Shown piece after piece: positions 1-64,000 of a DNA stretch of 64,000 bases. How positions within the stretch are numbered: the stretch's first letter is position 1; every line of letters starts with the position of its first letter. The notes beneath the pieces were generated by a model. It had not been told where the DNA came from. It was given only the letters and a program-made list of their open reading frames with translations, and did no database searches. Location: contig NZ_FNPZ01000004.1 in NCBI RefSeq assembly GCF_900107435.1, forward strand, positions 372,001 through 436,000. Direction: 5' to 3'. This DNA comes from Herbiconiux ginsengi. Lineage in GTDB: Bacteria; Actinomycetota; Actinomycetes; Actinomycetales; Microbacteriaceae. The position numbers and the translations under genes are program-made.

Positions 1-360
1 GGTTACACCGTCGCCAACGACGTCACCGCGCGCGACCTGCAGGCCTCCGACGGCCAGTGGGCGAGGGCCAAGGGCTTCGACACCTTCTGCCCGCTCGGCC
101 CCGTGATCGAGACCGAGTTCGACCTCGCCTCGGCGACCGTCGAGACGCGGCTGAACGGGGTGCTGAAGCAGAGCGCACCGCTCAGCGACATGATCCATTC
201 CGTGCCGACGATCGTGGCCTACGCGTCGGCTGCGTTCACCCTGCTGCCGGGCGACGTCATCCTCACCGGCACCCCGGCGGGCGTCGGACCCATGGAGGCG
301 GGCGACACCGTCGAGATCGAGATCTCGGGCCTCGGAGTGCTCAGCAACCCCGTGTTCTGA
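1..360 (+). CDS. Fumarylacetoacetate hydrolase family protein, C-terminal part
   Basis: The gene is cut by the left window edge; the last 119 residues are present in frame 1. They begin with the family motif GYTVANDVTARDLQ, followed by WARAKGFDTFCPLGP and, near the end, GDVILTGTPAGVGPM. These are the metal- and substrate-site segments of the fumarylacetoacetase C-terminal fold, which includes acylpyruvate hydrolases and hydroxyheptadienedioate isomerases. The family cleaves C-C bonds or isomerises 2-oxo acids in aromatic compound and tyrosine breakdown using Mg2+. The exact substrate cannot be told from this fragment. A strong hairpin follows the stop codon. Confidence 0.88.
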   Translation, partial: GYTVANDVTARDLQASDGQWARAKGFDTFCPLGPVIETEFDLASATVETRLNGVLKQSAPLSDMIHSVPTIVAYASAAFTLLPGDVILTGTPAGVGPMEAGDTVEIEISGLGVLSNPVF

Positions 361-373
361 GCCACGCGTTCGC

Positions 374-430
374 CGATCCGTCAGTTCGTGTCGCTTTGGA
401 GGTTCCAGAGCGACAACAAGTGACGGATCG
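374..430. terminator. Convergent hairpin between the FAH-family gene and marR
   Basis: CGATCCGTCA (374-383) pairs perfectly with TGACGGATCG (421-430). After a short mismatched stretch the stem continues with TGTCGCT (389-395) against AGCGACA (409-415). It lies between two converging genes, so it probably terminates both. There is no clear U-tract, which is common in high-GC actinobacteria. Confidence 0.6.
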
Positions 431-438
431 ACGCGGTA

Positions 439-882
439 TCAGGGGTTCTGCGTGAGGCCCGCGGCCGTGTCGAGGGCGTCGAGGGCACCGGCCAGTTGAG
501 CGATCTGCTCGTCGGTGAGCTCCTCGAAGAGCTCGAGCACGTGCTGCGCCCGTTCGGTGCGGGCGCGCAGGATGGCTTCGGCACCGGCATCCGTCGACCC
601 CACGAAGAACGACCGCCCGTCGTCGGGGTCGGCCGTGCGGGTGACCAGCTTCTTGGTCTCGAGGTCGGCGAGCAGACGGGTGATGGTGGGAGCGGCGACG
701 CGCTCCACACGGGCCAGGTCGCCGGGGCGGATCGGGCCGCACCGCACGATGGTCGAGAGGGCCGAGATCTGACCCGGGGTGAGGGTGTCGCTGGTCGCCC
801 GGATGCGCCGGTTCAAGCGCCCCACGGAGAGCGCGAGGCGGGCGGCGATTTCGGCACGGTCCAGGCTGGATTCATTCGTCAT
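439..882 (-). CDS. MarR-family transcriptional regulator
   Basis: This 147-residue protein has the winged-helix layout of MarR repressors. A helical N-terminus (about 1-35) is followed by the DNA-binding core: LTPGQISALSTIVRCGPIRPGDLARVERVAAPTITRLLADLETKKLVTR, then the wing TADPDDGRSFFVGSTDAG. A C-terminal dimerisation helix contains ELTDEQIAQLAGALDALD. MarR repressors usually control an adjacent efflux pump or detoxification gene. Here the start codon overlaps (ATGA) the stop of a truncated MFS transporter remnant, and an AT-rich palindrome lies just upstream of that remnant. The original partner gene therefore appears to have been lost while the regulator and its probable operator stayed. 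Confidence 0.9.
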   Translation of the reverse strand: MTNESSLDRAEIAARLALSVGRLNRRIRATSDTLTPGQISALSTIVRCGPIRPGDLARVERVAAPTITRLLADLETKKLVTRTADPDDGRSFFVGSTDAGAEAILRARTERAQHVLELFEELTDEQIAQLAGALDALDTAAGLTQNP

Positions 883-1049
883 CGAGTTTGACTTTCGGTC
901 ACCGAGTGGGCGGGTTGCGACGAGTCTTTCACATGTACGTACTTCTTGCCCCGACTGAACCAGGCGATTGCCGCGATCACCGACAGGATGGCCGCCGCGT
1001 CGAACACGATGACGAGCCCTGATTGGTAGGGCACGATGCGGTCGGAATT
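879..1049 (-). pseudogene. Remnant: last 56 codons of an MFS efflux transporter
   Basis: Reading the minus strand from 1049 to the stop at 879-881 gives 56 residues with no interrupting stop. They start NSDRIVPYQSGLVIVFD, continue into a hydrophobic helix (AAAILSVIAAIAWF) and end in a basic and polar cytoplasmic tail (SRGKKYVHVKDSS). This is the shape of the last membrane helix and tail of DHA2-type MFS drug exporters. No start codon with a ribosome site and no other eleven-plus helices are present; a palindromic operator and the end of the next gene region follow directly upstream. The stop overlaps the marR start by ATGA, as in an intact MFS-marR operon. I infer an internal deletion that joined the promoter to the 3' end of the pump gene. 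Confidence 0.6.
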
Positions 1050-1050
1050 G

Positions 1051-1070
1051 GTTAATGTATATAAACTAAC
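1051..1070. promoter_or_regulatory. AT-rich palindromic operator, probable MarR site
   Basis: GTTAATGTATATAAACTAAC reads nearly the same on both strands (16 of 20 positions symmetric). It is strongly AT-rich within very GC-rich DNA. It lies upstream of the MFS remnant and marR on the minus strand, as expected for the autoregulated operator of the marR gene at 439-882. Overlapping TATATA-like bases could serve as the -10 element. The 883-1204 stretch without an intact gene thus holds the MFS remnant, this operator and the hairpin at 1105-1169. Confidence 0.55.
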
Positions 1071-1104
1071 AAGACGTCTACCGTGGTGCGTGGGCGCGCA
1101 AGGG

Positions 1105-1169
1105 AACGGGCGGAGGTCCGAGCGGCCGGCGCCGATGGCGTCGCCGGCGGGCTCGGACCTCCGCCCGTT
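1105..1169 (-). terminator. Long perfect hairpin downstream of the SDR gene
   Basis: A 19-bp arm at 1105-1123 (AACGGGCGGAGGTCCGAGC) is perfectly complementary to 1151-1169. The 27-base loop contains a further GCCGGCG/CGCCGGC pairing. It sits 36 bases beyond the stop of the minus-strand SDR gene and is followed on that strand by a short TTCCC run. It most likely ends the yceI-SDR transcript. Confidence 0.65.
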
Positions 1170-1204
1170 TGCCGTGTCTCTGCGTGTCGGCCCCTAGGAG
1201 GAGC

Positions 1205-1954
1205 TCAGTCGGGCAGGCCGTCGTAGTCGGCGGGCCCGGCCAGCTGACCGCCGTCGACCGTGAGGTCGGCGCCGGTCACGAACCGCGATTCGTCGGAGGC
1301 GAGGTACAGCACGGCCTGTGCGATGTCCTCCGGCTCGCCGACGCGGCCGAGCGCGATGCCGCTGGTGTCGAAGACGACTCCTGCCGTCATGGGTGTTCTG
1401 ATCTGTCCGGGGTGCACTGCGTTGACCCGGATCCCGTACGGGCCGAGTTCCAGCGCGACGGTCTTCGTGAGTCCGCGCACGCCCCATTTGGCCGTCACGT
1501 AGCCGGACATCCGGGGCACGCCCTGGAAGCCGCCGACCGATCCGATGTTGACGATCGAGCCGTGCCCGGCCGCCCGCATGCTCGGGGACACCGCCTGGAT
1601 GCCGTTGAAGACGCCGATCAGGTTGACGTCGAGCATGCGCTGCAACCGTGTGACGTCCCACTCGTCAAGAGGCGCGGGATCGGCTATGCCGGCGTTGTTG
1701 ACCAGGATGTCGACCGTGCCGAACCGACGCTCGGTGTGCTCGATCACCTCGGCCCAGGACTCGGGTGACCGGACGTCGAGGGTGGCGGCCTGCACGCGCG
1801 GGCCCAGTTCGTCGGCGAGTGACTGTGTGCTGGTGATGTCGACGTCTGCCGCGACGACATTCGCCCCCTCGGCTGCCAGGAGGCGGACCGTGGCTGCGCC
1901 CATGCCCTTGGCGCCGCCGGTGACCACGGCGGTTCGTCCTTCAACTCGTCGCAT
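1205..1954 (-). CDS. Short-chain dehydrogenase/reductase (SDR, classical type)
   Basis: This 249-residue enzyme shows the complete classical SDR set. The Rossmann glycine motif TGGAKGMG spans residues 12-19, with Asp37 at the end of beta-2 suggesting NAD(H) preference. The structural NNAG is at 86-89. The catalytic tetrad is Asn111, Ser139, Tyr152 and Lys156 (YVTAK). The C-terminal VTGADLTVDGGQ is the usual family ending. It oxidises or reduces an alcohol/ketone substrate that cannot be named from sequence; family relatives include 3-alpha/20-beta-hydroxysteroid and acyl-carrier-protein reductases. It follows yceI by 21 bases on the same strand, so the two are probably co-transcribed from the double-operator promoter at 2559-2611. 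Confidence 0.93.
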   Translation of the reverse strand: MRRVEGRTAVVTGGAKGMGAATVRLLAAEGANVVAADVDITSTQSLADELGPRVQAATLDVRSPESWAEVIEHTERRFGTVDILVNNAGIADPAPLDEWDVTRLQRMLDVNLIGVFNGIQAVSPSMRAAGHGSIVNIGSVGGFQGVPRMSGYVTAKWGVRGLTKTVALELGPYGIRVNAVHPGQIRTPMTAGVVFDTSGIALGRVGEPEDIAQAVLYLASDESRFVTGADLTVDGGQLAGPADYDGLPD

Positions 1955-1975
1955 GACGCTTCCTTCCCTCGGTCG

Positions 1976-2533
1976 CTACTTCTGCAGCGTCAACTGGATC
2001 TCGATGGCGATCGCGATCGTGGTGCCGAGCGTCAGCCCACCCGCCTCGGTGGCGGCGTTCCAGTTCACCCCGAACTCGGTGCGGTCGATCGTGGTGGTCG
2101 CTTCGGCGCCGATCTTCACCTGACCGAGGCTGTCGGTGGCGATGCCCCCGAACTCCGTGGTCAGGGTCACAGGGCGAGTCACGCCCCGCAGAGTCAGGTC
2201 GCCGTCGATGAGCAGTCGGTCGCCGTCGGTCCGGTGGCCGGTGGAGCGGAAGTGCATCTGCGGAAACTCCTCGGCGGCGAAGAAGTCGCTCGTGCGGAGG
2301 TGTGCATCCCGTGCGGGCTGCGCGGTGTTCACGCTGGCGATCTCGATCGTCGCCTCGATCGTGGAGTCGGCGGGGTCCTCGGCTGTGACGAGGGTGACGT
2401 CGAATTCGTCGAACGTTCCTCGCACCTTGCTGATGGCGAGGTGGCGAACGCTGAAGGTGATCCGCGCGTGATCGCGATCGACCTTCCAGGTGCCGGGGAC
2501 GTAGCCGGGGATGCTGGTGGCGGTGATGGTCAT
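1976..2533 (-). CDS. YceI-family polyisoprenoid-binding protein
   Basis: This 185-residue protein starts TITATSIPGYVPGTWKVDRDHARITFSVRHLAISKVRGTF, the hallmark opening of the YceI lipocalin-like beta-barrel. It continues with the typical ADSTIEATIEIASVNT and RDAHLRTSDFF segments. YceI proteins bind amphiphilic isoprenoid or quinone-like lipids in an eight-stranded barrel and are often stress or pH induced. No signal peptide is visible, so this is a cytoplasmic member, as is common in actinobacteria. It is the first gene after the operator array and faces a MarR-type regulator, which points to ligand- or redox-responsive control together with the downstream dehydrogenase. Confidence 0.93.
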   Translation of the reverse strand: MTITATSIPGYVPGTWKVDRDHARITFSVRHLAISKVRGTFDEFDVTLVTAEDPADSTIEATIEIASVNTAQPARDAHLRTSDFFAAEEFPQMHFRSTGHRTDGDRLLIDGDLTLRGVTRPVTLTTEFGGIATDSLGQVKIGAEATTTIDRTEFGVNWNAATEAGGLTLGTTIAIAIEIQLTLQK

Positions 2534-2558
2534 GAATGGGTGGCCCTTCTGTTCGCAT

Positions 2559-2611
2559 TACTTGACATTTCAAGTAGAAGCCTGCCTGCCTTCTACTTGA
2601 AATGTCAAGTA
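2559..2611. promoter_or_regulatory. Double palindromic operator in the yceI/marR divergent promoter
   Basis: Two copies of a 16-base palindrome (ACTTGACATTTCAAGT at 2560-2575 and its reverse complement at 2595-2610) lie in opposite orientation inside a larger, perfect 21-bp inverted repeat (2560-2580 against 2591-2611; arms separated by ten bases). Their centres are 35 bp apart. The array covers the space between divergent yceI and the MarR-type gene, so one repressor bound at both sites could silence both directions. No other binding protein is encoded next to it, so the regulator at 2659 is the natural candidate. Confidence 0.75.
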
Positions 2612-2658
2612 GCCCAGCTCGAGAGGTCCTCAGCTTGAGTCGTCAAGCAATTCGGCCG

Positions 2659-3135
2659 ATGATGGTGCCCATGGTCGATGACACCCCGTGGCTGGCGCCT
2701 GATGAAGCCGACGCCTGGATTCAGATGCTGGCGGTCGTCGAATTCCTGCCGACCGTGATCGACCAGCAGTTGAAGCGGGACTCCGGAGTGGGCCGCTTCG
2801 ACTACTCGATCCTGGCCATGCTGTCGACGGCGGAGAACCGCACTCTCACCATGCTGGATCTCAGCGTGGTGACGTTCGGCTCCCTGTCCCGGTTGTCGCA
2901 CACGGTGTCGCGGCTCTGTGAGCGCGGATTGGTGGAGCGCGAGCGGATCGGCGGGAACCGCTACATCTCGCTCACCGACGCGGGATGGAAGCTCCTGGTC
3001 GCCGCCGCACCAGGGCACGTCGTCGAGGTGCGCCGTCAGGTGTTCGACCACATCACGCCCGAGGATGCGCGCGAGCTGGCGCGCATCCTGAGACCCGTCG
3101 CCGATCACCTCCGGTCGTCGGCCCCGCGCTCCTAG
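2659..3135 (+). CDS. MarR-family regulator, divergent from yceI-SDR
   Basis: From the ATG at 2659 the protein has 158 residues. PWLAPDEADAWIQMLAV and a following helix form the N-terminal dimer interface. The winged helix-turn-helix contains RFDYSILAMLSTAENRTLTMLDLSVVTFGSLSRLSHTVSRLCERGLVERE, and the wing is RIGGNRYISLTDAGWKLL. An upstream in-frame ATG at 2602 lies inside the operator and would add a non-conserved tail, so I reject it; ATG 2662 or 2671 is also possible because no strong ribosome site decides. The gene faces yceI across two palindromic sites and probably represses itself and the yceI-SDR unit. The inducing ligand is unknown. Confidence 0.88.
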   Translation: MMVPMVDDTPWLAPDEADAWIQMLAVVEFLPTVIDQQLKRDSGVGRFDYSILAMLSTAENRTLTMLDLSVVTFGSLSRLSHTVSRLCERGLVERERIGGNRYISLTDAGWKLLVAAAPGHVVEVRRQVFDHITPEDARELARILRPVADHLRSSAPRS

Positions 3136-3149
3136 ACGCCCGCTCCCGT

Positions 3150-4658
3150 TCAGGCGAGCGGGCGCCCCTCGTCTCCCTGTTCCTCGGGGGACGGGATGGC
3201 TCGCTCGGCAATGAGGCGGCGAAGCCACAACGCACTGTCCTTCAGGATCCGCTCCTGGGTGTCGTAGTCGACGCGGATGATCCCGAAACGCTTGGAGTAG
3301 CCGTAGCCCCACTCGAAGTTGTCGAGGAGGCTCCACACCTGGTAGCCGCGCAGATCGACCCCCTGGGCGAGTGCGCGATGCGCGGCCGTGAAATGGCGCT
3401 GCAGATAGTCCACCCGCAACGGATCGTGCACCCTCGGTGCGCCGTCGATCCCGTCGAACGACACGACGTCTTCGAACGCCGCTCCGTTCTCGGTGATCAT
3501 CAGAGGCTGCGACGGGAACTCCTCGTGCAGGGCCAGCAGGAGCTCGAGCAGTCCGGACGGGTCGATGTTCCACCCCATCGCCGTGTAGGGCCCTTCCTGC
3601 GGCAGGAATTCCACGTCGTCGGCGCCCGGCCACGGCGAGCCGCCGACGTCTTTGTGCCCGTCGGCCATCGATCGCGGGGAGACCCCGTCCCAGTGCCGCA
3701 CGAGCGTGGTGGCGTAGTAGTTCACCCCCAGCACGTCGATCGGCTGGTTGATCGCGGCGAGGTCGCCTTCGAGAACGAACGACCAGTCGGTGATGGAGGC
3801 GGTGTCCTCGAACAGGTCGGCCGGGTAGGCGCCGTGCAGCAGCGGACCCGTGAACGCGCGGTTCGCGATGGCGTCGATCCGGCGCACCGCGTCGGCTCCG
3901 GACTCGCCCGACCCCGCTTCGGCGCGGAGAACGTGCAGGTTCAGGGTGATCGAGTACTGCGGGTCGTTGGTCACCACCTCGCGCAGTGCGGCGATCGCGA
4001 GCCCGTGCGCCAGGTTCAGGTGGTGCACGGCGCGCAGCGCCGCCTCCGGCGATGCGATCCCGGGAGCGTGCGCTCCAGAACCGTAGCCGAGATAGGCCGA
4101 GCACCACGGCTCGTTCAGCGTCGTCCAGACCGCGATGCGGTCGCCGAGCGCCTCGCCCACGACCCGAGCGTATTCGGCGAAGGCCAGCGCCGTCGAACGC
4201 ACTGTCCAGCCGCCCTCGTCCTCGAGCGCCTGCGGCAGATCCCAGTGGTAGAGCGTGGCGATCGGCGTGATCCCGCGCGCGATCAGGCCGTCGACGAGCC
4301 GCGAGTAGAACGCGATCCCCTCGGGCAGGGCCGGTCCCCGGCCGGTGGGCTGGATGCGCGGCCAGGCGATCGAGAAGCGGTAGGACTCGAGACCCAGCTC
4401 CTGCATCAGGTCGAGATCGGCCTCCCAGCGGTGGTAATGGTCGTCGGCCACGTCGCCGGTGTCGCCGTTCCAGACTCTCCCGGGCGTGTGGCTGAAGGTG
4501 TCCCAGATCGACGGCCCTCGTCCGTCCTCGTCGACGGCTCCCTCGATCTGGTAGGCCGCGGTGGCGGAACCGATCACGAAACCGGGCGGGAACTTCAGAC
4601 CCGTGTCACGGAAATCGTCGCGTCCCGTCGTCATCCCGGAAGCATCCTCCGCGCTCAT
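3150..4658 (-). CDS. Glycoside hydrolase family 1 beta-glucosidase
   Basis: This 502-residue GH1 enzyme opens with [20 protein letters not shown] and WDTFSHTPG, the usual GH1 N-terminal motifs. The general acid/base lies in TLNEPW (Glu183) and the nucleophile in LMITENG (Glu390). The C-terminal [24 protein letters not shown] carries the conserved aglycone and sugar contacts. It has no signal peptide, so it should hydrolyse imported beta-glucosides or beta-linked oligosaccharides in the cytoplasm. The start chosen (MSAEDASG) overlaps the stop of the alpha-xylosidase by ATGA, showing translational coupling. Together the two enzymes could take apart an alpha-xylosylated beta-glucan oligosaccharide such as one from xyloglucan; the exact substrate is inferred. 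Confidence 0.95.
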
Positions 4659-6958
4659 GCGCCGGCCGCCGTGACCGAGAACTCGACGTCCGAGGCATCC
4701 GTCGTGACCTCGATGGAGCCGTCGCCGGCCCGCGCGACGTCGAAGACCACGGCTCGCCCGTCGGAGGGAGATGTCACCGTCACCGACGACGGCCCGCCGT
4801 CGCCCGGATAGGTCACGAACGACAGCGACTCGAAGTAGTCGTGATCGGGTCGATCGACCCGCGAGGTCATCGGCAGCACCGATCCGCCACGCACCCAGAG
4901 CGGAAGGCTGAAGACGTCGTGCGTCTCGCGTCGCCAGGTGCCCGCGGATTGAACGACGGTCTCTCCGGTGAGCAGCTGCGTCCACGTGCCGGCCGGCAGG
5001 TAGTAGTCCACCACTCCCGACGCCGAGAACACCGGCGCCACCAGGATCGACGATCCGATCATGTACTGCCGGTCGAGGTACCGCACGGCCGGATCGGCGG
5101 GGAACTCCAGCAGCATCGGGCGCATGAAGGGCACTCCGGAGGCGTGCGCTTCGAGACCCACCGAGTAGAGATAGGGCATCAGCGACAACTTCAGGGTGGA
5201 GAACCGGCGCGTCACCTCGACGGCCTCCTCGTCGAAGGCCCACGGCACCCGGTAGCTCGTGGAGCCGTGCAGTCGCGAGTGCGACGACAGCAGCCCGAAC
5301 GCGACCCAGCGTTTGAACACCTCCGGATCGGGTGTGCCCTCGAATCCGCCGATGTCGTGGCTCCAGAAGCCGAATCCGCTCAGCGCGAGCGAGAGCCCGC
5401 CGCGAAGCGTCTCGGCCATCGACACGAACGACGAGGAGTTGTCGCCGCCCCAGTGCACGGGCATCCGCTGCCCGCCCGTCGTTGCCGAGCGGGCGAACAG
5501 CACTGCGGAGCCCACCCCGTTCTCCTCCTCGAGCACCTCGAACACGGCCTCGTTGTAGAGCTGGGTGTAGAGGTTGTGCATGGTCTCGGGCGACGAGCCG
5601 TCGTGCCACACCACGTCGAGCGGCACGCGCTCGCCGAAGTCGGTCTTGATGGCGTCGACGCCCTGCCGCACGAGGGTGCGCACCTTCTCCTGGAACCAGC
5701 TGCGCGCCTCCGGGTTGGTGAAGTCGACCAGACCCATCCCGGCCTGCCAGAAGTCCCATTGCCACACCGTGCCGTCGGGGCGCTTCACGAGGTAGCCCGC
5801 GGCGGCGCCCTCGGCGAAGAGGGCCGAGCGCTGGGCGATGTAGGGGTTCAGCCATGCCGACACGCGCAGCGAGCGCTCGTGCAGGCGGGCGAGCATCCCC
5901 TCCGGGTCGGGGAAGGTGCGGGCGTCCCAGTCGAAGTCGGTCCAGTTGAACTCGCGCATCCAGAAGCAGTCGAAGTGGAACACCGACAGGGGCAGCTCGC
6001 GCTCCTTCATGCCGTCGATGAAGCTCGTGACGGTGGCCTCGTCGTAGTCGGTGGTGAACGAGGTCGAGAGCCACAGACCGTACGACCAGGCGGGCACGCG
6101 CGCGGGCCGGCCGGTCAGCGCGGTGTATCGCGACAGCACGTCCTTCGGGGTGGGCCCGTCGATCACGAAGTACTCCAACGACTCGCCGGCGGTCGAGAAC
6201 TGCACCCGCTCGACGGCCTCTGAGCCCACCTCGAACGACACGTGCTCGGGATGATTCACGAGCACGCCGTAGCCCTCCGAGGAGAGGTAGAACGGCACGT
6301 TCTTGTACGATTGCTCGCTCGACGTGCCGCCGTCGGCATTCCAGGAGTCGACGGTCTGCCCGTTCTTCACCACCGGGCCGAAGCGCTCTCCGAGCCCGTA
6401 GATGGTCTCGCCGACACCCAGGTCGAGCTGCTCGTGCACGTAATGGGCGGATGATGCGAGCCCTGTAGCGGTGACGCCCGCGATGCCGGCCGGTTCCGCT
6501 GCCACCGGGGCCCCGGGCGCGAGGGTGATGTAGCCGACGGACTTGTGGCCGCTCGCCGTGAGCGCGCGGGTCTGACCGTCGTCGTTCGTGGAGTGGAAGC
6601 TCAGCGACCAGGGCGCCCCGGTCGCGATACGAGCGGTGAGCGAGCCGGTGGTGAGGGTGCCGGCATCGCCGTCGACCTGCGCCGCGCCGACTCCCGGTTC
6701 GGCGCCGACCAGCTCGAAGCCGGGGGAGGGCCGCGCTCCCTGGAAGTGCTCGATCCGCACCCGCACCACGCCCTCGAGCGGCGACGAGAGCGTCACCGTC
6801 AGCAACGGCCGGTTGAGCACATCGCCCCGCGACTCGATGCGCTTCGTGGGGGCGGATACGACGAGGCTGCCGCCGCGTGCTTCGATGTCGTAGGCCTCCT
6901 GGGCGTAGACAGCGGAGACTCCGGGTCGGACGTGCCAGAAGCCGTCGGTGAACTTCAT
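4655..6958 (-). CDS. yicI: Glycoside hydrolase family 31 alpha-xylosidase (YicI type)
   Basis: This 767-residue enzyme aligns along its length with YicI-type alpha-xylosidases, from [14 protein letters not shown] at the N-terminus onward. The catalytic nucleophile is Asp440 in [10 protein letters not shown] and the acid/base Asp506 in [19 protein letters not shown]. Both motifs match the alpha-xylosidase subgroup more closely than alpha-glucosidases. The order is N-terminal beta-sandwich (to about 270), TIM barrel (about 285-620) and C-terminal beta domains. It releases alpha-1,6-linked xylose from isoprimeverose-like units in the cytoplasm. It lies between the ABC permease genes and the GH1 gene on one strand, consistent with intracellular degradation of imported xyloglucan fragments. 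Confidence 0.95.
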
Positions 6959-6992
6959 TGAATTCCTTCGTATCGGTCGGGGTCAGCAGGCG

Positions 6993-7895
6993 TCACTTCA
7001 CCGCGCCGGCCGTGATGCCGCGGGTGAGGGTGCGCTGGAAGATGAGGAAGAACACCAGAGTCGGGATGAGGCCGAGAAGTGCCGAGGCGCTGGTGGTCGT
7101 GACATCCATCAGACGATCGCCCTGAAGCACGCTGATGGCCACGGGCACGGTCTGGTTGTCGTTCGACACCAGGAACGTCAGCGGAATGAGGAACTCGTTC
7201 CAGGTCCAGATGAAGAAGAAGATCAGCAGCACCGACAGCGTGGGCCGCGAGATGGGCACGATCACGCGCCACAGGGTCTTCCATCGCCCGGCGCCGTCGA
7301 GAGCGGCTGCCTCGAGGACCTCCTTGGGGAAGGTTCCGAACACGCTCGACAGCAGGTAGGTGCCGAAGGCGCTCTGGATGACGGTGAAGATGATGATGAC
7401 GCTCCACACGTTGTCGTAGAGGCCCACCTGCTTGAACATGTAGTACAGCGGGTAGAGCAGCGCCTCTTGGGGCAGCAGGTTCGCGAGCAGGAACAGCACG
7501 ATGATCGAGGTGCGGGCGCGCACGCGGCCGATGCCGATCGCGAAGGCGTTCAGCACGGAGACGAGCACCGCGAGCACCGAGACGACACCGGAGATGAAGA
7601 TGCTGTTCCACAACTTCTGGGGAAAGTCGACGCGCTCCCAGAAGCGCACGATGCCGTCGAAGTAGAGCTGCGTGGGGAGCTGCAGCGGGCCGGTGGCCGC
7701 GTAGTCCTGGGGCGACTTGAACGAGTTGATCAGGATGAGGATGAACGGGAACGCGATCAGAACGGCGACCACGACGGCGGCGACGAGCAGCACCCAGTCG
7801 GTGATGGTGCGCGGGCGTTTGCCGTTCCGGTGGCGCCTGGTGGGAGCGATCTTCGCCGGGGTGGACGGGCGGGCGGGAGCAGTCGTGGCGGTCAC
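6993..7895 (-). CDS. Carbohydrate ABC transporter permease, MalG type
   Basis: The GTG at 7895 overlaps the stop of the upstream permease (GTGA) and gives 300 residues. After a basic N-terminal tail, six membrane helices follow. The EAA loop is EVLEAAALDGAGRWKTLWRVIVPISRP, the docking site for the ATPase. The C-terminus ends with RTLTRGITAGAVK, the typical MalG-family tail ending in GAVK. It forms half of the membrane channel for sugar import with the permease at 7892-8884. No ATPase gene is in this operon. Actinobacterial sugar ABC systems commonly use a shared MsiK-type ATPase encoded elsewhere, which I infer here. Confidence 0.95.
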   Translation of the reverse strand: MTATTAPARPSTPAKIAPTRRHRNGKRPRTITDWVLLVAAVVVAVLIAFPFILILINSFKSPQDYAATGPLQLPTQLYFDGIVRFWERVDFPQKLWNSIFISGVVSVLAVLVSVLNAFAIGIGRVRARTSIIVLFLLANLLPQEALLYPLYYMFKQVGLYDNVWSVIIIFTVIQSAFGTYLLSSVFGTFPKEVLEAAALDGAGRWKTLWRVIVPISRPTLSVLLIFFFIWTWNEFLIPLTFLVSNDNQTVPVAISVLQGDRLMDVTTTSASALLGLIPTLVFFLIFQRTLTRGITAGAVK

Positions 7896-8884
7896 AGGCC
7901 GGCCCTCTCCTTCTCTTCTCCGCGCAGTTGCGCACGGATGAATGCGATGGCGACGATCGCGATGATGACGGTGAGCGCCGTGGCGATGGTGGCGCCGTAG
8001 CCCACCTGCTGGGATTGGAAGAACTCGCTGTATGCGTAGTACGCGGGCACCAGGGTGGACGTGCCGGGGCCGCCCCCGGTGAGCACGTAGATCGGTCCGA
8101 AGACCTTCAGCGCGGCGATGGTGCAGGTGAGGGCCACCACGTAGATCTCGGGGCGGATGATGCTGACCGTGATGGAGCGGAACCGCTGCAGCCAGTTGGC
8201 GCCATCGAGCTCGGCGGCTTCGTAGAGTTCGGGGTCGACGCGTTGCAGAGCCGCCATGAAGATGACGATGGGGTAGCCGATCTGCACCCAGACCATCACC
8301 ATCATGATGCTGGCGAGCGCGGTGTCGGGGCTGCCCAGCCAGTTGTGGGCGAGCGCGCCGAGGCCGATGGACTCGAGGATCTGGTTGAGCGCCCCGTCGT
8401 CGCCCGGCCGGAGGATCCAGCCGATCACGATACCGGCCACGGCCACGGGCAGGATCTGCGGGAGGTAGTAGGTGGCTCGCAGGAAGCTGGCCAGACGGCC
8501 GCCGAACTTGCGGCCGATCAGGTCGAACAGCAGGGCCGCCAACAGCAGCCCCAGCAGGGTGGGCACGATCACCATCGCGATGATCATCGCGATGGAGTTG
8601 CGGAACGAGGCCCAGAAGGCCGCGTCGCCGAACAGTTCGATCCAGTTGTCGAGGCCGATGAACTCGGGCGGCTTGATGCCGCGCCATTCGGTGAAGCTGA
8701 GGTACACGTTCCACCCCAGTGGAATGAGCACGATCACCGTCAGCAGCACGAAGCCGGGCAGGAGGTAGAGCCAGTACGCGCCGCGGCCGCGGCCGCCCCG
8801 GCTCGGGATGAGGGGCTCATCCGGAGTCAGGGCGGCCTTGGCGGGGCGCTTCGCCGGGCGGACGAAGGGCACGGAGGTTGCCAT
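7892..8884 (-). CDS. Carbohydrate ABC transporter permease, MalF type
   Basis: This 330-residue protein has a proline- and basic-rich cytoplasmic N-terminus. A first membrane helix is YWLYLLPGFVLLTVIVLIPLGWNVYLSF, and five more helices follow. The EAA motif is ELYEAAELDGANWLQRFRSITVSIIRPE. The family-typical ITGGGPGTST-like segment appears as VLTGGGPGTSTLVPAYYAYSEFF. It pairs with the downstream permease to import an oligosaccharide delivered by the lipoprotein encoded just upstream. Spacing to that gene is 32 bases, so it belongs to the same transcript. Confidence 0.95.
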   Translation of the reverse strand: MATSVPFVRPAKRPAKAALTPDEPLIPSRGGRGRGAYWLYLLPGFVLLTVIVLIPLGWNVYLSFTEWRGIKPPEFIGLDNWIELFGDAAFWASFRNSIAMIIAMVIVPTLLGLLLAALLFDLIGRKFGGRLASFLRATYYLPQILPVAVAGIVIGWILRPGDDGALNQILESIGLGALAHNWLGSPDTALASIMMVMVWVQIGYPIVIFMAALQRVDPELYEAAELDGANWLQRFRSITVSIIRPEIYVVALTCTIAALKVFGPIYVLTGGGPGTSTLVPAYYAYSEFFQSQQVGYGATIATALTVIIAIVAIAFIRAQLRGEEKERAGL

Positions 8885-8916
8885 GAGTGACTTTCGGTCT
8901 TCTCGGTGTTCTCTGA

Positions 8917-10215
8917 CTACTTGCGGAAGTCGTCGACGTACGAGTCGTAGTCGTCGCCGAGCGTGGTGAGCACGGTGGAGGTGTCCTCCGTGCCGTTGAT
9001 GAGGTTCTGCAGCTCGCCGTTCAGCTCGTCGTAGAACGTGGGCGTGGGCCAGTCGGGGTAGAAGGCCAGGCCGTCACGCTCGTTGATGGTGTTGAACTGG
9101 TCGATGAGCTCCTTGCTCTTCTCATCGGTGATGTCGGCGATGTCGGCCGCCACCGGCAGGCCGCCGTTGTTGCCGAGGATGGCCTGGATCTCGGGACGCA
9201 TCGTGATGTCGATGAACTTGTAGGCCAGATCGGGGTTCTTGGCGCTGGCCGGAACCACCCACATGTTGCCCGCCGAGCCGAGGTTCAGCTCCGACTCGGG
9301 GAACTCGAAGATGCCCCAGTCGAAGTCGGTGATGTCGGTGGTGAAGCGGCCGTACCACCAGCTGCCCGACACGAACATCGGCGCCTGACCGTTGATGAAC
9401 TGCAAGCCGGCGTCTTCGGCCTTGAGGCCAGACGCGTCTTGCGAGATGTAGCCCTTGTCGACGTAGTCCTTCACGGTGTCGGTGGCGTAGGTGAGCGCTT
9501 CGCCCTGCCAGTCGACGGGATTCGTGTAGAGCTGGTAGTCGTCGACCCAGTCGCGGTCGGCCTGGCTGAGCGCGAGCTGGTACCAGAGCTGCCCGAGCGG
9601 ATACTCCTGCGCGGCCTCGGCCAGCGGCGTGGTGCCGGCGTCCTTGAACTTCTGCAGGTCGGCCTCGAACTCGGCGTAGGTCGTGGGCGGTTCGATGCCC
9701 TGGGCGGCGAAGGCGTCCTTGTTGTAATACACGGTGACGAACTCGCCGTAGTTGGGCACCCCGTACCAGGGACCCGATCCCATCACGCCTTCGTCGTCGT
9801 AACGAGCGGTGGTCTGCAGCGCCGGGGCGAGCTTGTCGTCCCACCCGTACTGCTCCACCGCATCCGTGATGTCGGTGAGCAGCCCCTGGCTGGCGAGCAG
9901 CCCGGCGGTGCCGTTGCCCTTGGCGTATTCGAGGATGTCAGGGGCTTCGTTGGAGTTCAGCACCTGGCTGGCCGTGGAGCGGATCTGCTCGAAACCCTTC
10001 TCCTCGAACTTCACCGTGGCGCCCGTCTCCTCTTCGAAGACCTTGATCGCCTCGTCCCAGGCTTTGCCCATGGCGCTGTCGGCACCCTCGTAGTGCCAGA
10101 GGGTGAGGGTCTTGTCGTCGGCCGAGTCGTTCGAACTGCCGGAGCAGCCGGCCAGCACGCCGGTCGCGGCGACGAGTGCCGTGATGCCGGTGAGTATGCG
10201 GGTGCGTCGTTTCAC
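8917..10215 (-). CDS. Extracellular sugar-binding lipoprotein of the ABC importer
   Basis: This 432-residue protein begins with a lipoprotein signal peptide. A basic start (MKRRTR), a hydrophobic core and the lipobox LAGC place the lipidated cysteine at residue 24, followed by a Ser/Asn/Asp linker. The mature part is an ExtX/MalE-type solute-binding protein: KTLTLWHYEGADSAMGKAWDEAI and later GQAPMFVSGSWWYGRF and NNGGLPVAADIADI. It is anchored to the outer face of the membrane and hands a sugar to the two permeases. Its neighbours, an alpha-xylosidase and a beta-glucosidase, suggest a xyloglucan-derived oligosaccharide as ligand. The promoter region carries a LacI-type operator at 10304-10317. 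Confidence 0.95.
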   Translation of the reverse strand: MKRRTRILTGITALVAATGVLAGCSGSSNDSADDKTLTLWHYEGADSAMGKAWDEAIKVFEEETGATVKFEEKGFEQIRSTASQVLNSNEAPDILEYAKGNGTAGLLASQGLLTDITDAVEQYGWDDKLAPALQTTARYDDEGVMGSGPWYGVPNYGEFVTVYYNKDAFAAQGIEPPTTYAEFEADLQKFKDAGTTPLAEAAQEYPLGQLWYQLALSQADRDWVDDYQLYTNPVDWQGEALTYATDTVKDYVDKGYISQDASGLKAEDAGLQFINGQAPMFVSGSWWYGRFTTDITDFDWGIFEFPESELNLGSAGNMWVVPASAKNPDLAYKFIDITMRPEIQAILGNNGGLPVAADIADITDEKSKELIDQFNTINERDGLAFYPDWPTPTFYDELNGELQNLINGTEDTSTVLTTLGDDYDSYVDDFRK

Positions 10216-10303
10216 TGTCTACCTCCTTGTAGTGAGCAGGATGCTCGTGCTTCTGGTGTGTGTTTGTCGTGGTGGTGCGGGTGGTGCGGTCTCGGGCCGT
10301 TCG

Positions 10304-10317
10304 TCGAAGCGCTTCGA
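10304..10317. promoter_or_regulatory. LacI-type operator of the sugar transport operon
   Basis: TCGAAGCGCTTCGA is a perfect 14-base palindrome with the central CG of LacI/GalR-family operators. It lies 89 bases upstream of the sugar-binding lipoprotein start and 67 bases beyond the lacI stop, in an otherwise gene-free 169-base stretch. The same sequence core recurs in front of lacI itself, which strongly suggests one regulator binds both. Confidence 0.8.
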
Positions 10318-10384
10318 TATTGCGCTTCCTCGCTCGGCGGTCGGATGGGCTGGGGCCGGCCGCGGCCGGACATCGGCGGCGGGC

Positions 10385-11392
10385 TCAGGTGACCGAGGCG
10401 GTCGAGCCTTTTGCGATGTATGCGGGCGGAACGAGCTCGACGACGGGTTCGGAATATCCGCCGAGCTGGTTCATGGTCAACTCGACCCCCCGTCGCCCGG
10501 TGATGAGGGCGGGCAGGGGGATGACGTCGAGCGGGGGGTCGAGCTGGTCGGTCGGAAAGCTGGAGCAGGCCGACAGCACCGACATGTCCTGGGGGATGCT
10601 CGCGCCGTCTTGTCTCAGCAGCTCGAGCGCCATGGTGTGCACCGGTTCGTTGCAGTTCAGCACGATGGCTGACAGTCCGGGGAGCTCGCGGCGCAACTCC
10701 TCGAGAGCGACGCGCACACTCACGGGCTCCTGTTCGGGCATCACGAAATGTGTGCCGACCCCGAACTCCGCGGCGGCGGCGGCGAAAGCGTCGCGGAAGC
10801 GGATGGGGAAGTTCGAGCCGCGCGCGTAGAGCTCCTCGGGGTGACCGATCAGGCCGATCTGCCGGTGGCCCTGGGCGGCGAGCCGCTCGACGGAGAGTCG
10901 TGCGGCCGCTTCGAAGTCGAGGTCGACGCAGGTGAGCCCCGTGGTGTCGGCCGGGATGCCCACCAGCGTGACGGGGATGTCGAGCTCGCGCACGAGCGGC
11001 ACCCGGCTGTCGTCGCGGTCGACGTCGAGCAGCACGATCCCGTCGACGAGCTTGGAGGAGACCATGCGGCGCAGGCCGTTGACCGCCTCGTCCTGCACCA
11101 GCAGAACGGTGTCGTAGTCGAACTCGCGCGCCGCCTCCGCGATGGCCAGCACGAAGGTCATGTGTGCCGGTGCGTAGGTGTCCGCATGCAGCGGAGCACT
11201 CAGGGCGAGCAGGTTCGTGCGGCTGCCGGCGAGCATCCGGGCGCCCGCGTTGGGCCGGTAACCGAGTTGCGCGACGGCGGCATCGATGCGATCCCTGGTC
11301 GCGGCGCCGATGGCCCGCTTGCCGCTGAGAGCGTAGGAGACTGTGGAGATCGACACTCCGGCCGCACGGGCGACGTCGTGAATGGTCGCCAT
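10385..11392 (-). CDS. LacI-family regulator of the xyloside/glucoside operon
   Basis: The start ATG at 11392 is preceded by a strong ribosome site (AAGGAGGAGGAG on the minus strand) and gives 335 residues. Residues 1-50 form the LacI helix-turn-helix with hinge helix: MATIHDVARAAGVSISTVSYALSGK, then RLGYRPNAGARML-like residues. The rest is the periplasmic-binding-protein-like sugar sensor domain ending PPAYIAKGSTASVT. It sits immediately upstream of the ABC transporter and glycosidase genes on the same strand. It should repress them until an imported sugar binds. Palindromic CGAAGCGCTTCG sites occur both upstream of it and upstream of the transporter, indicating autoregulation. Confidence 0.94.
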   Translation of the reverse strand: MATIHDVARAAGVSISTVSYALSGKRAIGAATRDRIDAAVAQLGYRPNAGARMLAGSRTNLLALSAPLHADTYAPAHMTFVLAIAEAAREFDYDTVLLVQDEAVNGLRRMVSSKLVDGIVLLDVDRDDSRVPLVRELDIPVTLVGIPADTTGLTCVDLDFEAAARLSVERLAAQGHRQIGLIGHPEELYARGSNFPIRFRDAFAAAAAEFGVGTHFVMPEQEPVSVRVALEELRRELPGLSAIVLNCNEPVHTMALELLRQDGASIPQDMSVLSACSSFPTDQLDPPLDVIPLPALITGRRGVELTMNQLGGYSEPVVELVPPAYIAKGSTASVT

Positions 11393-11425
11393 CTCCTCCT
11401 CCTTCGGCCGGGTCGTGGTAATCGT

Positions 11426-11450
11426 CGAAGCGCTTCGCGGAAACGCTTCG
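11426..11450. promoter_or_regulatory. Tandem LacI-type operators upstream of lacI
   Basis: A perfect palindrome CGAAGCGCTTCG (11426-11437) is followed directly by a weaker copy reading GGAAACGCTTCG (11439-11450). Both lie 34-58 bases upstream of the lacI start. They share the core of the operator at 10304-10317, fitting autoregulation by the adjacent LacI protein. Confidence 0.75.
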
Positions 11451-11543
11451 ACACACGATAGACAGATATCCGCGGGCAGGTCAACCCTCATCGCGAATTC
11501 GACCTGCGGGGCGCGATGCCATGTGCCGGACTACTTGTCTTTT

Positions 11544-11575
11544 CATGTAGTACGCAATATATTGCGTACTACATG
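11544..11575. promoter_or_regulatory. 32-base perfect palindrome upstream of an alpha/beta hydrolase gene
   Basis: The stretch is fully self-complementary: the left half CATGTAGTACGCAATA mirrors the right half with no spacer. It ends 23 bases before the hydrolase ATG. Its core GCAATATATTGC recurs almost exactly (GCAATATACTGC) in the promoter of the gntR gene at 12548, so that GntR protein is the best candidate binder. A perfect palindrome of this length could also extrude as a cruciform or form a hairpin in the mRNA leader. Confidence 0.7.
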
Positions 11576-11598
11576 CTTCAGCAAACAAGGGAGAAATC

Positions 11599-12339
11599 AT
11601 GACCGCAAACGCATTCGCGCCCGAAGCCGCCAAGCCCACCGTGGTGCTCGTGCATGGAGCCTTCGCCGAGTCCTCGAGCTGGAACGGCGTCGTCAGCCGC
11701 CTGCAGAGCCAGGATCTGGCGGTTCTCGCGATCGCGAATCCCCTTCGCGGGCTGGCGCAGGATGCGGAGTACCTGCGCAGCATCATCGACCGCATCGACG
11801 GCCCGGTCATCGTGGCCGGACACTCGTACGGCGGGTCGGTGGCCAGTGAGGCCACCGAGGGTGCCGACAACGTGCGCGGACTCGTGTTCATCGCCAGCTT
11901 CATCCTGGAACCGGGCGAGAGCACGGGAGAGCTCGCGGGCAAGTTCCCCGGTGGCGAGCTCGGTCCGGCTCTCCGGCCGATCCCTTACTCGGCCGGCGCC
12001 AACAGTGGCGACGATCTCTACATCGAGCAGGATCGGTTCCGGGCCGTCTTCGCGGCCGACGTGCCCGAGGACACCGCAGCTCTGATGGCGGCCACCCAGC
12101 GCCCGATCGCGGCGGCGGCCCTCGACGACAAGGCCACCAAGGCCGGCTGGAAGAACATTCCGTCGTGGACGCTGGTCACCCGTCAGGATCTCGCCGTCCC
12201 CGCCGAATCCCAGCGGTTCATGGCCGACCGTGCGCACTCGAGCGCCGTGGAGATCGACGCCTCGCACGCCGTGACGGTGTCGGCGGCCGCCGACGTCGCC
12301 GACCTCATCCTCGAGGCGGTTCGCGGAACCGGTCGATGA
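11599..12339 (+). CDS. Alpha/beta hydrolase
   Basis: This 246-residue enzyme has the compact alpha/beta hydrolase fold. KPTVVLVHGAFAESSSWNGV holds the oxyanion-hole HG segment. The nucleophile Ser76 is in the elbow GHSYGG. A late His in EIDASHAVTVS completes the triad. It resembles plant salicylate/methyl-ester esterase-like proteins common in actinobacteria, but the substrate is unknown. A ribosome site (AAGGGAGA) precedes the ATG. A 32-base palindrome lies just upstream and a GntR regulator gene lies downstream, so expression is probably ligand-controlled. Confidence 0.9.
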   Translation: MTANAFAPEAAKPTVVLVHGAFAESSSWNGVVSRLQSQDLAVLAIANPLRGLAQDAEYLRSIIDRIDGPVIVAGHSYGGSVASEATEGADNVRGLVFIASFILEPGESTGELAGKFPGGELGPALRPIPYSAGANSGDDLYIEQDRFRAVFAADVPEDTAALMAATQRPIAAAALDDKATKAGWKNIPSWTLVTRQDLAVPAESQRFMADRAHSSAVEIDASHAVTVSAAADVADLILEAVRGTGR

Positions 12340-12514
12340 CCGCGGGCCGGCCGAATCGATGACAGGCGTTGTTCGCCGCAGGATGCACGCGGCGCCGACC
12401 TCCTTCACGAGGCGTCCGTCGCAAGGGGCGGGCGATGACTGTCAGTCACCCGGGCGGGCTGGCCGCCGAGATGCGCGTACGAGAACCTTTTGTGCGCCCG
12501 AAGGGAACTTGGCA

Positions 12515-12528
12515 TGCAATATACTGCA
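12515..12528. promoter_or_regulatory. Palindromic operator in the gntR promoter
   Basis: TGCAATATACTGCA is a near-perfect 14-base palindrome, 19 bases before the gntR start codon. Its GCAATATA core matches the centre of the long palindrome at 11544-11575. This is consistent with autorepression by the GntR protein. The remaining 12340-12514 spacer shows no other feature. Confidence 0.6.
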
Positions 12529-12547
12529 CGAATGATATGCTGCAACT

Positions 12548-13210
12548 ATGCCGACGCCGCAGACGAGTAACGTCAACTCCCGGTCCCTCCTGCGCGACGA
12601 CGTCTATCTCTCGCTGCGCGACGCGATCATCGACGGCACGTTCCTGCCCGGAGAGCGGCTTCGAGACCAAGAACTCGAATCGTGGCTAGGGGTGAGCCGG
12701 ACCCCGATCCGCGAAGCTCTGCTGCGGCTGGCGCGGGCCGGATTGGTCTCCGCAAAGCCCGGTCGAGCGACGATCGTGGCCCCGGCCAACCCGAAGATCG
12801 TGGGTGACGCCCAGCAGATCGCCGCCTCCATGCACGAGCTGGCGACGCGTCTCGCCGGCCCTGCGGTCACGCCCGACGCGCTGGGGGCCATGGAAGCGGC
12901 GAACCTCGACTTCGCCAGCGCCCTCGTGGCCGGCGACATCGATCTGGCGTTGCGTTCCGACGACGCCTTCCACGCTGTGCTGACCGGCCTGAGCGGCAAC
13001 ACGATGATCGCCGACGTGCTGGAACAAGCCACCCCGCTCATCCGTCGAGCCGAACGGCAGCGCTTCGCGTCGTCGGCCGGACGCGAATCCGTCGAGCAGC
13101 ATCGTGCGATCGTCGAGCGTCTGAGGGCCGGAGATGTCGATGGGGCAGCCGCACTCAGCCGCGACAACTGGATGACTCTCCACCAGCACGTGGATCACGC
13201 GGACGGATAG
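12548..13210 (+). CDS. GntR-family regulator with FCD ligand domain
   Basis: This 220-residue protein has a GntR winged helix at residues 12-75 (LRDDVYLSLRDAIIDGTFLPGERLRDQELESWLGVSRTPIREALLRLARAGLV). The following all-helical FCD effector domain shows conserved metal/ligand-site positions such as DDAFHAVLTGLSGN, and a C-terminal EQHRAIVERLRAGDVDGAAA. FCD regulators respond to small organic acids. The wing is short, as usual for the family. Similar palindromes upstream of this gene and of the hydrolase at 11599 suggest it controls both. Confidence 0.9.
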   Translation: MPTPQTSNVNSRSLLRDDVYLSLRDAIIDGTFLPGERLRDQELESWLGVSRTPIREALLRLARAGLVSAKPGRATIVAPANPKIVGDAQQIAASMHELATRLAGPAVTPDALGAMEAANLDFASALVAGDIDLALRSDDAFHAVLTGLSGNTMIADVLEQATPLIRRAERQRFASSAGRESVEQHRAIVERLRAGDVDGAAALSRDNWMTLHQHVDHADG

Positions 13211-13233
13211 TCGCCTCACGGCCCGCGTGCCGG

Positions 13234-14157
13234 ATGACACAGGGATTGGACGATCGGATGACTGACGCCGGAACGATCGAGGTCACGGGGCTCCTGAGCG
13301 ACTTGACGACATCGTCTCTGGTCGTCGCAGCCCTCGCCTCCGCGCTCTCCGACGAGCGAGCGCGTACCCCCGCTGAGGCGCTCGAGATCGACGGTCCTCG
13401 TGCGGCGGTGCTCCGGACTCTGCCCGACGCGGAGCTCGCGCTGCGAGCGCTCTGGGAAGATCGCTCGTCGCGGAGCAGCAACCTCGTCAGCAGCTTGAGT
13501 CAAGCGGCTGCCGCCGCGGCGGGGACGACGAGAGCCTGGTCGGACGTGGGCGACGAGGTCATGATCGCGCAAGGACGCTCCTCGGCCCTGATGGCGCGGT
13601 TCATGCTGAAGGACGTCGCCCCCGCGTACGGGGTCTTGGCCGCGGATTCGTCGGCGCGGATCCTCGATGTCGGCACGGGCATCGGCGCGATCGCGACCGC
13701 GTTGGCAGAAGCCCGGCCCGGCATCGAGGTCACGGGGATCGACATCGCGGAGCGGCCGCTCGACATCGCGCGCACGCTCGTCGACGAACTGCACTCCCAG
13801 GTCGCCGCCCGGATCTCGTTCCGTCAGCAAGACGTGACCGAGCTCGGCGAGAAGGCCTGTTACGACGTCGTCTGGATGCCCATGCCGTTCCTGCCCGATG
13901 CCATCGTCGACCGGGCGTTGGACCGCGCCACCGAAGCGCTCACGTCGGGCGGGCTCCTGGTGCTCGGCACTCGTCCCGATGTCGCCGGCGGGGGTCTGCG
14001 GGCGGCCGACGCGTGGATCGCATCGCTCACCGGCGGCGGCACCCTGACCACGAGTGCCGTCGCGGACCGCCTGTCCCGACGCGGCTTCCGAAGGATCCTA
14101 CGCTTCGACACGGTACCCGGTGCCCCCGTGCTCCTCGCCGCCGTCGCGCCCCACTGA
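13234..14157 (+). CDS. SAM-dependent methyltransferase
   Basis: From the ATG at 13234 the protein has 307 residues; the ATG at 13258 is an equally possible start. An N-terminal helical region (about 1-120) resembles the winged-helix dimerisation part of some O-methyltransferases. The Rossmann core follows, with SAM motif I ARILDVGTGIGAIATALAEA and the acidic end of beta-2 in EVTGIDIAERP. Post-I residues ISFRQQDVTELG and VVWMPMPFLPD follow. Substrate unknown. It starts 23 bases after gntR on the same strand and could be co-transcribed. Its end faces an MFS gene. Confidence 0.82.
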   Translation: MTQGLDDRMTDAGTIEVTGLLSDLTTSSLVVAALASALSDERARTPAEALEIDGPRAAVLRTLPDAELALRALWEDRSSRSSNLVSSLSQAAAAAAGTTRAWSDVGDEVMIAQGRSSALMARFMLKDVAPAYGVLAADSSARILDVGTGIGAIATALAEARPGIEVTGIDIAERPLDIARTLVDELHSQVAARISFRQQDVTELGEKACYDVVWMPMPFLPDAIVDRALDRATEALTSGGLLVLGTRPDVAGGGLRAADAWIASLTGGGTLTTSAVADRLSRRGFRRILRFDTVPGAPVLLAAVAPH

Positions 14158-14249
14158 TCCACCGTGGCGCTGCGGAACGCTGGCCCGTGCGGCGGCGGGT
14201 GGCGGAGGTGGAGACCGCAGCTTCGAGAGGGGAGAGAGCCTTCGCCGGC

Positions 14250-15500
14250 TCAGCGCACCGCGGGGCGGGGCTTGATCGACGCCAGGAGCGCGGCGCCGAC
14301 GACCGCTGCGGCTCCTCCGACGAGCAGGGCGGTCTGCACTCCGATGCCGTCGACCAAGAGGCCTCCGATGACCGCGCCGAGCGCGATCGCAATCTGGAAC
14401 GCGGCCGCCTGCAATCCGCCCACACTCTCCAGTCGAGTGGGCTCGGCCCGCGCCATCCAGGTGATCGTCGCTGTCGGCACCGCCCCGAAGCCGATGCCCC
14501 AGACCGCGACCGCCACGATGACGCCGGCCGTCGTGGTGCCGGCCAGAGCGAAGACGATCATCGCCACGCCGATCGCCGCCGGGAAGAGCAGCACTGCCAG
14601 CCGCAGCCGCTTGTCGGTGAGGGGGCCCGCCACCACGTTGCCGATGAACGCCGCCACGCCGTAGACCGCGAGCAGCACCGCGAGCTGCGACGGGTCGAGA
14701 CCGCCGATGTCGGCCGCGGCCGGACGGATGTAGGTGAAGCCGGCGAAGTGGCCGCCCACCACGAGGGCCATCGCCAGGAGGCCGACCAGGATGGCCCGCG
14801 AGCGCAGCGTCGCGAGGAGGGGACCGAAGCCGGTCGCGGTCGTCGACCGCACCGAGGGCAGCACGATCGCCTGCATGATCACCGCGATCACACCCACGGC
14901 GGCGGCGAGCGCGAAGACGACGCGCCAACCCCAGAGCTCGCCCAGCCAGGTGCCGAGCGGAATCGCGGCCACGGTGGCCAGGGAGACGCCGACGTTCACG
15001 ACGGTGAGGCCGCGCCCGAGCTGCGCCGTCGGGACGAGGCGGGCTGTGAGGGAGATCCCGATCGCCCAGAAGCCGCCGGCTGCGATGCCGAGCAGCACTC
15101 GCGCCGCCAGGAGTACCGGGTAGTTCGGTGCGATCGCGACCAGGAGGGAGGAAAGGACCGACAGCACCGACAGGCCCAGCATGAGGTGTCGGCGGTCGAG
15201 ACGGGGCAGCAACACCGGGATGGTGATACCGGCGACGGCGGCCACGATGGCCGTGACGCTGACCGATTGGCCGGCGACGCCCTCCGTGACGCCGAGGTCT
15301 GCTGCTATTCGCGAAAGCAGGCTCGCGGGGAGGAACTCGGCCATGACCAGGGCGAAGACGCCCACGGAGAGCGAGGCCACTCCCAGCCAGGAGGTGGCGG
15401 CGGGCGAGTCGCCGCCCGGTGCCTCGTTCGATGCCGTCGACGGCGTCAAGGTCGGGGTGGAGCCGGTGGAGGGTTCGTGCGGGGTTGTGGGGTTGTCCAT
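14250..15500 (-). CDS. MFS transporter, DHA1 family (AraJ/YdhP-like)
   Basis: Starting at the ATG at 15500 the protein has 416 residues. A Ser/Thr/Pro-rich N-terminal tail of about 40 residues precedes twelve predicted membrane helices. The family loop signature appears as LLPRLDRRHLMLG between helices 2 and 3. Motifs such as ARVLLGIAAGGFWAIGISLTARLVP are typical of sugar-efflux and arabinose/drug exporters. It lies divergently from an HxlR regulator (15568), the usual arrangement of a regulator next to the pump it controls. The substrate is unknown. Confidence 0.92.
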   Translation of the reverse strand: MDNPTTPHEPSTGSTPTLTPSTASNEAPGGDSPAATSWLGVASLSVGVFALVMAEFLPASLLSRIAADLGVTEGVAGQSVSVTAIVAAVAGITIPVLLPRLDRRHLMLGLSVLSVLSSLLVAIAPNYPVLLAARVLLGIAAGGFWAIGISLTARLVPTAQLGRGLTVVNVGVSLATVAAIPLGTWLGELWGWRVVFALAAAVGVIAVIMQAIVLPSVRSTTATGFGPLLATLRSRAILVGLLAMALVVGGHFAGFTYIRPAAADIGGLDPSQLAVLLAVYGVAAFIGNVVAGPLTDKRLRLAVLLFPAAIGVAMIVFALAGTTTAGVIVAVAVWGIGFGAVPTATITWMARAEPTRLESVGGLQAAAFQIAIALGAVIGGLLVDGIGVQTALLVGGAAAVVGAALLASIKPRPAVR

Positions 15501-15552
15501 AGCACAATGCTCGATCTCTCCTGTCAGGGAGGGGAAACGTCGGGTTAGCTGC

Positions 15553-15565
15553 TTACAATTGGTAA
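15553..15565. promoter_or_regulatory. Probable HxlR operator in the MFS/hxlR divergent promoter
   Basis: TTACAATTGGTAA is an inverted repeat (TTAC...GTAA around AATTG) directly upstream of the hxlR start and within 60 bases of the MFS start. It is flanked by a wider GGTTA...TAACC pair (15543-15567). HxlR-type regulators typically bind such short dyads in divergent promoters. Confidence 0.5.
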
Positions 15566-15567
15566 CC

Positions 15568-15927
15568 ATGACCTCTCATGCCACCGGTACCCGCCCTCTG
15601 CCGCCGATTCTGAACGAGGAAGAGTGCCGGGGCTTCCAGAGCGCGATCGAACTCGTCGGCCGTCGGTGGACGGGTGCCATCTTGCTCAGCATCACCCGGG
15701 GCGCGCGGCGCTTCAGTGAGATCATCCGCGCGGTCGACGGGCTGTCGGATCGGTTGCTCTCGCAGAGACTCAAGGAGTTGGAGGCGCAGGGGCTCGTCGA
15801 GCGCACGATCGTGCCGACGACCCCTGCGTACTCCCGCTACACCCTCACCACGCGTGGCATCAGGCTCATGGCGGCACTGCACCCCCTCGCGCAGTGGGGT
15901 GTCGCCGACAACTCCGCCGACACGTGA
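15568..15927 (+). CDS. HxlR-family winged-helix regulator
   Basis: This 119-residue protein carries the HxlR core: FQSAIELVGRRWTGAILLSITRGARRFSEIIRAVDGLSDRLLSQRLKELEAQGLVERTIVPTTPAYSRYTLTTRG. The HxlR-typical WTGAIL and LSQRLKELE helices and the RYTLT wing strand are clear. HxlR regulators sense electrophiles or redox changes and control neighbouring genes. The divergent MFS transporter is the obvious target. The ATG follows the dyad immediately, so the mRNA leader is short or absent. Confidence 0.9.
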   Translation: MTSHATGTRPLPPILNEEECRGFQSAIELVGRRWTGAILLSITRGARRFSEIIRAVDGLSDRLLSQRLKELEAQGLVERTIVPTTPAYSRYTLTTRGIRLMAALHPLAQWGVADNSADT

Positions 15928-15982
15928 TGTGCGTGACGTGTTCTGCCTCCCGACGTCGGGTCGGGTCGGCCGGTGTGCCGAT

Positions 15983-16834
15983 CTAGTCGTTGGCCGTCTG
16001 GGTCGTCAAGAACGCGAGCGCCTCGTCGGCGACCGTGCGCCAGCCGTGGTCGATGGTGAGCGAGTGACCGCGCCCGGGGATCTCGATGAACACCGTGGTG
16101 CCGGGGTTCTTCTGCTGGATGCGGAAGGCGGCCGCGGTCATCGCGGTGGGCACGGTGTTGTCGTTCTCGCCGGAGATGATCAGCAGCGGGCCGCGCTCGG
16201 GATTCTTCGTGTCGACCTTCGTCTCGGTGAAGGGGTTGAAGTTCGCGGTGGCCGCCTGGAACAGCGGAACGCCCGAAGCGGCCACGTGATAAGTCTCCCA
16301 CAGCTCCTTCGCCTCGTCGGCGTCGAGGTTGTTGGCCCAGCCGAAGGTGAACTGCTCGAGGGTGAGCGAGACCGCCTTGCCGAAGTTGAGCGGATTGCCC
16401 AGCACCGGAGCCGACGACTTCAGCGACGACACGGGTAGGGGGAGCACGCCCTGGAACGGTGCCGGATCGATCGCCACCGTGGCCTCGCTCGCTCCTTCGC
16501 CGGCGATCTTCTGGGCGATCAGGCCGCCGAAGGAGTGGCCGACGACCGCGGGAGTGAGGGTGAGCGCGTCGATGGCTTCGAGGTAGTGCTCGGTGACCTG
16601 CTTGACCATCTTGTGGGCGAAGACATCCGGATCTCGCCGTGCCTCCTCGACGCTCGCGGGATCGTCGGGCCAGCCCGGCGCGACGGTGGAGAAGCCGTTC
16701 TCCTCGAACAGGGTGCGCCACTTCTCCCAGCTGCTGGAGAGCAGCCAGAGTCCGTGGATGAAGACGACGGGCTGGAGACCCGAGGCGTTGGCGCGCTCGA
16801 TCTCCTCGGTTTCTGCGGCGGTGAGGGTGCTCAC
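15983..16834 (-). CDS. Alpha/beta hydrolase
   Basis: This 283-residue enzyme has LQPVVFIHGLWLLSSSWEKW as its oxyanion segment, nucleophile Ser101 in VGHSFGG, a late acid in ISGENDNTVP and catalytic His in IPGRGHSLTIDHGW. It resembles haloalkane dehalogenase/esterase-type hydrolases widespread in actinobacteria and has no signal peptide. The substrate cannot be assigned. It is divergent from the SRPBCC gene and stands alone. Confidence 0.9.
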   Translation of the reverse strand: MSTLTAAETEEIERANASGLQPVVFIHGLWLLSSSWEKWRTLFEENGFSTVAPGWPDDPASVEEARRDPDVFAHKMVKQVTEHYLEAIDALTLTPAVVGHSFGGLIAQKIAGEGASEATVAIDPAPFQGVLPLPVSSLKSSAPVLGNPLNFGKAVSLTLEQFTFGWANNLDADEAKELWETYHVAASGVPLFQAATANFNPFTETKVDTKNPERGPLLIISGENDNTVPTAMTAAAFRIQQKNPGTTVFIEIPGRGHSLTIDHGWRTVADEALAFLTTQTAND

Positions 16835-16946
16835 GGGTGATTCCTTCCGGTCGGCGGTGTTCGCACGCTACTGGCGGGGCACGGGGCGGCGCAAGAGGTT
16901 TCGAGCGGGTGTGGACCGCTGGCGGGGGCCTGTGGAGAATGGGGGC

Positions 16947-17393
16947 ATGTCATCCGGAGCAGAGACCGTCACTCGCGAGTTCACGATCGTCATCGACGCC
17001 GAGCCCGCCGTGGTCTGGGTGGCCCTGACTTCGCCGGAGTACACGACGGAATGGTGGTTCGCCAACACGGTCGAGTCGACCTGGGAGGTGGGCGCCCCGA
17101 TCGGCTATCTCGACGAACGCGGACTGCCCGAGACCCTGGGCGAGGTGCTCGTGAGCGAACCTCCGCACCGCCTGGCCACGAGCTTCCATCCCGTGTGGTC
17201 GGAGGAGGTGCGCGAGCACGAGGGAACGCGGGTGGAGTGGCTGCTCGAGGCGTTCGACGACCTCTCCGACCCGCCGCGCACGCAGGTGACTCTCACGCAT
17301 TCGGGTGTGGTGCCGGGAAGCGTGCTCGACCGGGAGATCAGTCCGGGGTGGAGCTACCTGCTCGAGAGCCTCAAGAAGCTGCTCGAGTCCTGA
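16947..17393 (+). CDS. SRPBCC (AHSA1-like) domain protein
   Basis: The 148-residue protein fits one START/AHSA1 fold. REFTIVIDAEPAVVWVALTSPEYTTEWWF is the family opening. It is followed by WEVGAPIGYLD, GEVLVSEPPHRLATSFHPVW and a C-terminal helix GWSYLLESLKKLLES. These proteins form a deep hydrophobic pocket that can bind lipophilic ligands. Some act as ArsR-coupled detoxification proteins. No ArsR gene is adjacent, so the role is open. Confidence 0.88.
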   Translation: MSSGAETVTREFTIVIDAEPAVVWVALTSPEYTTEWWFANTVESTWEVGAPIGYLDERGLPETLGEVLVSEPPHRLATSFHPVWSEEVREHEGTRVEWLLEAFDDLSDPPRTQVTLTHSGVVPGSVLDREISPGWSYLLESLKKLLES

Positions 17394-17428
17394 ATCCGCC
17401 GCTCGGGCCTCTGGTGCCCGACGTCGCA

Positions 17429-17447
17429 ATGTGTACACTGTTCACAT
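17429..17447. promoter_or_regulatory. Palindromic operator upstream of the DHA2 efflux gene
   Basis: The 19-base dyad ATGTGTACACTGTTCACAT is symmetric at 16 positions, with perfect ATGTG/CACAT ends. It lies between the SRPBCC gene and the efflux pump, about 110 bases before the preferred pump start. It has the size of a TetR-family site, but no tetR gene adjoins it. Confidence 0.5.
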
Positions 17448-17553
17448 CGGAGAAAACCCGATGTCGGTGGAATACGGCAGAGTACGAATCGCGTTCTCCT
17501 GTGATACCGGCTTCGCCGATCCTCTTGCCCGTCTTCTTCCGACAGGACACCCC

Positions 17554-19092
17554 GTGACCGATAGCCCCTTGCACGCCACCGAGGCTGCACCCGTTCAGCC
17601 GAGTTCGGCCGCGGCCGACTCCGGCGACCACATCGCGCGCCGCAACCGGCTCGTCATCAACCTTCTGCTGGTGGCGACCTTCGTCGTCATCCTCAACGAG
17701 ACCATCATGGGCGTGGCCATCCCGCATCTCGTGGTCGACCTCGGCATCACCGAGGTCGCCGCCCAGTGGCTCTCGACCGCGTTCATGCTCACCATGGCCG
17801 TGGTCATCCCCATCACCGGGTTCCTGCTGCAGCGCTTCAACACCCGGCCGATCTTCATCGCCGCGATGTCGTTGTTCAGTGCCGGCACCTTGATCGCCGC
17901 GCTCGCGCCCGGCTTCGAGGTGCTGCTCGCGGCGCGCGTCGTGCAGGCCTCGGGCACCGCCATCATGATGCCGCTGCTCATGACCACGGTGATGACCCTG
18001 GTGCCGCCGGCGACGCGCGGTCGCACCATGGGCAACATCTCGATCGTCATCTCGGTGGCCCCGGCCATCGGCCCCACGATCTCGGGCATCATCCTCAGCA
18101 CGCTCAGCTGGCGGTGGATGTTCATCCTCGTGCTCCCGATCGCGGTCGGAGCGCTGATCCTCGGCGCCGTGCGGGTGAAGAACGTGACCGAACCGCGTGT
18201 GGTGCCGATCGACGTGTTCTCGATCATCCTGTCGGCCTTCGGCTTCGGCGGGCTGGTCTACGGGCTCAGCAACATCGGAGGGGCCTCGGCCACCTTCCTC
18301 GGCAGCTGGATGCCGCTGATCGTGGGTCTGGTGGCGCTCGCGGCCTTCGTGCTGCGGCAGCTCGCGCTGCAGCGCACCGATCGTGCCCTGCTCGACCTGC
18401 GCACCTTCAAGGCGCGCACGTTCACCGTGGCCATCCTGCTGATGGCGGTGTCGATGATGGCGCTGTTCGGCACGATCATCGTGCTGCCGTTCTTCATGCA
18501 GAACGTGCTGCAGCTGGATGCGCTGACCACGGGGCTCCTGCTCCTGCCCGGGGGCCTCGTGATGGGTGTGCTGGCGCCGTTCGTCGGGCGGCTCTACGAC
18601 AGGTTCGGGCCCACCGTGCTGCTGGTGCCCGGATCGATCATCGTCTCCGGCGTGCTGTGGGGCCTCACCATGGTGAACGAGAACACCTCGATGTGGTGGG
18701 TGCTCGTGGCGCACGTGACGCTGAGCATCGGCCTCGCGCTCATGTTCACGCCGCTGTTCACCGCGGGGCTCGGTGCGCTCAAGCCGCAGCTGTATTCTCA
18801 CGGCTCGGCCATCGTGGGCACGGTTCAGCAGCTGGCCGGAGCCTCGGGAACCGCCTTGTTCATCGCGGTGATGTCGGGCGTCGCCCTCACCCACCAGAGC
18901 GCGGGCGAATCGGTGATCTCGTCGACCGCGGCGGGCATCCAGGCCGCGTTCCTCTGCGGTGCGATCATCTCGCTGCTCGGCGTGGTGGCGGCGTTCTTCG
19001 TGCGGCGCCCGCGTGAGCTCACTCCCGAGCAGCAGCGCCTGCTCGAGGAGGAGTCAGGCGGAGCGGCTGAGGGTGTGCCGATCGGGCACTGA
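17554..19092 (+). CDS. DHA2-family MFS multidrug efflux pump (EmrB/QacA type)
   Basis: I take the GTG at 17554 (VTDSPLHATEA, preceded by GACAGGA) as start, giving 512 residues. An in-frame ATG at 17461 with a GGAG upstream would add 31 non-conserved residues. Fourteen membrane helices can be drawn, beginning NRLVINLLLVATFVVILNETIMGVAIPHL. It has the DHA2 motif C region ATRGRTMGNISIVISVAPAIGPTISGIIL and the loop motif GRLYDRFGP. It exports hydrophobic drugs by proton antiport. A dyad at 17429-17447 suggests repressor control. Confidence 0.94.
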   Translation: MTDSPLHATEAAPVQPSSAAADSGDHIARRNRLVINLLLVATFVVILNETIMGVAIPHLVVDLGITEVAAQWLSTAFMLTMAVVIPITGFLLQRFNTRPIFIAAMSLFSAGTLIAALAPGFEVLLAARVVQASGTAIMMPLLMTTVMTLVPPATRGRTMGNISIVISVAPAIGPTISGIILSTLSWRWMFILVLPIAVGALILGAVRVKNVTEPRVVPIDVFSIILSAFGFGGLVYGLSNIGGASATFLGSWMPLIVGLVALAAFVLRQLALQRTDRALLDLRTFKARTFTVAILLMAVSMMALFGTIIVLPFFMQNVLQLDALTTGLLLLPGGLVMGVLAPFVGRLYDRFGPTVLLVPGSIIVSGVLWGLTMVNENTSMWWVLVAHVTLSIGLALMFTPLFTAGLGALKPQLYSHGSAIVGTVQQLAGASGTALFIAVMSGVALTHQSAGESVISSTAAGIQAAFLCGAIISLLGVVAAFFVRRPRELTPEQQRLLEEESGGAAEGVPIGH

Positions 19093-19111
19093 CCCTTTCC
19101 GACCACGACAC

Positions 19112-19150
19112 GTCGCGCGCACCCCGCCAGAGAGCCGGGGTGCACGCGAC
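19112..19150 (+). terminator. Hairpin after the DHA2 efflux gene
   Basis: GTCGCGCGCACCCCG (19112-19126) pairs with CGGGGTGCACGCGAC (19136-19150) with a single mismatch and a 9-base loop. It starts 20 bases after the pump stop codon. Confidence 0.6.
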
Positions 19151-19173
19151 GTTCGTCGTCCGGGCGATCGGCT

Positions 19174-19278
19174 CTAGAACTGCGGGGGCTCCGGCGGTGC
19201 TGGGGGCGGGTCGGATGGTGCACCGGGAGGGGGAGTGGGCGGCTCGGGCGGAAGCATGGGTGGCGGATCTGTCGACAT
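19174..19278 (-). CDS. Small proline-rich ORF (34 residues)
   Basis: A complete short reading frame on the minus strand starts ATG at 19278 and stops TAG at 19174. The product, MSTDPPPMLPPEPPTPPPGA and onward to PPQF, is about half proline with scattered acidic and Ser/Thr residues, and contains no hydrophobic segment. Half-proline coding in a short spacer could be chance in G+C-rich DNA. However, the frame is clean and has its own start and stop, and the repeated PPxP pattern is what a small disordered peptide would show. No strong ribosome site is visible. The rest of the 19093-19342 spacer holds the terminator only. Confidence 0.3.
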   Translation of the reverse strand: MSTDPPPMLPPEPPTPPPGAPSDPPPAPPEPPQF

Positions 19279-19342
19279 GCGGCCGACCCTACTCGCCTGA
19301 GCCGATTCCGCACGCCAGGTGCGGTCTCCGAGACGAGCGGTC

Positions 19343-20302
19343 TCAGAGACCGAGGAGCGAGCTGAGGGCGCTCTCGCTCACCACGGGGATGCCGTAGGCC
19401 CGAGCCCGCCTCGCCTTGGTGGAGAGGGAATCGGGGTCGGCGGCCGCGACCACCTTCACCTGCTTCGTGACGTAGCTGCGCGGCACCAGTCTGCTGCCGG
19501 AGAGGATGGCGTTCCACTCCTCGCGCGGCCGCGACATCGACCCGGTGAGAGCGATGTGGTCGCCGGCGCCGAGCGCGAAGCCCCGGGGCGGTCGGCCGCG
19601 GTCGAGGGCTGCGAGATGATCGACGAATGCCGGCACGCGGCGTCGAGCCGCATCCGCTCGGCGGCCGGAGGGCTGCGCGTAGCCCTCCGACTCCCAGGCA
19701 CGCTCCCGAGGGAACCACTCCGCGCCGGGCGACGGGATGCGAGCGAAGGCGTGCTCGAGACCACGGGCGAGATACTCGTCCCACCCCGAGCGGTCCTCGG
19801 TGTGATCGAGGTAGGCCGCCAGGAGCAGCGCCGTGGCCTCGGCGTCGACGGACGCGCGGTGCGCGCCGTCGAGTTCGATGCCGAACGTTGCACAGCACTC
19901 CGCGAGCGAACGGCGCGCGCCGGCCGGCAGATACTCCTTCGCGAGCCGCATGGTGCAGAGCGAGACGAGGTCGTCTCGATGCGAATATCCCATCCGTTCC
20001 AGTTCGGCGAGCAGGAAGCGGGTGTCGAAGCTCGCGTTGTGGGCCACGATGACCCGACCGGAGAGCAGCTCGAGCAGTTCGGCAGCGATCTGGCCGAAGG
20101 AGGGCGCCTGGCGGGCCTCGAAGGCCGTGATGCGATGGATGTCCTGCCGCCCGAGGTCGCGCCCCGGGTTGATCAGGGTGTCCCATCGGCCCGTGATCGT
20201 GCCATCCGGGTCGGAGTGCACGACCGCCACCTCGATGGCCCGATCGCTTCCGCCCGGGAACAACCCGGTGGTCTCGAAGTCGATCGTGGCGAAGCCGGGC
20301 AT
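19343..20302 (-). CDS. DnaQ-like 3'-5' exonuclease with C-terminal BRCT domain
   Basis: This 319-residue protein has an N-terminal DEDDh exonuclease. ExoI is FATIDFETTGLFP, ExoII is VIVAHNASFDTRFLLAE, and ExoIII includes HRASVDAEATALLL; these supply the metal-binding acidic residues and catalytic His. A linker of about 60 residues follows. A BRCT domain ends the protein (GDHIALTGSMSRPREEWNAIL and ARAYGIPVVSESALSSLLGL), as in NAD-dependent DNA ligases. The architecture suggests a DNA proofreading or repair nuclease acting with another BRCT- or end-recognising factor. The start ATG (MPGFATIDFETTG) puts the first beta strand right at the N-terminus. Confidence 0.9.
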   Translation of the reverse strand: MPGFATIDFETTGLFPGGSDRAIEVAVVHSDPDGTITGRWDTLINPGRDLGRQDIHRITAFEARQAPSFGQIAAELLELLSGRVIVAHNASFDTRFLLAELERMGYSHRDDLVSLCTMRLAKEYLPAGARRSLAECCATFGIELDGAHRASVDAEATALLLAAYLDHTEDRSGWDEYLARGLEHAFARIPSPGAEWFPRERAWESEGYAQPSGRRADAARRRVPAFVDHLAALDRGRPPRGFALGAGDHIALTGSMSRPREEWNAILSGSRLVPRSYVTKQVKVVAAADPDSLSTKARRARAYGIPVVSESALSSLLGL

Positions 20303-20402
20303 GGTGCTCTTCTCGGGTCGTGGTGTGCTGCTCTTCGAGGCTAGCCAGAGCATCCGACATCGGGCGGAGGACGCGCCCGCACACGATCGGGAGGCCTCGG
20401 AC

Positions 20403-20699
20403 TCAGGCCCGTGCGTGCGCCAGTTCGAGCGCCGCGGCGACCTCGTCGCGTGAGGCGGCGGCGAGGTCGATCACGGTCCACCCCTGTCGGCCCCAGCCGC
20501 CGTTCACGGGCGCGAAGGCCGCGCTGTTGCGGCAGAACATCGCCTGCTCCTCGGGAGCCAGGGCCGCGTTCATCGTGAGCCCGTCGGGCGGGAGAGTGGC
20601 GAAGATGCGCGTGACCCTGAAGGCCCGACGGTCGAAGTGCGGCGCCTCGATCACCCCGGGAAGATCGAGTGCCAGTGCGGCGCCGTCGACGAGATCCAT
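20403..20699 (-). CDS. MmcQ/YjbR-family protein
   Basis: The 98-residue protein has the CyaY-like YjbR fold. LDLPGVIEAPHFDRRAFRV is the family's substrate/DNA-contact loop, followed by FATLPPDGLTMNAALAPEEQAMF and GWTVIDLAAASRDEVAAALELAHARA. Function in bacteria is poorly defined; several members bind DNA. The start at 20699 overlaps the stop of the upstream pterin dehydratase-glyoxalase gene by one base (TGATG), so they are translationally coupled. Confidence 0.88.
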   Translation of the reverse strand: MDLVDGAALALDLPGVIEAPHFDRRAFRVTRIFATLPPDGLTMNAALAPEEQAMFCRNSAAFAPVNGGWGRQGWTVIDLAAASRDEVAAALELAHARA

Positions 20700-21364
20700 C
20701 AGTCGCTGTCGTCGCGCCACGGGGCCACGTCGACCTCGTTGCTCTCGGGGTCGGCCAGGGTCCAGTACCCGGGGGCGAAGGCGTCGTTCACGATGCGCCC
20801 GCCGGCCGCGACCGCTGCGGCGACGCGCCGCTCGGCCTCGTCGCGCGGCACCGAGACGTCGATGTGGATGCGGTTGCGCTGCGGGCGGGGTGCGTCCATC
20901 TGCTGGAACCAGACGTTCGGGCCGTGCCCGAGGGGGTCGACGACATCCTCGTCGCCGTCCTGCCGGTAGCCGAGCACGGCCTCCCAGAACGGCAGCACAC
21001 GCGGGATGTCGAGAGCGTCGACCGCGATCTGCACCACCTGCACGCGCGAGGGATCGGCGGCGATGCCGAGCTCGTCGGCCGCCTCGGAGATGCGCTGGGC
21101 CAGTGCGAGATCGCGCCGGCTGATGTCGCCGACGTCGTGACTGATCAGCCGCACCGTGACGGAGGAGTATCGCAGCTCGACGTCGGGATGGTGACCCGCC
21201 GCATCAGCCAGTTCGGCGATGGCGAAGACGAGGGCGGCGCCCTTCTCGAACGAGCCCGACGAGAAGTGCGCCCGGGCGCCGTCGAAGACGACCCGCCAAT
21301 CGGAGACGCCCTCGGAGGCGTGGAACTCGCGCGGCGAGATGCGGTCGTTCATCGACTGCTCCAT
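20699..21364 (-). CDS. Fusion of pterin-4a-carbinolamine dehydratase and glyoxalase-like domains
   Basis: The 221-residue protein joins two enzymes. Residues about 5-95 are PCD-like: DWRVVFDGARAHFSSGSFEKGAALVFAIAELADAAGHHPDVELRYSSVTVRLISHDVG, with the catalytic AGHHPD histidines. Residues about 105-221 are a VOC/glyoxalase fold: VQVVQIAVDALDIPRVLPFWEAVLGYR and NRIHIDVSVPRDEAERRVAAAVAAGG, ending DPESNEVDVAPW. PCD recycles hydroxylated tetrahydropterin. The VOC partner might act on a pterin-linked hydroxylase product, but this is speculation. Similar fusions occur in other actinobacteria as far as I know. Confidence 0.88.
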   Translation of the reverse strand: MEQSMNDRISPREFHASEGVSDWRVVFDGARAHFSSGSFEKGAALVFAIAELADAAGHHPDVELRYSSVTVRLISHDVGDISRRDLALAQRISEAADELGIAADPSRVQVVQIAVDALDIPRVLPFWEAVLGYRQDGDEDVVDPLGHGPNVWFQQMDAPRPQRNRIHIDVSVPRDEAERRVAAAVAAGGRIVNDAFAPGYWTLADPESNEVDVAPWRDDSD

Positions 21365-21422
21365 ACGTCGAGGGTAGACGCTCTCCCTCCCCGGGGATAT
21401 CGATCTGGTGAAAGCGATCGCC

Positions 21423-22286
21423 TCAAGCGGCTCCCTCTGAGATCACCCGCTCGCCCTGGGTCGGGTTCTCGCCCGTCGGTGCGGTGAGAGAGGCGGCCAG
21501 GCTGGCGAAGATCACCGCTGTCACACTCTGCGGCGGTGCGGCCAGAACGGTGAGGAGATACCCGGGCATGCTTCGCATGGCGAAGTTCTGCACCTCGATC
21601 TCGATCGTGCCGACGTTCTCGATGACCATGTGAATGTGGGCGTCTTCCCGCCCCGATACGTCGTAGCGGTTCCAGATGCGCACGAAGTCGGCGTCGGCGG
21701 ACAGCTCCTCGACGAGTTCCTTCAGACGCGGGGCGAACGGGTTGGCATCGCGGCGAAGTCCGGCGACGGTGGATCGGACCATCGGCTCCCATTCGAGCAG
21801 GGTCTTCTTCATTCGATCGTTGAAGAGATCGACGACGACATTCGATCCGGCCGCGAGCCCGCCATGGCCGAAGTTCGTCGCCATCGGATTGGATGCGACG
21901 ATGTCGCGGTTACTGTCGGAGACGTACGCGGGCGTGTGTGTCCATTGGCTCAGGACGCGCGCGATGCGGTCGGCCGATTCGGTGGCCGGAGGTGCCGGAT
22001 TGGGGAGGTCTCCGCTCGCCACGCGGAACATGTACTGACGGGTGTCGGCGTCGAAGCCGAGTGCCCGCGCGAGAGCATTCAGCACCTGGTCGGACGGCCG
22101 GATGTTGCGACCCTGCTCCAGACGCAGGTAGTACTGCTCGCTGATTCCCGCGAGGCGTGCGACTTCATCGCGTCGAAGGCCGGGAACACGTCGACCGGGT
22201 TCCCGAAAGAGGCCCGCGTCTTCGGGCTGGCACACATTCCGGCGCGCACGCAGGAACTTTCCCAGCGCAAGCAGCTCCGCTGACAT
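21423..22286 (-). CDS. XRE-type regulator with MmyB-like ligand-binding domain
   Basis: The 287-residue protein opens with a helix-turn-helix (about 10-75) of the MmyB subfamily: FLRARRNVCQPEDAG, VPGLRRDEVARLAGISEQYYLRLEQGRNIRPSDQVLNALARAL. The following PAS-like MmyB domain has SQWTHTPAYVSDSNRDIVASNPMA and DFVRIWNRYDVSG. MmyB regulators bind fatty-acid-like ligands and control dehydrogenases or lipid genes. Two inverted repeats just upstream (22301-22344) are likely operators. The downstream VOC fusion gene follows after 58 bases on the same strand. Confidence 0.92.
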   Translation of the reverse strand: MSAELLALGKFLRARRNVCQPEDAGLFREPGRRVPGLRRDEVARLAGISEQYYLRLEQGRNIRPSDQVLNALARALGFDADTRQYMFRVASGDLPNPAPPATESADRIARVLSQWTHTPAYVSDSNRDIVASNPMATNFGHGGLAAGSNVVVDLFNDRMKKTLLEWEPMVRSTVAGLRRDANPFAPRLKELVEELSADADFVRIWNRYDVSGREDAHIHMVIENVGTIEIEVQNFAMRSMPGYLLTVLAAPPQSVTAVIFASLAASLTAPTGENPTQGERVISEGAA

Positions 22287-22300
22287 CGCACGTCTCCTCT

Positions 22301-22344
22301 GTTCGGATTACCCCACCGAACATTCTAGAGCCATGTCTCTAGAA
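22301..22344. promoter_or_regulatory. Two inverted repeats upstream of the XRE gene
   Basis: GTTCGG (22301-22306) pairs with CCGAAC (22316-22321), and TTCTAGAG (22323-22330) pairs with CTCTAGAA (22337-22344) across six bases. They fill the 76-base spacer between the XRE gene and the tetR stop. Both are perfect arms of different sequence, suggesting two different regulators or one operator and one terminator for tetR. Confidence 0.5.
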
Positions 22345-22362
22345 CCGGCGGGCGGTCTCCGT

Positions 22363-22956
22363 TCAGGCGTCGAGCAGTGTGCGTTGCGTCGATGCGGCGG
22401 CTTGCCGCCCGATCAGTCGCAGCTCTCGGGGATCCCGCCCGATCCGCGAGAGCTGGATCAGAGCCTGGGAGAGGGCGACGGCGTGTGCGGCGGAGACGTC
22501 GATGTCGTGCTTCGAGGTCGTGGCCGGGACCACATCCCCGAGGGCGCGCGCGACGGCCGCTTCCATCGCGTCGATGGTCGCTCCGCTGATCTGCGCGATG
22601 TCGTCGTCGGCGCCGAGCTCGGAGATGGTGTTGAGCATCAGGCAGCCCCGATGGTCGGTGTGGGAGAGGCAGTCATCGACGATGGCGTCGAAGTAGGCGG
22701 CGACCGTCTCCTCGACACCGGTGCGTTCTGCGTCGAAGACGCCGGCGACCAACGCGACCCGTCGCGCGCAGTAGCGTCGGTAGGCGGCGAGGAACAAGAC
22801 CCACTTGCTGCCGTAGGCCTGGTAGAGGCTGCCGTTCGTGACGCCCGTCTCCGCAGTGAGCTCGGTGAGCGATGCAGCGCGATATCCGTGCACCCAGAAC
22901 AACTCGATCGCAGCATCGAGTAGGGCTTCCTCGTCATACGCACGTGTTCGCGGCAT
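22363..22956 (-). CDS. TetR-family regulator
   Basis: The 197-residue protein has the TetR helix-turn-helix in residues 8-55: YDEEALLDAAIELFWVHGYRAASLTELTAETGVTNGSLYQAYGSKWVLFLAAYRRY. The C-terminal part resembles the TetR_C_16/AcrR-like domain with SHTDHRGCLMLNTISELG. The cysteine is in the region used for ligand or redox sensing in NemR-like members, which is only a resemblance. It lies 70 bases downstream of the FAD monooxygenase gene on the same strand and may regulate it. Confidence 0.9.
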   Translation of the reverse strand: MPRTRAYDEEALLDAAIELFWVHGYRAASLTELTAETGVTNGSLYQAYGSKWVLFLAAYRRYCARRVALVAGVFDAERTGVEETVAAYFDAIVDDCLSHTDHRGCLMLNTISELGADDDIAQISGATIDAMEAAVARALGDVVPATTSKHDIDVSAAHAVALSQALIQLSRIGRDPRELRLIGRQAAASTQRTLLDA

Positions 22957-23026
22957 CAGTTCACGTTACTCCTCCCGGCAGCCCGGCGATGCTGCGGCCG
23001 ACGGGGCCGAGGGCGTGCGAGCGCTC

Positions 23027-24178
23027 TCACCGGTCGTGAGCAAAGGGCAGCGATCCTGCGAGGCGCACGCCGTACTCCGAGATCGCCCGGCCGACGGGAA
23101 GGCGCTCGTCGTCATACCGGGCAAGCGCCTCGGAGAGCGGCAGAGCGCTCAGCAGGCCGGCCAGGGCCATCGCGTCGCCTGCCGCTTTGGCGGCTCCCAT
23201 CGCGGTGTGGGGGCGCACCATCACGGCGGCATCGCCGAGGAGCGCGACTCGGCCCTTGACCATCCGGCGGGGGACGTAGTCGTAGATGGCCTGCAGGAAC
23301 GGCCGCGGTTCGGCCTCGACGGCTGCAGCGAACGACGGCGGGAGCTCGTCGAGGCCGTCCGCGACCAGATCGTCGCGGAGCGCCCGGGGCAGCTGTCCGG
23401 GAGCCAGCGACGCGCTCGCCGGGCTGCGGCCCGATCGTGTCATCAGGGCGGTGAGTTGACGGGCGGTCATCGGCCGGTACCAGACCCAGTTGTAGCGTCG
23501 ACTGCCTGGCCGCACCTCTCCCGCTGGGCCGGGCACGAGGTATCCGAGCATGTGTGCATCCGGGCCGTTGAAGAAGGCGAACCGCTCGAGCAGCGTGCTG
23601 GCGGCAGCTCCCGAGAGCCGCCCTTCCGGTATGAGCCCGCGCCAGGTGACGTAGCCGGCGTAGGAGTTGGTGTGCTGTTCGGGGTTCACGGCGACGCGGG
23701 TCACCGAGTTGAGGCCGTCGGCGCCGATCACGAGGTCGAATCGTTCGTGGCGTCCGTCGGGGAATCGCACGGTGGCGTCGTGCTCGTTCGAAACGACGGC
23801 CTGAATCGGAGTCGACAGCCGGTACCTTTCCGGAGGCAGAAGAGAGCGCAGTACTTCGTAGAGGTAGTCCCAGGACAGTTGCGTCTGGGGTGAGGGATCG
23901 CGGTGGACGATTCGGTCGTCGCGCGCCAGCGTGATCCGCTCGTGGGCGACGACGCCCACCCCTGCCGCGTCATCCCGACCCACGAGATGGAGCAATTCGA
24001 ACAGCTCTCGCTGAGCGACGAGACCGGCTCCGCGGCGGGACAGACCGTGAACGGAGCGCTCGAACACCGTGACCCGGTGCCCCGCCCGGTCGAGCAGCCC
24101 GGCCACGAACAGCCCGCCGATGGACCCGCCGACCACCGCGACGTCGAGTCGGTCAGGCACTTCTCTGACCCCTGTCAT
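23027..24178 (-). CDS. FAD-dependent monooxygenase (PHBH-like)
   Basis: Starting at the ATG at 24178 the protein has 383 residues. The dinucleotide fold [31 protein letters not shown] binds the FAD ADP part. [17 protein letters not shown] is the DG motif. [35 protein letters not shown] is the ribityl-binding GD motif with its typical Pro and Gly residues. It belongs to flavoprotein monooxygenases that hydroxylate aromatic or polyketide-like compounds with NAD(P)H and oxygen. The substrate is unknown. It has no signal peptide and is cytoplasmic. A TetR gene follows. Confidence 0.92.
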
Positions 24179-24327
24179 TTTGCATGCCCACACGCTAGCC
24201 GTCGCGCCACACTCGGCGGTCCGACGGAAGTCGGAACAAGGCGCGACGCTCGTCGGAGGCCCCGCCGACCCCGCGGCAGGCGCACCCGGGAGGATTCTGG
24301 ATGCGCCTGCCGCCTTCGCTGCTGGGG

Positions 24328-25164
24328 TTATTGCTGGATGAAGGCGAGGAGGTCGGGGTTGATGACGTCGGCATGGGTGGTCAGCATGCCGTGCGGGTAA
24401 CCCTCATAGATCTTCAGCGTCGAGTTACTGAGCAGCTCGTGCTGCTTCAGCGACGCGTCCTTGTAGGGCACGACCTGGTCGTCATCACCCTGGGTCACCA
24501 GAACCGGAACCGAGATCGCTTTCAGATCCTCGGTCTGGTCAGTCTCGGAGAACGCCTTGATGCCCTCGTAATGCGCCAACGCGCTGCCCATCATGCCCTG
24601 CCGCCACCAATTCGCGACCACCGGCTCCGACACGGTGACTCCCTCACGGTTGAAGCCATAGAACGGGCCCGCAGCGACAGCCTGGAAGAACTCCGCCCGG
24701 TTCGCGGCCAACGCACTCCGGAACCCGTCGAACACCGACACCGGGGTGCCCTCCGGGTTCGCGTCCGTCTGCACCATCAACGGCGGCACCGACGACACCA
24801 GCACCGCCTTCGCCACCCGCCCCTGCGGCTCCCCGTACCGGGCCACATACCGGGCCACCTGACCGCCACCGGTCGAGTGCCCGATATGGATGGCGTTACG
24901 CAGATCGAGGTGCTCGACCACCGCGGACGCGTCGCTGGCGTAGTGGTCCATGTCATGACCGGTCCCGATCTGCGACGACCGCCCATGACCCCGCCGGTCA
25001 CTCGCGATCACCCGGTAACCATGACCCAGGAAGAACAACATCTGCGCATCCCAGTCATCCGACGACAACGGCCAACCATGATGAAACATGATCGGCTGGG
25101 CGTCGGGGCTACCCCAGTCCTTGTAATAGATCTCTGCGCCATCATCCGTGGTCACAAACGGCAT
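24328..25164 (-). CDS. Non-haem chloroperoxidase/arylesterase-type alpha/beta hydrolase
   Basis: The ATG at 25164 follows a GGAGGG ribosome site with six bases spacing and yields 278 residues. [37 protein letters not shown] and [12 protein letters not shown] are the signature of bacterial non-haem haloperoxidases. The nucleophile is Ser97 in [10 protein letters not shown]. The Asp is in [14 protein letters not shown] and His in YEGYPHGM. These enzymes act mainly as esterases or lactonases and show perhydrolase activity in vitro. Base composition of the third codon positions here includes more C-ending runs than neighbours, but no clear foreign signature. Confidence 0.94.
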
Positions 25165-25348
25165 GATCAACCCTCCAGGTTCGTGTCGATCCGAGCCTCA
25201 TCTGCGCCCGGACGACGATCGGTATTCGCGCTCCTCGATGAGGTGAGGAGTGATTCAAATCTAGATTCGGGTCGCACCCGGCGGTTCCGACATTCGCCGA
25301 CTCTCATTCCTACGTCGGGATGCACGCGTCGTGAAGCCGGGCGGCCGA

Positions 25349-26509
25349 TCACACCAGCCCTCTCGTCTCCCAGAGCCGCATGAGCTTCAAACACAGATGC
25401 AGCGTGCTTCGGGCGAAGCCGTCGCTCAGGGAATCCCTCACGATCGGCGGCATGTTCTCGAGCCGGTAGTAGAGCGTCGTGCGATGGATGTGGAGCTTCT
25501 CGCAGGCCTCTTTCACCTGGGATCCCACGTCGAGATAGGCCTCGACGGTGGTGCGTTGCAGCTCGTCGCCCTCGACGCACAGCGCGTGCGCAGCCGGGGA
25601 GAACAGCGCCATCTGCGACCGGTCCGCCGGGATGGATGACAGCATCAGCCAGCTGCCCAACTCGCTGATGTCGGCGATGCGCTGGGAGCGGGGGAGACGC
25701 TGCAGCGTCTCGGCTGCGGCGACCGACTGGTCGACGGCGGTGCGGAGATCGTCGTGGCGGCGGTCGTGCCGCGCGGTGCCGATGGCCCGGACGGTGAGCG
25801 AACGGCTCGCTGCTTCCGACTGGATCTGCTCCACCACGGGTGCCGCGTCGAGGGCCCGCACGGCGAAGAGCTCGGTGGCCTCGCGTTCGCCGAGGTAGAA
25901 GATTCCCTGGGTGCGCCGGGCATCCAGTTGCCGGGCGAACGCCACCCGCTCGATGGGGGAGGACGTGGGGTCCAGCGCGACCGCGAGCACGAGGGTGCCG
26001 GCGCCGCGCTCCACCCACAGGTTGGTGACGGCATCGTTGAACGCCCGGCGGGCCACCGCCCCGTCGGCCGAGAGGAGCCGGCTGAAGACCGCCGTCCGTG
26101 CGGAGCTGTCGTCCGGCGGCAGCCGTCGGGAGACGGCCTCGCGGAGGAGGAAGACCGCAGCGTCGATCGCTGCGTAGTGGGTGGTGGTCAACGGCGGAAG
26201 GGAGCCGGTGATCAACCACAGGATGCACAGTGGTCCGGCTTGGTCCCGGATCGGAATGGCCAGACGGTCCAAGGCATCGAGTTCGCTCATGTCGACCGCG
26301 ACCGGCTGCCGTGCGTGCATGATCTGCAGGCGCTCGACGAGCGCGCGACCTTCGGGGGTCGTGCGCCGCTGCAGCAGGCTGTCGGCTCGGACGGCGTCGA
26401 TGACGTCACCTTGGGCGCTGGCGGCGATGGGGCGGTGATTCAGGTCGTTGACGAGCACCGATCGATCGAGAGACAGGGCGAGTTCATCGACGATGTCCTG
26501 GATGTCCAT
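25349..26509 (-). CDS. PucR/CdaR-type transcriptional regulator
   Basis: The start at 26509 (MDIQDIVDELALSLDRSVLVND, preceded by GGGAG) gives 386 residues. The N-terminal half (to about 150) is GAF-like: RLAIPIRDQAGPLCILWLITGSLPPLTTTHYAAIDAAVFLLRE. The middle carries a GGDEF-like degenerate domain. The C-terminal PucR helix-turn-helix is TVEAYLDVGSQVKEACEKLHIHRTTLYYRLENM. Such regulators activate purine, amino acid or diacid catabolic genes in response to small ligands. It faces the crcB genes and follows no obvious target. Confidence 0.9.
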   Translation of the reverse strand: MDIQDIVDELALSLDRSVLVNDLNHRPIAASAQGDVIDAVRADSLLQRRTTPEGRALVERLQIMHARQPVAVDMSELDALDRLAIPIRDQAGPLCILWLITGSLPPLTTTHYAAIDAAVFLLREAVSRRLPPDDSSARTAVFSRLLSADGAVARRAFNDAVTNLWVERGAGTLVLAVALDPTSSPIERVAFARQLDARRTQGIFYLGEREATELFAVRALDAAPVVEQIQSEAASRSLTVRAIGTARHDRRHDDLRTAVDQSVAAAETLQRLPRSQRIADISELGSWLMLSSIPADRSQMALFSPAAHALCVEGDELQRTTVEAYLDVGSQVKEACEKLHIHRTTLYYRLENMPPIVRDSLSDGFARSTLHLCLKLMRLWETRGLV

Positions 26510-26735
26510 ATCTCCCACGGTAGAGCGGGTGTGCCGATCGAACGTGTCCCTGTCAGGCACACCTCCGCAACCTCCTGAGGGTGCAGGGGGTTGCGACATC
26601 CGTCCAACACCCCACAGGGCGGTGAGCGGGGTGTTCGATCATCGTCGGACGTGGTGTCGTCAATCGTCGCTGTCGGCCGGTCGGGGGCAGAACTAGCGTC
26701 TGTTCACGACGAAAGCGAGCGAAGGATGCACCACC

Positions 26736-27239
26736 ATGTCGACCAAGGCCGAGGGGCGAGTCCCGAATGCTCCGGTCGGCACGATGGCGCCGGCCCGGCC
26801 CGGATCGACGCCTGACTACCGGTCGTGGTCGGCGGTTCTGATGGTCTTTCTCGGAGGTGCGGTGGGGACCGTGGCTCGTGAGTCCCTCGATCTCGCCACG
26901 CCCGCCGAGCATCTCGTCGCCACGACGTTCATCATCAACATCGTCGGATCCTTCTCGTTGGCTGTGGTCTACACGGCCCTGCAGGAGCGGAAACGGAGCG
27001 CGGCGTTCCAGCGCCGGATCCGATTGCTGGTCGGCACCGGCTTCATGGGCGGGTTCACGACCTACGGGTCGTTCGCTGTCGCGACCGCCGCGGCCGCCTC
27101 GCGGGGGTCGGTCGGCGACGCGGCCCTCTACGCAGCGGGAAGCATCCTGCTCGGCGTCGTCGCGGCGCTCCTCGGGCGGCAGCTCGTGGAGTACATCGAT
27201 CGACACCGGCGAGCCGTCGCCGGCTCCGAAGCGCGGTGA
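26736..27239 (+). CDS. crcB: Fluoride ion channel CrcB/Fluc, first subunit
   Basis: The 167-residue protein has the four-helix Fluc fold. An N-terminal extension of about 30 residues precedes LMVFLGGAVGTVARESL. The pore helix asparagine lies in FIINIVGSFSLAV, and the phenylalanine box with central Na+ site in GTGFMGGFTTYGSF. Fluc channels export toxic fluoride as dual-topology dimers. A GAAGGA ribosome site lies nine bases before the ATG. The second crcB gene starts four bases after the stop, so they probably form a heterodimer. No fluoride riboswitch is recognisable in the leader. Confidence 0.95.
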   Translation: MSTKAEGRVPNAPVGTMAPARPGSTPDYRSWSAVLMVFLGGAVGTVARESLDLATPAEHLVATTFIINIVGSFSLAVVYTALQERKRSAAFQRRIRLLVGTGFMGGFTTYGSFAVATAAAASRGSVGDAALYAAGSILLGVVAALLGRQLVEYIDRHRRAVAGSEAR

Positions 27240-27243
27240 CCCG

Positions 27244-27615
27244 ATGACGTCCGTCACCGGTCTGACCGTGTTCGCGATCGCCGTCGCGGGCGGCTTGGGC
27301 GCCGTCGCACGATTGGTCGTCGGAGGCGCCGTCCAGCACTGGTCACGGTGGAAGTTCCCGATCGGAACGGCAGTCCTCAACGTGACGGGATCGTTTTTCC
27401 TCGGCCTGGTCATGAGCGCCGCGGCGACCTCGCTCGCTCCGACCTGGCTGGCCATCGTCGGCACCGGATTCCTCGGCGGTTTCACCACCTTCAGCACCGC
27501 CAGCGTCGACACCGCCGACCTCGTGCGCGGCCGACTGTGGGGGCAGGCGGCGCTGAACGCGGGAGTGACAGGTCTTCTCTCGATCGCCGCCGCCGGTCTC
27601 GGCTACTCGTTGTGA
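27244..27615 (+). CDS. crcB: Fluoride ion channel CrcB/Fluc, second subunit
   Basis: This 123-residue partner has VFAIAVAGGLGAVARLVV, VLNVTGSFFLGLV and GTGFLGGFTTFSTASV, the same conserved channel motifs as the first subunit. It is shorter by the absence of the N-terminal extension. Paired, adjacent crcB genes typically encode two oppositely inserted subunits of one Fluc heterodimer. It is coupled to the first gene by a four-base gap. Confidence 0.94.
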   Translation: MTSVTGLTVFAIAVAGGLGAVARLVVGGAVQHWSRWKFPIGTAVLNVTGSFFLGLVMSAAATSLAPTWLAIVGTGFLGGFTTFSTASVDTADLVRGRLWGQAALNAGVTGLLSIAAAGLGYSL

Positions 27616-27620
27616 TCCGC

Positions 27621-27655
27621 GCTCTCCCTCGGCTGCTCAGCCCCCGGGGGAGAGC
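27621..27655. terminator. Convergent hairpin after crcB
   Basis: GCTCTCCC (27621-27628) pairs with GGGAGAGC (27648-27655). It overlaps the end of the converging membrane protein gene and probably terminates the crcB transcript. Confidence 0.45.
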
Positions 27656-28005
27656 AGCACCGCGAGGCCGGCGAGCGCCATTCCGCTGAGGTTCAGCACG
27701 ATGCCGAGCCGGATGCTCAGCACCTTCTGCGCGTAGGCCTCGTCGAGCCCGAAGGCCAAGACCGGGCAGCCCGCCCAGACGAGCAGCGCCAGCCCGATCG
27801 CGGCCGCCAGCACGCCGACCCACCACGCCGTCGCCCCGAGGAGGGGGAGTGAGGTCGGCCGCCAGCCCGAGGCGAGCAGCGGACCGAGCCAGAGGGCCGG
27901 CGCGATCGAGCCCGCGGCGGTCCAGATCGTCCCGGTGCGCATGATGCGCTGGATCTCCACCGCGCGCGACGTCACCTCGTGGGCGGAAGTCGTGTGCTCG
28001 GTCAC
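27637..28005 (-). CDS. Small integral membrane protein, function unknown
   Basis: Using the GTG at 28005 the product has 122 residues. After a polar N-terminus (VTEHTTSAHEVTSRAVEIQRIMR) four hydrophobic segments follow: TIWTAAGSIAPALWLGPLLA, WWVGVLAAAIGLALLVWAG, a weaker amphipathic stretch and LGIVLNLSGMALAGLAVLL. I do not recognise a family. No signal peptide or catalytic motif is visible. It converges on crcB and lies downstream of the LCP gene on the same strand. Confidence 0.6.
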   Translation of the reverse strand: MTEHTTSAHEVTSRAVEIQRIMRTGTIWTAAGSIAPALWLGPLLASGWRPTSLPLLGATAWWVGVLAAAIGLALLVWAGCPVLAFGLDEAYAQKVLSIRLGIVLNLSGMALAGLAVLLSPGG

Positions 28006-28069
28006 GCGTCCACTTTCCACCCATCCGGGTGGTCGCGGCAATGTCTGCGAGGGGAGATCTCTCGACGGG

Positions 28070-29293
28070 TCAGCCCGAGAAGGCGCTGGAGCAGGTCTGC
28101 TCGGCCGCGGTCTGCCCCTTGAGGCCCTCGATGACGTCGGGGGTCTCGGCGATGTCGGTGGGCGCATCCGTCGCCGGGGGAGCCCCGTCGGTGGCGGGCG
28201 GGGCTTCGGTGGGCGGGGTGTCGCCGCCCGCGATCGTGGAGCCCGGCGCCGTGGAGTCGGCCGGCAGCGTGAACGGCTGGTCGGCGAGCACGCGCGAGAA
28301 GAGCTCCTCGGCGAGCGAGTAGACCGGCTGCACCTTGTTCGGGTCTTCGACGTAGGCCGACACCGGATACTGCACGAACACGATCTTGCCGAGGTCGACG
28401 TCTTTCAGCGTGAGCGCCAGCGACACCATCGAGTCGATGCCTTGGAGGGACGTGGAGGGGATGATGTTCTGCGACGCGGCGGTGGCGAGCCCGTAGAGCT
28501 TCGTGGGGTCGGAGAGGGTGCTGTCGGAGCGGATCTTGCGCAGCAGCGAAGAAAGGTACTGCTGCTGCGAGCCGATGCGCGACAGGTCGCTGCCGTCGCC
28601 GACGCCGTGCCGGTTGCGCAAGAAGGCGAGAGCCGTCTGCCCTTCCACCGTGCTGAGGCCCGCGGGGAGGTCGAGCCCGGAGTCGGGGTCGGAGATCGGA
28701 TCGACGAGGCACACCTCGACTCCGCCGACCGCGTTCGTCATCTCGATCACGCCGTTGAACGAGGTGGCGGCGGCGTACTGGATGGGCACCGTCGTGAGGT
28801 TGGTGATCGTGTCGACCACGCAGCCGAGGCCGCCGCGGCTGAAGGCTTCGTTCAGCGGCTGGGCGCTCATCGCGTCGAAGTACTCGTCGGTCTTCGGGTC
28901 GTGGCACTCCGGATGCGCGATCACGAGGTCGCGCGGGAAGCTCACCACAACGGCGTCCTGATGGTTCGCCGAGACGTGCAGGAGGATGTTGACATCATTC
29001 AGCGTCGCATCCCGCTCGCCGTAGTCCTCGCCCTGGTTCGCGTCGTTGTCGGTGCCGACGATCAGCATGTTGAAGCCGCCGTCGAAGGCGCCGAGGAAGG
29101 GTGGCGGCGGGGGCGGTGTCGCGCCGCCGATGTCGACGGCGTTGTCGCTGATGGTCGTGGTGATGTTGGTCACTGCATACGCGACCACGGCGACCGAGCT
29201 GATCGCCACGACGGCCAGGGCCACGCCGAGGAACCGCAGCACAGATCCGATCGCCGACGGCGTCTTCTGCCGCCCGTGTCGCATCTGGTTCAT
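28070..29293 (-). CDS. LCP-family (LytR-CpsA-Psr) cell wall glycopolymer ligase
   Basis: The start at 29293 is preceded by GGAGGGGG; the protein has 407 residues. A short cytoplasmic part and one membrane helix (LRFLGVALAVVAISSVAVVAYAV) anchor it. The LCP catalytic domain shows FNMLIVGTDND, DVNILLHVSANHQDAVVVSFPRDLVI, the RNRHGVGDGSDLSRIGSQQQYLSSLLRK box and FVQYPVSAYVED. These residues bind the polyprenyl pyrophosphate donor and transfer wall polymers such as teichoic acid-like or arabinogalactan-like chains to peptidoglycan. The last about 70 residues are a Pro/Thr/Ala-rich extracellular tail. The upstream secreted lipoprotein gene shares the strand. Confidence 0.93.
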   Translation of the reverse strand: MNQMRHGRQKTPSAIGSVLRFLGVALAVVAISSVAVVAYAVTNITTTISDNAVDIGGATPPPPPPFLGAFDGGFNMLIVGTDNDANQGEDYGERDATLNDVNILLHVSANHQDAVVVSFPRDLVIAHPECHDPKTDEYFDAMSAQPLNEAFSRGGLGCVVDTITNLTTVPIQYAAATSFNGVIEMTNAVGGVEVCLVDPISDPDSGLDLPAGLSTVEGQTALAFLRNRHGVGDGSDLSRIGSQQQYLSSLLRKIRSDSTLSDPTKLYGLATAASQNIIPSTSLQGIDSMVSLALTLKDVDLGKIVFVQYPVSAYVEDPNKVQPVYSLAEELFSRVLADQPFTLPADSTAPGSTIAGGDTPPTEAPPATDGAPPATDAPTDIAETPDVIEGLKGQTAAEQTCSSAFSG

Positions 29294-29423
29294 CCGGCCC
29301 CCTCCGCTCGTTCCCACTCGCAGCCCCCGAGTGGCCCGGATGCGCCGATCCGGGTCTCGTCGAGGCTAGCGACTATCCCGCGAATCGCGCACGCCCGTTC
29401 GGGTCTTTCCCAGAATCGTCGGC

Positions 29424-31247
29424 CTACTGATAGGAGATGAAGTCGGGCACGGGCACGACCGTCGCCATCGTCTGCTCCGGCGTGAGCATCGGCGCGTCTT
29501 CGTCGTAGAAGTTCTTCCAGCCCCAGGCGACACCGGCCGGGGCGCCTTCGTGCAGGGCGTTCCAGGTGTTCTGCTTGTCGGGCTGCGCGCCCTGGCCGTC
29601 GACGTGGAGGAGGAATTCGAGCTCCGGATGCGACAGGTCGAGCGAGGCGCGGTCGCCGATCATCGAGGATCGGAACTGGTGCAGCACCAGCATCTTCGGC
29701 GGCAGGGAGCGGGCGTTCACCAGGTCGGCGAGCCAGTCGGCGACCGCGTTCACCTCGGCGGCAGGCACGCTGCCGATCTGCTCGAGCGGAACCTGGTCGG
29801 CGCCGAGCCGCCACTCCGGGTCGAGCGCCAGACCCACGTTGGGGTGCTCGAGCAACGACCGGTAGAGCTTCGCCTGGGTGAGGAAGTCGGTGCGGCCGGG
29901 CTGCAGGTCGAGCACCACCGACATCCCGGCGGCCTCCGCGGCGATGACGTAGGGCTCGAGGGTAGCGACGTCGCGTTCGTTCGAGTAGTCGCCGTCGGCG
30001 CCGGCGTCGCCGGCTGCGACCGTGGCGATGATCTCGAGGGTCGGGATGACCGGCACGTCGGACAGGTGGTCGTAGGGCGCAGCCACCTGTTCCGCGCGCG
30101 CGATGGTGCCGGCGACGTCTTGCTCGCCGAGCACGCCGAGCACCGCCGCGCCGGGCGTTCCGTAGAGCGCCACGAAGCGGTGGCTGCCGAACAGGCGCAG
30201 GCCGCCGCCCGGGAGTTGCGCCGCCGTGCGGGCGACGCGCACCGACCAGTCCGGGGCGGGCTGCCCGGCGAAGCCGTGACCGACGAGCAGCACGTTCCCG
30301 GCCGCGGTGCCGCTGTCGTGTACGCGATCGATGATCGCCGGGTCGTCGAGGAGATCGGCGGGAGGGTCGGAGATCACCTGGATGCCGGCGCGGGCGGCCC
30401 GGATCGTCGCGACCGCCGCGACCGAGCGGGGGTCGTCGTCGACCAGAGCGAGGGTGGTGCGGAGGGCGGCCGCGCGTGCGGGCGGCGGACCGACGGGGGA
30501 CGTGCCCCGGTCTTCCCCGGCGTGGGGGTCGCGCTCGGCCCCGGTCGGCAGGGCGGCCACGACGGAGACCGGGTCGCCGCCGCCGGTGTCCACCGCGTCG
30601 GCGCCCCGGTCGGCATCGGGCCCCTCGGGTCGAGGAGTGTCGGTGCTCGCGCCGCTGCGTGACTCCGTGCCCGGGGCGACTGACGCGTCCAGGCGCAGCC
30701 CGGTCGCCGACTCGACGGACTCCACCGTGGCTTCCGCGGTGACCACCGTCAGGTCGTCGGGCGGCGAATAGCGGGTGTCGCCGACGAGGAGCGCGCGCGT
30801 CGTGCGGAGCCGGGTGAGCTCGGCAGCGAGCCCGCGTGAGGCGGCGCTCGCCGCGGGAGCGGATGCCGGCTCCGGCGAGGCAACGGCGGACTCGTCGGAG
30901 AGCAGCAACGGCACACCGAGGGACACGCTCGCCGCAGCCGCGAGGAGCTGGGCCCGCGGGTCCTCGGCCGGGGCGATCACGACGAGCGGCGACTCCTCGA
31001 ACAGGGCAGCGCTCGCCGAGAGCGCGAGGGCGGCGGCATCCGCATCGCCGAGAACGGTCGTGGCGGCAGCGGGAACCGACGTGCGCACGGTTCCGGGCGG
31101 CGCATCCTGAGGGCCCCCACCGACGCATGACGAGACGAGCAGCGCTGTCACCGCCACGACCGCCGCACCGGCGGCACGCGTCGCGCCGAGCGATCCGCCG
31201 CGAGTGCGGCGGGCCGTTGCTGTCTCACGTCGTCTGCCGAATAGCAC
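29424..31247 (-). CDS. Large secreted lipoprotein of unknown function
   Basis: From the GTG at 31247 the product has 607 residues. A basic N-terminus and hydrophobic core lead to a lipobox-like VSSC with Cys41. The mature N-terminal half has repeated AAALALSASAALFEESPLVVIAP and AELTRLRTTRALLVGDTRYS patterns reminiscent of cell wall-binding repeat 2 modules. Residues about 170-250 are a low-complexity Gly/Asp/Ala/Pro linker. The C-terminal about 230 residues look like a TIM-barrel domain: DVPVIPTLEIIATVAAGD, GMSVVLDLQPGRTDFLTQAK, NVGLALDPEWRL and GVAWGWKNFYDED. I do not recognise a named family. The LCP gene downstream suggests a cell envelope role. The gene begins 12 bases after the araC stop. 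Confidence 0.72.
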   Translation of the reverse strand: MLFGRRRETATARRTRGGSLGATRAAGAAVVAVTALLVSSCVGGGPQDAPPGTVRTSVPAAATTVLGDADAAALALSASAALFEESPLVVIAPAEDPRAQLLAAAASVSLGVPLLLSDESAVASPEPASAPAASAASRGLAAELTRLRTTRALLVGDTRYSPPDDLTVVTAEATVESVESATGLRLDASVAPGTESRSGASTDTPRPEGPDADRGADAVDTGGGDPVSVVAALPTGAERDPHAGEDRGTSPVGPPPARAAALRTTLALVDDDPRSVAAVATIRAARAGIQVISDPPADLLDDPAIIDRVHDSGTAAGNVLLVGHGFAGQPAPDWSVRVARTAAQLPGGGLRLFGSHRFVALYGTPGAAVLGVLGEQDVAGTIARAEQVAAPYDHLSDVPVIPTLEIIATVAAGDAGADGDYSNERDVATLEPYVIAAEAAGMSVVLDLQPGRTDFLTQAKLYRSLLEHPNVGLALDPEWRLGADQVPLEQIGSVPAAEVNAVADWLADLVNARSLPPKMLVLHQFRSSMIGDRASLDLSHPELEFLLHVDGQGAQPDKQNTWNALHEGAPAGVAWGWKNFYDEDAPMLTPEQTMATVVPVPDFISYQ

Positions 31248-31258
31248 CGCCGTCCATG

Positions 31259-32146
31259 CTACGCGGGCACTCCGGCACCGCCGGGCGTGGAGCCGGCGCG
31301 CAGCTCTCGCGGCGACGGCAGGTCGTGGCCGGCGAGCGCCCGGCGCATGTCGGCGGCGTTGCGGAATCCGCACTGGTGCGCGATCTGGTCGATCGAGAGC
31401 GCGGCGAAGGCGGGGTCGCCGAGGAGCGACACCGCCAGCGCGGCCCGGTGCCGGCGGATCTCGCGCTGCGGCGTCGAGCCGGCGGCGGCGAACACGCGTT
31501 GCAGCTGGCGCGCCGAGACGTTCAGGGCACGGGCGAGCGATTCGGTGCCGAGCCCTTGGTCGGTGCGGTGCCCGGCGATGTGCTCGGCAGCTCGATCGAA
31601 CAGACCGACCCAATGCGCCTCGGCCGGCACCGTGCCCTGTGCGTCGATCAGCACCGCCACGATCATCTCACGCAGCAGCCGCTCGAGCGCCGGCATCGAG
31701 GGGCGCTCGCCGGCGCTCGTTCCCTCGGTCACGTCGAGGAGGAACCTCACGGTCGCGCGCAGCACGACCGTGCCCGCCAGGTGTCGGTTGCTGCACGGCG
31801 TGCCGGTGAGCGCTTCGATCGGCGCGCGCGGAGCCGAGACCACCAGCAGGCGCCCACCGCTCGGGGTCGCTGCGGCCGCGGAGAAGCTGCCGGGCCCCAC
31901 GAGCACGATCGCTTCACCGGGACGCGCCCCGAGATCGGCGAACCCGGCACGGTCGCCGGAGTGCAGCAGCACCGGCACGTCGATCGGGAGCACGAGACTG
32001 ATCGGCTCCCCGGTGGCGGGCGGGCTCGACCGCACCGGGCCGCCGTGCACCGGCAGGGTCAGACACGCGAATCCTGCGGCGCCGGGAAGCACCTGCGGCC
32101 CCGGACCCCCGGGTGTCGCCTCGACCGGATCGGTGCCGCGACTCAT
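31259..32146 (-). CDS. AraC/XylS-family regulator
   Basis: The 295-residue protein has a beta-barrel-like AraC-binding-type N-terminus (GFACLTLPVHGGPVRS and SLVLPIDVPVLLH). The C-terminal double helix-turn-helix is at residues about 200-285: LGTESLARALNVSARQLQRVFAAAGSTPQREIRRHRAALAVSLL and SIDQIAHQCGFRNAADMRRALAGHDLPSPRELR. Its stop is 12 bases before the secreted lipoprotein start on the same strand. It may regulate that gene; the inducer is unknown. Its start overlaps the end of the histidine kinase gene (32143), so the kinase, AraC and lipoprotein genes form one run. Confidence 0.9.
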   Translation of the reverse strand: MSRGTDPVEATPGGPGPQVLPGAAGFACLTLPVHGGPVRSSPPATGEPISLVLPIDVPVLLHSGDRAGFADLGARPGEAIVLVGPGSFSAAAATPSGGRLLVVSAPRAPIEALTGTPCSNRHLAGTVVLRATVRFLLDVTEGTSAGERPSMPALERLLREMIVAVLIDAQGTVPAEAHWVGLFDRAAEHIAGHRTDQGLGTESLARALNVSARQLQRVFAAAGSTPQREIRRHRAALAVSLLGDPAFAALSIDQIAHQCGFRNAADMRRALAGHDLPSPRELRAGSTPGGAGVPA

Positions 32147-34437
32147 ACCTCGAATCTAGGAACCGCGGGTGCGTCGGTGCGGGCCTTCCGGCCACGGAAA
32201 AGGGTGGCCGATCCGTCGCACACCACGCTGGCGATGCTGTCGCGGTCGACGGGCAGGAGGCGGGCGATCACGGTTCCGCCGTCCGGCGCCCGGTCGAGCT
32301 GTTCGGCCATCCACTCGACCACCTTCTCCAGGTCGGCCGCCGCCACAGGCTCTCCCACGGCGTCGTCGAGCAGCATCACGTCGATCCCGCGCCGCCGCGC
32401 CGACATCGCCGCCGCCGTCAGGGGCTCGGCGGAGAGGCGCCCCCCGCGGTACCGGTCGCGCAGCATGCCTTCCAGCGCGGCGCACTCGGCGGCCTCCGCG
32501 GAGCTGAGGGTGGCGCCCGGACCGTCGAGTTCTTCGAGGCGGACGAGCAGAGGGCCGAGCTGCGCTTCGAGCTCCCGGGCGCCGTCGCGCAACTCGAAAC
32601 GTGTGGCCGATTCGTACGCCTCGTGCCGCACGATCTGCAACGACTCGGCCTGCAGGTTGCGGGTCTTCACCCGCAACAGCGCGATCGCCACGGCGAAGGC
32701 GCCGCCGATCGCCACGATGCCGATCGGCCGGGCGATCGAGACCGCGAGATCGGTGCTCGCGTAGAGCCCACCGGTGGCACCGACCGCGGTAATGATCGTG
32801 AGGACGCCCAGCCCGGCGAGGGCCGGGAACACCCGTCCCCGCAGGGCGAGAGCGAAAAGCACGAGTGTGCAACCGGTGAGATACCAGGAATCCCGGTAGC
32901 CGATCGATCCGGGTGCGCCCAGCAGGAGCATGAGCGCCGCGGTGGCCGACACGATCGCGACCGTCGCGGTGGTGCGGCTCATCGAGGGGCGACGGATGCT
33001 CCGCCAGCCCAGAGCGAGCACCGCCAGCCAGACGCCGGCCAGGGTGAGCAGGGAGAGCGCGGGGGTGACCGAGTGGTGGGCTGCGGTGACCGCCGGTGCG
33101 ACCTGCACCAGCAGGAAGAGGACGGTCCCGACCCGCGCCCCGGCGAGGAACGAGCGGTGGTTCGCCTCCCACCACGCAAGATCGTGGTGTTCCTGCGCCG
33201 GTTCCCGTTCGTTCTCGCGCGCGGAGGCGACATCGCCGCGCCATTCCAGCGCCACGAGGGTTCCTGCGCCCGGTCGCGACACCACGCGGGCCGTACCGCC
33301 GGGCAGGGCCTCCAGCCGGGCCAGGATGCTCGCCGAGATCCCCATCCGGTCGCCTCGCAATGCTTCCGTGTCGAATCCCCGGCCGTCGTCGGCGATCGTC
33401 AGGCGGAGCCAGTGCTCGTCGGCATCTGTCGTGAGGGTGACGGTGCGCGACGCACCGGGTCCGGCGTGGCCGACGCTGTTCACGAGCGCCTGCCGCAACG
33501 CGCCGAGCAGGGTCGACGCGGCATCCGGGTCGATGAAGGCGGCGGCCTCGGCGGCCGGGGCGCTGTCCGGAAGCCAGCAGAAGGTCGCGGCGCTGTCGGC
33601 TTCTGCCGTGATGCGAGCCGCCGCGGCGGCGAATTCACGGGCCGCGGAGGTGCTGCCGGCGGTGCGGCCCTCGGCGAGATCGCCGAGAAGTGCGCGCACG
33701 CGGCCCGCACGGCGCGAGACGACCCGGTTCAGCGCGGGTGAGTTCTGTGCGGCGAACGCCAGCGTCGACAGGATCTCGTCGTGCACGAGTGCCTGCGTGC
33801 GCGCCATCGCGGTGCGGCGTGCGCTCTCGTGGGCCCGTCGGGCGGTCGCGGCAGACGTCGCCGCGACCGAGGCGTCGAGCTGTCGGCTTGCGGTCAGCAC
33901 CGCAGAGCACATCAACAGCATCAGCATCGCGGTGATGACGGTGTGGTGGTCGTTCACGATCGAGGTGGGCGTGATGTCGTGGAGGGCCAGCCGGCAGCCG
34001 AACAGCAGCAGAGTGACGGCGCCCAGCGTGAGCCAGGCGCCGACCTGGCCCCAGGCGGCCACGGCGGCGATCGTGGCGAGGCCGGTGACCGAGAGCATCC
34101 AGGGCAGATGTCCGCCGGGAGCATGCGCCGGGAAGAAGCTCAGCGCGGGCCAGAGCGCGGCGAGCAGCAGGGCGTGCGACACCGCGGTGGCGCCGTTGAG
34201 TCGACGGAGTGCCCGAGTGCGGCTCAGCGGGGCGAGCACGCCGACGAGAATCGGGAAGGCGCACACGATGACGACAGCGCCCTCGTACCACGGGGGCAGC
34301 CGCACGACGTCGCTCTGGCGCACCAGCAGCAGATCGGCCACGACGGAGAGGATCGACACGACACCGGCTCCGATCGAGAGCAACCGGATGGCCCGCAGCT
34401 CGGAGTCGAGGAGTGCCCTGTGCGGAGGAGACGTCAC
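32143..34437 (-). CDS. Two-part sensor histidine kinase
   Basis: Starting at the GTG at 34437 (GTGA overlap with the response regulator stop) the protein has 764 residues. The first half has about six membrane helices (20-185) and a HisKA_3-like phosphoacceptor His219 (ALVHDEILSTL). It is followed by an HATPase domain with N box Asn320 and G box DDGRGF at 350-355. The second half repeats the plan: about six membrane helices (435-590), then a coiled, kinase-like segment (600-750) without His acceptor or ATP motifs (MLRDRYRGGRLSAEP, RRRGIDVMLLDDAVGEP). The second half may sense or regulate. The neighbouring LuxR-type regulator is its partner. Confidence 0.88.
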   Translation of the reverse strand: MTSPPHRALLDSELRAIRLLSIGAGVVSILSVVADLLLVRQSDVVRLPPWYEGAVVIVCAFPILVGVLAPLSRTRALRRLNGATAVSHALLLAALWPALSFFPAHAPGGHLPWMLSVTGLATIAAVAAWGQVGAWLTLGAVTLLLFGCRLALHDITPTSIVNDHHTVITAMLMLLMCSAVLTASRQLDASVAATSAATARRAHESARRTAMARTQALVHDEILSTLAFAAQNSPALNRVVSRRAGRVRALLGDLAEGRTAGSTSAAREFAAAAARITAEADSAATFCWLPDSAPAAEAAAFIDPDAASTLLGALRQALVNSVGHAGPGASRTVTLTTDADEHWLRLTIADDGRGFDTEALRGDRMGISASILARLEALPGGTARVVSRPGAGTLVALEWRGDVASARENEREPAQEHHDLAWWEANHRSFLAGARVGTVLFLLVQVAPAVTAAHHSVTPALSLLTLAGVWLAVLALGWRSIRRPSMSRTTATVAIVSATAALMLLLGAPGSIGYRDSWYLTGCTLVLFALALRGRVFPALAGLGVLTIITAVGATGGLYASTDLAVSIARPIGIVAIGGAFAVAIALLRVKTRNLQAESLQIVRHEAYESATRFELRDGARELEAQLGPLLVRLEELDGPGATLSSAEAAECAALEGMLRDRYRGGRLSAEPLTAAAMSARRRGIDVMLLDDAVGEPVAAADLEKVVEWMAEQLDRAPDGGTVIARLLPVDRDSIASVVCDGSATLFRGRKARTDAPAVPRFEV

Positions 34438-35075
34438 GCGCTCGTCGGCAGCGGGAGGAATCCGTCTTCCAAGCCGCGCCGGTAGAGATCGACCTTGCTG
34501 TTGGCCGGCCGGCCGAGTCGGCGATAGACGGTGCGGATGCGGCGGATGTGGTCGTCGACCGTGTTCTCGCTGATCCCGAGCTCGACGGCCACCGATTTCG
34601 CACCGAGGCCGGAGGCGTAGAGGGCGAGCACCTCGCGTTCGCGGGCGGTGAGCGGGGCGGTGCGCAGGTCGGGGTCGGAATCGACCGCGGCCGCCCATTC
34701 GGTGGTGATGACGGGCTCTCCGGCGGCCGCGCGTGCGATGGCGTCGAGGATGCTCGCGGCCGGCGCCGATTTGCGCACGATGCCGAGCGAGGCGGAGCGC
34801 GACACCTCGCGGATGAGGAAGGGGTTCTCGCCCGAGGTCAGCGCGAGCACACCCGCGCCCCACTCCCGCAGGGTGTGCACGTTGTCGGAAGGACGCGAGC
34901 CGTCACGGAGGTTGAGATCGAGCACCACCAGATCGGCCGTCGTGGTGCTCCGCAGGAGATTCGGCACGGTGTCGGCGGAGCCCGCGTACTCCAGATCGGA
35001 GCGCGTCGCGATCAGCGCGGAGAGGGCGAGGGAGACCACCTCGTGGTCGTCGACGATCGCGACGCGTCGGGCCAT
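34434..35075 (-). CDS. NarL/LuxR-family response regulator
   Basis: The ATG at 35075 follows AGGAGG with suitable spacing and yields 213 residues. The receiver domain shows VAIVDDHEVV, phospho-acceptor Asp53 in VVLDLNL, the Thr/Ser switch in LALTSGEN and Lys in GIVRKSAPA. The LuxR helix-turn-helix is LTAREREVLALYASGLGAKSVAVELGISENTVDDHIRRIRTVYRRLGR. It would be phosphorylated by the kinase whose gene overlaps it by four bases. Target genes are unknown. It is the first gene of the run that includes the kinase, AraC regulator and secreted lipoprotein. Confidence 0.93.
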   Translation of the reverse strand: MARRVAIVDDHEVVSLALSALIATRSDLEYAGSADTVPNLLRSTTTADLVVLDLNLRDGSRPSDNVHTLREWGAGVLALTSGENPFLIREVSRSASLGIVRKSAPAASILDAIARAAAGEPVITTEWAAAVDSDPDLRTAPLTAREREVLALYASGLGAKSVAVELGISENTVDDHIRRIRTVYRRLGRPANSKVDLYRRGLEDGFLPLPTSA

Positions 35076-35136
35076 GCTCACCTCCTGGAGGGATCAGGGT
35101 ACCCCGCCCGGGCCCGCCCGACGAACCGTGCCGGAA

Positions 35137-35194
35137 ACCACCGTGGGCGTCCGCGCCACCGCCTCTCGGCAGTGGCACGGACGCCCACAGTGGT
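35137..35194 (-). terminator. Hairpin downstream of the dockerin-amidase gene
   Basis: ACCACCGTGGGCGTCCG (35137-35153) pairs with CGGACGCCCACAGTGGT (35178-35194), 16 of 17 positions. It begins 15 bases after the amidase stop on the minus strand and closes the cohesin-amidase transcript. Confidence 0.65.
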
Positions 35195-35209
35195 GCGTGC
35201 GGCTCCGGA

Positions 35210-37111
35210 TCAGCCGAGCGGGCCGTACGCCGCCGGTGTGGTGCGTGCGTGCGTGGCCTGCTCGAAGGAGTAGGTCAGACCGATCAGCGTGCCCTCGGCG
35301 TAGTCGTGACCCAGGAACTCCAGGTTCACGCCCGCTCCCGCGGTGGTGCCGTCGGCCTCGATCGACTGTCCCATCGGAACGGTCACCGCGGGCATCCCGG
35401 TGTTCGGGCTGAGCCGCAGGTTGGTGCTCTGCGTGCCGTAGGGGTTCGCCGAGGGGTAGACCAGCGCATCCAGGTCCTGCTCGTCCATCATCGAGGTGAC
35501 GAGGGCGTTGCCGGTGGCGATGGCCGTGGTGTGGCTTCCCGTCGGTCCGGCCCAGGCCTGGTAGGTCTCCTCGGTGATCTTGTCGCGCGAGCTGTAGGTG
35601 CCCTGCCGCGACGGCACGTACTTACCGGAGTCGAGGATGCCCTGGAGCGACCGGGCGGTGACATCCGGGTCGAGGTGCGCCGCGATGTAGCCGTTCAGGT
35701 CGTGCTTGAACTCGTTGGTGCTGCCGCTGGGCTCACCGAGCACCTTCGAGAAATCGGCGGGCGGGGTGACCTCCACCACGGTCGCGCCCTGCGCCTCGAG
35801 GGTGGCCTTCGCGTCGTTCCACAGCCGCACGGTGGTCGGGTTCGAACCGATCATCGACGCGACGTAGCCGATCCGCGCGCCCTGCAGGGCTGTCGGGTCG
35901 AGGTAGGAGGTGTAGGAGTCGGGCACCTTGCCTTCCTGCTCCGCGGTGATCGGGTCGTTGGGGTCGACTCCCACGACCGCGTCGAGGGCCACGGCCGCAT
36001 CCGTCACGCTGCGGGCGAGCGGGCCGCCGGTGTCCTGACTGAGCGCGAGCGGGATGATGCCGTCACGGCTGGTCAGGCCGACCGTGGGGCGGATGCCGAC
36101 GAGCTGGTTGTACGACGAGGGAACGCGGATCGACCCACCCGTGTCGGTGCCGAAGCCGATGCCGGCCAGGTTCGCCGAGATCGCCGCGCCGGTTCCTCCG
36201 CTCGAACCTCCTGCGGTCTTCGTGGTGTCGTAGGGGCTCGCCACCAGGGTGCTGGTGCCCGCGGGCTGGAAGGCCGAGAACTCCGAGACGAAGCCGAAGG
36301 CGAACTCGTCGAGGCTGGCCTTGGCCAGGATGACGGCGCCCTCGTCGCGGAGTCCCGTGATCATGGCCGCGTCGGTCGTGGTCTGGTTGTCGTCCCAGCA
36401 TCCGCATCCGCCGGTGGTCGGCATGTCGGCGGTGTCGTAGTTGTCCTTCACCGCGATCGGCACGCCGAGCAGCGGGCTCGTCATGCCGTCCGCGGCGCGC
36501 TCGGCGTCGGCGTCGGCCGCCGCCTGCAGCGCGACGTCGCTCGTGGTGATGATCGAGTTGAGGGCGCGTGCGCCGTCGCCCGGGGCCACCACCGTGCGGT
36601 CGTAGGCCGCGATGCGGTCGAGGTAGTCCTGTGTGATGGCCACCGAGGTGGTGACGCCGGCGTTCATCGCGGCCTGCATGTCGATGGCCGACGCCTCGAT
36701 CAGGTCGAACGGGCCGTCGTCGTAGATCATCCGCTCCGAGACCGCGGCGAGGTCGGCCACGGTGAGGACACCGTCGGCGTCCACATCGGCCGTCGCCACG
36801 CTCGCCCAGTCGGGCGACGAGGTCGTGGCGCCGAGGTGGTCGCCGACGACGGCGAGGTCGTCTTTCGTGACCTGCTGATCGCCCGTGAGGTCGAGGGCCG
36901 TGTAGTACGGCGCCAGGAAGGCGGCGGTGGTCGCGGGTACCGGGTCGGCGTTGGCCGGTGCGGCGGCGAGGGCGCCGGCGGCGACGGTCGCCAGAATGCC
37001 CACCGCGGCTGCGGCGGTGGTGCGGGTGCGGGTGCGTCGGGTCACGATCGTCCTCTGCGGGCTGGTGGGGCGCTGGTCGGGCTGGTGCGCGCTGGTTCGT
37101 CGGATGCTCAT
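35210..37111 (-). CDS. Secreted amidase with N-terminal dockerin domain
   Basis: The 633-residue protein starts with a basic region (TRRTRTR) and a hydrophobic signal peptide ending near ANADP (residue 57). Residues 70-130 form a type I dockerin. There are two calcium loops: D74-x-T76-x-D78-x-Q80-x-T82-xx-D85, and D109-x-D111-x-D113-x-V115-x-T117-xx-D120, each followed by a helix. The amidase signature domain follows. Lys222 is in GVPIAVKDNYDT, Ser303/304 in GGSSGG and the nucleophile Ser327 in GTDTGGSIRVP, so the Ser-Ser-Lys triad is complete. It hydrolyses an amide bond outside the cell; the substrate is unknown. Its ATG overlaps the cohesin gene stop (ATGA). The dockerin would dock onto that cohesin. 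Confidence 0.93.
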   Translation of the reverse strand: MSIRRTSAHQPDQRPTSPQRTIVTRRTRTRTTAAAAVGILATVAAGALAAAPANADPVPATTAAFLAPYYTALDLTGDQQVTKDDLAVVGDHLGATTSSPDWASVATADVDADGVLTVADLAAVSERMIYDDGPFDLIEASAIDMQAAMNAGVTTSVAITQDYLDRIAAYDRTVVAPGDGARALNSIITTSDVALQAAADADAERAADGMTSPLLGVPIAVKDNYDTADMPTTGGCGCWDDNQTTTDAAMITGLRDEGAVILAKASLDEFAFGFVSEFSAFQPAGTSTLVASPYDTTKTAGGSSGGTGAAISANLAGIGFGTDTGGSIRVPSSYNQLVGIRPTVGLTSRDGIIPLALSQDTGGPLARSVTDAAVALDAVVGVDPNDPITAEQEGKVPDSYTSYLDPTALQGARIGYVASMIGSNPTTVRLWNDAKATLEAQGATVVEVTPPADFSKVLGEPSGSTNEFKHDLNGYIAAHLDPDVTARSLQGILDSGKYVPSRQGTYSSRDKITEETYQAWAGPTGSHTTAIATGNALVTSMMDEQDLDALVYPSANPYGTQSTNLRLSPNTGMPAVTVPMGQSIEADGTTAGAGVNLEFLGHDYAEGTLIGLTYSFEQATHARTTPAAYGPLG

Positions 37112-37854
37112 CGGGAACCCGCCGTCCGGCGACGGAGGAGCACGAGCACGCCGGCGGCGACGGCCGCGGCTGCGACGATGAGCAGCGCACCGATGCCGAA
37201 GCCGGTGGCGGCGAGCGATCCGCTGCCCGATCCGGCCGTGGTGGTCGAGGCGGGGTCGGTGTTGCCGCCCGGGGTGGTCGTCGCGGTGGGCGACGGCGTG
37301 GGCGTGGGCGTCTCGCTCGCGAGCGGCGCGATGGTCACGGCCGCGGTCGCGGCATCCGTGAGCGTCGTGGTCTCGCCGGCCGGGTCGACCAGGGTGACGG
37401 ATGCGGCGTTGAGCGCGGCCGATCCGCTTCCGCTGGCCAGTGCGGTCAGCTGCAGCGACGCGGCGACGTCGCCGCCGAGGCTGGGTGAGGTGCCGAGGCG
37501 GGAGTGCACGAGCGTGACGCTGCCCGCCGACTCCTTCACCGTGTCGTAGCCGCCGGCCGGGGCCGTCGCGCTGTCGGCGACGTAGCTGAACAGGGCGGGG
37601 TCGTAGCTGAGGGTGACCTCGTAGGCGTAGACGTCGGCGGCGCCGACGAGGCCGATGCCGACGTCGACGGTGTCGCCCACCGTGACCGAGGGGGTCGCGG
37701 TCAGTGCCACCGATGCGGTGGTCGGGGCGGCGAGGGCAGGGCTCGCGCCGAGCAGGGACAGGCCGAGGGCGACGGCGCCGGTCAGCACCGCTGTTCGCAA
37801 TCGCCGCCGGTGCGGGGTGTGGTCGTGCAGGGGCACGCGGTCCTTCTTTCTCAT
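37108..37854 (-). CDS. Surface-anchored cohesin-domain protein with LAATG sorting motif
   Basis: From the ATG at 37854 the product has 248 residues (GTG at 37863 or 37836 also possible; AAGGA precedes the latter). In the numbering from 37863 a signal peptide ends near SPALAAP (residue 46). Residues 50-178 form a cohesin-like beta-sandwich: SVALTATPSVTVGDTVDV, YAYEVTLSYDPALFSYV, GSVTLVHSRLG and SAALNAASVTLVD. A Pro/Thr/Ser-rich spacer (180-215) follows. Then come SLAATGF (LAATG at 217-221), a hydrophobic helix and the basic tail RRRTAGSR, the layout of a sortase substrate. LAXTG is the signal recognised by class E sortases. It would anchor the dockerin-bearing amidase encoded by the overlapping downstream gene. 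Confidence 0.88.
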   Translation of the reverse strand: MRKKDRVPLHDHTPHRRRLRTAVLTGAVALGLSLLGASPALAAPTTASVALTATPSVTVGDTVDVGIGLVGAADVYAYEVTLSYDPALFSYVADSATAPAGGYDTVKESAGSVTLVHSRLGTSPSLGGDVAASLQLTALASGSGSAALNAASVTLVDPAGETTTLTDAATAAVTIAPLASETPTPTPSPTATTTPGGNTDPASTTTAGSGSGSLAATGFGIGALLIVAAAAVAAGVLVLLRRRTAGSR

Positions 37855-38069
37855 CGGTTTCACACCTCGCGCCGGCGCGTGTTCAGGCGCGCCGAAGGAG
37901 CCCCGGTGGTCGGGTCGCTGATCCGGAACAGGGCGGCCGAAGGAGAAGGCGGGCGCCGCACAGCGACCTGAGAGGCGATGCGAGATGTGGCTCAGGTAGG
38001 CTCACGCTAGCGGGCAGAAGACACCCGAACGGTTTCCGCTGTGTTTCTCCGGCGTTACAGAAATCGCGA

Positions 38070-38114
38070 AATCGGACCGATTGTTCTCACTCCACTCGTG
38101 AAATCGCCGATTTC
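38070..38114. promoter_or_regulatory. Two related palindromes upstream of the cohesin-amidase operon
   Basis: AATCGGACCGATT (38070-38082) and GAAATCGCCGATTTC (38100-38114) are perfect dyads sharing AATCG/CGATT half-sites. Their centres are 31 bp apart, about three helical turns, so dimers bound at both would lie on the same face. They sit about 220-260 bases upstream of the cohesin gene. The 37864-38212 stretch otherwise holds the terminator at 38169-38201 and a long leader with no recognised riboswitch. Confidence 0.5.
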
Positions 38115-38168
38115 GCTCCCCAAAGGGGGGTATCGGGCCGGAGGAGTGCCCTGCTGCACCAGAACGGC

Positions 38169-38201
38169 CGATTGCGGGCCGGGGTGTCCGGCCCGCAATC
38201 G
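38169..38201 (-). terminator. Perfect GC-rich hairpin ending the ABC exporter operon
   Basis: CGATTGCGGGCCGG (38169-38182) pairs perfectly with CCGGCCCGCAATCG (38188-38201) around a five-base loop. It begins 12 bases after the permease stop codon on the minus strand. Confidence 0.8.
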
Positions 38202-38212
38202 CCCGCTCGGGG

Positions 38213-38977
38213 TCAGCTGATCTTGCGACGGTAGATCACGATGGCGAACCCGTAGGCCACCACGAGGATGCCGACGAGCCAGGCCAGCGCGATCCCGATG
38301 TCGCTGCCCACCGGCTGCTCGGCGAAGAGTGCCCGGATGGTGTTCACGATCGACGTCACGGGCTGGTTCTCGGCGAACCAGGCCACCGGCCCCGGCATCG
38401 AGTCGGTGGGCACGAAGGCAGAACTGATGAAGGGCAGGAAGATGAGCGGATAGCTGAACGCACTCGCGCCGTCGACCGACTTCGCCGAGAGCCCGGCGAT
38501 CACGGCGATCCATGTCAGCGCGAGGGTGAACAGGATGAGTATGCCGGCCACGGCGAGCCAGGCGCCGAGGGAGGCGCCGGTGCGGAACCCCAGGATCAGC
38601 GCGACACCGGTGACGATGGTGATCGACACGATGTTCGCCACCAGCGAGGTGAGCACGTGCGCCCAGAGCACACTCGACCGCGCGATCGGCATCGACTGGA
38701 AGCGTTCGAAGATGCCGCCCTGCAAATCGAGGAACAGCCGATAAGAGGTGTAGGCCACGCCCGACGCGATCGTGATGAGCAGGATGCCCGGGAGCATGTA
38801 GTTCACGTACGACTCGTCGGATCCCGTCTGGATCGCGCCGCCCAAGACGTAGACGAACAGCAGCATCAGCGCCACCGGGGTGACCGCGGTGGTGATGATG
38901 GTGTCGGGGCTGCGCAGGATGTGCCGGAGCGATCGGCCGGTCAGGACGCCGGTGTCGCCGAGGACGTGGGTGGTCAT
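38213..38977 (-). CDS. ABC-2 type permease of a drug exporter (DrrB-like)
   Basis: The 254-residue protein has six membrane helices and the ABC-2 motifs of daunorubicin-type exporters: SLRHILRSPDTIITTAVTPVALMLLFVYVLGGAI, NYMLPGILLITIASGVAYTSYRLFLDLQGGIFERFQSMPIARSSVL (the conserved F-x-R-x-x-SMPI loop) and PLIFLPFISSAFVPTDSMPG. It forms the membrane part of an exporter with the ATPase encoded just upstream (one base gap region). Substrates of this family are hydrophobic antibiotics or lipids. The whole unit is under a PadR-type regulator. Confidence 0.93.
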   Translation of the reverse strand: MTTHVLGDTGVLTGRSLRHILRSPDTIITTAVTPVALMLLFVYVLGGAIQTGSDESYVNYMLPGILLITIASGVAYTSYRLFLDLQGGIFERFQSMPIARSSVLWAHVLTSLVANIVSITIVTGVALILGFRTGASLGAWLAVAGILILFTLALTWIAVIAGLSAKSVDGASAFSYPLIFLPFISSAFVPTDSMPGPVAWFAENQPVTSIVNTIRALFAEQPVGSDIGIALAWLVGILVVAYGFAIVIYRRKIS

Positions 38978-38978
38978 G

Positions 38979-39749
38979 TCAGGTGTCCTTTCGTGAGGAG
39001 TCGCCCACGAGGGCGAGGAAGACGTCTTCGAGGGAGGGCTGCTTCTCCACGTACTCGACCGTGGCCGGCGGGAGCAGCTGCTTGAGTTCGCTGAGGGTGC
39101 CGTTCTGGATGATGGTGCCCTCGTGCAGGATGGCGATGCGGTCGGCGAGCTGCTCGGCCTCGTCGAGGTACTGCGTCGTGAGGAGCACCGTGGTGCCCTG
39201 CCCGGCGAGCTGCTTGACGGTCTGCCACACCTCGATGCGCGCTTGCGGGTCGAGCCCCGTGGTGGGCTCGTCGAGGAAGACGACCGGCGGGTCGCCGATC
39301 AGGCTCATCGCGATGTCGAGCCGGCGGCGCATGCCGCCCGAGTAGGTGGCGGCCTTGCGCTTGCCCGCGTCGGTCAGCGAGAAGCGGGCGAGCAGTTCGT
39401 CGGCGATCGCGCCCGGGTTCGGCAGGTGCCTCAGCCGCGCCACCAGGATCAGATTCTCCCGGCCGGTCAGCACCTCGTCGACGGCGGCGAACTGCCCGGT
39501 GAGGCTGATCGACTCGCGCACCTCGGCGGTCTTCGCGGCCACGTCGTGGCCGTTCACCGTGGCGGTGCCGGCATCCGCTTTCAGCAGGGTCGACAGGATG
39601 CGCACCAGCGTGGTCTTGCCGGCCCCGTTCGAGCCCAGCAGGGCGAAGATGGTGCCCGCGGCGACGTCGAAGTCCACGCCCCGCAGCACCTGCACCTCTT
39701 TGAACGACTTGGTGACGCCCTGCACCCGGATGGCGGGTTCGGTGGTCAT
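38979..39749 (-). CDS. ABC exporter ATPase (DrrA-like)
   Basis: The ATG at 39749 overlaps the stop of the DUF1048 gene (ATGA) and gives 256 residues. Walker A is GSNGAGKTTL, the signature motif is TYSGGMRRRLDIAMSL, Walker B is PPVVFLDEPTTGLDPQ and the switch His is replaced by Gln in LLTTQYLDEAEQLADR, as is usual in the DrrA branch. The C-terminal tail (PSLEDVFLALVGDSSRKDT) is also DrrA-like. It powers export through the permease whose gene follows directly. Confidence 0.95.
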   Translation of the reverse strand: MTTEPAIRVQGVTKSFKEVQVLRGVDFDVAAGTIFALLGSNGAGKTTLVRILSTLLKADAGTATVNGHDVAAKTAEVRESISLTGQFAAVDEVLTGRENLILVARLRHLPNPGAIADELLARFSLTDAGKRKAATYSGGMRRRLDIAMSLIGDPPVVFLDEPTTGLDPQARIEVWQTVKQLAGQGTTVLLTTQYLDEAEQLADRIAILHEGTIIQNGTLSELKQLLPPATVEYVEKQPSLEDVFLALVGDSSRKDT

Positions 39750-40114
39750 TTCTCCTCCTTTCCTTCCGCGTGCTCGATGGCCTGCGTGAAGCGGGCACGC
39801 TCCTTGTCGATCCACTGCTTGCTCGTATACGCCTGGGCGAACGACTCGGCGAACTCGACGGGGTCGTCGCCGACGATGTCGCGCAACGGCGTCTCGTCGA
39901 CGGCCGCTCGCTCCCAGAGGTCGGCCAGGTCGGTGAACATCACGACGAGGCTGTCGCCGTCGGTGATGCCCCCGGAGTACATCAGGTACCGATGCATCGC
40001 TTTCGCCGAAGCCCGGTACGGCTCCGGAAGGGCATCGATGCGCTTCTTGTCCTTCTTGTACTGCTTCTTCTGTTCGAGTGAACCCGTGAGGGTCTCGATC
40101 CACTTCGCGGCCAT
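39746..40114 (-). CDS. DUF1048 family protein
   Basis: The 122-residue protein belongs to the DUF1048 family: KWIETLTGSLEQKKQYKKDKKRIDALPEPYRASAKAMHRYLMYSGGI and FAESFAQAYTSKQWIDKERARF. It is a soluble, highly charged helical protein. The family occurs next to PadR genes and ABC exporters, as here (PadR, DUF1048, ATPase, permease with overlapping or two-base gaps). The function is unknown; co-occurrence suggests a role in the regulation or assembly of that exporter. Confidence 0.9.
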   Translation of the reverse strand: MAAKWIETLTGSLEQKKQYKKDKKRIDALPEPYRASAKAMHRYLMYSGGITDGDSLVVMFTDLADLWERAAVDETPLRDIVGDDPVEFAESFAQAYTSKQWIDKERARFTQAIEHAEGKEEK

Positions 40115-40116
40115 GA

Positions 40117-40476
40117 TCAGTTCTCTCTTTCGTCGTGCGGTTGTTCGGTGGTTGTGGTGGTGTGCAGCTTCCCGATCCGTTCCGCCAGGAACTCCCAGCT
40201 CCTCCAGAACTCGTCGAGGTACTCGCCGCCCGAGGCGTTCAGCGAATAGACCTTGCGGGGTGGCCCCTTCTCCGACGGAACCTTCACGACGTCGACGTAA
40301 CCGCGCTGCTCGATGCGCACCAGGAGGGCGTAGACGGTGCCCTCGACGATGTCGGCGAAGCCCTGCTCCCGAAGTCGTGCGGTGATCTCGTAGCCGTATG
40401 CCGGCTGCACGGCGAGGATCGCGAGAACGATCCCCTCGAGCGTGCCCTTGAGCATCTCGGTCATCTGCTTGGCCAT
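40117..40476 (-). CDS. PadR-family regulator of the ABC exporter
   Basis: The 119-residue protein has the PadR winged helix: MLKGTLEGIVLAILAVQPAYGYEITARLREQGFADIVEGTVYALLVRIEQRGYVDVVKVPSEKGPPRKVYSLNASGGEYLDEFWRSWEFLAERI. These repressors sense drugs through the dimer interface and control adjacent exporters. Two 19-base direct repeats lie just upstream of its start (40505-40546) and are its likely binding sites. It is the first gene of a four-gene unit. Confidence 0.93.
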   Translation of the reverse strand: MAKQMTEMLKGTLEGIVLAILAVQPAYGYEITARLREQGFADIVEGTVYALLVRIEQRGYVDVVKVPSEKGPPRKVYSLNASGGEYLDEFWRSWEFLAERIGKLHTTTTTEQPHDEREN

Positions 40477-40504
40477 GCTGGTCCTCCTTTCGCTACTCAG
40501 TGAT

Positions 40505-40546
40505 GCTGACTACCACTAGATAGTAACGCCGACTACCGGTATATAG
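40505..40546. promoter_or_regulatory. Direct repeats in the padR promoter
   Basis: GCTGACTACCACTAGATAG (40505-40523) and GCCGACTACCGGTATATAG (40528-40546) match at 15 of 19 positions, 23 bp apart. They lie 29-70 bases upstream of the padR start and include TATA-like -10 bases on the minus strand. They are probable PadR sites overlapping the promoter. The rest of the 40477-40702 spacer carries nothing else I recognise. Confidence 0.5.
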
Positions 40547-40702
40547 CAACACTGAATAGCAAGAGATTCTGTTGCGATGAGCCGATGTCGGTGGCGGATG
40601 CGAAGATGACGATCTCTGACGGAGGGCTTTGCGTTTGCTTCCGGAGATGTTTGGGTTGGTGATGGGTCGCAGTCCGTGACCCGCAGACGATAGGGCGCCG
40701 CG

Positions 40703-41515
40703 ATGATCGAGTTCCGTTCGGTGACGAAGCAGTTCCCTGACGGCACGGTCGCGGTCGAGGGCTTCGATCTGGTCATCCCGCCGCGCAAGACCACGGTTCT
40801 CGTCGGCTCGTCCGGCTGCGGCAAGACGACACTGCTGCGCATGATCAACCGGATGATCGACCCGACCTCCGGGAGCATCCTGATCGACGGCGAAGACACC
40901 GGCGGGCTGGCGCCGGTGAAGCTGCGCCGCCGCATCGGCTACGTGATGCAGAACTCGGGCCTGCTGCCGCACCGCAAGGTCGTCGACAACGTCGCCACCG
41001 TGCCGGTGCTGAACGGCGTGCCGAAGAAGGAGGCGCGGGCGCACGCGCTCGAGCTGCTCGACACGGTGGGCCTCGACCGCTCGCTCGCCGACAAGTACCC
41101 TCGTCAGCTCTCCGGCGGTCAGCAGCAGCGGGTGGGTGTGGCACGCGGGCTCGCGGCCGATCCGAACATCCTGTTGATGGACGAGCCGTTCGGCGCGGTC
41201 GACCCGATCGTGCGGGCCGAGTTGCAGCAGGAGACGATCCGGCTGCAGGAGGGTCTCGGCAAGACGGTCGTGTTCGTCACGCACGACATCGACGAGGCGT
41301 TCCTGCTCGGCCACCAGGTGGTCATCCTGCAGAAGGGCGGGCACATCGCCCAGGTCGGCACGCCGGCCGAGATCCTCGCCCGTCCCGCCGACGACTTCGT
41401 GGCCACCTTCATCGGTGCCGACAAGGGCAAGCGGGTGCTGCGCATCCAGAACGTCGACGGCCGCGACGTGGTGGTCGACGAGAACGGCACGCCGACCGGA
41501 GTGCTCCAGTCGTGA
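40703..41515 (+). CDS. opuCA: Compatible-solute ABC importer ATPase (OpuCA/ProV-like)
   Basis: The 270-residue protein opens MIEFRSVTKQFPDGTVAVEGFDLVI. Walker A is GSSGCGKTTLLRM, the signature motif is RQLSGGQQQRVGVARGLA, Walker B is ILLMDEPFGAVDPI and the switch His is in VFVTHDIDEA. The short C-terminus ends before any CBS domains, unlike ProV or OpuCA, which carry a CBS pair; the closest type is the quaternary amine/choline importer. It heads a four-gene operon with overlapping stops and starts. It drives uptake of glycine betaine, choline or carnitine-like osmoprotectants. Confidence 0.93.
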   Translation: MIEFRSVTKQFPDGTVAVEGFDLVIPPRKTTVLVGSSGCGKTTLLRMINRMIDPTSGSILIDGEDTGGLAPVKLRRRIGYVMQNSGLLPHRKVVDNVATVPVLNGVPKKEARAHALELLDTVGLDRSLADKYPRQLSGGQQQRVGVARGLAADPNILLMDEPFGAVDPIVRAELQQETIRLQEGLGKTVVFVTHDIDEAFLLGHQVVILQKGGHIAQVGTPAEILARPADDFVATFIGADKGKRVLRIQNVDGRDVVVDENGTPTGVLQS

Positions 41516-42204
41516 AGTGGCTCGCGTCGAACTACGGGCTCGTCTGGGAGCTGATGCAGGCGCACATCGCGCTGTGCATCCCACCCATCCTGATCGGCTT
41601 CTTGATCTCCATCCCGATCGGCTGGGTGGCGAACCGCTACAAGCTCTCGCGCGGGGTCATCCTGCTGGTCCTCGGCCTGCTCTACACGATCCCGTCGCTG
41701 CCGCTGTTCATCTTCATGCCGCTGGTTCTCGGCACGCCTCAGCTCTCGTCGCTCAACGTCGTCGTGGCACTCACCATCTACGCCGTGGCACTCATGGTGC
41801 GTTCGGCGGCGGACGGGTTGTCGTCGGTCGACAAAGACATTCTGCAGGCCGCGTCGGCGATGGGCTACTCCGGCTGGCAACGGTTTTGGCGGGTGGAGCT
41901 GCCGCTCTCGGGTCCCGTTCTGCTCGCGGGCCTGCGCGTGGTCTCCGCGAGCACCGTGAGCCTCGCCACGATCGGCTCGGTGATCGGTGTCACGAGCCTC
42001 GGCTACCTCTTCATCAACGGGCTGCAGCGGAGCATCCCGGGCGAGGTCATCACCGGGATCGTGGCCACCCTGCTCATCGCCGTGGTGTTCGACCTCGTGC
42101 TCGTGCTGATCGGCCGCCTGCTGCTGCCGTGGATCCGGCAAGATCGCACGAGCGCCAGAGCGGCGCGCCGTCGCGCCGTTCTGATCGCGGAGGGCGCCCG
42201 GTGA
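41512..42204 (+). CDS. opuCB: Compatible-solute ABC importer permease
   Basis: The 230-residue permease starts GTG inside the ATPase stop (overlap). Membrane helices include ALCIPPILIGFLISIPIGWVANRY, LGLLYTIPSLPLFIFMPLVLG and VVALTIYAVALMVRSAADGL. The coupling motif is DKDILQAASAMGYSGWQRFWRVELPLSGPVLLAGLRVV. It forms one half of the OpuB/OpuC-type translocation pore with the next permease. The gene symbols for the two permeases are by analogy; their assignment could be swapped. Confidence 0.92.
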   Translation: MKWLASNYGLVWELMQAHIALCIPPILIGFLISIPIGWVANRYKLSRGVILLVLGLLYTIPSLPLFIFMPLVLGTPQLSSLNVVVALTIYAVALMVRSAADGLSSVDKDILQAASAMGYSGWQRFWRVELPLSGPVLLAGLRVVSASTVSLATIGSVIGVTSLGYLFINGLQRSIPGEVITGIVATLLIAVVFDLVLVLIGRLLLPWIRQDRTSARAARRRAVLIAEGAR

Positions 42205-42938
42205 ATCTCTTCGTCGAAGGCTTCGCGTGGATCTTCGATCCCGCCAACTACTCGGGTGGTCAGGGCTGGATCGTGCGGCTGCTCGAGCAGCTCGCGTACA
42301 CCTTCGGGGCCACCGCCATCGCGCTCCTCATCGCGGTGCCGCTCGGCTATCTGGTGGGTCACACGGGTCGCGGGCGGGATCTCGCCGTGTCGTTCTCGGG
42401 CGGTTTCCGGGCGCTGCCGAGCCTCGGAGTGCTGATCCTGCTGGGCCTTGGCCTCGGCATCGGTTTCAAGGCGCCGTTGCTCACGTTCGTGATCATCGCC
42501 ATCCCGCCGATTCTCGCGGGCGCTTATGCGGGCTTCGAGGCTGTCGACCGCAAGACCATCGACGCGGCACGTGCGGTGGGGATGACCGAGTGGCAGGTGG
42601 TGACTCGCGTCGAGATCCCGCTCGGCCTGCCGCTGCTCATCGGCGGGATCCGCTCGTCGCTCCTGCAAGTGGTGGCTACCGCGACCCTCGCCGCCTACGT
42701 CTCCGGAGGCGCGCTCGGCGTGTTCATCTTCGACGCCTTCGCCACGCGCAATTACCCCGAGGCGCTCGGCGCCTCGATCCTCGTCACGGCGCTGGCTCTG
42801 GTGCTGGAGGGAATCTTCGCCTTGCTGCAGAAGTTGGTCGTACCACGTGGCGTCGTCGCCAAAGAACTGAAAGACGTCCGCCAGCGGTCATCCCGTCCGC
42901 TGGCGGCGGCGGGAGTCCCCGCCCAAGAAGGGAAATGA
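42201..42938 (+). CDS. opuCD: Compatible-solute ABC importer permease, second subunit
   Basis: The GTG at 42201 overlaps the previous stop (GTGA) and gives 245 residues. The sequence has five helices and the quaternary-amine permease loop DRKTIDAARAVGMTEWQVVTRVEIPLGLPLLIGGIRSSLLQVVATATLAAYV. FSGGFRALPSLGVLILLGLGLGIG is typical of the family. It pairs with the first permease. The binding lipoprotein gene follows after four bases. Confidence 0.92.
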   Translation: MNLFVEGFAWIFDPANYSGGQGWIVRLLEQLAYTFGATAIALLIAVPLGYLVGHTGRGRDLAVSFSGGFRALPSLGVLILLGLGLGIGFKAPLLTFVIIAIPPILAGAYAGFEAVDRKTIDAARAVGMTEWQVVTRVEIPLGLPLLIGGIRSSLLQVVATATLAAYVSGGALGVFIFDAFATRNYPEALGASILVTALALVLEGIFALLQKLVVPRGVVAKELKDVRQRSSRPLAAAGVPAQEGK

Positions 42939-42942
42939 TCAC

Positions 42943-43878
42943 ATGTTCACAGCAATCAAGAAAGGCCGGCTCGTCAGTGGGCTAGTCGCGGTCAGTGCGG
43001 TGGTGGCACTGGCAGGGTGTGCGTCAAGCGATCCGCTCGACACCACGTCGACGTCGGGCTCGAGCGACGCCGCCTCCGGACCGATCGTGATCGGGTCGCA
43101 GGCCTACTACTCCAACGAGATCATCGCCGAGATCTATGCTCAGGCGCTCGAAGCCAATGACATCGAGGTGACGCGCCAGTTCAACATCGGTCAGCGCGAC
43201 GCCTACCTGCCGGCGCTCGAGAGCGGCGAAGTGCAGCTCTTCCCGGAGTACACCGGCAACCTGCTGCAGTACTACGAGCCCGACACCACGGCCAAGACCA
43301 GCGACGACGTCTACGCGGCCCTCGCCGGCGCGCTGCCCGAGGGCCTCGAGGTTCTCGACCAGTCGCCCGCCACCGACCAGGACTCCTACAACGTCACCAA
43401 GGAGTTCTCCGAGGCCAACGGCGTGACCAGCCTGGCCGACCTGTCGAAGGTCACCACCCCGCTCACCCTGGGCGGCAACTCCGAGCTGCAGACCCGCCCC
43501 TACGGCCCCGACGGGCTGAAGAGCACCTACGACGTCACCGTCGGCTTCACGCCGATCGAGGACTCGGGCGGACCGCTCACCATCCAGGCGCTCAAAGACA
43601 ACACGGTGCAGCTGGTGAACATCTACAGCGCCGACCCGAACATCAAGACCTCGGGTCTCGTGACGCTGGCCGACCCGAAGGGCCTCTTCCTGGCCTCGAA
43701 CGTCGTGCCGCTGATCAACACCGACGCGGCGACCCCGGAGGTCACCGAGGTGATCAACAAGGTCAGCGCGGCACTCACCGCGGAAGACCTGGTCGACCTC
43801 AACTCACAGAGCGTCAACGACCAGGAGTCGGCCGACACGATCGCGAAGAACTGGCTGGACAAAGTGAACTTGTTCTAG
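42943..43878 (+). CDS. opuCC: Glycine betaine/choline-type substrate-binding lipoprotein
   Basis: The 311-residue protein has a lipoprotein signal with lipobox LAGC (Cys26) and a Ser/Thr-rich linker. The OpuAC-type binding domain follows: GPIVIGSQAYYSNEIIAEIYAQALEANDIEVTRQFNIGQRDAYLPALESGEVQLFPEYTGNLLQYY and SNVVPLINTD. These proteins cage quaternary amines with aromatic residues; the tyrosine pairs here are candidates. It is anchored outside and feeds the two permeases. Confidence 0.94.
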   Translation: MFTAIKKGRLVSGLVAVSAVVALAGCASSDPLDTTSTSGSSDAASGPIVIGSQAYYSNEIIAEIYAQALEANDIEVTRQFNIGQRDAYLPALESGEVQLFPEYTGNLLQYYEPDTTAKTSDDVYAALAGALPEGLEVLDQSPATDQDSYNVTKEFSEANGVTSLADLSKVTTPLTLGGNSELQTRPYGPDGLKSTYDVTVGFTPIEDSGGPLTIQALKDNTVQLVNIYSADPNIKTSGLVTLADPKGLFLASNVVPLINTDAATPEVTEVINKVSAALTAEDLVDLNSQSVNDQESADTIAKNWLDKVNLF

Positions 43879-43891
43879 ACACGTTCGCGCT

Positions 43892-44572
43892 TCAGGGAGC
43901 CCCGTCGCCCTCCACCTCGGTGGGGGAGGGCGGGGCTTCTTGCATGTGGCGGGACTCGGCCCGATTGATCAGCTTCTTGGCCACGAAGACCAGCGCGACG
44001 AACAGGGCGATGATGGCGACGAAGGCGTAACCGGCCCAGTGCAGGTCGCGGGAGAGCTCGCGGTAGGAGCCGGCCGCGAAGGCGCCGACCGAGACGTAGG
44101 CGAAGGCCCAGAGGATGCAGGCCGGCACCGTCCAGGTCATGAAGCGGCGGTAGCGCATCGGGCTCATGCCGACCGTGAGCGGGATGAGCGAGTGCAGCAC
44201 CGGGATGAACCGCGACAGGAACACGGCGATGCCGCCGCGCTTGGCGAGATACGTCTCGGCGCGCACCCAGTTCTTCTCGCCGATCCGTCGCCCCAGCCGG
44301 CTGGCGCGCAGTTTCGGCCCGAACCAGCGGCCGATCGCGAACCCGATGCTCTCGCCGCAGAGCGCGCCGACGATCACCACTGCCACGAGGGAGATGTATT
44401 CAAGTGGACCGTCGACGGCGGTCGAGGCCACCAGCACCACCGTGTCGCCGGGCACCACGAGGCCGATCAGGATACTCGTCTCGAGCAGGATCGCGACTCC
44501 CGCCAATAGGGTCCGGACCAGGGGATCTACCGACTGCACGGTATCCAGCAGCCAGGACAGCACCTCGTTCAT
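43892..44572 (-). CDS. DedA-family membrane protein
   Basis: The 226-residue protein carries the DedA/SNARE-associated core: LLETSILIGLVVPGDTVVLVAS, VAVVIVGALCGESIGFAIGRWFGPKLR and the loop KRGGIAVFLSRFIPVLHSLIPLTVGMSPMRYRRFMTWTVPACILWA with its conserved Arg/Pro and Gly residues. DedA proteins are proposed lipid scramblases or transporters of undecaprenyl phosphate that support envelope integrity. The last residues (EAPPSPTEVEGDGAP) overlap a strong hairpin at 43898-43937. It is divergent from cydA. Confidence 0.93.
   Translation of the reverse strand: MNEVLSWLLDTVQSVDPLVRTLLAGVAILLETSILIGLVVPGDTVVLVASTAVDGPLEYISLVAVVIVGALCGESIGFAIGRWFGPKLRASRLGRRIGEKNWVRAETYLAKRGGIAVFLSRFIPVLHSLIPLTVGMSPMRYRRFMTWTVPACILWAFAYVSVGAFAAGSYRELSRDLHWAGYAFVAIIALFVALVFVAKKLINRAESRHMQEAPPSPTEVEGDGAP
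43898..43937. terminator. Bidirectional hairpin overlapping the 3' end of dedA
   Basis: AGCCCCGTCGCCCTCCACC (43898-43916) pairs with GGTGGGGGAGGGCGGGGCT (43919-43937) with one or two mismatches. It lies inside the last codons of the dedA gene and 20 bases after the solute-binding protein stop. It would end transcripts from both converging genes. Confidence 0.55.
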
Positions 44573-44640
44573 CGCTGTATTCCACAGGGCATGCCAGCAA
44601 CCCTAGCGGGTCTTCCGGAGGATTCCCCGATGGGTTTGGA

Positions 44641-44656
44641 TGCTTGTATACAAGCA
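44641..44656. promoter_or_regulatory. Perfect palindrome in the cydABDC promoter
   Basis: TGCTTGTATACAAGCA is perfectly symmetric. It lies in an 18-base spacer between TTGGAT (44636-44641) and TAGGAT (44660-44665), a plausible -35/-10 pair for cydA. A repressor bound here would block the cyd promoter. The TTGTATACAA core resembles GntR-family operators; it does not match the Rex consensus. Confidence 0.6.
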
Positions 44657-44689
44657 GGCTAGGATCGGTGCTGACGCAAGGAGTTCCTC

Positions 44690-46102
44690 GTGAACGAATT
44701 ACTCGACCCGCTCTTGCTCTCCCGCTGGCAATTCGGGTTGACGACGATCTACCACTTCCTGTTCGTGCCCCTCACGATCGGACTGGCCACCACGACCGCG
44801 ATCTTCCAGACGGCCTGGGTGCGCACCGGCAAGGCTCATTACCTCCAACTCACCCGCTTCTTCGGCAAGATCTTCTTGATCAACTTCGCCATGGGTGTGG
44901 TGACGGGCATCGTGCAGGAGTTCCAGTTCGGCATGAACTGGAGCGACTACTCGCGCTTCGTGGGCGACGTGTTCGGTGCGCCGCTCGCACTCGAGGGCCT
45001 GCTGGCGTTCTTCCTCGAGGCGACGTTCATCGGGTTGTGGATCTTCGGCTGGGACAAACTGCCCAAGAAGCTGCACCTCGCCACCATCTGGGTCACGGCG
45101 CTGGGCAGCATCCTCTCGGCGTACTTCATCATCGCCGCGAACGCGTTCATGCAGAACCCGGTCGGCTACGACATCAACGAGGCCAAGGGCCGGGCCGAAC
45201 TCACCGACATCGGGGCGCTGCTCACGAACAAGGTGGCGGTGGCGGCCTTCCCGCACACGATCTTCGCCTGCTTTATGGTGACGGCGGGCCTCATCATCGC
45301 GGCCGCCGCCTGGCACCTCTACCGCAACCAGCACCTCGAGACCATGCGTCCCGCGCTGAAGTTCGGGCTCTGGATGATGGTGATCGCCGGCGCGCTGACG
45401 GTGCTGTCAGGAGACCAACTGGGTCTAGCCATGGTCGAGACGCAGCCGATGAAGATGGCAGCGGCCGAAGCGCTCTATCGAACGTCCACCGGCGCCGACG
45501 CATCCTTCTCGATCTTCACTCTCGGCACGCCCGACGGTGTGCACGAATTGTTCTCGATCCGGGTGCCGTATCTCCTCTCCTTCCTGTCGACGCACACCTT
45601 CGACGGAACGGTCGAGGGCATCAACGACCTGCAGGCGCAGTACGTGCAGCTCTACGGCCCGGGCGACTACACGCCCACCATCTGGGTCACCTACTGGGCC
45701 TTCCGCTGGATGATCGGCCTCGGCATGCTGCACGTGCTGATCGCGCTCGTGGGTCTGTGGCTGACCCGCAAGGGCCGGTCGCCCCGCTGGCGCTGGCTCT
45801 GGCGAGTGGCCATCTGGGCCTTCCCGCTCTCGCTCGGCGCCATGATCGTGGGCTGGATCTTCACCGAGATGGGCCGGCAGCCGTGGATCGTGTTCAGCCT
45901 GCTGAAGACCTCGGATGCGGTGTCGCCCGGCATCACGGGCCTCGACGTGCTGATCTCGCTGATCGCGTTCACCGCGATCTACGGCACCCTCGCCGTGGTC
46001 GAGTTCAAGCTCATCAAGAAGGCCATTCAGAAGGGGCCGGATGACGCGCCGGAACCCGATCCCGAGTCGGGCGACGTCCGGCACGAGGCCACGGTCTACT
46101 AG
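44690..46102 (+). CDS. cydA: Cytochrome bd ubiquinol oxidase subunit I
   Basis: The 470-residue protein starts GTG after an AAGGAG ribosome site. Conserved parts include QFGLTTIYHFLFVPLTIGL with the haem b595 His, FGKIFLINFAMGVVTGIVQEFQFGMNW with the haem d and b558 region, the Q-loop in the middle and WIFTEMGRQPWIVF near the C-terminus. It carries all three haems and oxidises menaquinol or ubiquinol while reducing oxygen to water. It is a short Q-loop form as in actinobacteria. It begins the cydABDC unit. Confidence 0.96.
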   Translation: MNELLDPLLLSRWQFGLTTIYHFLFVPLTIGLATTTAIFQTAWVRTGKAHYLQLTRFFGKIFLINFAMGVVTGIVQEFQFGMNWSDYSRFVGDVFGAPLALEGLLAFFLEATFIGLWIFGWDKLPKKLHLATIWVTALGSILSAYFIIAANAFMQNPVGYDINEAKGRAELTDIGALLTNKVAVAAFPHTIFACFMVTAGLIIAAAAWHLYRNQHLETMRPALKFGLWMMVIAGALTVLSGDQLGLAMVETQPMKMAAAEALYRTSTGADASFSIFTLGTPDGVHELFSIRVPYLLSFLSTHTFDGTVEGINDLQAQYVQLYGPGDYTPTIWVTYWAFRWMIGLGMLHVLIALVGLWLTRKGRSPRWRWLWRVAIWAFPLSLGAMIVGWIFTEMGRQPWIVFSLLKTSDAVSPGITGLDVLISLIAFTAIYGTLAVVEFKLIKKAIQKGPDDAPEPDPESGDVRHEATVY

Positions 46103-46108
46103 GGAGAC

Positions 46109-47140
46109 ATGATGGACCTGACAATCCTGTGGTTCTGTATCGTCGGCTTCTTGTTCGTCGGCTACTTCGTGCTCGACGGCTTCGACTTCGGCGTCGGGAT
46201 GTCGCTGCCCTTCCTCGGCCGTGACGACACCGACCGCCGCGTGCTCATCAACACCATCGGCCCCGTCTGGGACCTCAACGAGACCTGGGTGATCGTGGCG
46301 GGGGCGTCGTTGTTCGCTGCCTTCCCGGAGTGGTACGCCACGCTGTTCAGCGGCTTCTACCTGCCGCTGCTGCTCATCCTGCTCGCTCTGATCCTCCGCG
46401 GTGTCTCCTTCGAGTACCGGCACCAACGGCCGGAGGCGGCGTGGAAGCGGCGGTTCGACCGGATGATCGTGATCGGCTCCGCCGTGCCCGCCCTGCTCTG
46501 GGGGGTCGCCTTCGCCAACATCGTGCGCGGTGTGCCGCTCGACGAGGGCCACAACTACATCGGCACCTTCTTCGACCTCCTCAACCCCTACGCCCTCCTC
46601 GGCGGACTGACCACGCTGCTGCTGTTCTTCACCCACGGCGTCGTGTTCGTGTCGCTGAAGACCGACGGCGACATCCGGGCCCGCGCACGCAGGCTCGCGA
46701 CCCGCGCCGGTGTGGTCACCATCGTGGTCGCCGCCGCGTTCCTGCTCTGGACCTCGCTCGCCTACGGCACCCTCGCATCCGTCCTCCTCTCCGCGGTCGC
46801 GGCGGTGACCCTCATCGGTGCCGTGCTCGCGAACGCGCGGGGCCGTGAAGGTCTCTCGTTCGGGCTCATGGCGGCCACCATCGGGGTCGCGGTGCTGAGC
46901 CTGTTCTTCGCCCTGTTCCCCGACGTGATGCCGGCCTCCAACGACCTCGCCAACAGCCTCACCATCACCAACGCCTCGTCGTCGGAGTACACCCTCACGA
47001 TCATGACGTGGGTCGCGCTGATCTTCCTGCCGCTCATCCTGGCCTACCAGGCGTTCACCTATTGGATCTTCCGCAAGCGGGTGAGCCGAGCGCAGATCCC
47101 GGTCGAGGCTCCGGTCGGTGGCGCGGAGGAGGCACACTAG
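46109..47140 (+). CDS. cydB: Cytochrome bd ubiquinol oxidase subunit II
   Basis: The 343-residue protein has eight or nine membrane helices and the CydB opening LTILWFCIVGFLFVGYFVLDGFDFGVGM. WDLNETWVIVAGASLFAAFPEWYATLFSGFYLPLLL is the conserved quinol oxidase subunit II stretch. It forms the second subunit of cytochrome bd and helps the haem-binding subunit fold. The start follows the cydA stop by six bases and a GGAG element. Confidence 0.96.
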   Translation: MMDLTILWFCIVGFLFVGYFVLDGFDFGVGMSLPFLGRDDTDRRVLINTIGPVWDLNETWVIVAGASLFAAFPEWYATLFSGFYLPLLLILLALILRGVSFEYRHQRPEAAWKRRFDRMIVIGSAVPALLWGVAFANIVRGVPLDEGHNYIGTFFDLLNPYALLGGLTTLLLFFTHGVVFVSLKTDGDIRARARRLATRAGVVTIVVAAAFLLWTSLAYGTLASVLLSAVAAVTLIGAVLANARGREGLSFGLMAATIGVAVLSLFFALFPDVMPASNDLANSLTITNASSSEYTLTIMTWVALIFLPLILAYQAFTYWIFRKRVSRAQIPVEAPVGGAEEAH

Positions 47141-47144
47141 AGTC

Positions 47145-48932
47145 GTGCGCCCCGTCGATCCGCGACTCCTGAAGTACGCCTCCGCGGCGCGCGTGTTCTT
47201 CGCCGTCGGCGGGGTGCTCGCCCTGCTGCAGACGGCGGTCGTGGTCGCGTTCTCGCTGCTCGTGACGCAGCTGATCGTGCAGGCGATCGCGGGTGCGTCG
47301 GTCGCGGCGCTCGCCCCCCTCCTCGCGGGGCTGGCCGGCGTCGTCGTGCTGCGCTTCGTGCTGTCGTGGGGCTCGGAGGTGAACTCGGCTCGGGGGGCAG
47401 CGGTCGTGAAGAGCGAACTCCGCGGGCGGGTGCTGGATGCGGTGACGCGGCTCGGCCCCGCCTGGCTCGGTGCGCGCAACTCGACCTCGGTCGGGGTGAC
47501 CGTGGGCCCGGGGCTGGATGCGCTCGACACCTACTTCGCGAAGTACCTGCCTCAGCTGGTGCTCACCGCGATCGCGACTCCCGTTCTGGTGCTCGTGATC
47601 TGGTCGCAGGACTGGATCTCCGGGCTCACCGTCGCGGTCACGCTGCCGCTCATCCCGGTGTTCATGATCCTGATCGGCTGGGCCACGCAATCGGTGCAGT
47701 CGAAGCAGTGGGAGAAGCTCGGGCGGCTCTCCACCGCGTTTCTCGACGTGGTCGGCGGTCTGGCGACGCTGAAGATCTTCGGTCGGCAGCACCGGCAGGC
47801 GGCACGCATCCGCTCGGTCACCGACGACTACCGCTCGCAGACCATGAAGGTGCTGCGGGTGTCCTTCCTCTCCGGTTTCGCCCTGGAGCTCGCGGCGAGC
47901 CTGTCGGTGGCGCTGGTGGCCGTGTCGATCGGGGTGCGCCTGATCGACGGCTCGCTCGGGCTGTCGGTGGGGCTGTTCGTGCTGCTGCTGGCTCCCGAGG
48001 CGTTCCTGCCGGTGCGCAACGTGGGAGCGCAGTTCCACGCCGCGGCCGACGGCGTCGCGGCGGCCGACGACGTCTTCGCCATCCTCGACGCGGGTGACGC
48101 GTCTGCTCCCGCGGTCGGTTCCTCCGTCCCGTTCAGCCCCAGCCCTCCCACATCGGCGGGCGGGGTCGAAGTGCGGGGCCTGGGCGTCCGGTACGGGGAG
48201 AGCGTGGCCTTCGCGGCCCTGGATGCGCGGTTCCCGGCGGGCGAGGTGACCGCTGTCACCGGCGCATCCGGGAGCGGCAAGTCGTCGCTCGTGGCGGCGC
48301 TGCTCGGCTACGTGCCGGCATCGGGGGAGATCCTCGTCGACGGGAGAGCTGCGAACGCCGACCCGGTGCCGAGGCCGTGGCTGTCGTGGGCGGGTCAAGG
48401 TGCGGTGCTGCTGCCCGGCACCGTCGCCGAGAACGTCGCGCTCGGCGACCCCGCGCCCGACGAGTACCTTGCACGGGATGCGCTCGATGTGGTGGGCGGG
48501 GAGTCCATCGCCCTGGCGACCGCCGTCGATCCGCGCGGTGGCGGGCTCTCCGGCGGCCAGGCGCAACGCGTCGCAGCAGCCCGCGCCGTCTATCGCGCGC
48601 GACGTTTCGACTGCGCGGTCGTGGTGTTCGACGAACCCACCTCAGCGCTCGACGAGTCGACCGAGGCCGCGGTCATCCAGGCCCTTCGATCGCTCGCCGA
48701 CGAGGGACGCGCGGTCGTCGTGGTCAGTCACCGCCCGGCGGTCATCGCCGCGGCCGACCACGAGGTCCTGCTCGACGCCTCGCGACCCGGGACGCACGTG
48801 TCGGTGTCTGCGCCCGCGTCCCGCCCCGTGTCGTCTCCGCCGGCGTCGGAGCCCGCGAGCGCGGCGACGGTGGCGGAGCCGACGGTCGACGGCGTCGGCG
48901 AGCAGCCCGGACATCCGGCGGTGCGCTCGTGA
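47145..48932 (+). CDS. cydD: CydD subunit of the glutathione/cysteine exporter for bd assembly
   Basis: The GTG at 47145 gives 595 residues. Six transmembrane helices (about 20-310) are followed by an ABC ATPase: Walker A TGASGSGKSSL, signature GGGLSGGQAQRVAAARA, Walker B VVVFDEPTSALDE and VVVVSHRPAVI. The C-terminus is an Ala/Pro/Ser-rich tail (about 35 residues). With CydC it exports thiol compounds needed for cytochrome bd assembly. It follows cydB by four bases. Confidence 0.93.
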   Translation: MRPVDPRLLKYASAARVFFAVGGVLALLQTAVVVAFSLLVTQLIVQAIAGASVAALAPLLAGLAGVVVLRFVLSWGSEVNSARGAAVVKSELRGRVLDAVTRLGPAWLGARNSTSVGVTVGPGLDALDTYFAKYLPQLVLTAIATPVLVLVIWSQDWISGLTVAVTLPLIPVFMILIGWATQSVQSKQWEKLGRLSTAFLDVVGGLATLKIFGRQHRQAARIRSVTDDYRSQTMKVLRVSFLSGFALELAASLSVALVAVSIGVRLIDGSLGLSVGLFVLLLAPEAFLPVRNVGAQFHAAADGVAAADDVFAILDAGDASAPAVGSSVPFSPSPPTSAGGVEVRGLGVRYGESVAFAALDARFPAGEVTAVTGASGSGKSSLVAALLGYVPASGEILVDGRAANADPVPRPWLSWAGQGAVLLPGTVAENVALGDPAPDEYLARDALDVVGGESIALATAVDPRGGGLSGGQAQRVAAARAVYRARRFDCAVVVFDEPTSALDESTEAAVIQALRSLADEGRAVVVVSHRPAVIAAADHEVLLDASRPGTHVSVSAPASRPVSSPPASEPASAATVAEPTVDGVGEQPGHPAVRS

Positions 48933-50584
48933 AGCGTGGGGAGGTCATCCGGCTCGCCCAACCGCGGCTGCGACGGTTCGTGCCCGGGGTCGTGCTCGGG
49001 CTGATCAGCGCCCTCTGCGCCGTCGGTCTGCTCGCAACGAGCGCCTACCTCATCACCAAGGCCGCCGAGCAGCCGCCCATCCTCTACCTCTCCGCCGCGA
49101 TGGTGGCGGTGCGGGCGTTCGCGCTCGGACGCGCGGCGTTCCGCTACGTCGAGCGACTGGCCAGCCACGACGCCGCCTTCGCCACGATGCCCGAACTGCG
49201 CGTCGGCGTCTACGAGCGGCTCGTGCCCGTGAGCCCCGACGGGCTCGGCCGCAGCCGGCGCGGCGACCTCCTCACCCGGCTCGTGTCCGACGTCGATGAG
49301 CAGCAGAACTTCCCCCTGCGGGTGGTGCAGCCGCTCGTGGTCTCCGGGTTGACGGCGGTCGCGATCGTGATCGTGGTGTGGCTCCTCCTCCCGGCCGCGG
49401 GGCTCGTTCTGCTCATCGGCCTGGTGCTCGCCGCGCTGCTCGGAACGGCCGTGAACTCCTGGGTCTCGGGCCGGGCCGAACGTGCGCTCGCCGGTCTCCG
49501 CGGCCGCTACCAGGCCGACCTGGCCGACTACCTCGGCTCGCTCGACACCCTCGTCGCCTACGGAGCGGCCCCCACGGCCCGTGCCTCGCTCGCCGAGACG
49601 GATGCGCGACTCACCTCGGCGCTCGTGCGTCGCTCCGCGGGGGCGGGCGCCACCACGGCGCTCGTCTCGTTGATCGCCGGGGCCGTGACGGTCGTGGTGC
49701 TGTTGCTCGGCATCCCATCGCTCGGGCAGGGCGGATTCGAGGGGCCGGCGCTCGCCGTGATCGCGCTCGTGCCGATGGCGGCGTTCGAGGTGTTCGGCAT
49801 GATCCCGCTGGCCTGGGGCGCCTGGCGGCAGGTGTCGGCGAGTGCCGAACGCATCGCATCCGTCGTTCCCGATGCCGTGCCGGAGGGGGTGCCCGTCGAT
49901 CCTGCAGAGGTGGTGTCGGCTCGCCGCGAGGTGCCGCCAGGCCCGGTGACCGTGCGCTTGCGTGACGTCTCGGCCCGGTGGCCCGGGTCGTCGACGGATG
50001 CCCTCGCCGGCGCATCCGTCGACCTCGCGCCCGGCGACCGGGTGCTGGTTCGCGGGCCGAGCGGTTCGGGCAAGACGACCCTCGCGCACGTGCTCGTGCG
50101 GTTCCTCGACTTCCGGGGCGAGTTCTCCGTGAACGGCGTGGACGTGCGCGAGCTGCCGCAAGACGAGGTGCGCCGCGTGATCGGGCTCTGCGAGCAGAGG
50201 CCCTACCTCTTCGACGACGACATCCGGCAGAACCTGCTCTTCGCCCGTGACACGGCCACCGACGACGAGCTGCTCGACGTGCTCGAGCGGGTGGGGCTCG
50301 GCGACTGGGTGCGGTCGCGCGGCGGGCTCACCGCGCGGGTGGGGGAGCGGGGCGCGCTCGTCTCGGGCGGACAGGCGCAGCGCCTGGCGCTGGCGCGGGC
50401 CTTGCTGGCCGGGTTCCCGGTGCTCGTGCTCGACGAGCCCACCGCGAACGTCGACCCCGACCACGCCGACGCGCTCGTCGCCGACCTGCTCGCAGCGGCG
50501 GCCGACTCCGCGCGCGCCGTCGTGCTCATCTCGCACACCCCCGTGCCCGCGCACCTCGTCACGCGCACCCTCACCCTCGGGTAA
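48929..50584 (+). CDS. cydC: CydC subunit of the thiol exporter
   Basis: The GTG at 48929 overlaps the cydD stop and gives 551 residues. Membrane part: VVLGLISALCAVGLLATSAYLITKAAEQPPILYLSAAMVAVRAFALGRAAFRYVERLASHDAAF is the CydC/CydD diagnostic stretch. The ATPase follows with GPSGSGKTTLAHVL, LVSGGQAQRLALARALLAGFPVLVLDEPTANVDPDHAD and VLISHTP. It completes the heterodimeric exporter. A hairpin follows. Confidence 0.94.
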   Translation: MKRGEVIRLAQPRLRRFVPGVVLGLISALCAVGLLATSAYLITKAAEQPPILYLSAAMVAVRAFALGRAAFRYVERLASHDAAFATMPELRVGVYERLVPVSPDGLGRSRRGDLLTRLVSDVDEQQNFPLRVVQPLVVSGLTAVAIVIVVWLLLPAAGLVLLIGLVLAALLGTAVNSWVSGRAERALAGLRGRYQADLADYLGSLDTLVAYGAAPTARASLAETDARLTSALVRRSAGAGATTALVSLIAGAVTVVVLLLGIPSLGQGGFEGPALAVIALVPMAAFEVFGMIPLAWGAWRQVSASAERIASVVPDAVPEGVPVDPAEVVSARREVPPGPVTVRLRDVSARWPGSSTDALAGASVDLAPGDRVLVRGPSGSGKTTLAHVLVRFLDFRGEFSVNGVDVRELPQDEVRRVIGLCEQRPYLFDDDIRQNLLFARDTATDDELLDVLERVGLGDWVRSRGGLTARVGERGALVSGGQAQRLALARALLAGFPVLVLDEPTANVDPDHADALVADLLAAAADSARAVVLISHTPVPAHLVTRTLTLG

Positions 50585-50597
50585 CCCCTTCGCCGCG

Positions 50598-50656
50598 GCC
50601 GGGTAGCCCGAATGGGGAACCTTGCTCGGCTTCTCGCCCAATTCGCGCTACCCGGC
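50598..50656. terminator. Hairpin between convergent cydC and pabC
   Basis: GCCGGGTAGC (50598-50607) pairs with GCTACCCGGC (50647-50656). The loop contains a second weaker pairing (CGAATGGG with CCCAATTCG). It sits between converging genes. Confidence 0.45.
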
Positions 50657-50670
50657 GAACGCACCGGGTG

Positions 50671-51585
50671 TCACAGGGGGCGGGAGAGGGCGTCGAGGCG
50701 CTTGCGCCACGTGGCCGCGCGCGAGGGCCGCACCTCGAGCACGGGGCCGTCGATCCAGACCTCGACCACGGTGATGCCGTGCAATGCGCTCACGATCCAG
50801 AGTTCGCAGCCCTCGAGATCGGCGGGACGCGCCCGCTCCTCCACGACGCGGGTGCCGGTGGCGGTGGCGATCAGGCGGATGCTCCGAGCGGTCACGCTCG
50901 GCACCCGGGCGAGGTCGCTCGCCGGCGCCACGAGCGTCTCGCCGCGCCACCAGAGCAGCGCCGAGCTCGATCCGTCGACGACGTATCCGTCATGCAGCAG
51001 CGCCACCTCGTCGGCGCCGTTCTCCTGCGCGGTCGCGCGGAGGGCGAGAAGGCGCTCGAGGTCGGGTCCCTTCACGCGGGGCACGCGCCGCGGGTCGGGG
51101 CCCTCGTACGTGCTGAGCACCGCGGTCTCTCGCAAGCGTGGCGCCGCGCGCACGCGCAGCCGCAGTTCGTAGTCGGGCGTCGCGGCCGCCGCTCCCACGC
51201 CCGAGGTGTCGCCAGGGCGATCGGATGCCCCCCGTGATCGTGATGTGTCGCCGTCGGGCAGCCGTCCGCCGCTCGTCGTCGGTACCGCGCCGCTGATGCC
51301 CGCGATCCGTGCCAGTTCCACCCGGGGGAAGAGCGCCCCCGTACGGATTGCCCTCAACCGAGCGATCGCCGCCCCCCAGAACGCCTCGGCGTCGCCCGCT
51401 GCGACCCCGCCCGCCGACTCGTCGACGCTCGCCAGGAACCGCTCGCGATGCGCGTCGATCGCTCGAGCGCGCCCGGAGTCGGAGACGTACCAGGAGTCGG
51501 CCACCAGCAGTTCGTCATGCGGCCGCAGGGCCTGTTCGACCAAGGCGCCGCCGGCCCAGACGAACGTCGCAGGAGCCTCCAGCAC
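50671..51585 (-). CDS. pabC: Aminodeoxychorismate lyase-like, class IV aminotransferase
   Basis: The 304-residue protein has the class IV PLP fold. The Schiff-base lysine is Lys172 in VPRVKGPDLERLLALR, and GADEVALLHDGYVVDGSSSALLWWRG and SVTARSIRLIA bind the cofactor phosphate. PabC makes p-aminobenzoate and pyruvate for folate. The divergent pabB gene supports this over branched-chain aminotransferase activity. About 40 residues (98-138) are an Asp/Ser/Gly-rich insertion that interrupts the otherwise compact N-terminal half. Confidence 0.85.
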   Translation of the reverse strand: MLEAPATFVWAGGALVEQALRPHDELLVADSWYVSDSGRARAIDAHRERFLASVDESAGGVAAGDAEAFWGAAIARLRAIRTGALFPRVELARIAGISGAVPTTSGGRLPDGDTSRSRGASDRPGDTSGVGAAAATPDYELRLRVRAAPRLRETAVLSTYEGPDPRRVPRVKGPDLERLLALRATAQENGADEVALLHDGYVVDGSSSALLWWRGETLVAPASDLARVPSVTARSIRLIATATGTRVVEERARPADLEGCELWIVSALHGITVVEVWIDGPVLEVRPSRAATWRKRLDALSRPL

Positions 51586-51638
51586 GGTCGGTCCTCCTTC
51601 GTCGCGCCACGATCTGCGCCACGTCCTACGCTAGTGCA

Positions 51639-53201
51639 ATGCCCCTGACGCTCCTGCGGCGAAGGCTGGACGTCGAGCTCGACCCGGCCGTCGCGTTCCG
51701 CGCGCTCCACGGCGGCGCTCCGAACGCGTTCTGGCTCGACAGCGGGGTACATGCCGGTAGCGGCATGAGTTATCTCGGTGCCTCTGACGACGTGCGGCGC
51801 TGGCGGTCCTGGGCCGACGTCGTGGCGGGCCTCGGCGAGGTGGGTGCCGGCGCGAGCGACGGAGCCGACCCCGCGATCGACGATGCCGCTGCCGCTCTCT
51901 CCGGCCCCGCGGCAGGCGGCACGGATGCGCGGGGCGAGCCCGCCTTCCGCCTCGGCTGGGTGGGCTGGCTGGCCTACGAGCTCGGCACCCTCGACGAGGA
52001 GCGGGCGGGTCGCGTGCCGCACCCCGCGCATCCGGTGGCCGTCTTCCTGCGGGTCGACCGGGCCGTGGAGTTCGACCATGCCACGGGCGCCGTCACCCTC
52101 CTCGCGCTCGCGGCTCCGGATGCCGAGGCCTGGTTCGCCGAGACCGCCGCAGCCCTCGAGGCGGCCGCGGAGATCGCGCTCGCCGACGCTGCCGGAGCCG
52201 CTACCCCGGCGGGCGCCGCCACCCCCGTCGATGCCACGACCGCGAGCGCCCCCGACGCCGCCAGGCCCGCCACCGCCCCCGACGCCGCAATCGAGGCCAC
52301 CGCCCCCGTCGCATCCGCCCCTCTCCGCGTCGCCACGGTGCGTCACGACTACGACGCCTACGCGCATCTCGTCGAGGAGTGCAAACGCGTCATCGAGCGC
52401 GGCGACGCCTACCAGCTGTGCCTCACGAACGAGTTCGGCCTCGACTACGCGCCCGGCAGCGAGCCCGACCCGCTCGAGACCTACCTGCGCCTCCGAGCCG
52501 CGAGCCCCAGTCATCACGGCGGCTATCTCCGTGCCGGCGACACGACCCTTCTCAGCACCTCGCCCGAGCAGTTCCTCGCCGTCACGCCCGAGCGCCGCGT
52601 CATCACCCGTCCGATCAAAGGCACGCGTCCGCGCGGCGCCGGTCCGGTCGAAGACGCCCTGCTGCGCGCCGAACTCGCTGCGAGCGAGAAGGAGCGCGCT
52701 GAGAACCTGATGATCGTCGATCTGATGCGCAACGACCTCTCCCGTGTCTGCGCCGTCGGCACCGTGCGAGTGACGTCGCTGCTCGAGGTGGAGAGCTACC
52801 GGCAAGTGCATCAACTGGTCAGCACGGTGGAGGGCACGCTCGCCGAGGGCGTGACCGGGCCGGATGCCGTCGCCGCCTGCTTCCCGGCCGGCTCGATGAC
52901 CGGCGCTCCCAAGCGCAGCGCCATGATGCACCTGGCGGCCCTCGAGGGCGCCCCGCGCGGCATCTACTCGGGCGCCTTCGGCTACCTCTCGTTCGACGGG
53001 TCGATCGACCTGGCCATGGTGATCCGCAGCATCGTGCTCACGCCCGGTCGCGCATCCGTCGGCTCCGGAGGGGGCATCACCGCGCTCTCGGACGCCGCGG
53101 ACGAGGTGGAGGAGACCCGTGTGAAGGCGGCGGCACTGCTCGCGGTGCTCGGGGCGAAGGCTCCGGAACCGCGCTCACGCCGGGAAGACGACAACCTTTA
53201 G
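51639..53201 (+). CDS. pabB: Aminodeoxychorismate synthase component I
   Basis: The 520-residue chorismate-binding enzyme has the C-terminal core [87 protein letters not shown] and [25 protein letters not shown]. The PIKGT lysine is the PabB-type residue rather than that of anthranilate synthase. It aminates chorismate for folate synthesis with an amidotransferase partner; no pabA lies in the window. An Ala/Thr/Pro-rich insertion occurs around residues 180-228. It is divergent from pabC with overlapping promoter space. Confidence 0.9.
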
Positions 53202-53307
53202 TACTGTTGTTCCTTGGTGCGCCCGGGCGCGCCGCCCCGAGCCGTCCACCTCTGGCATCGCCGCCGCTACCGGTGGTCGCCTGCGCACAGCAACGAATGA
53301 GAGTCAC

Positions 53308-55902
53308 GTGGTCATCGAGAACCCTTCCGCCACCGGCGCGTCGCACGACGACGCCGAGCGCTACGACTTCCAGGCCATCCAGGACAAGTGGATGCCGATC
53401 TGGGAAGACCTGAAGCCCTACCAGAGCGACATCGAGGGCGACAAGCGCCCGCGCAAGTACGTGCTCGACATGTTCCCCTACCCCTCGGGTGACCTCCACA
53501 TGGGTCACGCCGAGGCCTACGCCCTGGGCGACGTGATCGCGCGTTACTGGCGCCAGCAGGGCTTCAACGTGCTGCACCCGATCGGCTGGGACTCGTTCGG
53601 CCTGCCCGCCGAGAACGCCGCCATCAAGCGCGGCCTCGACCCGCGCGAGTGGACCTACGACAACATCGAGCAGCAGCGCACGAGCATGAAGCGCTACGCG
53701 ACCTCCTTTGACTGGGATCGCGTGCTGCACACCTCCGACCCCGAGTACTACAAGTGGAACCAGTGGCTGTTCCTCAAGATGTACGAGAAGGGGCTGGCCT
53801 ACCGCAAGGCCAGCTGGGTGAACTGGGACCCGGTGGACCAGACCGTGCTCGCCAACGAGCAGGTGCTGCCCGACGGCACCTCGGAGCGCTCCGGCGCGGT
53901 CGTGGTGAAGAAGAAGCTGACCCAGTGGTACTTCCGCATCACCGACTACGCCGATCGCCTGCTCGACGACCTGCGGCAGCTCGAGGGCTCCTGGCCCGCG
54001 AAGGTCATCGCGATGCAGCGCAACTGGATCGGCCGCTCCATCGGCGCCGACGTCGACTTCACCATCGAGGGGCGCGACGAGCCCGTCACCGTGTTCACGA
54101 CGCGACCCGACACGCTCTACGGCGCGACCTTCATGGTGGTCGCCCCCGACTCCGACCTGGCTCAGGATCTCGTGGCGTCGGGTCCCTCCGACGACGTGCG
54201 GAGACGATTCGCCACCTACCTGGCCGACGTGCAGAAGTCGTCGGAGACCGAGCGCCAGGCCACCGATCGTCCGAAGACCGGCATCTTCCTCGAGCGCTAC
54301 GCGATCAACCCGGTGAACGGGGAGCGGCTGCCGATCTGGGCCGCCGACTACGTGCTGGCCGACTACGGTCACGGCGCGGTCATGGCCGTGCCCGCGCACG
54401 ACCAGCGCGACCTCGACTTCGCGCGCGCCTTCGATCTGCCGATCCGCATCGTGGTCGACACGCTGCAGCCGGTGACCGGGGCCATCCCGGTGCTGCAGGG
54501 CGACGAGCTGCCCGATGACTGGCCGAGCGACATCAACGAGATCAACCCCGCCAAGACCGGCCTCGCGCTGGCCGGAGAGGGGCGGCTGATCAACTCCGGG
54601 CCGCTCGACGGGCTGTCGAAGTCGAACGCGATCCGCAAGATCATCGAGATCCTGGAGTCGGCGGGCACCGGCCGCCCGGCCAAGAACTACCGTCTGCGCG
54701 ACTGGCTGATCTCGCGCCAGCGCTACTGGGGCACGCCGATCCCGATCATCCACGGAGCGGACGGCGCGGAGTACCCGGTGCCCGAAGACCAGCTGCCCGT
54801 GCTGCTGCCGCCGACCGAGGGGCTGAACCTCACCCCGAAGGGCACCTCGCCGCTCGGCGGGGCCGAGGACTGGGTGAATGTGCCGAACCCGGTGGATGGG
54901 TCGCCCGCACTGCGCGACGCCGACACCATGGACACCTTCGTCGACAGCTCGTGGTACTTCCTGCGCTTCCTCTCGCCGAACGACGAGACCAAGGCCTTCG
55001 ACCCGCGCGAGGTCGACAAGTGGGCGCCGGTCGATCAGTACGTCGGAGGGGTGACCCACGCCATCCTGCACCTGCTCTACGCCCGGTTCATCACGAAGGT
55101 GCTGTTCGACCTCGGCTACGTCTCATTCACAGAGCCGTTCAGCGCGCTGCTCAACCAGGGCATGGTGCTGATGGACGGATCGGCCATGTCGAAGTCGAAG
55201 GGCAACCTGGTTCGCCTCTCCGACCAGCTCGACGAGCACGGCGTCGACGCGGTGCGCCTCACGATGGCGTTCGCCGGCCCGCCCGAAGACGACATCGATT
55301 GGGCGGATGTCTCCCCGGCCGGCTCGGCGAAGTTCCTCGCCCGGGCCTGGCGGCTGGTGGGCGACGTGACGTCGTCTCCCGAGGTCAACTGGCGCGACGG
55401 CGACCGCGCGCTGCGGCGCGTGACGCACAAGTTCTTGGCCGAGGCCCCGGGCCTCATCGAGTCGTTCAAGTTCAACGTGGTCGTCGCGCGCCTGATGGAG
55501 CTCGTGAACGCGGCCCGCAAGGCGATCGACTCCGGCCCCGGCGGTGGCGACCCTGCGGTGCGCGAGGCGGTGGAGACGGTCGCTCTCGGACTCTCGCTGT
55601 TCGCGCCGTACACGGCCGAGGACATGTGGGCGCGGCTCGGCTACGAGCCTTCGATCGCGAACTACGGCTGGCGGGGTGCGGATGCGTCACTGCTGACCGA
55701 GGAGACCGTCACGGCGGTCGTGCAGGTCGACGGCAAGGTGCGCGACCGTATCGAGGTGTCGCCGAAGATCGACGGCGCGGCGCTCGAGGAGGCCGCGCGT
55801 GCCCTGCCTTCGGTGGCGCGGTCGATCGGCGACCGCGAGGTCGTGACCGTGGTGGCGCGGGCCCCGCGACTGGTCAACTTCGTCACAAAGCCGGCCTCCT
55901 AG
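53308..55902 (+). CDS. leuS: Leucyl-tRNA synthetase
   Basis: The 864-residue class I synthetase starts GTG at 53308. The first nucleotide-binding motif appears as [26 protein letters not shown] (HIGH-like HMGH). [16 protein letters not shown] follows. The CP1 editing domain (about 220-420) includes [22 protein letters not shown] is in [15 protein letters not shown]. The C-terminal anticodon/leucyl-specific domain ends FVTKPAS. It charges tRNA-Leu. No T-box leader is recognisable in the 106-base upstream spacer. Confidence 0.97.
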
Positions 55903-55964
55903 AAGTTCTCCACAGAAGTCGTCTCCGCGCCCCGTGAGGCGATCCGGGTTCCTAGCCTTGCCGC

Positions 55965-56774
55965 ATGGAAGCTGGGTTCGGATCGCATCGCGGGGCGTCG
56001 GCGCGCGGGCCGGAGCCCGGCGGCGACGAGCACGGTCTGGAGCCGCCCGGCGCCGCGGCCGGGCCCTCGGTTCGGGTGCGGGTCGGCATCGGAGCCGCGG
56101 TGGTGCTCGTGGTGGTGGGGCTCGTGGCGTCGGTTCTCATCACCGCGCTCTCGCCGGTCGGAGCGGCCACCACGCTCGGTTCCGGTGGAGATGCGGCGGG
56201 CGGGTCGCAATCGGCCGGAGCGGGCGCCCCGTCACCGGCCTCGGGTCCGTCCCATCGTGCGGCTCCTCCCGAGCCGGAAGCCGGCGCTGACGCCACGGGT
56301 GCGGTGCTGCTCGTGCACGTGCTGGGCGCCGTGGCGTCGCCCGGTGTCTACGAACTCGACGAAGGCGCGCGGGTCGTCGACGCGGTGGCGGCGGCCGGCG
56401 GATTCACGGAGCAGGCCGATCAGGCGTCGGTGAATCTGGCGCGGCCGTTGACCGATGGCGAGCAGCTCCGGGTGTTCGCCGTGGGCGAGGCGCCGCCCGC
56501 TGCCGCGGTCGGCGGCGATGCCGGGAGCGGGGCCGGCGCGGTCGCCGGCGGGGGAGGCGCCGGTGCCGCGGGCGCCCCCGGTGCGAAGGTCAACCTCAAC
56601 GCTGCGACCGAACTGGAGCTCGACGGTCTGCCCCGCATCGGTCCGGCCATGGCTGCCCGCATCATCGCCTGGCGCACCGACAACGGCCCCTTCAGCTCGG
56701 TCGACGACCTGCTCCAGGTGACGGGCATCGGCGACAAGACCTTCGAAGGTCTGCGCGATCTGGTCACGGTCTGA
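55965..56774 (+). CDS. comEA: ComEA competence DNA-binding protein
   Basis: The 269-residue protein has a cytoplasmic Pro/Gly-rich start, one membrane helix (VRVGIGAAVVLVVVGLVASVLITAL), an Ala/Gly/Pro linker, an SLBB domain (VLLVHVLGAVASPGVYELDEGARVVDAVAAAGGF), a second linker and a C-terminal double helix-hairpin-helix (VNLNAATELELDGLPRIGPAMAARIIAWRTDNGPFSSVDDLLQVTGIGDKTFEGL). ComEA binds double-stranded DNA outside the membrane and feeds it to ComEC, the next gene, which starts four bases after its stop. Confidence 0.95.
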   Translation: MEAGFGSHRGASARGPEPGGDEHGLEPPGAAAGPSVRVRVGIGAAVVLVVVGLVASVLITALSPVGAATTLGSGGDAAGGSQSAGAGAPSPASGPSHRAAPPEPEAGADATGAVLLVHVLGAVASPGVYELDEGARVVDAVAAAGGFTEQADQASVNLARPLTDGEQLRVFAVGEAPPAAAVGGDAGSGAGAVAGGGGAGAAGAPGAKVNLNAATELELDGLPRIGPAMAARIIAWRTDNGPFSSVDDLLQVTGIGDKTFEGLRDLVTV

Positions 56775-56777
56775 CCG

Positions 56778-59276
56778 ATGCGCGCCGACCTCCGCCTGGC
56801 CCTCCCCGCTGCGGCAGCCTGGGCGGCATCCTGGCTCCTGGTGGGCGCACCGGCCCTCGCGGCGTCGGCAGTCGTCGTCGCGTGGGGCGCGACGGCCGCC
56901 GCGACCTTGTTTCTCCTCGTTCGCGCGCGGCGACGCGGTTCGTCGTGGCCCCGCACCCGGGGTGCGGCCGAGCGCACCGGCAGCGGCAGGACGAACTCGG
57001 CCTCAGCCGCGCCTGCCGCGTCCCAGCCCCTTCTCCGAAACACTGCGGCCGACGCACGGCAGCGCGCGTCCCACCGCGCGCCGCGCGTCGCCGGCCGCAC
57101 GCGTCGATACCGCGGCGGTGTGCTGCCCGGCATGGTTCTCGCGGCGGCCGCGGTCGCACTCGTGTGCACCTCGGCGTTCGCCCTGGGGCACCTGCGGCAT
57201 CCCCCTGGCCTCGAAGGCGGCCGCTCGCGGGCCGGCGAAGCCGTCGTCACCGTGACCGGCGTGGCCGAGCCGGCGGCGAGCGCCGCCTTCGGCACCGACG
57301 CCGACGGGCAACGGGTGACCGTGGATGCGGTGCTCGAGACCTTCGACGCGGCCGGCACCCGCACCCAGGCCCGCGCGCCGACGCTCGTCTTCGCGACCGT
57401 CGCCCACGGGATGCGGCTCCCGATCGGGGCGTCCTTCCGCGTGCACGGCACTCTGACGCCTCTGCCGCCGGGGGAATCGCACGAATTCCTGCTCTTCGCG
57501 CGCGACGGTCCGCGGGCCGACCGCGGACCGCCCTGGTACGTCGCCTGGGCCGACGGTGTGCGCACAGGCTTCCGGCACACGACGGCCGGCCTCCCGGGCG
57601 ACGGCGCCGACCTCCTCGTCGGTCTCGCCATCGGCGACGACAGCGGCGTCAGCCCCGCTCTCCACGACGCCATGACGGTGAGCGGGCTCACCCATCTGAC
57701 CGCCGTCTCCGGTGCCAACTGCGCGATCGTCGTGTCGGCCGTGATGCTGGTCGGCGGGGCGCTCGGACTCCGGCGGCGCATCCGGGTCGCCGTGTCGATC
57801 CTCGTGCTCGCCCTCTTCGTCGTGCTGGTCACCCCGGAGCCCAGCGTGCTCCGCGCGGCCACGATGGCGGCGATCGTGTTGATCGCACTGGCTGCCGGGC
57901 GCCCGTCGAGCGGGATGCCGCCGCTGTGCCTCTCGGTGGTCGTGCTGCTCGCGCTGGATCCGTGGCTGGCCCGCAGCGCCGGATTCGCGCTCTCGGTGCT
58001 CGCGACCGGCGGCCTCCTGCTGCTCACCCGGCCTCTCGCATCCGTGGGCGAACGATTCCTGCCCCGGTGGCTCGCACTGGCCGTCGCGGTGCCGGTGGCC
58101 GCGCAGCTGGCCTGCCAGCCCGTGCTGTTCCTGCTGGCGCCGCAGATCACGCCGTACACCCTGCCGGCGAACATCCTCGCCGAGCCCGCTGCCGCCGCGG
58201 TGAGCGTGCTCGGACTCGTCGTCTGTCTCCTCGGGGTCGTCGCTCCGGTCCTCGGCTCCGCAGCGGCCTGGCTGCCCTGGGCGCCGTCGGCCTGGATCGC
58301 GGCGGTCGCGCGCTTCTTCGCGAGCGCGCCGTTCGCGGCCATCCCGGTCGCCGACGGAGCAGTGGCAGCCGCTGCGGCGGTCGTGTTCACCCTGCTGTTC
58401 CTGGTCGCGGTTCTCGCGGGGCGCCGTCATCCGCGGCTCGCGCCTTTCGCCGGCCTGCTGGCCGCCATGGCCGTCGTGGTCGGGATCGGTGCGGTCACCG
58501 GCGCCGCGCTCGCCCGCACCGCGGCGGTTCCGGGCGAGTGGCAGGTGGCCGCCTGCGACATCGGTCAGGGCGACGCCGTGCTGGTGCACAGCCGCGACCG
58601 CATCGCCCTGGTCGACGTGGGTCCCGATCCGCAGCCGCTCACCGACTGTCTCGAGCAGATGCACGTGCAACGCATCGACCTGCTCGTGCTGACGCACTAC
58701 GACCGCGATCACGTCGGCGGCCTCGCCGCCGTGATCGGCCGCGTCGACGTGGCGCTCGTCGGCCCCACTGACGGGCCGGCCGACGAGCGGCTCCTCACCG
58801 ACCTGCGAGACGGCGGTGCCCAGGTGGCCGACGCCGCCCGTGGTCAGAGCGGCGCCCTCGGCGACTACCGCTGGGACATCCTGTGGCCGCGCGCGGGCGC
58901 CCCTCTTTCGGGCAACGAGGCGAGTGTCACGGTGCTGTTCACCGGCCCGATGCGGCTGCTCTTCCTCGGCGACCTGGGTGAACAGGCTCAGGATGCGGTG
59001 CGTGCGGCCAACCGGATCGGCCACGTCGACGTGGTGAAGGTCGCGCACCACGGCAGTGCCGACCAGAGCGAACGACTCTACGGCGACATCCGCGCCGTCG
59101 CCGGACTCATCTCCGTGGGCGCCGGAAACAGCTACGGCCATCCCACCGACCGGCTCCTCGGCATCCTCGGCCGGGTCGGTACAGGCGCCTTCCGCACCGA
59201 CCTCGGGGGCCTGATCGTGGTGGCCGGCACCTCCGCCGCCCTCTCGATCTGGACCGAGAAGCCCGTGCCGCCCTAG
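56778..59276 (+). CDS. comEC: ComEC/Rec2 DNA internalisation channel
   Basis: The 832-residue protein has an N-terminal OB-like region with hydrophobic helices. The Competence domain follows: GLAIGDDSGVSPALHDAMTVSGLTHLTAVSGANCAIVV and LTRPLASVGERFLPRWLA. The C-terminal metallo-beta-lactamase-like nuclease domain has LVLTHYDRDHVGGLAAV, LLFLGDLG and KVAHHGSADQSERLY, where the His/Asp metal ligands are intact. It carries single-stranded DNA through the membrane. Functional transformation in the organism is not proven. Confidence 0.95.
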   Translation: MRADLRLALPAAAAWAASWLLVGAPALAASAVVVAWGATAAATLFLLVRARRRGSSWPRTRGAAERTGSGRTNSASAAPAASQPLLRNTAADARQRASHRAPRVAGRTRRYRGGVLPGMVLAAAAVALVCTSAFALGHLRHPPGLEGGRSRAGEAVVTVTGVAEPAASAAFGTDADGQRVTVDAVLETFDAAGTRTQARAPTLVFATVAHGMRLPIGASFRVHGTLTPLPPGESHEFLLFARDGPRADRGPPWYVAWADGVRTGFRHTTAGLPGDGADLLVGLAIGDDSGVSPALHDAMTVSGLTHLTAVSGANCAIVVSAVMLVGGALGLRRRIRVAVSILVLALFVVLVTPEPSVLRAATMAAIVLIALAAGRPSSGMPPLCLSVVVLLALDPWLARSAGFALSVLATGGLLLLTRPLASVGERFLPRWLALAVAVPVAAQLACQPVLFLLAPQITPYTLPANILAEPAAAAVSVLGLVVCLLGVVAPVLGSAAAWLPWAPSAWIAAVARFFASAPFAAIPVADGAVAAAAAVVFTLLFLVAVLAGRRHPRLAPFAGLLAAMAVVVGIGAVTGAALARTAAVPGEWQVAACDIGQGDAVLVHSRDRIALVDVGPDPQPLTDCLEQMHVQRIDLLVLTHYDRDHVGGLAAVIGRVDVALVGPTDGPADERLLTDLRDGGAQVADAARGQSGALGDYRWDILWPRAGAPLSGNEASVTVLFTGPMRLLFLGDLGEQAQDAVRAANRIGHVDVVKVAHHGSADQSERLYGDIRAVAGLISVGAGNSYGHPTDRLLGILGRVGTGAFRTDLGGLIVVAGTSAALSIWTEKPVPP

Positions 59277-59287
59277 CACCGCAATCA

Positions 59288-59343
59288 CGAGACGTCGCTT
59301 TCCGCGCGATGCGGCGTCGTATGGCGCGGAAAGCGACGTCTCG
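59288..59343 (+). terminator. Perfect 20-bp hairpin after comEC
   Basis: A 20-base arm CGAGACGTCGCTTTCCGCGC (59288-59307) is perfectly matched by 59324-59343. The loop is 16 bases. It begins 12 bases after the comEC stop and precedes holA. Confidence 0.7.
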
Positions 59344-59411
59344 GCGGGCACGCCGGCAGGGCGTGTCGGCCGTGGCGGCTAGGCTGAATGCCGATCGACG
59401 GGAGAGTGAGC

Positions 59412-60443
59412 ATGGCAGTCGCGCGCGGCAGGTCCGCGGCCAAACCGGCCGCGAAAGCGGCGATCCCGCAGCTCGAGTGGAACCAGGTGCGCCCTGCGCC
59501 TGTCGTGCTGGTCACGGGAGCCGAGACGTTCCTGGCCGAGCGCGCCATCCGGCAGCTGCGCGACCTGCTGAAGGCCGAAGATCCGAGCCTCGAGATCACC
59601 GACGTCGACGCCGCCTCCTACACCCCGGGCGAGCTCCTGTCGCTCGCGAGCCCGTCGTTGTTCAACGAGCCGCGGCTCATCCGGGTGTCCGCGGTCGAGA
59701 AGTGCACAGACGCGTTCATCGACGACGCGATCGCCTATCTCGGCTACCCGGCCGACGACACCTCCATCGTCATGCGCCACGGCGGCGGGGTGCGCGGCAA
59801 GAAGCTGCTCGAAGCGATCCGCGCGGCCGACGGGGTCGCGATCGAGATCGTGTGCGCCGAGATCAAGCGCGACACCGACAAGTACGAGTTCGCCTCGGCC
59901 GAGTTCCGCGCCGCCGGCAAGCGCGCCACGCCGGGCGCCATCCGGGCTCTCGTCTCGGCGTTCTCCGACGATCTCGCCGAACTCTCGGCGGCCTGCGCCC
60001 AACTGGTGTCCGACACGGGCGAAGAGGTGACCGAGGTCACGGTCGAGCGCTACTACGCCGGGCGGGTGGAGACGAATGCGTTCGCCGTGGCCGACTCCGC
60101 GATCGCCGGCAGCTACGGCGAGGCTCTCGCGCTGCTCCGGCACGCGCTCGCCTCCGGAGCCGATCCGGTGCCCATCGTCGCCGCCTTCGCGATGAAGCTC
60201 CGAACGATGGCGAAGGTGCTCGGCACCCGCGGCGGCTCGGGTCAGCTCGCCGGGCAGCTCGGGATGGCGCCATGGCAGGTCGACCGGGCGCGCCGCGACC
60301 TCGCGGGCTGGACCAGCGAAGGCCTCGGCCGCAGCATCCAGGTGCTCGCCGAGACCGACGAGAGCGTCAAGGGCGCCGGCCGCGACCCGGTCTTCGCCCT
60401 CGAGCGCATGATCGGCACCGTGTCGTCCCGGGGCATGCTCTAG
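59412..60443 (+). CDS. holA: DNA polymerase III subunit delta
   Basis: The ATG at 59412 follows GGGAGAG with eight bases spacing; the product has 343 residues. It has the HolA features VLVTGAETFLAERAIRQLRDLL, PSLFNEPRLIRVSAVEKC and the long C-terminal collar domain (SYGEALALLRHALASGADPVPIVAAFAMKLRTMAKVLG and WQVDRARRDLAGW). Delta opens the beta sliding clamp during loading. The start is often shared with comEC in one operon; here a hairpin separates them. It converges on rpsT. Confidence 0.95.
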   Translation: MAVARGRSAAKPAAKAAIPQLEWNQVRPAPVVLVTGAETFLAERAIRQLRDLLKAEDPSLEITDVDAASYTPGELLSLASPSLFNEPRLIRVSAVEKCTDAFIDDAIAYLGYPADDTSIVMRHGGGVRGKKLLEAIRAADGVAIEIVCAEIKRDTDKYEFASAEFRAAGKRATPGAIRALVSAFSDDLAELSAACAQLVSDTGEEVTEVTVERYYAGRVETNAFAVADSAIAGSYGEALALLRHALASGADPVPIVAAFAMKLRTMAKVLGTRGGSGQLAGQLGMAPWQVDRARRDLAGWTSEGLGRSIQVLAETDESVKGAGRDPVFALERMIGTVSSRGML

Positions 60444-60548
60444 CGTCGGCGGCACCCTTCCAGGCCTTCGTCCGCACGTCTGAGCGCTGCCGGCGCGCTG
60501 CGAAGCGCCAGACCGTACGGATGGACGGGGCGATCAGCGGGAGCGCAC

Positions 60549-60576
60549 GAAAAAGGGCCCCGCCGAAGCGGGGCCC
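60549..60576 (-). terminator. Intrinsic terminator of rpsT
   Basis: On the minus strand GGGCCCCGC, loop TTCG, GCGGGGCCC and then a run of T (TTTTT) form a textbook intrinsic terminator (stem 60555-60563 and 60568-60576, T-run at 60550-60554). It begins 19 bases after the rpsT stop. Confidence 0.9.
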
Positions 60577-60595
60577 GATGCTGTGCGGCGCAGGA

Positions 60596-60856
60596 TCAGA
60601 GCGCGGCGACCTGCTTGGCGATGGCCGACTTCTTGTTGGCCGCCTGGTTCTTGTGGATGACGCCCTTCGACGCAGCCTTGTCGAGCTTCTTGCCGGCCAC
60701 GAGCAGTGCGGCGACGGCGGTGTCTTTGTCACCGGCCACCACGGCGGTGCGGGTGGCGCGGATGGCGGTCTTGAGCTCGCTCTTGACGGCCTTGTTGCGC
60801 TCCTGCGCCTTCTTGTTGGTGCCGATGCGCTTGATCTGCGACTTGATGTTTGCCAC
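60596..60856 (-). CDS. rpsT: 30S ribosomal protein S20
   Basis: The GTG at 60856 (preceded by GAAGTAACC) gives an 86-residue basic protein, [38 protein letters not shown] through [22 protein letters not shown], the full S20 length. It binds 16S rRNA at the body of the small subunit. About 175 bases of leader separate it from a TATAAC-like -10 (61029-61034). An intrinsic terminator follows the stop. Confidence 0.97.
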
Positions 60857-61038
60857 GGAAGTAACCTCTGTATCTGTATCGGATGAGTGCGGTGCGGTGG
60901 TCCGCTGCGGCTGGGCCGCGGAAAGAGCCACTCGCTGTTCGCACCCAGCAGAAACGTGTGGATGCGTAAGCCAACAGGCAACATTACCAGTTCTCGAGCG
61001 CCCGAACAATCCGAACGAGCGAGGTACCGTTATAGCCT

Positions 61039-62676
61039 ATGCCCCGTCTCGCATCGCACACCGACTCGGTGCCGCCGTCCGGCATCCGACGCATCTTCGA
61101 ACTGGCCCAGTCGCTCGACGACGTCATCGCCCTGGTGATCGGTGAGCCCGACGTTCCCGCCGACCCGGCGACCCTGGATGCCGGCTCCCGCGCCTGGCTG
61201 GCCGACGACACCGATTACACGCCCAACGGCGGCATCCCGGAGCTCCGCGAGGCGATCGTGCGCGCGGTGGCGGAGCACAACGGGATCCTCACCGATCCGG
61301 AGCGCGTCTGGGTCACGAACGGAGCCACTCAGGGCCTTCACCTCGCGATGGGACTGTTGCTCGACCCGGGTGACGAGGTGCTCGTGCCCGATCCGGGCTA
61401 CACCACCTTCACGATGAACGCCCACCTGCTCTCGGCCACCGCCGTGCCCTACCCCCTGCGCCCCGAGAACGCGTTCGTGCCCGATCTGGCCGAGCTCGGG
61501 CGGCTCGTCACCGACCGCACCCGCGTGATCATCGTCAACTCGCCCTCGAACCCGCTCGGCGCCGTCTTCGACCGCCCGACGATGCAGGGTCTGCTCGACT
61601 TCGCCCGCGAGCACGATCTCTGGGTCATCAGCGACGAGGTCTACGAACGCTTCACCTACGGCACCGCGCACGTCAGCATGGCGAGCCTGGCCGGTGCGGG
61701 CACCGGCGACGACGACCGCGTCTTCACGGTCTTCTCGGCCTCGAAGACCTATGCCCTCACCGGCGCCCGGGTCGGCTGGCTGCTGACGCCCTCGGGCTTC
61801 GCGCCCCTGCTCCGCTCGGCGCAGGAGGCCATGATCAGCTGCATCAACACCCCCGCTCAGCGCGCGGTGGTCGTTGCGCTCACGGGCTCGCAGCAGTCGG
61901 TGACCGATGCCGCCGCCCACTACCGCGAGAACCTCGCCGAGGCCACGGCCGCCCTGCGTGAGCGCGGCATCCGCTACCTCGATCCGGCCGGCGCCTTCTA
62001 CCTGTGGGTGGATGTCTCCTACGCCAGCCGGGGCGACGTCGCCGAGTGGGCCGAACGATTCCTGCTCGAGCAGCGCGTCGCGGTGGCTCCGGGCAGCGCC
62101 TTCGGGCGGATGGGGGAGGGCTGGATCCGCTTCTGCGCCGCGGCCGCGCTCGACGACCTGCTCGAGGGCATCCGTCGCCTGCCCGAGCCGCCGCGCACCG
62201 AGATCCGCCTCGTCCGGCCCGACGAGTACGAGGCCGTGTCGCGGCAGCGCTTCGCCGCCTACGCGCACGACTACGAGATCGGCGGTGAGTACGCCGAGAA
62301 CGTGCGGGCCGTCGAGATGCACGCCACGGTCGCCGAGGTGTGGGTGGCCGTGGATTCCGCCACCGGCGACCTCCTGGGCTCGGTGACGCTGCCCCGTCCC
62401 GGTGAGGCGCTGACCGAACTCGGCCGGGAGGGCGAGCTGGAGTTCCGACTGCTCGCCGTCGACCCCGGGGCCAGGGGCCGCGGCGTCGGGCGCCAGCTCA
62501 CCGAGTTCGTGCTCGACACCGCGCGTAGCCGCGGCGCGACACGGGTCGTGATGAACAGCGGAACCGACATGGTGGTGGCCCACCGCCTCTACGAATCCCT
62601 GGGGTTCGCCCGGATGCCGGAGCGCGAGAATCCGCCCGGCGTCGAGCCCACGCGCGCCTACGGTCTCGACCTCTGA
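61039..62676 (+). CDS. Aminotransferase class I/II fused to a GNAT acetyltransferase
   Basis: The 545-residue protein has two parts. Residues 1-385 are a fold type I aminotransferase: YTPNGGIPELREAIVRAVAEHNGI, NSPSNPLGAVFDRPTM, VISDEVYERFTYG and the PLP lysine in FSASKTYALTGARVGWLL. Residues about 390-545 are a GNAT domain: EIRLVRPDEYEAVSRQRFAAYAHDYEIGGEYAENVR, LLAVDPGARGRGVGRQLTEFVLDTARSRG with the acetyl-CoA loop RGRGVGR, and the tail AHRLYESLGFARM. Fusion may link a transamination step with acylation of its product. The ATG lies 9 bases after a TACCGT -10-like hexamer, so the mRNA may be leaderless. Confidence 0.88.
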   Translation: MPRLASHTDSVPPSGIRRIFELAQSLDDVIALVIGEPDVPADPATLDAGSRAWLADDTDYTPNGGIPELREAIVRAVAEHNGILTDPERVWVTNGATQGLHLAMGLLLDPGDEVLVPDPGYTTFTMNAHLLSATAVPYPLRPENAFVPDLAELGRLVTDRTRVIIVNSPSNPLGAVFDRPTMQGLLDFAREHDLWVISDEVYERFTYGTAHVSMASLAGAGTGDDDRVFTVFSASKTYALTGARVGWLLTPSGFAPLLRSAQEAMISCINTPAQRAVVVALTGSQQSVTDAAAHYRENLAEATAALRERGIRYLDPAGAFYLWVDVSYASRGDVAEWAERFLLEQRVAVAPGSAFGRMGEGWIRFCAAAALDDLLEGIRRLPEPPRTEIRLVRPDEYEAVSRQRFAAYAHDYEIGGEYAENVRAVEMHATVAEVWVAVDSATGDLLGSVTLPRPGEALTELGREGELEFRLLAVDPGARGRGVGRQLTEFVLDTARSRGATRVVMNSGTDMVVAHRLYESLGFARMPERENPPGVEPTRAYGLDL

Positions 62677-63968
62677 TGCGGATCGCCGTCATCGGGGCCG
62701 GAGCCGTCGGCGGCGTGATCGCCGCGCTCGCCGACCGTGCCGGCCATGCGGTGACGGTCACCGCGCGGGGAGCCCAGCTCGAGGCAGTGCAACGGAGCGG
62801 CCTGCATCTCACCGGGCACTGGGGCGAGCACACGGCCCGGCCCCGCGCATCCGCTGTCCTCGACGAGCGGCCCGAGCTCGCGGTGCTGACGGTGAAGGCT
62901 CAGGATGCGCGTGCGGCCCTGGAAGCGAATGCCGATTTCCTGGACGGCGTACCCCTGGTGGTGGTGCAGAACGGGTTGGGCGGGGCTGAGGCTGCGGCGG
63001 CGCAGCTGCCGACGACGCCCGTGGTGGGCGGACTCGCGTTGTTCGCCGCCTCGTATCTCTCACCGGGCGAGGTGTCGATCACCACGCCCGCCGCCACCTA
63101 CCTCGGCCTGCCCGCTGCGGTGCCGCCCCTCGGTCGCGGTGCGGCGCCGAGCCCCGCCGCGCCGTTCACCACTCCCGCGCCGTCCGATGCCGCGCCGTCC
63201 ACCACCGCGCCGTCCAATGCCGCGGCGTCCACTCCTGCTGCGCCGTCCGATGGCGCGGCGTCCACCACTCCTGCGCTCACCAGCGCACCCGCGCCCGCCT
63301 CTGCCTCCCCGCCCGCGTCCCCCTCCGTATCCGCCTCCGCCCCGGCGCCGAGTTCCGCCTCCGCAGCGGCCGACGGCCTCCCGACCGCCTCTGCCGCCTC
63401 CGCCCGGTCCGCAGCGGAGGCCGCCCTCCGCCTCGCCACCGCGACCCTCGGCGCGTTCATGCCGATCGAGGTCACCGCGAACTTCGCCGGCGCGCAATGG
63501 ACCAAGCTCATCGTCAACCAGGTCAATGCCCTCCCCGCGATCACCGGACTCTCCGTGCAGGAGACGATCGCCGATCCGCGGCTGCGCGCCGTGCTCACCG
63601 CGAGCATGCGCGAGGCGGTCGCCGTCGCCCGGGCGCGCGATGTGCACTTCGAGACCCTGCTCGGCTTGAGCGATCGTCTACTCCGCATCTTCGCGGCAGC
63701 GCCCCGTCCCCTCGCACAGCTGCTCCCCCGGCTGATGTCGCGCCGAGTCGGATCGACGCCGAACCCGGGCTCGACCCTGCAGAGCATCCGCCGCGGCCAA
63801 CTCACCGAGATCGACCACCTCAACGGCGCCGTCATGCGCGAGGCCCGCGCCGCCGGCGTCGAGGCCCCCATCAACGCCCACCTCGTACGCCTCGTGCACC
63901 GAGTCGAGGCCGAGGGCGCCTTCATCACCCCGGAAGAGATCGCGATTTCACTCACACTCCCGAAGTGA
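62676..63968 (+). CDS. Ketopantoate reductase (PanE/ApbA family) with low-complexity insertion
   Basis: The 430-residue protein starts at an ATG that overlaps the previous stop (TGATG). NADP fold MRIAVIGAGAVGGVIAALADRAGHAVTVTARG, Lys73 in LTVKAQD, Asn99 in VVQNGLGG, then from about 255 the helical half ANFAGAQWTKLIVNQVNALPAITGL and SMREAVAVARARD with the conserved Lys and acidic residues. PanE reduces ketopantoate for CoA synthesis; other family members reduce similar 2-oxo acids. Residues about 148-243 are an Ala/Ser/Pro/Thr-rich segment with APSxx-type repeats absent from ordinary members of about 300 residues. Catalytic residues flank it and stay intact. Confidence 0.85.
   Translation: MRIAVIGAGAVGGVIAALADRAGHAVTVTARGAQLEAVQRSGLHLTGHWGEHTARPRASAVLDERPELAVLTVKAQDARAALEANADFLDGVPLVVVQNGLGGAEAAAAQLPTTPVVGGLALFAASYLSPGEVSITTPAATYLGLPAAVPPLGRGAAPSPAAPFTTPAPSDAAPSTTAPSNAAASTPAAPSDGAASTTPALTSAPAPASASPPASPSVSASAPAPSSASAAADGLPTASAASARSAAEAALRLATATLGAFMPIEVTANFAGAQWTKLIVNQVNALPAITGLSVQETIADPRLRAVLTASMREAVAVARARDVHFETLLGLSDRLLRIFAAAPRPLAQLLPRLMSRRVGSTPNPGSTLQSIRRGQLTEIDHLNGAVMREARAAGVEAPINAHLVRLVHRVEAEGAFITPEEIAISLTLPK
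63171..63270 (+). repeat. Imperfect 15-base tandem repeats within the ketopantoate reductase-like gene
   Basis: GCGCCGTCC recurs about every 15 bases, coding for APSDA, APSTT, APSNA, AASTP and AAPSDG-like units. The reading frame stays open. The repeats form the start of the low-complexity insertion at residues about 148-243. Confidence 0.65.
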
Positions 63969-64000
63969 TGCGCACAGGAAGGCACGCAACAGGCCCTTAT

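Follow-up and report, generated by a model that had tools for sequence, protein, structure and literature searches.

A cohesin protein and a dockerin-bearing amidase encoded as a pair in Herbiconiux ginsengi and other actinomycetes: a possible one-to-one coupling at the cell surface

What might a cohesin and a dockerin do together outside a cellulosome? The role of lone cohesins and dockerins in cellulosome-less bacteria is an old question, and it is raised again by a two-gene locus of the actinomycete Herbiconiux ginsengi. The locus lies on the minus strand of the 64,000-nucleotide stretch of DNA analysed here (the window), which comes from a genome assembly of 4.85 Mb in 12 contigs. The upstream open reading frame (37108..37863, 251 aa) encodes a cohesin protein and the downstream one (35210..37111, 633 aa) a secreted dockerin-amidase.

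By eye, the cohesin protein begins with a signal peptide, which is followed by the cohesin, a Pro/Thr-rich linker, the motif LAATG, a hydrophobic stretch and RRR. The sequence-only reading of the locus had seen a cohesin-like beta-sandwich in this protein, and was to be given up if neither PF00963 nor PF00404 similarity could be found by an HMM search. In Pfam searches both profiles matched above their curated cut-offs. The cohesin domain (PF00963; residues 57-172, positions 37348..37695, minus strand) was found with an E value of 8.2e-10 and 39.5 bits against a cut-off of 24.1. An AlphaFold2 model of residues 44-180, built with the window sequence and 67 relatives as input, had a pLDDT of 96.0 and a pTM of 0.88. 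When this model was compared with the PDB by Foldseek, the top match was the Clostridium perfringens cohesin 2jh2 (E 2.1e-9); the best six matches were all C. perfringens cohesins, followed by cellulosomal cohesins and 2xdh of Archaeoglobus fulgidus. All entries at ranks 1-32 were cohesins or cohesin complexes, and integrin, YcnI and adhesin chains started at rank 33, with E values of 6e-5 and worse. By sequence, the only PDB matches below E 0.2 were four NagJ cohesin sequences (2o4e, 2jh2, 2w1n, 2ozn). The beta-sandwich is thus confirmed as a cohesin, both by profile and by predicted fold.

The partner protein consists of a signal peptide (by eye), an N-terminal dockerin and an amidase domain. 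The dockerin occupies residues 65-132 (36716..36919, minus strand), and PF00404 matched its residues 74-127 barely above the cut-off (E 3.1e-5, 24.5 bits against 22.9). The two complete type I loops that had been read by eye, D74-D85 and D109-D120, held up: in an alignment of the window sequence with 31 relatives, loop positions 1, 3, 5 and 12 are D, T/D, D and D, invariant or conserved in at least 90% of the 32 sequences. The catalytic part is an amidase-signature domain (35213..36715, minus strand; PF01425, E 5.4e-77, above the curated cut-off), and so the earlier statement that the dockerin partner is not a polysaccharide hydrolase was borne out. The nearest solved structures by sequence are the peptide amidases 5ac3 (E 8.3e-69) and 1m21 (E 7.3e-68), belonging to Pam of Stenotrophomonas maltophilia (1m21, 1m22; 5ac3). 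This match covers the amidase domain only, starting from residue 133 of the query, and the solved chain has no dockerin. GGSSGG and TDTGGS of the window enzyme align with 5ac3, and the same alignment gives a putative triad of K222, S303 and S327, at positions that are invariant in 18 aligned sequences. The assignment is based on the residues that we take to form the Lys-cisSer-Ser triad in Pam. No NCBIfam amidase model matched near its cut-off (the best was PRK08137, 336 bits against 534). By these comparisons the enzyme resembles a peptide amidase.

The C-terminal sorting signal of the cohesin protein was likewise confirmed, as LAATG at residues 217-221 (37201..37215, minus strand) with the hydrophobic stretch and RRR after it. 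Two sortase-domain genes were found in the source genome, one of them of class E (G000:C2; NF033747, 241.7 bits against a cut-off of 160). Class E sortases are described as recognising LAXTG (PMC5148588). The LAATG tail would therefore fit the class E sortase of this genome, which may cleave it and attach the protein.

Computation gives the domains, the predicted cohesin fold, the sorting motif, the sortase gene and a near-perfect co-occurrence of the two halves. The explanation that we prefer, with a probability of roughly 70% for the whole of it, is as follows. Both proteins would be secreted; the class E sortase would fix the cohesin protein to the cell wall via LAATG; and the N-terminal two-loop dockerin of the amidase would dock on the cohesin, probably with calcium. 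One peptide-amidase-like enzyme would in this way be held at the surface by a dedicated one-to-one coupling. The binding of dockerin to cohesin, its need for calcium, the action of the sortase and the substrate of the enzyme are what we infer from the sequences.

Alternatively, the cohesin might serve as a scaffold for several enzymes, forming a small cellulosome. Profile searches of the whole source genome found one Pfam cohesin and one Pfam dockerin, and with a family-specific profile no second dockerin was found among 67 scored candidates at E values up to 10. The window protein itself has a single cohesin domain. Two genomes of the same family (G009, G367) do encode another dockerin protein, about 1,240-1,250 aa long, as a scaffold would require; against the family dockerin profile, however, these proteins matched weakly in one case (L079) and not at all in the other (L078). 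It seems highly improbable, then, that the cohesin gathers several enzymes. A multi-enzyme cellulosome was rejected for this genome, which has one cohesin and one dockerin, the latter on an amidase. The description of the locus as a minimal private pair stands for the source genome, with one cohesin and one dockerin in it, and needs amending for G009 and G367.

The distribution of the two halves was then compared at several depths. Within the genus (16 genomes, that of the window included), the cohesin was found in five genomes, and an amidase ortholog (76-100% identity) in the same five; in the other 11 the best-scoring amidase reached only 38-40% identity, and in none of the 16 was the ortholog seen without the pair. 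In the family sample of 398 genomes, with Pfam matches counted at E 0.001 or better, 21 genomes had a cohesin (20 over the cut-off) and 26 a dockerin (25 over the cut-off). Both were present in 19 genomes and neither in 370 (Fisher p 1e-24). When the loci of the exceptions were read, the dockerin-amidase was present in both cohesin-only genomes (G035, G348), and the cohesin adjoined the dockerin in six of the seven dockerin-only genomes. The exception is G274: its Pfam dockerin match lies in a frame of 86 aa at the end of a contig, and neither cohesin nor dockerin-amidase was found. G010 has both halves, each at the end of a separate contig.

For the order sample (376 genomes, the window's own included) profiles were built from the pair's own family, so that it is a test of co-occurrence and not an independent discovery; the best 11 cohesin and the best 16 dockerin candidates of each genome were scored. 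Strong cohesin matches (E 4.1e-32 or better) and dockerin matches (E 1.6e-20 or better) were found in the same 18 of the 376 genomes. In all 18, the two matches share contig and strand and are separated by about 1.8 kb at most, adjoining or fused; the scored candidates of each genome included a single strong match to each profile (G851 also has a weak second cohesin match, 5e-4). At E 0.001 or better the cohesin was matched in 21 genomes, that is, the 18 strong ones and three weak ones (G992, G1031, G1120; about 1e-4), in which no dockerin was matched; the dockerin was matched in the 18 and in no others. Among 396 genomes of the phylum, four had a Pfam cohesin: the window genome and three members of a single other genus, in which it lies in open frames of 2,131-2,209 aa. 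Overall, the distribution is patchy and the system rare, and where one half is present the other half is nearly always present as well. A chance domain match was rejected on the basis of scores, fold and co-occurrence.

Named relatives were collected by scanning GTDB contigs with the dockerin-amidase alignment; 357 were confirmed, and the analysis covers the 80 that ranked best. The dockerin was present in 80 of these 80 loci, partly by construction since it was contained in the query. The cohesin was not in the query, and it was found beside the dockerin-amidase or fused to it in 76 of the 80, in L104 encoded in two frames. In the four cohesin-less loci (L092, L094, L108, L141) the contig ends 64-448 bases before the dockerin. 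Among the best 80 are Microbacteriaceae (Curtobacterium, Microbacterium, Leifsonia, Herbiconiux, Mycetocola, Agreia, Frigoribacterium), further Cellulosimicrobium, Cellulomonas, Oerskovia, Georgenia, Oceanitalea and Demequina, and also Nocardioides, Aeromicrobium and an Actinomyces MAG. The scan of related actinomycetes proposed in the sequence-only reading thus revealed co-conserved cohesin-amidase pairs with very strong linkage. What had been sighted in a single organism is confirmed as a gene pair, and it is not peculiar to that organism, being a conserved, patchy system of its relatives.

Architectures were scored in 108 loci, the 80 named ones and 28 from the family genomes. The pair is complete in 101 of them. 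Five have the dockerin-amidase at a contig end without the cohesin (L077, L092, L094, L108, L141), and two lack the dockerin-amidase (L051, L073); L077 and L141 belong to the same genome, and L051 is the cohesin half of that genome. After removal of nine duplicates 92 pairs remained, the window not being counted. The cohesin precedes the amidase in 77 and follows it in six of these two-gene pairs. Single chains make up the rest: six of the order dockerin-amidase-cohesin, all from Nocardioides, and three of the order cohesin-dockerin-amidase (L064, L114, L142). As judged by eye, L142 looks like a clean fusion, L064 still contains, internally, a sorting signal as well as another signal-peptide-like stretch, and L114 looks frame-shifted in the linker and is doubtful as a single chain. 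A quick maximum-likelihood tree was built from the dockerin-plus-amidase sequences of the 92 pairs; on it the four architectures require six changes, the minimum being three. Neither the reversed gene order nor the fusions of either kind have separated the two halves.

This bears on the possibility that there is no binding between the two modules at all, the dockerin stabilising its enzyme, the cohesin binding another thing and the genes merely travelling together. In its favour, residues 10-11 of the calcium loops, positions that matter for cohesin recognition in dockerins, differ between the two loops (K-D and V-A), so the binding mode cannot be read from the sequence. Genes that only co-travel would nevertheless be hard to reconcile with strong matches in the same 18 of 376 order genomes, with a pairing kept through reversal and fusions in both orders, and with the finding of no second cohesin or dockerin when the source genome was searched. 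We regard independent modules as improbable, and the docking of the dockerin-amidase on its cohesin remains the preferred reading.

Whether anchoring is what the coupling mainly serves is a separate matter. In the other genomes, 77 of the 83 non-redundant two-gene pairs have an L-x-x-T-G motif; it is absent in six (L069, L104, L136, L137, L152, L154). None of the nine members from Nocardioides and Aeromicrobium (Nocardioidaceae) has the sorting motif, and six are single chains, which indicates that anchoring is not the sole purpose. The coupling might instead be a latch or an assembly device, with a sorting signal in some lineages only. The six Nocardioides chains and L142 carry all three modules and no sorting motif, and one chain already joins the modules, so a tether is not needed there. 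Against this, however, stand the 77 of 83 two-gene pairs that have the motif; single chains account for just nine of the 92 pairs, and of these L114 is doubtful and L064 contains a sorting motif. We think it rather unlikely that the coupling is mainly a latch. In a broader form, to be taken as tentative, a cohesin and dockerin would have been recruited, in several families of actinomycetes, as a dedicated latch that is controlled by calcium and serves one extracellular amidase, control or multimerisation being the core and anchoring an addition in the lineages with a sorting signal.

Such a device would come in two variants, in which binding within a chain changes the amidase or binding between chains builds oligomers. 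In Nocardioides the fused chain could fold back on itself as a latch, or several chains could be linked head to tail, for control or multimerisation of the enzyme.

Returning to the surface display of the amidase, its fixing to the wall, as first proposed, is likely to be the use in most lineages, the window's own among them in view of LAATG and the class E sortase. It is neither general nor the conserved core of the system, given the nine motif-less Nocardioidaceae members.

The stop of the cohesin frame and the start of the dockerin-amidase frame overlap in an ATGA. The overlap itself is real; that its ATG is the true start of the amidase gene, as the first description had it, is uncertain. 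This ATG has no Shine-Dalgarno match of at least 4 bases, and an in-frame GTG at 37045, 66 bases further on, has AGGA upstream. On sequence features the GTG is the better start in the window. The cohesin gene, for its part, may start at ATG 37854 or GTG 37836, the likely candidates, rather than at GTG 37863. Elsewhere, counting duplicates, 82 of 86 loci with the cohesin first have frames that join at ATGA or GTGA. Ribosome-binding sites were scored in 85 such loci: at the overlap start, 59 have a Shine-Dalgarno match (4-7 bases) and 23 have none, and three lack a start there; in 69 of the 85 another in-frame start, further on, has a match of 4-6 bases. This suggests that translational coupling is likely in many cohesin-first loci, the exact start of the amidase being uncertain.

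In the window the pair lies between two sets of genes, one for a LuxR-type regulator with a histidine kinase and the other for an ABC transporter. All four neighbour genes adjoin the pair in just one other locus, L050 of the close sister G001. The regulator and most of the kinase had no match in the other 107 loci searched (a 106-residue kinase match occurs in two), and matches to the ABC transporter near the pair are merely scattered among them. Since the neighbours are not kept across loci, the pair stands by itself.

Divergence of the cohesin and of the dockerin is correlated (r 0.59; the largest r in 1,000 permutations was 0.15). Each is also correlated with the divergence of the amidase (r 0.60 and 0.67, respectively), and after allowing for the amidase the partial r between cohesin and dockerin is 0.32. 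Codivergence beyond that of the amidase is modest and only suggestive. An AlphaFold2 model of the natural fusion L146 (dockerin-amidase-cohesin, 719 aa, 26 rows) had a pLDDT of 74.3 and a pTM of 0.66, with peptide amidase as the closest fold. Block means were 74-93 for dockerin residues 11-60 and mostly 57-90 for the cohesin, scores that do not extend to the relative placement of the modules.

Among known systems, the non-cellulosomal cohesins of C. perfringens (NagJ/GH84C and a GH33 protein) are nearest both by sequence (2o4e, 2jh2, 2w1n, 2ozn) and by fold (2jh2, 2w1n, 2vo8, 2o4e). We take these matches to be the modules named X82, and the X82 cohesin joins secreted glycosidases to each other. 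In C. perfringens the cohesin is carried by a glycoside hydrolase, whereas the window cohesin stands by itself on a protein that bears a sorting signal, its partner being an amidase. The non-cellulosomal cohesin of A. fulgidus (2xdh) is a fold match with E 5e-6. In that archaeon cohesin and dockerin are encoded near each other, with very few in the organism, and we know of no amidase partner of its cohesin. Cellulosomes with a wall-anchored scaffoldin resemble the window in that the cohesin-bearing protein has a wall signal, and wall-anchored nonSLH scaffoldins, e.g. by LPxTG, are described (PMC11557425). Unlike such cellulosomes, the window has one cohesin and one dockerin enzyme, which is not a glycan hydrolase, and no carbohydrate-binding module was matched.

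Non-cellulosomal cohesin and dockerin modules are known in print; Peer et al. (2009) reportedly dealt with them. In the open-licence papers covered, mostly through titles and the openings of abstracts, no dedicated actinomycete cohesin-amidase pair was found. Since both halves can be named, one each, and the kind of enzyme is known, one binding experiment could now address the old question. A display coupling that is small, one-to-one and of high-GC Gram-positive origin would be a practical tool as well.

Published analyses report neither cohesin nor dockerin in the genome of Cellulosimicrobium cellulans F16 (PMC4562250) or in three genomes of Cellulomonas (PMC3544764). Other strains or species of Cellulosimicrobium and Cellulomonas carry the pair, and this alone does not contradict the printed negatives.

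Only one genome of the family sample (G274) is at odds with the co-occurrence of cohesin and dockerin. It carries a dockerin match in an 86-residue frame at a contig end (contig C97, 13020-13187), and neither a dockerin-amidase nor a cohesin was found.

The most distant pair lies at locus L069:4862-6457 (genome G145), where the gene for the cohesin protein is followed by that for an amidase 45% identical to the amidase of the window. The cohesin protein of this locus, 531 residues long, scores 18.3 bits against Pfam cohesin (PF00963), below the cut-off of 24.1 bits. It bears additional sequence and a membrane-like end, and the L-x-x-T-G sorting motif is absent from it. At the Demequina sediminis locus (L104:2521-3351), the cohesin gene is split over two frames, as if frame-shifted, and the adjoining dockerin-amidase frame is open.

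Two genomes that possess the pair also encode a large protein with a dockerin in mid-chain, one of 1,250 residues (L078:4357-8112, genome G009) and one of 1,239 residues (L079:2966-6685, genome G367). The former ends in an LAATG-like C-terminal sorting signal. When compared with the dockerins of this family, the L079 dockerin showed weak likeness and no likeness was found for that of L078. Both proteins are possible second clients. Elsewhere in the phylum, cohesin matches were seen inside open frames of 2,131-2,209 residues (L080, L081 and L082) in G777, G609 and G769 respectively, genomes of about 2 Mb each from a single other genus.

Closely downstream of the active-site lysine of the window amidase is a Cys-x-Cys motif (GGCGCW, 36395-36412), which might be a disulfide or a metal site. 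Both cysteines are invariant across 18 aligned sequences, and several Nocardioides members lack them. At the end of the upstream ABC-transporter gene there is an inverted repeat of 30 bases (window 38153-38217), with arms 83% complementary and separated by a 5-base gap, which may be a terminator.
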